DNA of 37,039 bases from assembly GCA_005878385.1 (NCBI GenBank), contig VBMN01000076.1, positions 1 to 37,039 on the forward strand, given 5' to 3'. The translations under genes were made by a program, and so were the position numbers. Positions 1 through 37,039 of the stretch are shown here, piece after piece; position 1 is the first letter of the stretch, and each line of letters begins with the position of its first letter. The DNA comes from Methanobacteriota archaeon (GTDB lineage: Archaea; Thermoplasmatota; Thermoplasmata; RBG-16-68-12). The notes beneath the pieces are model-generated. The model was not told the origin of the DNA. It ran no database searches and saw only the letters and a list, made by a program, of their open reading frames with translations.

Positions 1-1302
1 CCGAACTGGGATCGCTACTATCCCGAGACGCCGATGCCCCGCCTCAGCGTGATCATGGCGAAGCGGGACGGGTTCGCGGGCTTCGCCCAAAAGGTCGTCG
101 GGAACACGGCGGCGACGGGGGACCTTTCCGGGCGGCTTTGGACCGCAGACAAGATGCCGGACGCGCAGTTCATGACCGCGTTGAAGATCATCCGCGCGCA
201 GGCCTCGACGGAACTCGGTTCGATTCAACAGCACCGCATGGTGTACGAACAGCTCGACCACGGCTCTCTCACCGGGTTTGACAAGGAGATCGTCGAAGGG
301 ATTCATCGGACGGACCCGACGGGTCACCAGCTCGACACGATCTCGTTCTCGAAGAAGCGGGTGTGCGTCGAGGAGCTCCGGCATCATATGCAGATGGCCG
401 GCGTCCTGACGTTGGACGAGACGTTCGACAAGGCGCGGTGGGGACGACACTGGGCCACGGAGACGATGGAGGAACTGTTCGCGATGAAGCCGGGCGAACA
501 TGTCCTCGATGCGTTCAACATTGAGTTCAAGAGCCTCATGGATTCCGCGACGTTCATGTCGTTCATCGACCGGGTCGGTAAGTTCCAGCTCGAGATGCAG
601 CACCATTTCCTGTACGGCCCCATGGCCGTCTCGATGCCCTGGATGCGCTTCCTGGAGGAGTCATACCACCTGGCCGCGGGGGAGACGCTGATGAAGGCCA
701 TCGCCGTCGCAGGGGTCCAGAATGGCGGGAACTTCGGGATCGAGGATCTCCAGAAGACCCTGAACATGTGGTATCCGCGCGGACTCGAGATGTTCGGCTC
801 GGAGCTCGGAGGGGACCTGGTGAAAGGGGTCTTCAAGACGTTGAAGAACGGCGAGGCACAGACGATCTACATCGACGAAGTCCGCGGGAAAGTCCGCGAT
901 GTGAATGTGGCGATCATCCAGGCGAAGGCGCGCTGCAACCGCGAGGAGGGGGAGGCGATCCTACGCCGCCTGACCGAGAAAGGCGAGAACGGACACGGAC
1001 TGACCAAAGACGATCTCGTCTTCCTTCCGGATCGGAGGTTCTTCCGCATTCGCGGTCTCGCCGAATTCGGTGACTATCGGATGTCCGGATCCGAGGCGGC
1101 CGGGGTCGGTTACGTGTATCTCCCGTACGACGTCCGCGGAAATGTCCTCATGGAGGGTGGGAAACCCATTGAACGCGGCGCGTACGTCGACTACCTCCGA
1201 ACGGTCCTCCCGGACCGGTACATGAAGAGCCGGCACTGGGACTTCGTGAAAGGAGAGTTCCTGTTCAACGAGAAATGGGACAATTCGGAGCTCGCGAGGT
1301 AG
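1..1302 (+). CDS. BoxB/PaaA-like diiron oxygenase (aromatic acyl-CoA epoxidase family), 5' truncated by the window edge
   Basis: Frame 1 is open from base 1 (PNWDRYYPETPMPRL...), so the gene probably starts upstream. Ferritin-like motifs EELRHH and EESYHLAAGE, plus BoxB-like DRVGKFQL and MFGSE segments. Enoyl-CoA hydratase genes follow. Confidence 0.7.
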   Translation, partial: PNWDRYYPETPMPRLSVIMAKRDGFAGFAQKVVGNTAATGDLSGRLWTADKMPDAQFMTALKIIRAQASTELGSIQQHRMVYEQLDHGSLTGFDKEIVEGIHRTDPTGHQLDTISFSKKRVCVEELRHHMQMAGVLTLDETFDKARWGRHWATETMEELFAMKPGEHVLDAFNIEFKSLMDSATFMSFIDRVGKFQLEMQHHFLYGPMAVSMPWMRFLEESYHLAAGETLMKAIAVAGVQNGGNFGIEDLQKTLNMWYPRGLEMFGSELGGDLVKGVFKTLKNGEAQTIYIDEVRGKVRDVNVAIIQAKARCNREEGEAILRRLTEKGENGHGLTKDDLVFLPDRRFFRIRGLAEFGDYRMSGSEAAGVGYVYLPYDVRGNVLMEGGKPIERGAYVDYLRTVLPDRYMKSRHWDFVKGEFLFNEKWDNSELAR

Positions 1303-1309
1303 TTTCAGG

Positions 1310-1540
1310 TTGGCCCTCAAAGCGACATCGAATACCGCAGGATCCTCCCGCGCGTTCGAATACCTTCTTGCCTCAGTGATCGTCCTTTTCGGCCTCTCTC
1401 TGGCGCTTTCCCTCTGGTTCTATTCTCTAGGAGCGATGAACGGATCGGACGCGTTCGGCATTATCGTCGTCGGCGCCGGGATCATCGGTCTCCTCGCGTG
1501 GGCATCGCTCCTCTCGCGGATTCGGTTCACGAGACGTTGA
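1310..1540 (+). CDS. small membrane protein with two predicted TM helices
   Basis: 76 aa ORF with a TTG start; hydrophobic segments YLLASVIVLFGLSLALSLWFY and AFGIIVVGAGIIGLLAWASLL. Confidence 0.5.
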   Translation: MALKATSNTAGSSRAFEYLLASVIVLFGLSLALSLWFYSLGAMNGSDAFGIIVVGAGIIGLLAWASLLSRIRFTRR

Positions 1541-1626
1541 GGCATGCGACACATCGAACCGGAAAGATAGCAAGATAACCCATCCTTTATTACAACCAGT
1601 TCCAATGTTCTCAATGAGGTAGTGCG

Positions 1627-2415
1627 ATGGACCTGACCTACATTTCGCTCGAGAAGAAGAACCGCGTCGCCGTCGCGTGGATGAACAAGCCGAAGGCGAA
1701 CACGTACGACGCCGACCTGATGCGAGACCTCAACACGATGATCGACGACGTCCGTTTCGACGACGACGTCGACGTGTGCGTGCTCGCGTCAAAACTGGAC
1801 GGCGTCTGGTCCGCGGGCGCGGACATCAATCTCCTTGCCTCGTCGACCCCCGACTACAAGGCGATGTTCTGCCTCAACTGCCAGGAGACGCTGAACAAAA
1901 TGGAGAGCACTCCGAAACTCTTCATCGCCGCGATCGACGGCCACTGCGTCGGTGGCGGTCTTGAAATCGCGATGGCGACGGATCTGCGCGTCGCCTCCGA
2001 CGGCGCCTGGCGGGTGGGCTTGCCGGAGGTCACGCTCGGCGTCCTCCCTGGGACCGGAGGCACCCAACGCCTTCCAAGGCTCATCGGAAAGAGCCGCGCG
2101 ATCGACCTCATGTCGACGGGGCGCATGATCACCCCGAAGGAGGCCCTCGACTGGGGTCTGTTCAACCGCGTCTTCCCGAAAGCGAAGTTCTGGGAGGAGA
2201 CGATGGCGTTCGCGACCGGTCTCGCCTACCCGCAGCACGCGGGGAGGGCGGTCGGTCTCATCAAACGATCCGTGACGGAGGGGACCGAGATGCCGATGTA
2301 CGAAGGCCTTGCCCTCGAACGCGAATTGCAGAATCGCTTGTTCGCGATGGCGGACGCGAAGGAAGGATTCCGCGCGTTCCTCGAGAAGCGTGCGCCGAAG
2401 TTCCAGGGCAAGTGA
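1627..2415 (+). CDS. enoyl-CoA hydratase/isomerase family protein
   Basis: Crotonase motifs GVWSAGADINLL, GHCVGGGLEIAMATDLRVAS, LPEVTLGVLPGTGGTQRLPRLIG and C-terminal FRAFLEKRAPKFQGK. Confidence 0.92.
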   Translation: MDLTYISLEKKNRVAVAWMNKPKANTYDADLMRDLNTMIDDVRFDDDVDVCVLASKLDGVWSAGADINLLASSTPDYKAMFCLNCQETLNKMESTPKLFIAAIDGHCVGGGLEIAMATDLRVASDGAWRVGLPEVTLGVLPGTGGTQRLPRLIGKSRAIDLMSTGRMITPKEALDWGLFNRVFPKAKFWEETMAFATGLAYPQHAGRAVGLIKRSVTEGTEMPMYEGLALERELQNRLFAMADAKEGFRAFLEKRAPKFQGK

Positions 2416-2530
2416 TTCCGGGCCGCGGCCATCGAGATCGTCTTCCGATCATCGATCGAGTTAACCTTGTTTAAGGTTGACGCGCATGCGAGGACTCAAG
2501 TCGCCTCGTGGCCTTGCCCCGCCGTCTCCC

Positions 2531-3062
2531 ATGCAGTTCGAGACGATTCTCGTCCGCTCTCAGGACCCGACCGCGCTCATCACCCTGAACCGCCCCGACA
2601 AACTGAATGCGATGTCGATGGTCCTGAAGGAAGAGCTCATCCGCGCCCTCCATGAACTCGATGCGAACGAGACGACCCGCGTGGTCGTGATCACGGGTGC
2701 GGGCCAGAAAGCCTTCACCGCGGGCGCAGATATCCACGAGTTCCACGGACGTACTCCAATGGAGCAATGGCGCATGTACGAGCACGGCACGCTATACGAC
2801 GCCGTGGACCGCATGTCGAAGCCGATCCTCGCGATGATCAACGGCTACTGTTTCGGCGGCGGCCTCGAACTCGCGATGGCCTCACAGTGCCCTCGCCGTC
2901 CGCCTCGCGAAGTCCGCGATTCGCGCGTCCACTCGACTTCCCCTCGACCAGGGGCTCCGGTACGAACAGACCCTCTTCGCCCTCGCGATGGCCTCCGCCG
3001 ACAAGGAGGAGGGCGTCCGGGCCTTTCTCGAAAAACGAGACGCCAAGTGGACGGACCGCTGA
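2531..3062 (+). pseudogene. enoyl-CoA hydratase with central deletion and frame change
   Basis: N-terminal half MQFETILVRSQ...FTAGADIHEF...NGYCFGGGLELAMAS, then a different frame from about 2886 encodes SALAVRLAKSAIRASTRLPLDQGLRYEQTLFALAMASADKEEGVRAFLEKRDAKWTDR*. The central PE..lG...GGTQRL region is missing. Confidence 0.82.
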
Positions 3063-3152
3063 GATCGCGTCCTCGAATTTGATTCGGCATTGTCAAGGAC
3101 GATAACCACATGAGAGGACTCTTAACCGGAAGCCGGCCTCGTTTTCGGAGCC

Positions 3153-4256
3153 ATGTCCGCCTGGTCTGGCCTCGCCGCAGCGGGCGTAGCCATCGCCCTT
3201 GCCCTCATCGCCTTCGGCCAACCCGTGTGGGAGTACCGAACGGAAGATTCCCAGTCGGTGGAGACCTGGTCGTACAGTCCGTTCGTCGCCCATCAGACGG
3301 ACTACAACAAGACGACCGATCTCACGACGTTCCGCAATTACTCGTACGATCAGCTGGCAACCCTGCCACCGGGACGCGCGCAACCTCGGATGGCGAAGGT
3401 TTTCGCCGACTACCAGGAGGCCACGATTTTCGCGCTCGTCGCGGCCGCCGCCGGCGTAGGCCTCACGATCCTGTCCAAATGGAAGAAACTCCGTGGAATC
3501 TTCTCGGGCCTCGCCTTCCTCGCCTCGTCCGGGCTGACCCTGTACGCTGTCTTCACGATCGCGTTCGCCATTCCGGTCGCGGCGTCCGCCGATTTTCGGG
3601 CGATCATTCAGCAGATCGCCGGCGGGACCACCGACGGCTCTCGGGTCTGGAACCAATCGCTCGGGTGGTATCTGCCCATCGGCAGCGGCCTCGCGTTTGC
3701 CTGGGCTTCCTCGGACCTGTGGCATCTCCGGCCCGCCCGAAAACCCATGCCGACGAAGATTGAAGTGACCCTGAAGCACGGAACATCGGCAAGTCTTCCC
3801 GCCCCGCCTCCTCCGCCAGCCGAAGCCCCTGCTGCCGCGCCATCCGAACCGATGATCGAAGAGGTCTTCGTGATCGGCGCCAACGGCCTTCTGGTCAAAC
3901 ACATGTCGCGAACCCTGATGACGGACAAGGACCGTGACGTGGTCGGGAGCATGATCTCGGCCATCTCGTCCTTCGTCCGAGAAGCATTCACGGAGAGGGA
4001 TGGCGAGGTCCACGAGGTGAGCCTCGGAGACCACCGATTCGTCATGTGTAACGAGGCAGGTCTTGTCGTCGCCGTCCTCGTGACGTCGGGGGAAACGGAG
4101 GACATCGTGCACCGCCTCCGCCATCTCCTCACGATTCTCCGCGACCGGTACGGGGAACGACTCGCCCAATGGCAAGGCGAACCGATCGAAGGAATCGAAG
4201 ACGAACTCGGGGTCTTGTGGGACCCCTACCACCTGCCTCCGCCTCCGGTTGGATAG
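3153..4256 (+). CDS. multi-TM membrane protein with cytoplasmic C-terminal longin/roadblock-like sensor domain (tentative)
   Basis: 367 aa with about four hydrophobic segments, a Pro/Ala-rich linker, then EEVFVIGANGLLVKHMSRTLMTDKDRDVVGSMISAISSFVREAF... Confidence 0.7.
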   Translation: MSAWSGLAAAGVAIALALIAFGQPVWEYRTEDSQSVETWSYSPFVAHQTDYNKTTDLTTFRNYSYDQLATLPPGRAQPRMAKVFADYQEATIFALVAAAAGVGLTILSKWKKLRGIFSGLAFLASSGLTLYAVFTIAFAIPVAASADFRAIIQQIAGGTTDGSRVWNQSLGWYLPIGSGLAFAWASSDLWHLRPARKPMPTKIEVTLKHGTSASLPAPPPPPAEAPAAAPSEPMIEEVFVIGANGLLVKHMSRTLMTDKDRDVVGSMISAISSFVREAFTERDGEVHEVSLGDHRFVMCNEAGLVVAVLVTSGETEDIVHRLRHLLTILRDRYGERLAQWQGEPIEGIEDELGVLWDPYHLPPPPVG

Positions 4257-4292
4257 GCGCGTCACGGCCTTCCCTTGGACGAGCCTGGGACA

Positions 4293-4303
4293 GATATTTA
4301 TGG
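4293..4303 (+). promoter_or_regulatory. putative archaeal TATA box upstream of queC
   Basis: AT-rich gatatttatgg in a GC-rich context, about 65 nt upstream of the queC ATG. Confidence 0.5.
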
Positions 4304-4366
4304 GGCGGAAGCCTCGGGCCGGGGGCCGCACGCTTGGGGGCGCGGCACACGTAGACGGTCATTCCA

Positions 4367-5041
4367 ATGGAACGCGCGATCATCCTCCTGTCCGGTGGTA
4401 TCGATTCGGCGGTGACGTTGTGGTGGGCGAAGCAGCAGGGCTGGGATCTCCGTCCGCTCACGTTCGATTATTTCGGGCGTCCCCGGCGCGAACATGACGC
4501 TGTGTTGGCCCTCACCTCTCGCATCGGCACGGGGCCGCTCCGTCGCGTCGACCTGCCGTTCCTGAAGGAAGTCGACGACCTCCGAAAAGAAGGCTTCGAG
4601 AACCGCCGGCTCCTCGATTCCCCGGAGGGGTACATCCCGGGTCGCAACCTCATCTTCTACGGTCTCGCGGGCCACTATGCCGAGCTCGACGCGGTCCGAT
4701 ATATTGTGGGGGGCCACAACGGGATCGATCCGGATTCGTTCCCCGATGCGAGTCCGAAGTTTTTCAACTTCCTCAACAGTGTTTTCCACCTGAGCCTTTG
4801 GTCGTACGACGCCTCCCCCGTGCAGATCCTCGTGCCGCTGAGCGGGAAGTCGAAGGACGATGTGGTCCGGATGGGCCTCGACATGAAGGTCCCCTTCGAC
4901 GTCACCTGGTCCTGCTACTGGGACCGCGAAATCCACTGTGGCACGTGCGCCTCATGCCGCGAACGCCGGGACGCATTCGCCAAGGTGGGCGTCGAAGACC
5001 CGGTCGAATACGAAACGCGACACGGACAGCGCAAAATCTAA
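4367..5041 (+). CDS. queC: 7-cyano-7-deazaguanine synthase QueC
   Basis: PP-loop LLSGGIDSAVTL; GRNLIFYGLAGHYAE; zinc site C..(8)..CGTCASCRER; queD nearby. Confidence 0.93.
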   Translation: MERAIILLSGGIDSAVTLWWAKQQGWDLRPLTFDYFGRPRREHDAVLALTSRIGTGPLRRVDLPFLKEVDDLRKEGFENRRLLDSPEGYIPGRNLIFYGLAGHYAELDAVRYIVGGHNGIDPDSFPDASPKFFNFLNSVFHLSLWSYDASPVQILVPLSGKSKDDVVRMGLDMKVPFDVTWSCYWDREIHCGTCASCRERRDAFAKVGVEDPVEYETRHGQRKI

Positions 5042-5072
5042 GGAGGGCGGCGGGTTTCCCGGGCCGCTCGGC

Positions 5073-5408
5073 ATGTACTCGACCCATGTCCGGTCGGTCT
5101 CTGCGATTCGCTTTTTGGAGGAAGGCAGCCACAACGTGAGGATGAAACAGCTCATCGGTCGCGAGGACGGCGCCCGGAAGACCGCGATGCATGAGCTGAT
5201 CATCGGAAAGGGCGGCTACTCCACGATGCACCGCCACGAGTGGGACCATCAGCTGGTCGTGACCGAAGGGCGCGGGATCGTGATCATGGACGGCAAGAAG
5301 ATCGCGCTGCGACCCGGTCTCGTGCTGCTCGTGCAATCGAATGAGAATCACCAGTTCCTGCAACGAGGGAAAACCCCTCTTCATTTTGTCACCGTGACAC
5401 CGCTCTGA
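5073..5408 (+). CDS. cupin domain protein
   Basis: GGYSTMHRHEWDHQLVVTEGRGIVIMDGKKIALRPGLVLLVQSNENHQF cupin motifs; ATG at 5073 inside the longer ORF. Confidence 0.83.
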   Translation: MYSTHVRSVSAIRFLEEGSHNVRMKQLIGREDGARKTAMHELIIGKGGYSTMHRHEWDHQLVVTEGRGIVIMDGKKIALRPGLVLLVQSNENHQFLQRGKTPLHFVTVTPL

Positions 5409-5422
5409 AGGGCCGCACGCCA

Positions 5423-5432
5423 ACCTTTATGG
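5423..5432 (+). promoter_or_regulatory. putative TATA box of queD
   Basis: acctttatgg about 26-35 nt upstream of the ATG; spacing fits a leaderless or short-leader transcript. Confidence 0.5.
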
Positions 5433-5457
5433 CGGCCGTGTCCTTGGTCCGGCATCG

Positions 5458-5784
5458 ATGAAGCTCGGGGTCACGGAATACATCGACTGCGCGCATCACC
5501 TCCCGGGCCACGAGCGCTGTGGGTCGTTGCATGGCCACACGTATCAGGTCGACGTCTTCATCGAAGGGGATCACAAGGGCGGGATGCTCCTGGACTTCGC
5601 CGAGCTGAAGAAGGTCCTGCGCGCGGTCCTTGCGGAATACGACCACAAAGACTGGAACGCATTCATCGAGTACCCGACGGTCGAGAACATCTGCGAGCTG
5701 ATCTCGAAGCGGATGCACGAGAAAGTCAAGTTCCCGATGCACGTGCGCGTTTGGGAGGGCCACGGGAAGTGGGCCGAATTCTGA
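5458..5784 (+). CDS. queD: 6-pyruvoyl-tetrahydropterin synthase/QueD family protein
   Basis: AHHLPGHERCGSLHGHTYQVDVFIEG, GMLLDFAELKK, YPTVENICELI and terminal VWEG, typical of the PTPS/QueD family. Confidence 0.9.
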   Translation: MKLGVTEYIDCAHHLPGHERCGSLHGHTYQVDVFIEGDHKGGMLLDFAELKKVLRAVLAEYDHKDWNAFIEYPTVENICELISKRMHEKVKFPMHVRVWEGHGKWAEF

Positions 5785-5821
5785 GCGCAGCCTGATAACC
5801 TCCTAGAGGCTTGCATCCTCG

Positions 5822-6433
5822 ATGTCGGACCTCATCGAGGCGATTTCCGCCGAGGCGATTGGCGACTTCTCCAAGGCGCTCGAGCACTACGCCAAGCTCA
5901 CCGAATCCGGATCACCGCTGGACCGGGTGGGCATCTTTCAGGCGCTTGCGCGCTGCGCGGAGAAACTCGGCCATCTCACGAAGGCGGGCGCGTGGCGCCG
6001 GAGGGCCGGACAAGGATATCTGACCCTCGCGGACGACGCTATGGCCGCCGACGAACGCAACTACTTGGCCCTTGTCGAATACCGCAATGCAGTCCAAGAC
6101 CTCCACGGTGACCCGTCCCTCCCGACGGTCGCGAAGGAATACGCCGCCGTCCTCAAGGTCAACTTCGCGGGAGGGGCGGAGGGGCTCACCCATGAAGGCC
6201 TCTTCGCGGGCGAGTTCTTCCGTGCGCTCGGAGACCATGTGACCGCAGCGAAGTATTTCTTCGACACCGCTGAAGCGATGAGCGAGCAAGCCTCCAGTGC
6301 CGGGGACTCGGGTCTTCGCGACGCGACCGTCCTGGCTTACGAACGGGCGATGGAGGCCGCAACCAAGGGCGGTCGGCCCGACGTGGCGCGGGTGGCGCAG
6401 ATGCGGGCGTACGACCTCAAGCAGGCGAAATGA
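5822..6433 (+). CDS. hypothetical TPR-like helical protein
   Basis: 203 aa, Ala-rich helical repeats resembling tetratricopeptide units (FSKALEHYAKLTESGSPLDRVGIFQALARCAEKLGHLTKAG). Confidence 0.7.
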   Translation: MSDLIEAISAEAIGDFSKALEHYAKLTESGSPLDRVGIFQALARCAEKLGHLTKAGAWRRRAGQGYLTLADDAMAADERNYLALVEYRNAVQDLHGDPSLPTVAKEYAAVLKVNFAGGAEGLTHEGLFAGEFFRALGDHVTAAKYFFDTAEAMSEQASSAGDSGLRDATVLAYERAMEAATKGGRPDVARVAQMRAYDLKQAK

Positions 6434-6442
6434 GGCGCGGGA

Positions 6443-7183
6443 ATGTGCACCCTCATCGCCCTGTGGCGATCCGTCCCGGGATTCGACCTCATGGTGGGCA
6501 TGAATCGGGACGAATCGACGAACCGACCTTCGGATCCTCCGACCGTCATCGAGGGGACGCCCGTCCTCGTCGCGCCGCGAGACCGTAGGGCGGGCGGCAC
6601 CTGGATCGGGGCGAGCGGCACGGGACTCGTGGTCGCCCTTTCGAATCGGCGCGGTCGCGCCATCCCGACCGCCCGATCACGCGGACAACTGGTCCTCGAT
6701 GCCCTGCGCCAGCCAAGCGTCGCCGGAGTCGACGTCTTCCTGCAGCGAGAGGTCCGCGAGCACGAGTACAACTTCTGGAATCTGTTCAGCGCCTCGAGCA
6801 AGGAGCTGCGCTTCTTCCGTTTCGATGGGGAGCTCTCCACGAACCGCGGCCATGAGGGACTAAATGTCCTCACGAACGAAGGCGGGAACGTCTCCACGGA
6901 CCCGAAGGTCCAATTGGTCCAAGGGCTCCTCGCGAAGGTCTCCCTCGACCCGGGGGCGATGATCCCCGCGCTCCAAAGAGCCCTCCGGACCCATGTCTCC
7001 GGACCGGGAGGAATCGGACTGTGCGTGCACGGCCAAGGGGGCGGCACCGTGTCGTCCATGATCTTGGGTCTCAGCAACGCAGACCCGGGCGAGAATATTC
7101 TCCTGTACGCGGACGGGCCGCCGTGTACGACGCCCTATCGGGACTACCAGGACGTCATCCGGCGATTGCCTCCGCCCGTCTGA
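6443..7183 (+). CDS. NRDE family protein (TANGO2-like)
   Basis: Starts MCTLIAL with Cys2, carries the NRDES motif, and has RDRRAGGTWIGASGTGLVVALSNR. Confidence 0.9.
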   Translation: MCTLIALWRSVPGFDLMVGMNRDESTNRPSDPPTVIEGTPVLVAPRDRRAGGTWIGASGTGLVVALSNRRGRAIPTARSRGQLVLDALRQPSVAGVDVFLQREVREHEYNFWNLFSASSKELRFFRFDGELSTNRGHEGLNVLTNEGGNVSTDPKVQLVQGLLAKVSLDPGAMIPALQRALRTHVSGPGGIGLCVHGQGGGTVSSMILGLSNADPGENILLYADGPPCTTPYRDYQDVIRRLPPPV

Positions 7184-7229
7184 ATCGATGCTCGAAAAGA
7201 CTTTGCCACGCTCCCAGTTAGGGCGCACG

Positions 7230-8081
7230 ATGCCGGGCATCTCGGACATTCACGTTCACCTCGAACCGTTGGACGCGTTCAAGCCCGCGATCCGAAAGGT
7301 TATGTTCGACCGAATTCCGGATATCGAGCGGATCAAGCCGCTCCTTTCCGACCCCCGTTCGCTCTTGGATCACCTCGACGCCGTCGGAGTCGAGCGCGCC
7401 TGCCTCATCAACTATGTGGCGCCCGAAGTCATGGGTTTCACGGAAGACGTGAACCGTTTCGTCGGGGAATTTGCCCGGCAAGATCGGAAACGCCTCATCC
7501 CGTTTGGGTCCGTTCATCCGAAGCGATCGAAGAATCCGAAGCGCGACGTGGAGCGCCTCGCATCGAAGTGGGAGATGGGCGGGATGAAGATCCACCCGCC
7601 TCACCAGCTCTTCCCCGCGAACGGCTACGTGGACGGGAGGCTGCCCGCCCTGAGGACGATCTATCGGACGGCCGAGCAGCTCGCGATGCCCGTCATGATC
7701 CACACGGGGACCTCCATCTTTCCCGGCGCACGGTCGAGGTTCGGAGACCCGATGGCCCTCGACGACGTTGCCCAGGACTTCCCCGATCTCACGATCCTCA
7801 TGGCGCACGGCGGTCGACCGCTGTGGTGCGACACGGCGTTCTATCTGCTGCGGCGCCACCCGAACGTGGTCTTAGACATCTCGAGCATCCCCCCGCGCCG
7901 CCTTCTCGAATGGTTTCCCCGCCTCGAAGAGGTCTCCGAGAAGGTCGTGTTCGGTTCGGACTGGCCTGGGCCGGGCATCCCGGGGATCCGCGAAGAAATC
8001 GAAGGCTTACGATCCCTTCCGCTGAAAGCGACGACGGTCGACCGGATCCTCCGGACGAATGCCGCAAAGCTCGTGAAATGA
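7230..8081 (+). CDS. amidohydrolase family metal-dependent hydrolase
   Basis: SDIHVHLEPL, GGMKIHPPHQLF, PVMIHTGTS, DLTILMAHGGRP and VVFGSDWPGPG. Confidence 0.88.
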   Translation: MPGISDIHVHLEPLDAFKPAIRKVMFDRIPDIERIKPLLSDPRSLLDHLDAVGVERACLINYVAPEVMGFTEDVNRFVGEFARQDRKRLIPFGSVHPKRSKNPKRDVERLASKWEMGGMKIHPPHQLFPANGYVDGRLPALRTIYRTAEQLAMPVMIHTGTSIFPGARSRFGDPMALDDVAQDFPDLTILMAHGGRPLWCDTAFYLLRRHPNVVLDISSIPPRRLLEWFPRLEEVSEKVVFGSDWPGPGIPGIREEIEGLRSLPLKATTVDRILRTNAAKLVK

Positions 8082-8153
8082 GCCGCAGGCCTCCCCGCTC
8101 CAGACCATGGCAAACCTTCATCCCCAAGGAAACCGGATAAGTAAACGACCACC

Positions 8154-8708
8154 ATGATGCCCGATCGAAGTCGTACGCGAGAAAGTGCCACAATCGCCGG
8201 CGGCTGCTTCTGGTGCTTGCAGCCCCTGTTCCAAGACCTCCGCGGCGTCGAAAAGGTCGAGGTCGGATATTCCGGCGGCCATCTCGCAAACCCCTCGTAC
8301 GAGGCCGTGTGCACGGACACGACGGGGCATGCGGAGGCGGTCCAGATCACATTCGACCCGCAGACCATCCCTTTCGTCGATATCCTGCGCATCTTCTTCT
8401 CGGTCCACGATCCGACGACCCTCAATCGTCAGGGTGCGGACGTCGGGACGCAATATCGGTCCGCGATCTTTTATCACACGCCGGAGCAGGAGAAGACCGC
8501 GAAGCAGGTCATCGCGGAAGTGAACGGGGCGGAAATCTGGCGCCACCCGATCGTCACGGAGGTCGCGCCGCTCGGCACGTTCTACCGGGCCGAGGAATAC
8601 CATCAGGATTACTTCCGAAAGAACCCGACGGCGGGCTATTGCCGAGCGGTCGTTGCGCCAAAGGTCGTCAAGTTCCGCAAGCAGTTCGCGGAACGACTGA
8701 AGAAATAG
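8154..8708 (+). CDS. msrA: peptide methionine sulfoxide reductase MsrA
   Basis: GGCFWCLQPLFQDLRGVEKVEVGYSGGHLANPSYEAVCTDTTGHAEAVQITFDP; GTFYRAEEYHQDYFRKNP. Confidence 0.96.
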   Translation: MMPDRSRTRESATIAGGCFWCLQPLFQDLRGVEKVEVGYSGGHLANPSYEAVCTDTTGHAEAVQITFDPQTIPFVDILRIFFSVHDPTTLNRQGADVGTQYRSAIFYHTPEQEKTAKQVIAEVNGAEIWRHPIVTEVAPLGTFYRAEEYHQDYFRKNPTAGYCRAVVAPKVVKFRKQFAERLKK

Positions 8709-8768
8709 GCCCTTGGCATCGGCAACCCCAGCGAACCTTTTTCGTTCCGGATCGTCCCTCAGGATCCG

Positions 8769-8951
8769 ATGAAATCCGGGCAACCGTGTCCGAAGTGCGG
8801 AGGCACAGCAATCGAGCGCTTCGAGAGCGTTCGCGCCGGCGGGGGTCCCTTGGCGGTCGGACACATCTCGGCGGGTGCGTTCACCTGGTTCTCCCAGTTC
8901 GAGGCGTTCGTTTGCGGGACCTGTGGCTACACCGAATTCTATCGGAAATGA
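8769..8951 (+). CDS. small zinc-ribbon protein
   Basis: 60 aa with CPKCGG and CGTCGYTEFY. Confidence 0.75.
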   Translation: MKSGQPCPKCGGTAIERFESVRAGGGPLAVGHISAGAFTWFSQFEAFVCGTCGYTEFYRK

Positions 8952-11111
8952 ATGAACGCCCCAAAAGGCCATAGCCCGCGGGGTGCATCGGTCGACCGAA
9001 TGACCGAGCGACCCTCGAACCGCCTCGCGAAGGAAACGTCGACGTACCTGAAAGGGGCGTCCCACCAGCCAGTCGACTGGTATCCGTGGGGCGAAGAGGC
9101 ATTCCGGCGCGCCAAGGAACTCGACCGGCCGATCCTCCTAGACGTCGGGGCGACGTGGTGCCACTGGTGTCACGTGATCGATCGCGAGTCCTACGAGGAC
9201 CCAGAGCTGGCGAAGGTCATCAACGAACATTTCGTCGCGATCAAGGTCGACCGAGACGAGCGGCCCGACATCGATGCCCGATACCAGCAGGCCGTCGGTG
9301 CGATCGCGGGTCAAGGAGGATGGCCTCTCACGGGGTTCCTCACCTCGGACGGGAAGGCCTTCTACGGCGGGACCTACTTCCCGCCGAAAGACACCCACGG
9401 TCGGCCGGGATTCCGTCGCGTGCTCCTGGCGATGGCCGAATACTACCGGACGAACCGCGCGGACACGCTGCGGGAGGCGGATGCCCTCCACCAAGCCCTC
9501 GCGGAAGGCCGGAAACCCCTCGTCGAAGAAGGCGTCGCGAACGAGACGATGTTGAAGGAAAGCGCGGACTCGCTCCGAGGCCAGTTTGATCCCGTGAACG
9601 GAGGCATCTCGGGACAGCAGAAGTTCCCTCATCCCGGGACGATGGAGTGGGTCATGGCCCGTTACCGCCGCACGCGGGAGGAGGGCCTGCGGACGATCGT
9701 CACACGCACCCTGACCTCCATGTCCCGAGGGGGCGTCTACGATCAAGTCGGAGGCGGGTTCCATCGGTACTCGACGGACCCGCGGTGGATCGTCCCGCAC
9801 TTCGAGAAGATGCTCTACGACAACGCGGGACTCCTCGCAAACTACGTTCATGCGTGGCAGCTCACGAAGGACCCGGCCTATCGAGACACGGCGGAAGGAA
9901 TCCTGGCCTGGGCCGAAGAAGTCCTTTCCGACCGCGCCCGCGGCGGCTATTACGCGAGCCAAGACGCGGACGTCGGCCTCGACGACGATGGCGACTACTT
10001 CACCTGGACCCTCGAGGAACTGAAGGCGGCGGTGAACCCAGAAGAAGCGCGTGTCCTCGCCCTGTTCTATGAAGTCGGGGAGCGAGGGGAGATGCACCAC
10101 AACCCGCGGAAAAACGTCCTGTTCATCGATCAGGAACCGGAAGCGATCGCGAAGGCCCTCGGGATTCCGGTCGACCGGGTCCGCGATCTCATCGCGAGCG
10201 GCCGCAAGAAGTTGAAGTCCGTCCGTGACCGCCGACCGATGCCCGCGGTGGACCGGACAATCTTCGCGTCATGGAACGGCATGATGATCAGCGCGGTCCT
10301 CGAGGCCGCCATGGCGTTCGGGCGCGACGACCTGCGCGAGTTCGCGCTGAAGTCCCTCGATCGGATCCTGAAGGAGATGTGGTCCAAGGAACGCGGCATG
10401 TGGCATGCCTTCGCGGACGGAAAGCGCAAGGTCCGCGGCCTCCTCGAAGACCACGTGTACATGGTCGATGCCCTGCTCGCCGCCTTCACGGCCACGGGAG
10501 ACTCAGGATATCTCCGAACGGCCGACGAGGCGATGACCTTCACGTTGAAGCACTTCTGGGATCGGGCCGGTGGCTTCGTCGATCTCGCCTCGGACCTCCA
10601 CGAGGGCGACGGACTTACGCTCCGGGAGATTCGACGCCGTCCCTTCGAGGATTCCCCGTATGCGGGGGCGAATCCGGTGGCCGCTCTGGACCTGCAGCGG
10701 CTCCATGCGCTCACCGGGAACGACGAGTATCGCTTGCGCCACGATGAACTCCTGATCTCCTTCGCGGGAGAAGCGAGTCGTTACGGCCCCGTCTTCGCGG
10801 GCACGTATCACCTCGCCGCCGAGTTATGGATCCACCCGCCTGCGGAAGTCGTGATCCTCGGACCTCGGACGGCACCCGAGGTCAGGTCCCTCCAGCTTGC
10901 TGCCGCGGAGAGCTTCGCCCCGGGGAAGACCGTACTGATTGTCGATACGGAGGACGCTTACCTGCCGGCACTCATCGAGCCGATGCGGAAGACCAAGGAG
11001 GCGAAAGCGGGACCCGTGGCGTTCGTCTGCCAGGGCAACGTATGTAGCCCGCCGACGTCGGCGCCGGAACGGTTGCGGGAACTCCTCGCGGGAAAAGGAG
11101 TCTCACCCTAG
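8952..11111 (+). CDS. thioredoxin domain-containing protein (DUF255/YyaL/SSP411 family)
   Basis: NRLAKETSTYLKGASHQPVDWYPWGEEAFRRAKELDRPILLDVGATWCHWCHVIDRESYEDPELAKVIN with 6-hairpin-glycosidase-like C-terminal region. True start may be M17 at about 9000. Confidence 0.95.
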   Translation: MNAPKGHSPRGASVDRMTERPSNRLAKETSTYLKGASHQPVDWYPWGEEAFRRAKELDRPILLDVGATWCHWCHVIDRESYEDPELAKVINEHFVAIKVDRDERPDIDARYQQAVGAIAGQGGWPLTGFLTSDGKAFYGGTYFPPKDTHGRPGFRRVLLAMAEYYRTNRADTLREADALHQALAEGRKPLVEEGVANETMLKESADSLRGQFDPVNGGISGQQKFPHPGTMEWVMARYRRTREEGLRTIVTRTLTSMSRGGVYDQVGGGFHRYSTDPRWIVPHFEKMLYDNAGLLANYVHAWQLTKDPAYRDTAEGILAWAEEVLSDRARGGYYASQDADVGLDDDGDYFTWTLEELKAAVNPEEARVLALFYEVGERGEMHHNPRKNVLFIDQEPEAIAKALGIPVDRVRDLIASGRKKLKSVRDRRPMPAVDRTIFASWNGMMISAVLEAAMAFGRDDLREFALKSLDRILKEMWSKERGMWHAFADGKRKVRGLLEDHVYMVDALLAAFTATGDSGYLRTADEAMTFTLKHFWDRAGGFVDLASDLHEGDGLTLREIRRRPFEDSPYAGANPVAALDLQRLHALTGNDEYRLRHDELLISFAGEASRYGPVFAGTYHLAAELWIHPPAEVVILGPRTAPEVRSLQLAAAESFAPGKTVLIVDTEDAYLPALIEPMRKTKEAKAGPVAFVCQGNVCSPPTSAPERLRELLAGKGVSP

Positions 11112-11512
11112 TCTTCGAGGGCATCCTCCAAGAGCCTCCGAAACTCGGGCGGAATCGGTTTCGATTTCTTCTTGTCGTAGTCGTACGAAACCTGCACGCT
11201 TGTCGCTCGGGCGAGGACGCGACCGCTCCGTTTCTCCGAGACCTCATAGGTCAACGTGAATGACGACGTCCCAATTTTCGATGGCCAGGCGGTGACCTGG
11301 ATCTCGTCGCCCCAGACCGCCTGGGATTCGAAATCGATGTCCACATGGGCCAAGATGAAATCGATGTCCTCCAGCGTCTTCTTGTGCGCCTGCTTCATGT
11401 AGAACTGCGTGCGCGCGAGCTCGGTGTACGAGAGGTACACGGCGTTGTTCACGTGACCCATGCCGTCGATGTCTCGAAACCGCATCTGAATGTCGGTCGT
11501 GAAACGCGTCAT
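11108..11512 (-). CDS. acyl-CoA thioesterase (4HBT hotdog fold)
   Basis: MTRFTTDIQMRFRDIDGMGHVNNAVYLSYTELARTQFY...; the ORF extends upstream but homology starts at the internal ATG. Confidence 0.9.
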   Translation of the reverse strand: MTRFTTDIQMRFRDIDGMGHVNNAVYLSYTELARTQFYMKQAHKKTLEDIDFILAHVDIDFESQAVWGDEIQVTAWPSKIGTSSFTLTYEVSEKRSGRVLARATSVQVSYDYDKKKSKPIPPEFRRLLEDALED

Positions 11513-11553
11513 CGCGGCGCGGATGACTCGATCCTCGATAAACGTTCGGAGGC

Positions 11554-12099
11554 TCACTTCTCGCGGATGAGTCGAGTGAATTCTTCGGAGAGCTCGAACA
11601 CGGTCTGTTTCGATGGCGTGCCGTGAATCGGCGGTCGCGAAGGGAGACTTCGCTCCGCGAGCTCCCGGTAGATCGACCACGATAGGTCCATTCTGCGGCG
11701 GAGGGTCTCATCGACGGACCGGATCACCTTTGCCGGGACTCCTGCGACCACGCTTCCCGGAGGCACTTGCGCGGATTCGAGGACGACCGCACCGCTCGCG
11801 ACGAGAGAGCCTGACCCAACCACCGCGCCGCTGTTGATCGTCGCGTTCATCCCCACCAGACACCCGTCGCCGATCGCGCAACCATGGACGACCGCGGCGT
11901 GACCGATGGTGACACGTTCGCCAATCGTCGCTGGCATACCGCGATCCACGTGCACAACGACGTTGTCTTGGACGTTCGAATCCCGCCCGACGACGATTGA
12001 ATCGAAATCTCCTCGAAGCACGGCCCCGTGCCAGACGCTGGCGCCCTCCTCGACGGTCACGTCTCCGACCAGCACCGCGCTCGGCGCAACGAAGATCAT
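11554..12099 (-). CDS. gamma-carbonic anhydrase-like hexapeptide-repeat protein
   Basis: Left-handed beta-helix: GASVWHGAVLRGDFDSIVVGRDSNVQDNVVVHVD...VTIGHAAVVHGCAIGDGCLVGMNATI. Confidence 0.93.
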   Translation of the reverse strand: MIFVAPSAVLVGDVTVEEGASVWHGAVLRGDFDSIVVGRDSNVQDNVVVHVDRGMPATIGERVTIGHAAVVHGCAIGDGCLVGMNATINSGAVVGSGSLVASGAVVLESAQVPPGSVVAGVPAKVIRSVDETLRRRMDLSWSIYRELAERSLPSRPPIHGTPSKQTVFELSEEFTRLIREK

Positions 12100-12103
12100 C
12101 CTC

Positions 12104-13555
12104 TCACTCGAGGTTTACGAGGACGTTCTTCACGTGCGTGTAGAACAGAACCGCGTCGACTCCCTGTTCCAGGCCCAGCCCGGACTGCTTCCACCCGAGG
12201 AACGGAGTCTGCGGGAATGTGACGGGATACTCGTTGATCGAAACCATACCGGCCTGCAGGCGCTTCGCAATCGCGTGCGCCTTCTGGACGTCTTGCGTCC
12301 ACACGCCGGCGGACAGTCCATAGGTCGTGTCATTCGCCCTCGCGATCGCCTCGTCGAGGTCCTTGAACCGGAAGGCGGCTAGGACGGGTCCGAACACTTC
12401 CTCGCGGGCCACGCGGGCGTCGAGCGGCGGGTCTTCGAAGATGGTGGGCCGAAGGAAGTTCCCGTCCCTCAGGTCGGCGGCCTCCGGGCGACGACCGCCC
12501 GCGAGGACCTTCGCTCCACGTGAAACGCCTTCGTCGATCGCCTTCGCCACATTCGCGGCATGGTCCCGCGACACGAGGGGACCCATCTGCACGTCCTCCT
12601 TCAATCCCGGGCCGAGTCGAAGTTTCTCGGTCTGGTCCTTCAGTTTCGCAAGAAACGAGGCCGCGATGTCGTCATGCAACAGCAGTTTGGACCCAGCCCA
12701 ACACATTTGCCCCGCGTTCTGGAATGCGCCCCAGAGTGCGCCTTTCACCGCGCGGTCCATCTTCGCGTCCGGCAGCACGACCTGAGGATTCTTCCCGCCG
12801 AGCTCCAAGGTGGTCGGGACCAGGCGGTCGGACACGATCCGGAGGAGCTGCTTGCCGGTCTCCGTCGAACCGGTGAAGGTCACGGAATCGACATCGGGAT
12901 GGTTCGCCAAGGCCTCGCCGACGGATCGACCGGGGCCCGTGATCACGTTCATGACGCCCGCAGGAAAGCCCGCCGCCGTGGCGAGCTCGCCGAGCCGGAG
13001 GGCGGTAAGCGGCGTGAGAGTCGCGGGCTTGAGGACCACAGTGTTGCCTGCGGCGAGGGCGGGGGCGATCCCGCGCGAGGCGAGCAAGAGCGGATAGTTC
13101 CACGGGGCGATATGGGCCGTGACCCCGAGCGGCTCCCGGAGGGTGTAGTCCAGCCGCGCGCCGGGTACAGGGATGGTCTCCCCCTGAATTTTATCTGCCA
13201 GACCTGCATAATATTCGAACAGCTTGTACACATACGAGACGTCGCCCTTCGCCTCGCGGAGGGGCTTGCCGACGTTCAAAGATTCGAGACGTGACAATTC
13301 CTCGAAGCGGTCCCGCACCTGCTGCCCGAGGAGCCAGAGGAGCCGACCGCGCTTGCTCGGATCGAGCTCTCTCCAGTCCGGAGATTCGAACGCCCTCCGT
13401 GCGGCTTCGACCGCGACGTCCACGTCCTCCTTCGTGCCCGATGCGACTCGCGCAATCGGTTGGTTTGTTGCGGGGTCAAGGACCTCCGCAAGCGCTCCCG
13501 AGGCGGCGGAGACTGTTTTCCCGGCGATGAAGTGGCCATGGTCTTGGATGTCCAT
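12104..13555 (-). CDS. NAD(P)-dependent aldehyde dehydrogenase
   Basis: APWNYPLLL, VTFTGSTETGKQLL, LELGGKNPQVV, QNAGQMCWAGSKLLLH and EEVFGPVLAAFRF. Confidence 0.96.
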   Translation of the reverse strand: MDIQDHGHFIAGKTVSAASGALAEVLDPATNQPIARVASGTKEDVDVAVEAARRAFESPDWRELDPSKRGRLLWLLGQQVRDRFEELSRLESLNVGKPLREAKGDVSYVYKLFEYYAGLADKIQGETIPVPGARLDYTLREPLGVTAHIAPWNYPLLLASRGIAPALAAGNTVVLKPATLTPLTALRLGELATAAGFPAGVMNVITGPGRSVGEALANHPDVDSVTFTGSTETGKQLLRIVSDRLVPTTLELGGKNPQVVLPDAKMDRAVKGALWGAFQNAGQMCWAGSKLLLHDDIAASFLAKLKDQTEKLRLGPGLKEDVQMGPLVSRDHAANVAKAIDEGVSRGAKVLAGGRRPEAADLRDGNFLRPTIFEDPPLDARVAREEVFGPVLAAFRFKDLDEAIARANDTTYGLSAGVWTQDVQKAHAIAKRLQAGMVSINEYPVTFPQTPFLGWKQSGLGLEQGVDAVLFYTHVKNVLVNLE

Positions 13556-13664
13556 CGCGAATCCAATCCCACCATCGGGGCCTGGACTATAAGTGTGTGG
13601 ATTTTCTCCGCGTTCACCGGAGCCCTCTTATTCTCTGCGGGTCGTTGTCGACCACGGAGATCCG

Positions 13665-14387
13665 GTGCCGGACGTCGCGCGGGTGAGCCGCAGTCTGCCG
13701 TGGCGGGAGGCCGCGAAGGACGTGGATTCACTCCGGCCGATGCTCCTCGACCAGTTCCGCCACGAGGACTTCCGCGGACTGTGCGTACTGGACCTCGGGA
13801 CGGGCGAGGGGCGTCTCGCATTCGTTGCCGCATCGGTCGGGGCCCGAGTGATCGGTGTCGATTTAGATCGTATGAAACTCATGCACGCTCGCGCCTACGC
13901 GGGCATCCGAGACATCCGCACTACGGAATTTGTATTGGGCGACGTGGAGAAGACGCCATACCATGAATTCTCGCGAGATCCGATTGACGCGGTGATCAGC
14001 AACCTGTGCATGTCCTCGGAAATCGTGTGGCACTCGTCGCGGGCCCTCAGGCCCGGTGGCACGTTCATCTTCTGCGCGCACCATGGAGACCATTGGAAGG
14101 AGACGAGACGCGGTTCCCGATGGGCCTTCTATGAGGACTCGATGCGCGATCTCTTGGAAGAAAATCGATTCGCCATCGAGTTCATAGGCATCGACACGAC
14201 CGTGGCCGAGTTCGAACACCTACGCGAGGTCGAGCTTTTCCTTCGCGACGCGACCGTCCGGAGATGGGTCGAGGATGGTCGGTGGCAAGAGCTTGCCGAC
14301 GCGTTCGCCCGCGGAGAGACGCACCTCACCCTGTCGTATCTGATCGTGAAGGCCCGGCGCACTACGGTCCCCTACACGGTGGAATAG
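13665..14387 (+). CDS. class I SAM-dependent methyltransferase
   Basis: VLDLGTGEGRLAFVAASVGARVIGVDLDRMKL and a motif II-like AVISNLCM. GTG start preferred because a TATA-like ggactataag overlaps the longest-ORF ATG at 13593. Confidence 0.82.
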   Translation: MPDVARVSRSLPWREAAKDVDSLRPMLLDQFRHEDFRGLCVLDLGTGEGRLAFVAASVGARVIGVDLDRMKLMHARAYAGIRDIRTTEFVLGDVEKTPYHEFSRDPIDAVISNLCMSSEIVWHSSRALRPGGTFIFCAHHGDHWKETRRGSRWAFYEDSMRDLLEENRFAIEFIGIDTTVAEFEHLREVELFLRDATVRRWVEDGRWQELADAFARGETHLTLSYLIVKARRTTVPYTVE

Positions 14388-14448
14388 TTCCCGGGTTCCC
14401 GCTCGGCAAAGCTCATCCGCATGCGGGGGCTTCCGAGGAGGGGGACGC

Positions 14449-15354
14449 ATGCAGCTCGGGGCCCATGTCTCGATCTCGGAGAGCATCGCACTCGCGCCGT
14501 CCCGCGGTCGGAGCGTTGGCTGCGAGACGATCCAGATTTTCTCCCGGAGCCCGCGGATGCTCCGAAAGACGAAACCCATCCCGCCCGAGGAGGCTCAGGC
14601 GTTCCAGGAGAACCTGAAAAAGCACGGACTGAGCCGCGCGGTCATCCATGCGAACTACCTGATCAACCTCGCCTCTCCAAAGAAGAACGGATTGCGCTAC
14701 AGTCGCGTCGCGTTCGTCGAGGAATTGGATCGGGCTCAAGTGCTTGGCATCCGGGACGTCATCTTCCATCCGGGGGCCCACCTCGGGAAGGGGGAGGCCT
14801 ATGCTCTCAAGACGATCGCCACGAGTCTGGACTGGTCCTTCGATCACGCGACGGCGCCGGACGTCTTCGCTGTCCTCGAAATTACCGCGGGCCAAGGCAG
14901 CGTCGTCGGCTACACGTTCGCTCAGCTCGCGGAGATCATGGAGGGATGCTCTCATCCGGAGCGGCTCGCTGTCTGCATTGACACCTGCCATACGTTTGCC
15001 GCCGGCTACGACTTCCGAACGCGGGAGGGGTACGAGGGTCTCCTGCGGAACGTGGAGGAGACCGTGGGATTGTCGCGCGTCCGCGCGTTTCACCTGAACG
15101 ACTCGAAGGGCGACCTCGGCTCGCGGGCCGACCGCCACGAGGACATTGGAAAAGGGAAACTGGGCCAGGAGCCGTTTCGGTTCCTCGTGAATGACGAACG
15201 CTTCCGGGAGATCCCTGCGGTCCTCGAGTTTCCCGGAACCGACGGAGGCTACCGGAAGGAATTGAAGCTCTTGCGGTCTTTCGTCACCGGGGAGAATCCT
15301 CCGACGTCCCCGCAACGGGCACGCGGCAGACGAGTTGCTCGCGGAACCGCGTAA
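14449..15354 (+). CDS. nfo: endonuclease IV (AP endonuclease)
   Basis: MQLGAHVSISESIALAP...ETIQIFSRSPR; VIHANYLINLASP; VIFHPGAHLGKG; CIDTCHTFAAGYDF; AFHLNDSKGDLGSRADRHEDIGKG. Confidence 0.95.
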   Translation: MQLGAHVSISESIALAPSRGRSVGCETIQIFSRSPRMLRKTKPIPPEEAQAFQENLKKHGLSRAVIHANYLINLASPKKNGLRYSRVAFVEELDRAQVLGIRDVIFHPGAHLGKGEAYALKTIATSLDWSFDHATAPDVFAVLEITAGQGSVVGYTFAQLAEIMEGCSHPERLAVCIDTCHTFAAGYDFRTREGYEGLLRNVEETVGLSRVRAFHLNDSKGDLGSRADRHEDIGKGKLGQEPFRFLVNDERFREIPAVLEFPGTDGGYRKELKLLRSFVTGENPPTSPQRARGRRVARGTA

Positions 15355-15670
15355 GGAATCCGTAAGCCGCGTAGACCTGAGCCATGAGACCTCGAGAGCT
15401 TCGGAGAATTCGGCCGAACCCGGCGCCCATCGGCAATGCTTCAATCAAAATCGGGACGGCGTCGCCTCCCGTCGTAAGTTGCCCGCCCGGCGTAACGATA
15501 TGAAAGGCGTCGAAAATCCGGTCATCCGGAATGGCACGCAGCAGGTCCCGCGAGGATTGAATCGTCCGGAGTCGGATTCGATGCTTAAAATCCGCGGCGG
15601 CGATCCATCGGCTCAACGCGCTGCAAATGCCGCAGTCGCGGTCGAACAGTAGGATGTACTCGCTCGTCAC
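15284..15670 (-). CDS. DCC-family thiol-disulfide oxidoreductase (DUF393)
   Basis: YILLFDRDCGICSALSRWIAAAD (DxDCxxC). The 3' end overlaps nfo on the opposite strand. Confidence 0.82.
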   Translation of the reverse strand: MTSEYILLFDRDCGICSALSRWIAAADFKHRIRLRTIQSSRDLLRAIPDDRIFDAFHIVTPGGQLTTGGDAVPILIEALPMGAGFGRILRSSRGLMAQVYAAYGFLTRFREQLVCRVPVAGTSEDSPR

Positions 15671-15772
15671 CATGGTTCGGGAGGTGCACATCCACCGGCC
15701 GACTTAAGGACCTCGTAGGTATCGAACGAATGCTTATCGCACGCCGATCGTTCCCAGCCGCGAGGCTCCCGT

Positions 15773-16402
15773 ATGATCCGCGATCCCTCGTCCGTGCCAG
15801 AACGGCAAGCGTATCGTCTCATGATCTCGGCCTTCGTTCCGAGGCCCATCGCCTTTGTCTCGACCGTGAGTCGAAGCGGGGTCGACAACTGCGCGCCGTT
15901 CTCGTTCAGCATGGGCGTTTCGAGCCACCCCATGGTCCTCGGTGTCTCCATCGGGGAACGCGATGGACGTCCGAAGGACTCGGCCCGCAACATCCTCGAC
16001 ACACGGGAGTTCGTCGTGAACATCGTCACCGAATCAATCGCGGAGAAGATGAACATCGCCTCGGGCGACTACGCATCGGACGTGAGCGAGTTTGAGGAAG
16101 CCGGCCTCACGCGGGCTCCGTGTGACGTCGTCCGCCCTCCGCGAATCGCGGAGTCGCCGGTGGCCTTTGAGTGCCGCTTGATCCGCGCCGTTCGGGTGGC
16201 GGACAACACAGTATTCTTCGGCGAAGCGGTGCGACTCCATGTCGACGACCGCATGTTGACGGATGGCATCGTCGACGTTCGAAAGCTCCACGCGATCGGG
16301 CGTTTGGGAGGTCCGCAATACTGTCGCACACAGGACGTGTTCGAGATGGCGCGACCCAGGATCACCGGACCGAAATCCGCGCGACCGACGGACGCCAGAT
16401 GA
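15773..16402 (+). CDS. flavin reductase-like FMN-binding split-barrel protein
   Basis: RQAYRLMISAFVPRPIAFVSTVSRSGVDNCAPFSFSMGVSSHPMVLGVSIG...SARNILDTREFVVNIV. Confidence 0.9.
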   Translation: MIRDPSSVPERQAYRLMISAFVPRPIAFVSTVSRSGVDNCAPFSFSMGVSSHPMVLGVSIGERDGRPKDSARNILDTREFVVNIVTESIAEKMNIASGDYASDVSEFEEAGLTRAPCDVVRPPRIAESPVAFECRLIRAVRVADNTVFFGEAVRLHVDDRMLTDGIVDVRKLHAIGRLGGPQYCRTQDVFEMARPRITGPKSARPTDAR

Positions 16403-16432
16403 ACCGCGACGAGCTTCAAGGGAATAGCTCCG

Positions 16433-17656
16433 TCAGAAGGGGAGTTTGCTGAGGCCTATTGCGAGCGGAAGGAGAGCCTCCTCTTTCCCAAGGAACTTCG
16501 CCGTCTGGAGGACGGCGTTCAGGTAACTGATCGTGTGCTCCTTTTCCCCGACCGTCCACTGCCCGTAAAAATCGACGACCGTGGCAAGGAGGTCTTCGAT
16601 GGGCACGTCCGCTTCGAGGGCGTGCCGCACGGTCTCTTCCGCGGGAGGCGACTTGTACCGGAGGCTCGACTCGAGGGCCGAGAGCATCGAGGTTCGATCC
16701 CGGCTCTCCGGTTCACCGAGCCGCAAGAAATCCGGATACCCGAACCGGGTCGTGAGCGTGCGAACCAACTTCCAGGAAAGCCACGCATTCTCCGAGGGAG
16801 TGAGGAATCGACTCGCGAGCCGCGCCGTGTGCACCTCGGTCAAGGTGTGGCCGAGGAAGCCAGGCTCCGCGCTCGCCGCAATGAGCAGAGGCCGGTACGC
16901 CTCATCCGTTCGTCCTTCGAACGCGAAGGCTTGGAGGATCGGCTCGACGCGATCGAACTCCCAGTCCTCGAGGAGCGAGGCCAGGGCGGCTGCGTCGGCC
17001 TTGCCGCGGGCCGGTGGCACGAGGGTCGGAACCTCGATCGGCGGGACTCCCTGCAAGGCCACGGACTGCACATATCCGAGGTTCGCGAGCGGCACGAGGC
17101 CGCGCGGAAGACCGAGGATCAACGCGACGTCCGCATAACCGACCGCGAGCGCGAGGTGGTGACCGAGTCGTCCGAGGTCGTTCAGGGACGTGCGGATTGC
17201 CAGATGCGCCGCGGCCTCGATCCCATGGTCGAGCGCGATGCGAGCCAACAGGGGGGCCGCCTTTGGACCCATGCGCTCGAACACGAACTTCCGGTACGCG
17301 CGCGCCTGATCCTCCTCGGACGCGGAGGGGATCGCGCGGGCGGCCAACTCGACCTGCGGCGATGTGAGCGACCGCTTCGGGAGACTGAAATTGTAGAAGA
17401 TGAGGAACCGTAGGAGACCCAAACCGCCCGGAGGCCGCGTGAGTCGGAGGAGTTCCCGGCCTGCATGGATCGTCAGGACGCCATGCGGAGTGTGAAGTTG
17501 TGGGTCGTCTTGATTCGATACGACCGCGAGCAGCTCCTGCAAAATCGGGCCCGCGGTGGCGGGATCCTTCGCAAGTTCGTCGAAGAGGCGAATGCCTTTC
17601 TGATGTTCGAATGTCGGGAGGAGCGTGAAGAGGCGCTCGAGGTCCTTTGAAGCCAC
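16433..17656 (-). CDS. uncharacterised alpha-helical protein (HEAT-like)
   Basis: 407 aa intact ORF on the strand complementary to several shorter shadow ORFs; helical repeat-like, no confident family. Confidence 0.68.
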   Translation of the reverse strand: MASKDLERLFTLLPTFEHQKGIRLFDELAKDPATAGPILQELLAVVSNQDDPQLHTPHGVLTIHAGRELLRLTRPPGGLGLLRFLIFYNFSLPKRSLTSPQVELAARAIPSASEEDQARAYRKFVFERMGPKAAPLLARIALDHGIEAAAHLAIRTSLNDLGRLGHHLALAVGYADVALILGLPRGLVPLANLGYVQSVALQGVPPIEVPTLVPPARGKADAAALASLLEDWEFDRVEPILQAFAFEGRTDEAYRPLLIAASAEPGFLGHTLTEVHTARLASRFLTPSENAWLSWKLVRTLTTRFGYPDFLRLGEPESRDRTSMLSALESSLRYKSPPAEETVRHALEADVPIEDLLATVVDFYGQWTVGEKEHTISYLNAVLQTAKFLGKEEALLPLAIGLSKLPF

Positions 17657-17747
17657 TTGTTGGAGGGAAAGTCGTGGTGCCTTTTAGGTTGCGCATTCTT
17701 TGGAGGGGGGTAACTCTTATGATGAACCGGGACCTTCAACCGATGTT

Positions 17748-18680
17748 ATGCCTCCCGTGTACGACGTAATCGTGATCGGCTCAGGGCCCGCTGGCCTCAC
17801 GGCCGCGATCTATGCCACCCGCGCCGCTCTGAGGACCCTCGTGATCGCCGGTGCCACGGCCGGTGGTCAACTCATGATCACGACCGATGTCGAAAACTAT
17901 CCGGGCTTCCCGAGCGGAGTCCAAGGCCCGGAGCTCATGGAGCTCTGGCGGAAGCAGGCAGAACGATTCAAGGCCGACTTCGTGGACGACAACGTCTCGA
18001 AGGTCGATTTCGCGAAACGTCCCCTGGCGGTGTGGACCTCTGATGGAGCGCATGAGGCACGTTCCATCATCATCGCGACGGGCGCGAACGCGAAATATCT
18101 CGGTCTCCCGAACGAGGAGCGCCTGAAGGGGCGTGGAGTCAGCGCGTGTGCAACGTGCGATGGGTTTTTCTTCAAGAGTCTCGACGTCGTCGTCGTGGGG
18201 GGAGGGGACACCGCAATGGAGGAAGCGCTCTACCTGTCGAAATTGTGCAGGACCGTCTCCGTCGTGCATCGTCGCGACAGATTTCGCGCGAGTAAGATTA
18301 TGCAGGACCGACTTCTCAAAACCCCGAACGTGAAAGTCATCTGGGAGTCCGAGGTCGTCGAGGTCCTCGGTGACGCGAAGGTCGAAGGTGTCCGGATCAA
18401 AAACGTGAAGAACGGGAAAACCTCGGATCTCAGGGTTCAGGGCCTGTTCCTTGCAATCGGGCACACGCCCGCTACGGAGGTCTTCCAAGGTCATCTGAAA
18501 CTCGAGAGAGGCTACATCGCACTCCAACCCCACGATGGCCTCTCGACCGCGACCTCGGTCGACGGTGTCTTCGCTGCGGGTGACGTCCATGACTTCCGAT
18601 ACCGCCAAGCGGTGACCGCCGCGGGTTTTGGTTCGATGGCCGCACTCGATGCGGAGCGATGGCTCCAGTCGCATGCTTGA
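17748..18680 (+). CDS. trxB: thioredoxin reductase
   Basis: DVIVIGSGPAGLTAAIYATRA, CATCDGFFF redox centre, VVVVGGGDTAMEEALYLSKL, VDGVFAAGDVHDFRYRQAVTAAGFG. Confidence 0.95.
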   Translation: MPPVYDVIVIGSGPAGLTAAIYATRAALRTLVIAGATAGGQLMITTDVENYPGFPSGVQGPELMELWRKQAERFKADFVDDNVSKVDFAKRPLAVWTSDGAHEARSIIIATGANAKYLGLPNEERLKGRGVSACATCDGFFFKSLDVVVVGGGDTAMEEALYLSKLCRTVSVVHRRDRFRASKIMQDRLLKTPNVKVIWESEVVEVLGDAKVEGVRIKNVKNGKTSDLRVQGLFLAIGHTPATEVFQGHLKLERGYIALQPHDGLSTATSVDGVFAAGDVHDFRYRQAVTAAGFGSMAALDAERWLQSHA

Positions 18681-18733
18681 ACGCGACGAAATCTTGAAGT
18701 CCGCTCCCTCGTTAGGCAGCCCGAGACGCTCAC

Positions 18734-19195
18734 ATGGTGCGCATCTTCCGCGGAGGCGTCCTCGATGAGCGATTCGAGGGTTCCGTCGTCGTGATCGGTC
18801 CGAGACCCACGACGATGACCGGACTCGTTCGCGGCGACTTGTTCGTGCGAGACAATAGCGTCTGCGATGTGACCGGAATGGTGTCCGGAAATCTCCTCGC
18901 GGAGCGAACGGGCAAGGCGCTCCTCCACGGCCTGGTGACCAAGGCGGCGAAGTCCGCCGGTGGCGATCTCGAAGTCTATGGGATGGTCCAAGGCGACGTG
19001 ATCAACGAAGGGGGCCGTCTCTTCGTCGACAAAGGGGCGGTGGTCCGCGGAAAGGTCGTCGGCCAAACGCATACCGGGCCGATCCCGCCCCCCGAGAAGG
19101 TCGTCGCCGCACCATCGCCCGCTCCCGCGACGACGCCGACCCCGATGCCCACACCACCACCGGCACCGAAGACGCCCGCGCCGCCCAATCCCTAG
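18734..19195 (+). CDS. bactofilin/polymer-forming-like beta-solenoid protein with Pro-rich tail
   Basis: Repeated G-x-V-x-G-D/N-L units (GLVRGDLFV, GMVSGNLLA, GMVQGDVIN, AVVRGKVVG), then PPPEKVVAAPSPAPATTPTPMPTPPPAPKTPAPPNP. Confidence 0.65.
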   Translation: MVRIFRGGVLDERFEGSVVVIGPRPTTMTGLVRGDLFVRDNSVCDVTGMVSGNLLAERTGKALLHGLVTKAAKSAGGDLEVYGMVQGDVINEGGRLFVDKGAVVRGKVVGQTHTGPIPPPEKVVAAPSPAPATTPTPMPTPPPAPKTPAPPNP

Positions 19196-19196
19196 C

Positions 19197-19931
19197 TCAG
19201 GTCTCCAGGGTCGGCTCGAGCGGCGTCTCTTTGAGGAGCATCTTTTCTGGTTTCTTCTCGCCGACGGCGAACAGCTGCAAGTACGGGATCAGGTTGCCCA
19301 CGATCCGGTTCTCGGCCTTTCATAGGTGCTCTTCGTACGTGGATCGGCTCACGCCCAGGCTGCGGGCGATGTTCTCCGTCGTGACTTCGCGCGGGGAAGT
19401 GTAATATCCGTACCGATGGGCCTTCAGCAACGCGTCCATCTGTTTCGACGTCATGTCGCCGAACAAGGTGTTCACCCAGACGGTCGACGGTAGGACCGAC
19501 AATGGCAGTTCCCGTTTCCGGATCAGCTCGGTCGGGCCGCGCTTATTGAAGTCCTTGAAGAGGTCCCGCGTGCGAACCTCGTCAAAGGCGATCACCCGGA
19601 AGTAGCCCCAGCCATCCTGGAAAATGGCCGGAGGCGCGTCCACGGCCTCGTGTAGTTCCCACACGTTCCATGGGCTGTCCCAGTTCGCGCACGTGCACTT
19701 GAGCATGTAGATGCGGGAATCGCCCGCCTCCGCCCATTGATCGATGCACTTGCCCGCTTTCCGAATCTCCTTCGCAATCTGCTCGAGCACGTTTTCGTCC
19801 AAGGTGGGAACCTGGATCATCTCTCGATTCCAGATGCACCACATCGAGATTGGCAGGCCGGGATGGTGGGCCGAGATTTTCATGAACGGATAGTCGTACT
19901 GAGTCCGAAACGAGATCTCCCAGAGGCTCAT
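19197..19931 (-). pseudogene. Bat-type (bacterio-opsin activator) HTH regulator interrupted by an in-frame TGA
   Basis: LFGDMTSKQMDALLKAHRYGYYTSPREVTTENIARSLGVSRSTYEEHL then TGA (plus-strand tca 19320-19322), then KAENRIVGNLIPYLQLFAVGEKKPEKMLLKETPLEPTLET and a second TGA at 19197-19199. Likely start MSLWEISFRTQ at 19931. Confidence 0.78.
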
Positions 19932-19955
19932 GAAGAACCTATCGCGCCCCTCGGG

Positions 19956-19963
19956 CATATAGG
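19956..19963 (-). promoter_or_regulatory. putative TATA box for the Bat-type regulator
   Basis: Minus strand cctatatg about 25-30 nt upstream of the ATG at 19931; spacing fits a leaderless mRNA. Confidence 0.45.
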
Positions 19964-20045
19964 TGGTGCCGTCATTCGACGGCCGCCCATGGCGGGTCAA
20001 ATAGGTTCGTCGAGGGCGTTGTTATCCGATCCGAGGTAGCAAGAC

Positions 20046-20282
20046 ATGTACCTACTCGGACCCGACAACACGCGAATTTGGACAGACAGCAACCGCAACT
20101 TCACCCTCCGACAGTACGGGCGCCTGGAATACGGCACCCCGGACGTCGGGTGGATCGTGGCCTCCGCGAAGAGGTCACGCCCCGCGGCCCCGAAACCGCC
20201 GAAGCGGCGGCTGTGGTTGCGGATGCGGTATTTCCTGAATGCGTACCGCGGCTTCGCCGCCTTCGACCTGAACGGCCATTGA
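20046..20282 (+). CDS. small basic hypothetical protein
   Basis: 78 aa ORF with ATG start, divergent from the Bat-type gene. Confidence 0.45.
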   Translation: MYLLGPDNTRIWTDSNRNFTLRQYGRLEYGTPDVGWIVASAKRSRPAAPKPPKRRLWLRMRYFLNAYRGFAAFDLNGH

Positions 20283-20308
20283 GGGCCCGAAATCTAGGGG
20301 CGGCGCAC

Positions 20309-20317
20309 CTTTTTATC
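20309..20317 (+). promoter_or_regulatory. putative TATA box of the Rdx-family gene
   Basis: ctttttatc about 25 nt upstream of ATG 20340. Confidence 0.55.
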
Positions 20318-20339
20318 GGACGGTACCGTCCCAGGCAGC

Positions 20340-20603
20340 ATGCCGGAAGTCCTGATCCGGTACTGCCTGCCTTGTCGATATCAGCCGCAAGCACTGCAGG
20401 ACGCGGACGCGATTCTGAAGGAGTTCGGCCCGGAGCTATCGGGCCTTCGCCTGGTTCCCGGGGACCACGGCGTGTACGATGTGGAAGTCGACGGCCAGGT
20501 GGTCTTCTCCATGGACCGGGTGATGCGCTTCCCCGAGAGGGGCGAACTGATCCAGACGATCCGGAACCGCATCGGGCCGCGAAAGACGCGGAAGAAAGGG
20601 TAA
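20340..20603 (+). CDS. Rdx family (SelW/SelT-like) CxxC redox protein
   Basis: EVLIRYCLPCRYQPQALQDADAILKEFGPELSGLRLVPGDHGVYDVEVDGQVVFSMDRVMRFPERGELIQTIRNRI. Confidence 0.85.
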   Translation: MPEVLIRYCLPCRYQPQALQDADAILKEFGPELSGLRLVPGDHGVYDVEVDGQVVFSMDRVMRFPERGELIQTIRNRIGPRKTRKKG

Positions 20604-20703
20604 GCCGGTCCTCGATCGGGCATGCATATCGCGATTGGCCCGTCTATCGACGGCCGTCTATGGCGGGTGAACTTCTCTCCCCAAGGACGTCGTTCTCCCC
20701 GGT

Positions 20704-20955
20704 ATGTTCGGAAACACACACCCGATTATGGGCAGTGGCAGATTGGTGAGCGAACGACTCGGGAGCAGCGGCCTCGCGGACTTCGTCCGGTTGGAATTCC
20801 GACCCGCGGACCAACCGAGCGTGATGTTCTCCTTGCGGCGAGCCGCCGTGAAGGAGCGACGTCGACGACGGTCCACCCGTGGACTGGTCCGCAGATTCCG
20901 GGCGTGGCGAGCCACGCCGAAGGCGAGTCGGGAGGCCGTGACGGCCGCCGACTGA
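20704..20955 (+). CDS. small very basic hypothetical protein
   Basis: 83 aa ORF; lies just downstream of a copy of the 19951-20000 element. Coding status uncertain. Confidence 0.3.
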   Translation: MFGNTHPIMGSGRLVSERLGSSGLADFVRLEFRPADQPSVMFSLRRAAVKERRRRRSTRGLVRRFRAWRATPKASREAVTAAD

Positions 20956-20983
20956 AGACCCCCGCCAATCCAGGCCGCGCGGA

Positions 20984-22075
20984 CTAGGGGATTGCGAGGA
21001 CGACCTTCCCGAATTGTTCCCCGCGGCCGAGATACTCGTGGGCGGCCCGCGCGTCTTCGATCGGGAAGACACGGTCGACGACGGACTTGAGCCGACCCAT
21101 GAACACCAATTTCATGACCTCCTCGAACTCCCGCTGGTTGGCCATCGTGGATCCAAGAACGGAAAGTTGGCGCCAGAACAGATACCGGGCGTCGAGCTCG
21201 AGCATCGATCCCGTCGTCGCACCAGGGACCACGACCCGACCTCCCTTCCGCAGCGTGCGCACGGAGTCCTTGAACGTCGCGGTACCGACATGGTCCACGA
21301 TCACATCGACCCCGCGTCGTCCCGTCAGCTCCCATACGGCCTTGGACCAGGGGACCGCCTTGTAATTCACCAGGACGTCCGCGCCGAGGGACTTCGCCTT
21401 CTGGAGTTTCTCGTCCGTCGAACTCGTCACGAAGACGGTACACCCCGCCAGCTTGGCGACCTGGATCGCGGCGGTCGAAAGCCCAGATCCCGCGCCGAGG
21501 ATGAGGACGTCTTCGCCGGGGCGGACCTTCGCGCGGGAGACCAGCATTCGCCACGCGGTCATGAATGCCAAGGGCGCGGCCGAGGCGGCCTCGAAGGACA
21601 TGTCGGTCGGAATCTTCAGGGCATTCCGCGCCGGGACCGCGACCTGCTCGGCGTACGTTCCCGGCAGGTGTTCTCCCAGGATCCGGTAATCGACGCACCC
21701 GGAGTCTTCGCCCTTCAGGCAATATTCACAGCGCCCGCAGGAGATCCCCGGATTCAGTACGACGCGGTCCCCGACCTCAAGGTCCGTGACGTCGGAGCCG
21801 ACCGAGGCGATGTGGCCGGCTCCGTCCGCGCCGAGGATGTGCGGCAGAGCGAGCTTGAGGGTCGGGATCCCTTCCCGGACAAGCAGATCGAGGTGATTCA
21901 AGGCCGCGGCGTGCAAGCGGACCACGACTTGGTCCGGCCCGGGGACCGGGTCCGGATAGTCCTGCACGAACTCGAGGACCTCGGGCCCGCCGTACTGCGG
22001 CAGGACGACGGCCTTCAGCGTACCACCTGCGCGACGCCGGCGAACGCAGCGGTCCTTGATAAGGGCCGCCGTCAA
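20984..22075 (-). CDS. MDR-superfamily zinc-type alcohol dehydrogenase/quinone oxidoreductase
   Basis: LKAVVLPQYGGPEVLEF, GADGAGHIASVGSDVTDLEVGDRV, structural-zinc Cys cluster CGRCEYCLKGEDSGC, LILGAGSGLSTAAIQVAKLAGC. TTG start overlaps the SUI1 stop. Confidence 0.93.
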   Translation of the reverse strand: MTAALIKDRCVRRRRAGGTLKAVVLPQYGGPEVLEFVQDYPDPVPGPDQVVVRLHAAALNHLDLLVREGIPTLKLALPHILGADGAGHIASVGSDVTDLEVGDRVVLNPGISCGRCEYCLKGEDSGCVDYRILGEHLPGTYAEQVAVPARNALKIPTDMSFEAASAAPLAFMTAWRMLVSRAKVRPGEDVLILGAGSGLSTAAIQVAKLAGCTVFVTSSTDEKLQKAKSLGADVLVNYKAVPWSKAVWELTGRRGVDVIVDHVGTATFKDSVRTLRKGGRVVVPGATTGSMLELDARYLFWRQLSVLGSTMANQREFEEVMKLVFMGRLKSVVDRVFPIEDARAAHEYLGRGEQFGKVVLAIP

Positions 22076-22368
22076 CGGACGTTGTATCCTTTCTGCTGTA
22101 GGAGGCGGACGACATCCTTGCGGTGGTCGCCTTGCAGGACGATCACGCCTTGCTTGCCGGATCCGCCGGTCGCGAGTCCCTTCTTCAGTTCCCGCGCGAG
22201 CTTTTCGGCTTCGTCCGGTTTCGACTCAAGGCCTCGCACGACGGTCACGGCTTTTCCGTATCGGCGTGTGTCCATCTCGACGGACAACTGGGTCGTCTCA
22301 CGGCCCAGGTCCTCGCAGACGCAGATCTCCTTCGGCAATCCGCAAGTCGCGCAGATCCCCGCGATCAA
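22072..22368 (-). CDS. SUI1/eIF1-family translation initiation factor
   Basis: ICATCGLPKEICVCEDL, GKAVTVVRGLE, ELKKGLATGGSGKQGVIVLQGDHRKDVVRLLQQKGY. TTG start. Confidence 0.95.
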   Translation of the reverse strand: MIAGICATCGLPKEICVCEDLGRETTQLSVEMDTRRYGKAVTVVRGLESKPDEAEKLARELKKGLATGGSGKQGVIVLQGDHRKDVVRLLQQKGYNVR

Positions 22369-23342
22369 GCCGCCTCCGATGGGTTCTCCTTCGTGAGGAG
22401 GAAATCCTTCAGTAGACGATAGTGTTTTCGGATGGTGACCTCGCTCACGCCGGTCAGGCGGGCGATCTGGGCCTGGGTCAAGGGGACTTCCAAGTCCTCG
22501 GACGCCAGGTAGAGCGCGCCGGCCGCAATCCCGACCGGGGAGTTCGCTTCGAGGATCTTCGAGTCCTTCCCTTGGGCGACCAGGTTCAAGGCCCTCTCGC
22601 CGACCCGGGCATCGAGCCCGAGCTGGGAAGCGAACCGGGGGACGAAATCTTCGGCACGGCTCGCCCGGCTGAAGACGCCGAGTTCCCGCGCGACGACCTT
22701 CGCCGTCAGGGAGATCCGGTGGACCGTTACGCCCGTGGCCTCGGCGAGCTCGTGGAGACCTCGCGGGGCCCCCAACTGCTTCGCGGCCAGATACACAACG
22801 GCCGCCACGATGGCATCCATCGAGCGACCGCGGGACAGACCCGCCTCAATTGCCTTCCGGAGCAGGATCGCGGCTCGCTCCCGGAACGCCGGCGCGAGGC
22901 CGAGTCGGGAGGAGAGACTGGAAAGCTGGGCGAGGCCAGGCGCCAAGGCCCGTTCCGTGCGATCGTATCGGGTCCAGCGGCTCACCCGCCGCAGGCGGTT
23001 CAGGGCGGCCACGCTGCGGGCGTCGATCGGATTCCCCTTCGCGTCCCGCAGGCCATTGCCGACCATGGAGCCGAGGCCCTTGTCCGGCGCCATCACGGAC
23101 GGCGGCGGACCCGCCCGGATCCGGTCGTCCCCTTCGAAGGTCGTCCAGTCAGGACCCTGGTCCACAAGGCCCTCGTCGACGACGAATCCGCAGTTGTCGC
23201 ACACGCGTTCCCCGCGGACAGGGTCGACGTACAGGGCGAAGCTGCCGCAGTTCGGGCAGCGCGCGGGGTCCCGACCTTCGGCCGGTTCCCGCTCCCGTCG
23301 GAACGTCATGACGCGTGTGTTCGTATTCGCAAATTGACTCAT
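22365..23342 (-). CDS. tfb: archaeal transcription initiation factor B (TFIIB homolog)
   Basis: Zinc ribbon CPNCGS...RVCDNCGFVVDEGLVDQGPDWTTFE; two cyclin repeats with GRSMDAIVAAVVYLAAK and SPVGIAAGALYLASEDL; LTGVSEVTIRKHYRLL. ATG at 23342. Confidence 0.95.
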   Translation of the reverse strand: MSQFANTNTRVMTFRREREPAEGRDPARCPNCGSFALYVDPVRGERVCDNCGFVVDEGLVDQGPDWTTFEGDDRIRAGPPPSVMAPDKGLGSMVGNGLRDAKGNPIDARSVAALNRLRRVSRWTRYDRTERALAPGLAQLSSLSSRLGLAPAFRERAAILLRKAIEAGLSRGRSMDAIVAAVVYLAAKQLGAPRGLHELAEATGVTVHRISLTAKVVARELGVFSRASRAEDFVPRFASQLGLDARVGERALNLVAQGKDSKILEANSPVGIAAGALYLASEDLEVPLTQAQIARLTGVSEVTIRKHYRLLKDFLLTKENPSEAA

Positions 23343-23689
23343 TGCGTCACCTCGCGAGATCCGGCCGCCATGACCCATCGCGTGGCCCAAACCTCCAGGT
23401 CGCGGATCGCCTCGAACAGGTCCTGCCCTTTCGGCGACAGGCGGTACTCGACCGCCACCGGCCGGTCCAGGTGGACCTTTCGCTCCGCGATCCCGACTTC
23501 CTCGAGCTCCTTCAGCGTCTTCGCGAGGGAGCTCTGGCAGATCCCCGTGGCCACGCGCAGTTCGTTGAACCGCTTGGGCCCGGTGAGGAGGCTGTGCAGG
23601 ACCGTCAATTTGAGCTCGGAGCCGATCACCTCGAAGGCGAACATCGCTCCGCACCCCGGTCCCGAACAGGGACTCTCTTCCTCGGCCAT
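23339..23689 (-). CDS. HxlR-type winged-helix regulator
   Basis: CGAMFAFEVIGSELKLTVLHSLLTGPKRFNELRVATGICQSSLAKTLKELEEVGIAERKVHLDRPVAVEYRLSPKGQDL. Confidence 0.88.
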   Translation of the reverse strand: MAEEESPCSGPGCGAMFAFEVIGSELKLTVLHSLLTGPKRFNELRVATGICQSSLAKTLKELEEVGIAERKVHLDRPVAVEYRLSPKGQDLFEAIRDLEVWATRWVMAAGSREVTQ

Positions 23690-23727
23690 GGTGTTTCGTT
23701 CTCGCAATAGTATATGGGGTGCCCGCC

Positions 23728-23740
23728 GTATAAATAGTTT
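23728..23740 (-). promoter_or_regulatory. strong putative TATA/BRE of the HxlR-TFB-SUI1 operon
   Basis: Minus strand aaactatttatac, about 40 nt upstream of ATG 23689. Confidence 0.6.
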
Positions 23741-23861
23741 CGTTTCCGTACCACGTTTCGGGTGAGAACCAGGTTCAACTTAGAAACGAGTCGCTCTCGA
23801 GAGGCGTCACAGCCAGCGGTCACGACGGCCTTGCTCTCGGTAAAGAACCGGATCGCGACCC

Positions 23862-25226
23862 TCACCGGCCCTTTCCGGCGAGGGCCATGTCGAGGCTGTC
23901 TCCCAGGAGGTCGAGGGCCGTATCCATGAGGGGGAGCGGGATGTTGATCGGCGGGAGCAGTCGGACGCAGTTGTTGTAGAAGCCCGCCGTGAGGAGCATC
24001 AGTCCGTTCTTGAGGCCCGCGAGCTGCACCGCCCGGGCCAGGTCCGCGTCGGGCTCCTTCGTCCGGCGGTCCTTCACGAACTCGAGGGCCCACATCGCTC
24101 CGATCCCGCGGGCTTCTCCGACGCATTCGTGGCTCTCGGCCATCTCGTCGAGGCGCTGGCGAATCTGCCTCTCGAGTCGTTTCGTCCCCGGGAGGGCTTT
24201 CTCGATCTCGTCCACCGCTTTGAGCGCGGCGGCGCACACGACCGGATTCCCGCCGAACGTGCCGCCCAAGGATGCGGGCCCGGGTGCATCCATCACGGAC
24301 GGTTTCCCGGTGACGCCCCCGAAGGGGAGACCGCCGCCGATGGCCTTCCCGCTCACGAGGACGTCCGGCACCGTGTTCCAGTGTTCGATCGCCCACATCT
24401 TCCCGGTCCGGCCTGCGCCCGCTTGGACTTCGTCATCGATCAGGACGATTCCATATTGGTCGCATAGGCGACGGAGGAGGGGGAAGAATTCCTTCGGGGG
24501 CACGATCATGCCCCCTTCTCCCTGGACCGGCTCCGCGAGGATCGCCGCGACGCGACCGGCCGCCTCGGGCACGTTAATCAATCGCTCAAGCTCCTCGACC
24601 CGGGCCTTCGCGACGTCAGCGGGAGCACGCCCTTCCGGATCTCGATACGGATACGCGTAGTCAGCGAGGAGGACCTCGCGAACGAGGGGCCCGAAGCCCT
24701 CGCGGTACGGCTTCTCCTTCCCCGTGAGGCTGATGTCGAGCAACGTGCGACCGTGGAAGGCCGTCTTGAAGGAGACGAGCCACGCCTTCTTCGTCGCCAC
24801 GCGGGCGACCTTCACCGCGTTCTCGATGGCCTCGGAGCCCGAATTCAGGAAGATTGACTTCGTGAGACCGGGTGGCGCGATGTCGGCCATGCGTTCCGCG
24901 AGGTCCAGATAGGGCCCGTACGTCGCCACCATGAAGCTCACATGCGTCAGGCGATCGAGCTGGTCCTTCGCGGCTCGGACGATGGACGGGGGACGATGGC
25001 CCACCGTCTGGACGCCAATCCCGCCAACCAGGTCCACATAGACGTTCCCGTCCGCGTCGCGCACGAACGGGCCCTCCGCCCATGTGACGTCGATCGGGAG
25101 GGCGACCCGCACCCCGTTCGTGATGAATTTCTCCTTCCGCGCGAGTGCGGCTTTCGACTTCGGCCCCGGCGGCACCGCGACGATCTTCGGTCCGCGCGCG
25201 CTCCGTGACGACTTCGGTTTCGCCAT
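23862..25226 (-). CDS. class III aminotransferase (GABA/ornithine-type)
   Basis: DLVGGIGVQTVGHRPPSIV, VLIDDEVQAGAGRTGKMWAIEHW, DVLVSGKAIGGGLPFGGV, GTFGGNPVVCAAALKAVD. Confidence 0.95.
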   Translation of the reverse strand: MAKPKSSRSARGPKIVAVPPGPKSKAALARKEKFITNGVRVALPIDVTWAEGPFVRDADGNVYVDLVGGIGVQTVGHRPPSIVRAAKDQLDRLTHVSFMVATYGPYLDLAERMADIAPPGLTKSIFLNSGSEAIENAVKVARVATKKAWLVSFKTAFHGRTLLDISLTGKEKPYREGFGPLVREVLLADYAYPYRDPEGRAPADVAKARVEELERLINVPEAAGRVAAILAEPVQGEGGMIVPPKEFFPLLRRLCDQYGIVLIDDEVQAGAGRTGKMWAIEHWNTVPDVLVSGKAIGGGLPFGGVTGKPSVMDAPGPASLGGTFGGNPVVCAAALKAVDEIEKALPGTKRLERQIRQRLDEMAESHECVGEARGIGAMWALEFVKDRRTKEPDADLARAVQLAGLKNGLMLLTAGFYNNCVRLLPPINIPLPLMDTALDLLGDSLDMALAGKGR

Positions 25227-25308
25227 TGTATCGTGCTTCGGGTGCCTTCGCGGCGCCTGGTCGAAGGGAACAAGTCACGGGGTTATAGGCTTTCCATCCG
25301 ACGGCGCA

Positions 25309-26646
25309 TCAGGTGAAGACCTGTCCCTTCGTCTCGGGCCCGATCCCCGCGAGGACGAATCCACCGAGGGCCATGACCACCGCGATCGCGGTGAGGGGAG
25401 CGATGATGCCACCCGTCGAGGCGTACAAAGCACCGAACAAGACAGGGCCCAAGATGGCGGTGACTTTTCCCACTCCTTCCGCCATCCCGAATCCCGTTGC
25501 CCGGTACTGCGTAGGGAAAAGCTCGCTCGTGTACGGATACACGGCCCCCCACGCACCCAAGTTGAAAAAGCTCACTAGCGCGAGGCTGACGAACAACGCC
25601 CAAAGCTCCGTCGCGGTCGCGAAGAAATATCCGCTCACGCCGCCCAAGATCAGGAAGACCGCCAAGGTCCGCTTGCGTCCCCAGGCCTCGACGAGGAACA
25701 TTGAGACGAGGTAGCCCGGGAACTGCGCGAAGGCAGAGACGATGAAGAACTCGGCGAGAAGCCGGACGTCCAATCCGACCGCCGCGAAGACGGGAAGGGC
25801 AAAGGGAAGCGACAGGAACAGGCCGTAATAACTGAAGTTCAAAGCGATCCATACAACGATGGTGACCGCTGAACGTCGAAGGAGCCGGCCGCCGAACAGC
25901 GCCGAAATCGGAGCGCGGGGGATCGTCTGTTCCTTCGAAAGGGACTCGGTGGCCACGCTCAGGCCCGTCACACGCCGCAGGACCTTCGCCGCGTCATCAA
26001 GACGACCTTGTCGCGCGAAATAGAACGGACTCTCGGGCACGGTGGCCCGGGCTAGGAAGGCGATGAAGGCCGGGAACGCCGCGGCGACGAACAGCCAGCG
26101 CCACTGACCGCCGCCCTGGATGATGAAGATCCACCAGAAGCCGATCGCCAGGAGGAATCCGATCGGCCAGAAGAAGTCGAGGAGCACCATGTACCGGCCG
26201 CGGGATTGCGGGGGCAGGAACTCCGAGAGCAGGGAAGGGTCCACGACGAGCATGCCCCCCAGACCGAGGCCCGCGAGCAACCGGAAACCGAAGACACTCC
26301 ATGGGTCCCACGCGACCGCGGTCAGCGCCGTGAACACGGAGTACCAAAGGATGCTCGTGAGGAAGACCGTGCGACGACCGCGATCGTCGGCGAGGCGCCC
26401 GAGGAGGAGGCTGCCGATGAACGAGCCGATTAGCGTCGCCGACGCGACTAAGAAATAGAGGACGGGATTCGACGCAGGCGTCAAGCCGAACTGAGAGAAA
26501 ATCGTGGGCAAGACGAATCCAATCAGGATGATCTCAAACGCGACAAAGGTCCAGGCGAATCCGGTCAAGAGGACGACGCGGCGATGGAACGAGGTGAACC
26601 CTCCCTCCCGCAAAACGTCCTCCACGGAGCGGGTCGCTGTGGCCAC
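25309..26646 (-). CDS. MFS transporter
   Basis: About 12 hydrophobic segments; GRLADDRGRRTVF and PLTAIAVVMALGGFVLAGIGPETKG. Confidence 0.92.
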   Translation of the reverse strand: MATATRSVEDVLREGGFTSFHRRVVLLTGFAWTFVAFEIILIGFVLPTIFSQFGLTPASNPVLYFLVASATLIGSFIGSLLLGRLADDRGRRTVFLTSILWYSVFTALTAVAWDPWSVFGFRLLAGLGLGGMLVVDPSLLSEFLPPQSRGRYMVLLDFFWPIGFLLAIGFWWIFIIQGGGQWRWLFVAAAFPAFIAFLARATVPESPFYFARQGRLDDAAKVLRRVTGLSVATESLSKEQTIPRAPISALFGGRLLRRSAVTIVVWIALNFSYYGLFLSLPFALPVFAAVGLDVRLLAEFFIVSAFAQFPGYLVSMFLVEAWGRKRTLAVFLILGGVSGYFFATATELWALFVSLALVSFFNLGAWGAVYPYTSELFPTQYRATGFGMAEGVGKVTAILGPVLFGALYASTGGIIAPLTAIAVVMALGGFVLAGIGPETKGQVFT

Positions 26647-26728
26647 AAGCCGCGGAGAGCGACGGTCTATTTGAGGATTCGCGGGACGCCTCGCCTCCAG
26701 GGAAAAGGAGGCGGCGAAGAAGGTTCGG

Positions 26729-27703
26729 TCACCGGGGGATGGGCGTCGGAAACTCGATTGGGACCGCCCGGGTCGGATCTCGCTTCGGATATTCTTTCAC
26801 GTAGGCTCCGTAGAATGGGACTCGGTTCGCGACGACGCGCCGAAATGCATCGCGGACGCCATCGTCATCAAGGCCACGGGTCGGAATCAAGTCGTCGTTC
26901 CGATTCAAACAGCCTTTCAGTTCTCCGTTGTGAGTCACTCGGATCCGGTGGCAGTTCATGCAGAACTCCGCATTGTATACGGGATCCACGACCTCGACCT
27001 CCGCGCCATGGAACAGGTAGATCCGTCGATGGTGCATCTCTCTCACGAGGACCTTGTCTGCGCGGACTTCCAACCATTTCTTCAGGGAGTCGATGTCCAC
27101 CATCCATTCCTGCTGACCGACGAGCTCGGGCATGAACTGAATCAACTGAAGCTTGAGGCCATCCCCGTTCGAGATGAAGTCAATCATCTCGGGGATGTGC
27201 GCGAGCGTGTGCTTGAACACGACCATGTTCAACTTTACGGGCTTCAATCCAACTCGCAAAGCCTCCTCGATCCCGCGGAGGACCGGCGCGAGTTGTCCCT
27301 TTCGGATCTCTTGGAAGGCCACTGGATCCAAGGAGTCGATCGAGACGTTCACCCGTTTGAGGCCGGCCGACCTAAGGCCCTCTGCGCGTTTCGCGAGCAT
27401 CGACCCGTTCGTCGTCATCGAGACGTCAGGAATCTGCCGCACGGCGCGGTCAATGATGTCCTCCATGTCCAGCCGAACGAGCGGCTCGCCTCCGGTGAAT
27501 TTCACGGACCGGATTCCAAACTCGCGCGCAATCCGGAGGAGACGTTCAATCTCGTCGACGGCCATTTCATCTTCGTGAGGCATCCTTGGCGTGAGGATCG
27601 GGCCGAGGCCCTCATCATGGCAATAGATGCAGCCGAAGTTGCATCGCTTCGTCACGCTCACACGAATGTCCGTGACGCCGCGACCGAACGCGTCGACGAG
27701 CAT
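26729..27703 (-). CDS. moaA: GTP 3',8-cyclase MoaA
   Basis: DAFGRGVTDIRVSVTKRCNFGCIYCHDEG radical SAM cluster; RSVKFTGGEPLVR; C-terminal CMNCHRIRVTHNGELKGCL. Confidence 0.95.
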   Translation of the reverse strand: MLVDAFGRGVTDIRVSVTKRCNFGCIYCHDEGLGPILTPRMPHEDEMAVDEIERLLRIAREFGIRSVKFTGGEPLVRLDMEDIIDRAVRQIPDVSMTTNGSMLAKRAEGLRSAGLKRVNVSIDSLDPVAFQEIRKGQLAPVLRGIEEALRVGLKPVKLNMVVFKHTLAHIPEMIDFISNGDGLKLQLIQFMPELVGQQEWMVDIDSLKKWLEVRADKVLVREMHHRRIYLFHGAEVEVVDPVYNAEFCMNCHRIRVTHNGELKGCLNRNDDLIPTRGLDDDGVRDAFRRVVANRVPFYGAYVKEYPKRDPTRAVPIEFPTPIPR

Positions 27704-27826
27704 GGGAATGCGTGGAATCCCAGGGTCGCGCTAAATAGTTGGTGGCGCCTCGAACGCGCGGTCTCCAGGGAAAATCCAAATCGGGCGCACCCGAGCGATC
27801 CGATCCGTCCCTCGACGCTTCCGAAT

Positions 27827-27837
27827 GTTTTTATAGC
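27827..27837 (+). promoter_or_regulatory. putative TATA box of the RPA-like gene
   Basis: gtttttatagc; the coding start at 27942 implies a leader of roughly 80 nt. Confidence 0.5.
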
Positions 27838-27941
27838 AGCGGTTCGTGAGGACAGCTAGCCCACATCGTCTGAATTCGCCTGGTGGTAGGTTTTTCCCGA
27901 CCCTTTGCGACTCGGCGGCTTGTGTCGGCAGAAGTGAAAGC

Positions 27942-28466
27942 ATGGACGAAAAGACAATGACGAAAGTGAAAGACCTGACCCCCGCATCCAAGCAGGTAAA
28001 TGTCTTGGTAAAGGTCGTCGGGTTGAGCGAAGAGCGAGAGATCACGTCGAAGTTCGGCGAAGCGAGAAAGCTCGTCGAGGCGACGGTTGGGGACGAGACC
28101 GCGACGGTCCTGCTCACCCTCTGGAACGACCAGATCGGTCAGGTCCAGAAGGATGAGACGGTCCTGGTCGACAACGGCTACGTGACCCTTGTGCGCGGCC
28201 ACATCCGGCTCAACGTCGGCAAGTACGGGTCGATGACGAAGTCGGACCAGACGATCGAGACGGTGAACACCGCCCTCGACGTCAGCGCGGTCGAATACGA
28301 GCGCGAGCCCCGCTACCGAAGCGGCGGCTACAGCGGCGAGCGACGCGGTGGCGGCGGAGGGGACCGACAATTCGAGTTCGGGACCTTCGGCGGCGGCCGG
28401 GGTGGCGGCGGCGGCAGCGGCGGTCGCGATCGCGACCGGCGAGACCGCGGCCGACGGCGTTTCTGA
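27942..28466 (+). CDS. single-OB-fold RPA/SSB-like protein with RGG-rich tail
   Basis: KVKDLTPASKQVNVLVKVVGLSEEREITSKFGEARKLVEATVGDETATVLLTLWNDQI..., tail RRGGGGGDRQFEFGTFGGGRGGGGGSGGRDRDRRDRGRRRF. Confidence 0.88.
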   Translation: MDEKTMTKVKDLTPASKQVNVLVKVVGLSEEREITSKFGEARKLVEATVGDETATVLLTLWNDQIGQVQKDETVLVDNGYVTLVRGHIRLNVGKYGSMTKSDQTIETVNTALDVSAVEYEREPRYRSGGYSGERRGGGGGDRQFEFGTFGGGRGGGGGSGGRDRDRRDRGRRRF

Positions 28467-28480
28467 ACCAGATTCAACGA

Positions 28481-28511
28481 CCTGGCCTTCGGGCCAGGAT
28501 TTTCCTTTTCT
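28481..28511 (+). terminator. C(UUCG)G hairpin followed by a pyrimidine-rich tract
   Basis: cctggcc-ttcg-ggccagg perfect 7-bp stem, then attttccttttct, 14 nt after the RPA-like stop. Confidence 0.6.
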
Positions 28512-28574
28512 ACGCGGTCGAGCGACCGCTCTCTCCATCGCTGATGGCCCGCGTTTCTCAAACACGGGACTCGA

Positions 28575-28841
28575 TTAGCGGCGTCGTGGCGGTCGGCGGT
28601 CGTCTGACCGTTCCGGCATCTGATAAATTCGTTCGGGCTGTCGGGACTCGAGCCGGCCGTTGTAGAAGGCGCGGGCGTTTTCCTCCGTGACTTCGACGTG
28701 CAGCAAGTCCAATTTCGACTTCATGAGGTTGCGGAACTTCTCCCGTTTCGACTTGTTCTCCTCATTCCACATACGCGTGAAGTGCTGGTTCTTGAAGTCC
28801 TCGACCATCGACGGCACCGCCCTTAGGCTCGGCGAGAACAC
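28575..28841 (-). CDS. small charged hypothetical protein
   Basis: 88 aa, KNQHFTRMWNEENKSKREKFRNLMKSKLDLLHVEVTEENARAFYNGRLESRQPERIYQMPERSDDRRPPRRR. Confidence 0.6.
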   Translation of the reverse strand: MFSPSLRAVPSMVEDFKNQHFTRMWNEENKSKREKFRNLMKSKLDLLHVEVTEENARAFYNGRLESRQPERIYQMPERSDDRRPPRRR

Positions 28842-28943
28842 GGTCGGAGTGCGAGACAGCCGACTCGGTTCGTCCGCGCGCTGAGGACAACGGGAGCGAG
28901 GAGACCCTCGTTCATAAGCCTTTTCTCGCTGCCGACCCGAAGC

Positions 28944-29264
28944 TCAATAGGTGAAGGTGACGATCACGTCGTCCCCAACCACTTCGATCCGGTATACGTT
29001 CAGTGGAAATTTCGCTGGAAGATCCTTCGGCTGGCCCGATTGAAGATCCCAGGCGCCGTTGCAGTCCTTGCATACGATCGCGATTCGGTCCCGATCCACG
29101 TGGCCATCCGTCAGCATGGCCCACTTGTACGTGCACGCCTCGTCCACGCAATAGAACCGGTCCCCGAGGCGCACGACCATGACGTCGTACCCCATGATCT
29201 CGAAGTGCCTCGGAGCCCCATCGGGGATGTCTTCGACCTTGCACAGCGTGACGTCCTGTTCCAT
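28944..29264 (-). CDS. Rieske-like [2Fe-2S] fold protein with non-canonical ligand positions
   Basis: FYCVDEACTYKWAMLTDGHVDRDRIAIVCKDCNGAWDLQSGQP aligns ungapped with the Rieske CTH...CPxHGxxF/WD pattern. Confidence 0.75.
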   Translation of the reverse strand: MEQDVTLCKVEDIPDGAPRHFEIMGYDVMVVRLGDRFYCVDEACTYKWAMLTDGHVDRDRIAIVCKDCNGAWDLQSGQPKDLPAKFPLNVYRIEVVGDDVIVTFTY

Positions 29265-29304
29265 CGGCGAGGCGAACCCAGTGGGTGCCTTAAGGATTTG
29301 CGGC

Positions 29305-30717
29305 TCACGCGGCCTTTCGACGCAGGAGAGACGCGAACCAATTTCTGGCGGGGTGCGGAGGCGCGACTATAGGCGGGGGAGCCGACCCGACCCGCAGGAC
29401 GATACCATCCACGCCATGGATGTACACCTTCGATTCGGCTGGCAAGTTCTCGTCCGAGATTGCCTGCCAGAGTTCGCCTCGATGGGTCACGTAGCCTTTC
29501 TCCCCGGGCCGGACCTCCTCCTTCACAATCGCGGGCAGTCCAGTCATCTCACCGACGATCGGGGTCCGGTGTCGAACCTGCTGAACTTTGTACATGGCGA
29601 AGAGCAGAAAGCCGCCGAAGAAACCGGTCGGTGTAAGCAGGGCCGCAAGGAAGTACAGTTGATAGTCCGGTGAGACGGCGAACCGCGGCGGTCGGAGAGG
29701 GGCGAGGAACGCAGCGGCAAGGATAATCGCAATGATGCCGCCGATGCCGAATATCCCGTGTCCCGGCGTCTTGACTTCGATGATGATCAGCACGACGCCG
29801 ACGATGAAGAGGAGGAGCGCGATCGGATCGACGCTGAACCCGAGGCCGATCAAGGCGAGGAGGAGGACGATGACTCCGGCGATTTCCGCACCGTGTCCCG
29901 GCGCCGATATCCCGAAGATCACGAGATAGATTCCGAGGATGAGGAGCAGGGACGAAACGAGTGGGTCGGACAACGCCCGGAGGAGCGAGACCCGGCTGGA
30001 CGAACTGAACGTCACGATCTCGGCGCCCGCCGTATTCAGGGTGAAATCCTTGTAAACGGTCGCATTGCTTTGAACGACCACCCGGCGGCCGTTCGCGAAG
30101 GTAGCGAACTCCTCCGGACTCTGTGCGACGAGTTCCGTGGCGCCTCGGCTCTGGGCTTGCGTCGCATTGAGGTTGAGGTTATCGACGACGAAGGCAGAGG
30201 CCAGATCGATCGGACGGTTGTGAAGCGCAAGCTCCTCCGAAATCGCCGTCACGACCGCGTTGATGATCTTCGGGTCGGTCACAGGAACGACGCCGCCCGG
30301 CCCGACCTCGACCGGCTGAACGGAGCCGATCGTCGTGCCGGGAGCCATGGCGGCGAGATCCGTGGACACGAGGAGGATGGTCCCCGCACTCCATGCATGC
30401 GCCCCGACCGGCCCGACCCAACCAAGAATGGGCACATCGCGCGCGTTATTGAACATCTCCGCAAGCGCGACGGTTTCTGCAAGCCCCCCGCCCGGCGTAT
30501 CGAACCGGATCATGAGGGCCGAATACCCGCCACTCCGCGCCTCACCTACGGCCTCTTGCAGGTAGTCGACCGTGGAGCGATCGATCGCGCCAGTCACCTC
30601 GGCGAGGAGAATCCGCGGCCCCTGGGCTCGGACCGCGGGCATCGCGCCCGCCAGGACGGTGGCCAGAAGGCCGATCAGCAGGACGACGCGCACTCGCCTC
30701 GCGGCAACGGACCTCAC
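29305..30717 (-). CDS. NfeD family protein with ClpP-class serine protease domain
   Basis: Signal-like N-terminus, RFDTPGGGLAETVALAEMF, AHAWSAGTILL, AAMAPGTTIGSVQP, C-terminal TM block and NfeD OB domain. Confidence 0.92.
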   Translation of the reverse strand: MRSVAARRVRVVLLIGLLATVLAGAMPAVRAQGPRILLAEVTGAIDRSTVDYLQEAVGEARSGGYSALMIRFDTPGGGLAETVALAEMFNNARDVPILGWVGPVGAHAWSAGTILLVSTDLAAMAPGTTIGSVQPVEVGPGGVVPVTDPKIINAVVTAISEELALHNRPIDLASAFVVDNLNLNATQAQSRGATELVAQSPEEFATFANGRRVVVQSNATVYKDFTLNTAGAEIVTFSSSSRVSLLRALSDPLVSSLLLILGIYLVIFGISAPGHGAEIAGVIVLLLALIGLGFSVDPIALLLFIVGVVLIIIEVKTPGHGIFGIGGIIAIILAAAFLAPLRPPRFAVSPDYQLYFLAALLTPTGFFGGFLLFAMYKVQQVRHRTPIVGEMTGLPAIVKEEVRPGEKGYVTHRGELWQAISDENLPAESKVYIHGVDGIVLRVGSAPPPIVAPPHPARNWFASLLRRKAA

Positions 30718-31523
30718 TCTTTCTTGTCCCCTTTTCTGGCGAGGGCTGCCGTGAGGGATGCGACTTCCCCCGTGATGTCTCCCGCGGCCGTCGTGTTCGT
30801 GACGACGATCATGTTCTTCTCCCGGGCGATCTCCGTCAACGTCTGCAGTTCTCGAAGGCGCATCGCGCTCGGGGCCGAGCCGTAGAGCATGGCTGCCTCG
30901 CGCATCTTCTCCGCCGCTTGAAACTCGCCTTCCGCCATGATCACGCGCGACCGGCGCTCCCGCTCCGCCTCCGCCTGCTTCGCGATCGCCCGGACCATCG
31001 TGTCCGGCAGGGAGACATCCCGCAGGGTTACGGCTTGTACCTTGATCCCCCAGGGCTCCGTCGAGATGTCGAGGAGGACCTGGATCCTCTTACTGAGCTC
31101 TTCGCGCTTCGAAAGGAGCTCGTCGAGTTCGACCTGGCCGAGCACGTCCCGGAGGGTCGTCTGGGCGAGCAAGTTCGTCGCCATGATGTAGTTCTGCACT
31201 TCCGTGACGGCTTTCAGCGGATCGTACACGCGGTAGTAGACGACCGCATCGACTTCGACGGACACGTTGTCCCGGCTCACGACCCGTTGGCGGGGCACGT
31301 CAAACGCGACGGTGCGGAGGTCAATCAGGACCCGCCGATCGAAGATCGGGATGATGACGGTCAGCCCGGGACCTTTCGGCTGGCTCAAGAGACGGCCGAG
31401 TCGGAAGATCACGAGCCGCTCATATTCCCGGACGACCTTGACGGCCGCCCGCAGTATCACAAGCACCACGATAATCGCCAGTACCGTCGCAAGGATGAGT
31501 TCCTCCCCCGCCATACTCGCCAC
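30714..31523 (-). CDS. stomatin/SPFH domain protein
   Basis: VVREYERLVIFRLGRLLSQPKGPGLTVIIPIFDRRVLIDLRTVAFDVPRQRVVSRDNVSVEVDAVVYYRVYDP. Confidence 0.96.
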   Translation of the reverse strand: MASMAGEELILATVLAIIVVLVILRAAVKVVREYERLVIFRLGRLLSQPKGPGLTVIIPIFDRRVLIDLRTVAFDVPRQRVVSRDNVSVEVDAVVYYRVYDPLKAVTEVQNYIMATNLLAQTTLRDVLGQVELDELLSKREELSKRIQVLLDISTEPWGIKVQAVTLRDVSLPDTMVRAIAKQAEAERERRSRVIMAEGEFQAAEKMREAAMLYGSAPSAMRLRELQTLTEIAREKNMIVVTNTTAAGDITGEVASLTAALARKGDKKE

Positions 31524-31712
31524 TCCCGACCCGTCAAGGCGCGCTCCGCGAATAAAAGGGTTGGCCGGGTACGCCGCACGAGGACCGCCAAGAACCGCCG
31601 GAAAACCGTCCTCGGAAGGCTGATCGAGGCATACGATCCGCAGGTTCGTTCGTACCCCTACTTAGAGGTATAAAATACGCCGAAGTTGCTTCACCTTGGG
31701 TCGGTCTCTGAC

Positions 31713-33068
31713 TCACATGCGTGCGAACATGGCGGCCATGTGCTTCGATCCGCCGACGAAGTCCGTGAGTCGAATATTCTCGTTCGGCGCATGGAAGTTC
31801 GAGCCGTCGTAGGACACGCCCGGCCCCGAGATGGAGGGAACGCCGACCACCTCGTTGAAGAATCCATGGGCCGAGGCCCCGATCGACCAGGGCCAAACCT
31901 CGGGTTCGCGGCCGTACGCGTCGATCGAACCCTTGATCGCGGCCTTGACGACTCTCGCACTGGGAGAAATTGCGGCTGACTCGAGTTTTTCCGCTGCGGG
32001 CATGAGTTCGATGTCCCCGAAGCCCTTCGTCTTCAGGTGCTCCCGCAGCTTCGCGAGCTGCTTCTCCTGCTTCATGTTCGGGACCAGCCGAAAATCGATC
32101 TTGGCCTTCGCGACCGCCGGGTTCACCGTCTTCGTGCCCTGCTCAATGTAACCGCTCACGAATCCGCAGATCGTGCAGGTCGGGGAGTAGATGAGCCTTC
32201 GAAGAAGCTCGAAATCGTTGTCCCCTCCGATGAATTCGGAGACGCCCCAGAAGCCTTTCAGCGCCTGCGACGAAAAGAGGCTCGACTTGAGGAAGCGCAG
32301 TTCGCGTGCGGTCGGGCGGCGTGCGTCTTCGTACCAGCCAGGGACCTTGATCCGCCCCTTCGCATCCCGGAGGGTCATGAGGGCGTGGATCAGCCGCCAC
32401 GCGGGGTTCGGGGCAATCGCCGCGTAGGACGAGTGTTGGTCCACGGACGCGGTCCGGCTGACCATCTCGACGTACAGGATGCCCTTGCAGCCGAGCTCGA
32501 TCTTCGGAGTCCCCTCATGGAGATGATCGCCCCCTTCAATGGTCGCACCGTCCGCCTTCAGGATCTCCTTGTTCGCATGCACGAATGAGGCGAAGTGCGG
32601 GCTCCCGACTTCCTCCTCGCCTTCGACGACGAACTTCAGGTTGATCGGCGGTCGGCCCTCGACGGCGCGCCAGGCCTGCACCGCGAGGAGTTGCATGATC
32701 AGGTTCCCCTTCGTGTCCCCGCATCCGCGTCCCCAGAACTTGCCATCCTGAATCGTCGGGTCGAACGGATCGCGCTTCCATTCGTTCAGCGGGTCCACCG
32801 GTTGGACGTCGTAATGTTGGTACATCAGGAGCGTGGGCTTCCGTTCGTCGACCATCATCTGACCGAATACAACATTCGGTCCCCCTTCCGTCGGATACTC
32901 GCGGGCTTCGAATCCATTCTCGGCCAAGAGCCGACGGACGAACGCGGCCGTCTCTGGTTGCGCCTTTTTGTGTGCCGAGATCGTCGGGAACCGGCAGTAC
33001 TCCTTCAGCGTTTCAAGGGCCTTGTCGGTTCCGGATTCCACCTGGAGGAGGACATCTTCTAGAGTCAT
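31713..33068 (-). CDS. M20 family dipeptidase/carboxypeptidase
   Basis: LLMYQHYDVQPVDPLNEWKRDPFDP, GRGCGDTKGNLIMQLLA, FVVEGEEEVGSPHF. ATG at 33068 (MTLEDVLL). Confidence 0.94.
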   Translation of the reverse strand: MTLEDVLLQVESGTDKALETLKEYCRFPTISAHKKAQPETAAFVRRLLAENGFEAREYPTEGGPNVVFGQMMVDERKPTLLMYQHYDVQPVDPLNEWKRDPFDPTIQDGKFWGRGCGDTKGNLIMQLLAVQAWRAVEGRPPINLKFVVEGEEEVGSPHFASFVHANKEILKADGATIEGGDHLHEGTPKIELGCKGILYVEMVSRTASVDQHSSYAAIAPNPAWRLIHALMTLRDAKGRIKVPGWYEDARRPTARELRFLKSSLFSSQALKGFWGVSEFIGGDNDFELLRRLIYSPTCTICGFVSGYIEQGTKTVNPAVAKAKIDFRLVPNMKQEKQLAKLREHLKTKGFGDIELMPAAEKLESAAISPSARVVKAAIKGSIDAYGREPEVWPWSIGASAHGFFNEVVGVPSISGPGVSYDGSNFHAPNENIRLTDFVGGSKHMAAMFARM

Positions 33069-33246
33069 GCCAGAGCCCGGCGGTGGGAACACCGGGACCC
33101 TTTAAGAACCCAAGGTGTAACACCGGTGCACCTCAACCCTTCGACAGGTCGGATAGGTACTTGCGTGTTCCTCGAGACAGCCTCCGGCTAGATCGGCCGT
33201 TGGACAGGTCTGCGGGTGCCCCATCGCGAAAGGCATAAGTCGGCAG

Positions 33247-33903
33247 ATGGACCTCCACGGGGCGGCGAACGATATGGAATGGCTACAAGGCGTTCATGTG
33301 ATCGAGACCTATGCGACGACGACCCTCCTCATCGACGACCGACTCGTCCTCATCGACACCTCGGCCGATGCCGACGCTGGGAAGGTGATGGATTATTTGT
33401 CCAATATCCGGGTGAAACCGAAGGATCTTTCCACGATCTTCATCACCCACACACATCCGGACCATGTCGGAGGCCTGGCGGCAATCAAGCACGGGTCTCC
33501 GGCCAAAGTCGCCGCCCACCGGATCGAGGCGGACTTCATCGCCCGCAAGCGCGTGTACGACGGCCCGTCCGGCCCCCAGAGTCATCCGGGGACCGTGGTC
33601 GATGTGCTCCTGGACGACGGCCAGAAACACGATGGACTCGAGGTCATTTTCACGCCGGGCCACACCCGCGGCAGCATCTCGCTTTTCGACGCGTCCCATT
33701 CCCTCCTAATCGCGGGCGATGCGGCGAGGAACGAGTCCGGCGTCGGGCCCATGGACGACCGTTACAATGTCGACCCGAAACAGCACCGAGAGTCGATCAA
33801 GAAGCTTGCCAAGTTCCACTTCGAGAACGCGATCTTCGGACACGGAGCCCCGATCAAAGGCGGCGCGGGCGCAAAGATCGCCGACCTCGCCAAACGAGTG
33901 TGA
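33247..33903 (+). CDS. MBL-fold metallo-hydrolase
   Basis: THTHPDHVGGLAAIK, TPGHTRGSISLF, LLIAGDAAR, FGHGAPI. Confidence 0.92.
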   Translation: MDLHGAANDMEWLQGVHVIETYATTTLLIDDRLVLIDTSADADAGKVMDYLSNIRVKPKDLSTIFITHTHPDHVGGLAAIKHGSPAKVAAHRIEADFIARKRVYDGPSGPQSHPGTVVDVLLDDGQKHDGLEVIFTPGHTRGSISLFDASHSLLIAGDAARNESGVGPMDDRYNVDPKQHRESIKKLAKFHFENAIFGHGAPIKGGAGAKIADLAKRV

Positions 33904-33995
33904 GACCGCAAGTCTTCGCAAGTGTGTCCCCGTCGAAAATTAGGGGCAGAGGTTTATGAGGGGGCGCGGTTGATGAGACCTTCACAACCTCTCCC

Positions 33996-35762
33996 TTGCG
34001 GAGGCCTTCCCCGTTGTTGATCGGACGGACTGCTCGCGTTTCATTGCGACGGATGGCCGCACTGTTGGCCGTTCTCGGCGTGGTTGCCACGTTCGTCGCC
34101 GGGGCGATCAGTCCCGTCGTCCGCGCCGCGGACGTCGCGACGAGCTTTCCGGTTCATGCCGAATTCCGACCCAACGATCCCTATTACATCGATCAGTGGG
34201 GCATGCAAAAGATCGGTGCCCCCAACGCATGGGACGTGACGCTCGGTTCGCCGTCCGTCGTCGTCGCGGTCGTCGATACGGGGGTGTGGTGGACCCACCA
34301 GGACATTCAGGCGAACATGTGGGTGAATCCGTCCGACGGCACGAGCCACGGATACGACTTCATCGACGGCGACACGAACCCGATGGACAACGATCCGTCC
34401 GGCGTGTACCATGGGACCGGTGTCGCGGGCGTGATCGCGGCGATCATCGATAACGGGCAAGACGTCGCCGGGACTGCTCAGGTCAAAGTGATGGCCCTCC
34501 GGGCCCTCGGGTTGAACGGCCAGGGATCGTCGCTGAACACCTCCCAGGCGATCCGCTGGGCCGCCCAGCATGGAGCGAAGGTGATCAACCTCTCCCTGGG
34601 TACGAACGAAACGTTCGGAGGACCGACCGACATCCAGTTTGCGATCGATTACGCGTGGTCGCGGGGGGCCCTCGTCGTCGCCGCGGCCGGGAATGCCGGC
34701 ACTGGGACCCTGGACTACCCGGCCCGACTCCCGAACGTCGTGTCCGTCGCCGCCATCGACGAAACCGGCCTCAAGGCATCCTTCTCGAACTACGGTCCCG
34801 GACTCGATCTGGCGGCTCCGGGCGATCGGATCCTCACCCTCGACGGGAACAACCAGGTCCACTATCTCCGGGGGACCTCGTTCGCGGCGCCCTTCGTGAC
34901 GGGGGCCGCGGCCCTCCTGCTCTCCGTGGATCCGGCGCTTACGAACGTCGAGCTCTGGAACATCCTGAACAGCACCGCGGTCCAACCCAGTGGAGGACCC
35001 GCATACAACACGAACTACGGCTGGGGCGTCGTGAACACCTGGAATGCAATCAACGCGCTGAGACAGCCCTTCATCTCCGTGAACGCCTTCCCCGCGAGTG
35101 TCTCCCGAAGTTCGACCTTCGGTGTCACGTGGTCGATCCTCGGGCCCGTCGGGACAGTGGTCCCTGACACCCATGTCGTCTGGGGAACCGCCTCCGGCCG
35201 CCTTGGGAATATGACCCCCGCTCAGTCGGGGACGACGCACCAGTCGTACACGGCGAACGGTCTCACGATGCCGTCCGGTGCCGACACGCTCTACTTCAAG
35301 GTGGTCGCGTCGGTGAACGGGACGCAGTACGAGTCCCGCGAGTATTCCGTTGCGGCCTCGAATCTGCCGGACTTCTTGTTCGTCCTGTACCAGCTCCTCG
35401 CGTCGAACTTGCTCTATTTGGCCCTGTTCATCCTGGCCCTTGCCGCGGTCGTGGCCTTCATCCCGCAGCGGCGCGCGGCGCGAGCGAGGCGCGCCGGGTT
35501 CCGGCCCAACACATTGTACCCGACGAACTACTATGTCCAAGGGACTCGGTCTTCGCAGCCGCCGCCGACAGCCACGGCGGTCCAACCTCGCGCGGACAGC
35601 CCGCCCCCTCCGATCGAGTTCGTACGGCCGGCGCCAGCGCAGTCGACGCCTACCGCGTCCACCTCGACCTTCGCGGGGGCCAAGAAACGTTGCCCGAACT
35701 GCGGAACCATCGTGAATGCCGAGAACCTGTTCTGCTTCTTCTGTGGCAACCCATTCCGATAG
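33996..35762 (+). CDS. membrane-anchored S8 subtilisin-like protease with C-terminal zinc ribbon
   Basis: VVAVVDTGVWWTHQD, YHGTGVAGVIAA, GTSFAAPFVTGAAALLL catalytic triad; TM FLFVLYQLLASNLLYLALFILALAAVVAFI; CPNCGTIVNAENLFCFFCGNPF. Start TTG 33996 or ATG 34053. Confidence 0.95.
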   Translation: MRRPSPLLIGRTARVSLRRMAALLAVLGVVATFVAGAISPVVRAADVATSFPVHAEFRPNDPYYIDQWGMQKIGAPNAWDVTLGSPSVVVAVVDTGVWWTHQDIQANMWVNPSDGTSHGYDFIDGDTNPMDNDPSGVYHGTGVAGVIAAIIDNGQDVAGTAQVKVMALRALGLNGQGSSLNTSQAIRWAAQHGAKVINLSLGTNETFGGPTDIQFAIDYAWSRGALVVAAAGNAGTGTLDYPARLPNVVSVAAIDETGLKASFSNYGPGLDLAAPGDRILTLDGNNQVHYLRGTSFAAPFVTGAAALLLSVDPALTNVELWNILNSTAVQPSGGPAYNTNYGWGVVNTWNAINALRQPFISVNAFPASVSRSSTFGVTWSILGPVGTVVPDTHVVWGTASGRLGNMTPAQSGTTHQSYTANGLTMPSGADTLYFKVVASVNGTQYESREYSVAASNLPDFLFVLYQLLASNLLYLALFILALAAVVAFIPQRRAARARRAGFRPNTLYPTNYYVQGTRSSQPPPTATAVQPRADSPPPPIEFVRPAPAQSTPTASTSTFAGAKKRCPNCGTIVNAENLFCFFCGNPFR

Positions 35763-35843
35763 CGTCCGCTGATCCAATCGTCAGTGAACGGACCTCGGAA
35801 GAGATATGCGACGATTACGCCCGATTGGGACGACGAGTTGGCG

Positions 35844-36854
35844 TTACGGAGTCTCGTGCCGGTAGAACTCATAGGCGGACATGGGCTTGTTGTAGTCCAC
35901 CCGCCAGGCCCGACTCACGGGAGCCTTTCCAAGGGCGCGCGCCATCTCGCGGACATGGATCGGCACGGAGCCGCAACACGAGCCGATGTAATTGATTCCG
36001 ATCGATTTCGCCTCCGAGGCGAAGGCGCCCATCGCGCGACGAGAAAGGACGAGGGTCTCCGTCTCGTACGGGAATTCCTTCGTGGCCGTGAAATCGGGAA
36101 CGTCGGGAGGCGTGCGGTAGGCGGTCGGCTGGCAGGCCACGAATCCGGTGACGGCCTTGCGCATCTCTGCGGCGATCGGCAACAGGAGCATGGGGTTCCG
36201 CAGGCAATTCACGCCGACGATGTCCGCCCCGGCGTCCCGCAGAGCCCGAGCACACTCCGCGGGGGTGTGCCCATCGTACGATATCGGGTTCTTGTCGAAG
36301 GACATCGTCACCATGCAAGGCAGGCCGGTCTTCTCGATCCGCTCGACCGCGAGGAGAGCCTCTCCGAGCCATGAGAACGTCTCCGCGACGACGAAGTCGG
36401 GTGATTCCCGCAACTGGGCGTTCAGCTGCTCGTCAAAGAGCGCCCGCACCTTGTCGCTCGAGGCGCCATCCTTCGGATCGTACATCCATGTCAGGCTGAG
36501 GTTCGCGGCCACCAGCGCGCGGTCTCGCGCGACGTCCCGCGCGAGCCGCACGGCCGCCCGGTTGATCCCGCCGACGCGGTCGGCGAAGCCGGTCGTCGCG
36601 AGCTTTTCCTTGCTCGCGTAGAACGCGAGGGATTGTAGTACCTCTGCGCCCGCGTCGAGAAATTCCTGATGGAGTTCCGTCACCGCGGCGGGATGCTCGA
36701 GGACGACCTCCGGCGTGAAAGGACCCGCTTGTACGTATCCGCGCTTCTCCAGTTCGAGGAGGTAGCCGCCGTCGCCCAGCACGACACCCTTCGAGAGCCG
36801 CTCGAGGATCCCCGGACCCCGCGATGCGGAACGATGCGATCGTTTCTGGGCCAT
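35844..36854 (-). CDS. homocysteine S-methyltransferase family protein (BHMT-like)
   Basis: VVLGDGGYLLELEKRGY, VGVNCLRNP, GSCCGSVPIHVREMA zinc-ligand motifs. Confidence 0.9.
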   Translation of the reverse strand: MAQKRSHRSASRGPGILERLSKGVVLGDGGYLLELEKRGYVQAGPFTPEVVLEHPAAVTELHQEFLDAGAEVLQSLAFYASKEKLATTGFADRVGGINRAAVRLARDVARDRALVAANLSLTWMYDPKDGASSDKVRALFDEQLNAQLRESPDFVVAETFSWLGEALLAVERIEKTGLPCMVTMSFDKNPISYDGHTPAECARALRDAGADIVGVNCLRNPMLLLPIAAEMRKAVTGFVACQPTAYRTPPDVPDFTATKEFPYETETLVLSRRAMGAFASEAKSIGINYIGSCCGSVPIHVREMARALGKAPVSRAWRVDYNKPMSAYEFYRHETP

Positions 36855-36944
36855 CGCCCGCAGAAAGGACGAGTGCGGCTTATAGTTTCACGGAGGGAGG
36901 TCGCGGGCACTAACCCTACATATGTCCCTGGCACTTCGGAGGCC

Positions 36945-37039
36945 GTGGGCGACCCGTGGGACGCGATTGTCGTCGGTGGCGGTCACAACGGCCTCGTGTC
37001 CGCGGCGTATCTCGCAAGGGCGGGCCTGCGGGTCCTCGT
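36945..37039 (+). CDS. FAD-dependent oxidoreductase (CrtI/phytoene dehydrogenase-like), 3' truncated by the window
   Basis: GTG start, VGDPWDAIVVGGGHNGLVSAAYLARAGLRVL FAD-binding motif runs off the end. Confidence 0.8.
   Translation, partial: MGDPWDAIVVGGGHNGLVSAAYLARAGLRVL

Follow-up and report, generated by a model that had tools for sequence, protein, structure and literature searches.

Multiple TFB paralogs occur in haloarchaea, Pyrococcus and Sulfolobus, and in such archaeal sets extra divergent TFBs are found beside a highly conserved canonical TFB. The gene for the translation initiation factor aIF1 is typically located in the S10 ribosomal operon (L29-SUI1-Rpp29-S17), a location that is usual for aIF1 and not strictly defining; in Asgard archaea, the order is L29-IF(Sui)-RNP1-S17 (PMC10833476). 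Haloferax volcanii has a pair of aIF1-like genes, HVO_1946 and HVO_B0284, and the second gene is dispensable (PMC3828320). In Bacillus, regulators of the HxlR/DUF24 family control oxidoreductases or formaldehyde fixation. These proteins use an N-terminal Cys to sense quinones, HOCl and diamide, and Cys14 of HypR is a redox-sensing residue (PMC6943732). The archaeal locus described here brings genes of all three kinds together, and it differs from each of these systems. In contrast to the known multi-TFB sets, its TFB is bound into an operon alongside a regulator and an initiation factor, an arrangement that we did not find in a literature search. In contrast to the Bacillus regulators, its HxlR is linked to a general transcription factor and aIF1, and the same search yielded no described operon joining HxlR with either of the two. 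Finally, whereas H. volcanii has two aIF1-like genes in one archaeon, here the second type appears to replace the first.

The window, i.e., the whole stretch of 37,039 nucleotides that was analyzed, is one contig of a metagenome-assembled genome (MAG) of 1.87 Mb that is 77% complete. Judging by the type of samples that yielded such MAGs, the organism probably belongs to the order RBG-16-68-12, also known as Ca. Angelarchaeales (PMC9038741), and named relatives carrying the operon TFB include soil 'Euryarchaeota EA_n' MAGs and RBG_19FT_COMBO_69_17. Three genes follow each other on the minus strand: an HxlR/DUF24 winged-helix regulator of 116 aa (positions 23339–23689; Pfam HxlR 72.2 bits, cut-off 20.8), a divergent full-length TFB of 325 aa (22365–23342; Pfam TFIIB and Zn_Ribbon_TF, both above cut-off) and an aIF1 (SUI1) of 98 aa with a TTG start (22072–22368; PRK00939 108.3 bits, cut-off 98). 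Gene calls and the Pfam and PRK profiles thus bore out the coordinates and identities given in the initial annotation. Its two overlaps within this unit were also seen, ATGA at the HxlR stop and TFB start (23339–23342) and TTGA at the TFB stop and SUI1 start (22365–22368), but the three genes are separate and overlapping, not fused as it had stated. Shine-Dalgarno sequences are located inside the upstream genes (GAGGTGA ahead of TFB and GGAGG ahead of SUI1), and the short leader of HxlR has none and is preceded by a TATA box. Such overlaps are not rare: a 4-nt gene overlap is also present at 30714–30717 of the window. The NfeD-like and SPFH/stomatin-like genes at 29305–31523 (minus strand), an ordinary pair, overlap by 4 nt.

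An MDR/quinone-oxidoreductase-like gene lies downstream of SUI1 (20984–22018, minus strand). It had been proposed to start within a further TTGA overlap at 22072–22075 and to act as the oxidoreductase partner of the operon. We rejected a fourth overlapping gene because in G017, the nearest relative (TFB 98% identical), the frame opened by this TTG runs for only 6 codons before a stop, and a later start has its own Shine-Dalgarno sequence. Homology begins only near residue 20 of the TTG frame, and both G018 and G019 have an ATG at the equivalent MDR start. In the window, the gene most likely starts at the CTG at 22016–22018, which is located 53 bp past the SUI1 stop and downstream of a conserved CTTATC, with GGTGGT 3 nt upstream. 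MDR follows SUI1 in 12 loci of the genus and was not found beside the operon in either genome of a second family of the order. A conserved, co-directed oxidoreductase, as would mark an HxlR-controlled detoxification operon, was therefore not detected, and the proposed partnership was not supported. Between SUI1 and MDR, a CTTAT(C/T)TAGG-like element (22058–22063 in the window, minus strand) is conserved in the genus and is possibly a separate MDR promoter.

The operon-type TFB was present in 16 of 19 genomes of the genus. One additional genome, G011, contains HxlR and the promoter element at the edge of a contig, where the sequence breaks off. G012 contains two versions of the operon start (contigs C200 and C92, with TFBs 96% and 84% identical to that of the window), which suggests mixed strains in this bin. 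Wherever neighbors of the operon TFB were sequenced in the genus, HxlR was upstream and SUI1 downstream, without a counterexample. Both genomes of the second family also contain HxlR, TFB and SUI1 in unchanged order, with identities of 57–59%, 49–53% and 57–59%, respectively, and with GTGA as the TFB/SUI1 overlap. The initial annotation had made its reading depend on this order recurring in relatives, and it is kept across the genus and in the second family, which excludes a chance arrangement. Because MDR is missing beside the second-family operon, the conserved core is HxlR-TFB-SUI1, and MDR is a genus-specific neighbor. When 400 genomes of the class were searched with a profile, operon-type TFBs scored >500 bits if they had 250 residues or more, and a single truncated one scored 299 bits, against at most 292 bits for all other TFBs; the HxlR-TFB-SUI1 order was not found in these 400 genomes outside the two families. 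Within the genus, dN/dS was far below 1 for all three genes, indicating purifying selection (TFB 0.01–0.14, SUI1 0–0.08 and HxlR, the least constrained, 0.13–0.29).

The operon TFB has a zinc ribbon, the B-reader motif DKGL, two cyclin repeats and a BH2 recognition helix, GVSEVTIR. With 233.4 bits, it falls below the cut-off of 384 for the canonical archaeal subfamily (PRK00423), and it forms its own clade apart from canonical TFBs (100/100 support). The window's genome also encodes a canonical TFB, on contig C114, which is nearly invariant across the order. Based on the profile score, the separate clade and the presence of this canonical protein, the operon TFB is best described as an extra divergent TFB and not the housekeeping one. 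This supports the alternative TFB suggested at the outset.

The TATA box previously noted ahead of HxlR is present (CTATTTATA, 23729–23737, minus strand), and a TATA element occurs at this position in all aligned upstream regions of relatives. Judging from spacing only, transcription would start near 23707. Directly upstream, on the same strand, are two operator-like 18-bp direct repeats that end at the TATA box: unit 1 (CCTGGTTCTCACCCGAAA, 23756–23773) and, in tandem with 18-bp spacing, unit 2 (CGTGGTACGGAAACGAAA, 23738–23755). They share the pattern C-N-W-GGT-N4-A-N3-GAAA, which is conserved in the 15 genus genomes that include DNA upstream of HxlR, and in the window they are identical at 12 of 18 positions (P ~0.002 versus adjacent 18-mers of the window). 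The 3' end of unit 2 is at the BRE position, and the DNA beyond the repeat block, further upstream, is not conserved. We also considered unit 1 as an inverted repeat; however, perfect 5-bp arms were found in only 2 of 11 genomes, and direct repeats were preferred. The repeat-pair pattern, with at most 2 mismatches, matched once and only once in each of the 15 genus genomes; every match lay before HxlR, and the reversed pattern, used as a control, had no match in the genomes searched. When we looked for a wider HxlR regulon by searching 19 genomes for the full repeat pair (at most 2 mismatches), only the operon was matched. Since the pair was found only at its own operon, it suggests autoregulation by HxlR at this candidate operator. 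In the second family, unit 2 was partly recognizable and unit 1 was not clearly seen; thus, the operator may be specific to the genus.

The closest solved relatives of the regulator are YodB, HypR/YybR and HxlR, Bacillus proteins of the same family. Three cysteines, Cys8, Cys13 and Cys51, are invariant in an alignment of eight sequences from the two families. Cys13 aligns with Cys14 of HypR, that is, with the conserved N-terminal sensing cysteine. Cys51 is near Cys49, the partner residue in HypR, but not at its position. By analogy, a thiol switch in this protein is plausible, and an aldehyde or quinone as the signal is a guess. Of the redox-responsive HxlR previously proposed, the part that stands is the compatibility of the invariant cysteines with thiol sensing; a stress-dependent on/off switch is unlikely because SUI1 is the only aIF1 found in most operon carriers.

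The operon SUI1 belongs to the same protein family as the aIF1 of the archaeal S10 operon. It has a CxxC...CxC start, an RRYGK loop and LQGDHR, and the closest solved structure (4mo0) is an aIF1. It was the only SUI1 match in the window's genome, a single copy being nearly always the case across the class. In four other families of the order, SUI1 occupies the S10-operon interval between L29 and Rpp29 (its location was judged only in families that yielded a SUI1). In the window's genome, however, L29 is directly followed by Rpp29, and the interval is sequenced, intact and devoid of SUI1. The same was observed in a total of 12 genus genomes, in 3 of 3 genomes of a sister genus and in both genomes of the second family, and five genus genomes retain SUI1 in the S10 operon. 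Gaps in the MAGs were rejected as an explanation for the group because the L29-Rpp29 interval was sequenced in each genome. From completeness values, and with independence assumed, the probability that all 12 genus genomes miss a second aIF1 copy by chance is ~1e-8; in any single genome, a second aIF1 could still lie outside the assembly, as MAGs are incomplete.

Phylogenetic analysis of SUI1 yielded a split between clade A (S10 type) and clade B (operon type) with 99/99 support, in a tree that was built on 97 columns and whose long inner branch was flagged with a warning. Clade B is formed by the second family, the sister genus and the genus operons. A tree of S10-operon proteins implies three or more losses of the A copy, each in a B-bearing lineage, a count that presumes no regain of A in the five genus genomes bearing it. 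According to these trees, the deep clade B has thus taken over from clade A on three or more occasions, and the operon SUI1 differs from the S10 aIF1 in clade, in standing beside TFB and HxlR and in the deletion of the S10 copy. In the sister genus (L048, L049 and L051), a single clade-B SUI1 is located upstream of a TldD-like gene. SRP19-like and EF1B-like genes are nearby and neither HxlR nor the operon TFB is, so that this is a third location of aIF1. As aIF1 is essential in H. volcanii (PMC3828320), aIF1-B very probably does the general aIF1 job in lineages lacking A. The initial annotation had placed SUI1 in a dedicated switch, possibly a stress response; SUI1 is not an accessory stress factor, being in most operon carriers the only aIF1 found, with the S10 copy lost. 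Two further observations concern SUI1 genes in the class. Members of f15, a large family in the class search, have one SUI1 each, which scored much lower than elsewhere in the class (mostly 1e-11 to 1e-17) and could represent a further aIF1 that is divergent or has moved. In G022, a second short fragment after the operon (L108:1808–1894 and L109:2812–2898) matches the first 28 residues of SUI1 and is possibly a decayed duplicate.

We consider it probable that the locus is an autoregulated operon that makes a divergent extra TFB and usually the only aIF1, probably with a redox input. One TATA promoter with two tandem 18-bp repeats would drive HxlR, TFB and aIF1 from one mRNA, and the stop/start overlaps would couple translation of TFB and aIF1. 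HxlR most likely binds the repeats and controls its own operon, and since unit 2 runs into the BRE, the bound protein could either block or aid binding of TFB/TBP. As most relatives, like the window's genome, have the S10 aIF1 deleted, the operon must supply this essential factor; it is probably expressed at all times, at a level adjusted by HxlR, and such constitutive, tuned expression is more likely than an on/off stress switch. The likely input is a thiol signal at Cys13, together with Cys8 or Cys51, by analogy to HypR and YodB. We infer co-transcription, repeat binding and autoregulation by HxlR, the redox input and promoters served by the extra TFB from the genomic evidence above. A more far-reaching form, in which a thiol-sensing HxlR governs, through one autoregulated mRNA, a dedicated TFB as well as the only aIF1 of the cell, is speculative, and we would regard it as improbable at present. 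If true, the redox state would shift promoter choice and start-codon selection together, making the operon a single point at which initiation of transcription and of translation is controlled jointly.

Other explanations were also considered. The gene for aIF1 may have simply drifted next to an information-processing gene, HxlR being a plain, non-sensing autoregulator and TFB having no special regulon. Such a housekeeping relocation, which we view as unlikely but worth keeping in mind, is consistent with SUI1 and TFB being under strong purifying selection, with a repeat pair present only before its own operon and with the clade-B SUI1 of the sister genus, which does without HxlR and TFB and therefore does not need them. 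However, a passive move does not predict that the exact gene order, the invariant HxlR cysteines and the promoter element would all be kept. The original proposal, in which electrophile or oxidative stress acts through HxlR to induce an alternative TFB, an extra aIF1 and the oxidoreductase together, appears still less probable. The conserved HxlR cysteines, the N-terminal Cys sensing of quinones, HOCl and diamide in Bacillus (PMC6943732) and the location of MDR downstream of SUI1 in the genus are in its favor. On the other hand, a factor that is the only aIF1 found in most carriers is not for stress only, and MDR has its own start and a probable promoter and is not beside the second-family operon. 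Lastly, all genomes used are fragmented MAGs, 64–98% complete, and an assembly or binning artefact or contamination might be suspected. Its probability is negligible: it is refuted by independent contigs, from 15 or more genus genomes and two of another family, that all show the HxlR-TFB-SUI1 order, a class-III aminotransferase gene upstream is also kept in several genomes, and the order of SUI1-B matches the S10-protein tree.

The observation that started this work was largely right, but its interest lies elsewhere, in that SUI1 is the only aIF1 found in most genomes and not a stress accessory. One promoter appears to supply parts for the first step of both transcription and translation. The repeated loss of the S10 aIF1 and its replacement by a paralog show that an archaeon can change how it is supplied with a core translation factor; the paralog in question is linked to an extra TFB, with a regulator of bacterial type in control. 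A natural comparison is available between genomes retaining both aIF1 genes and those with only one. With a candidate operator and defined cysteines, the operon offers a testable case of shared control of transcription and translation initiation.
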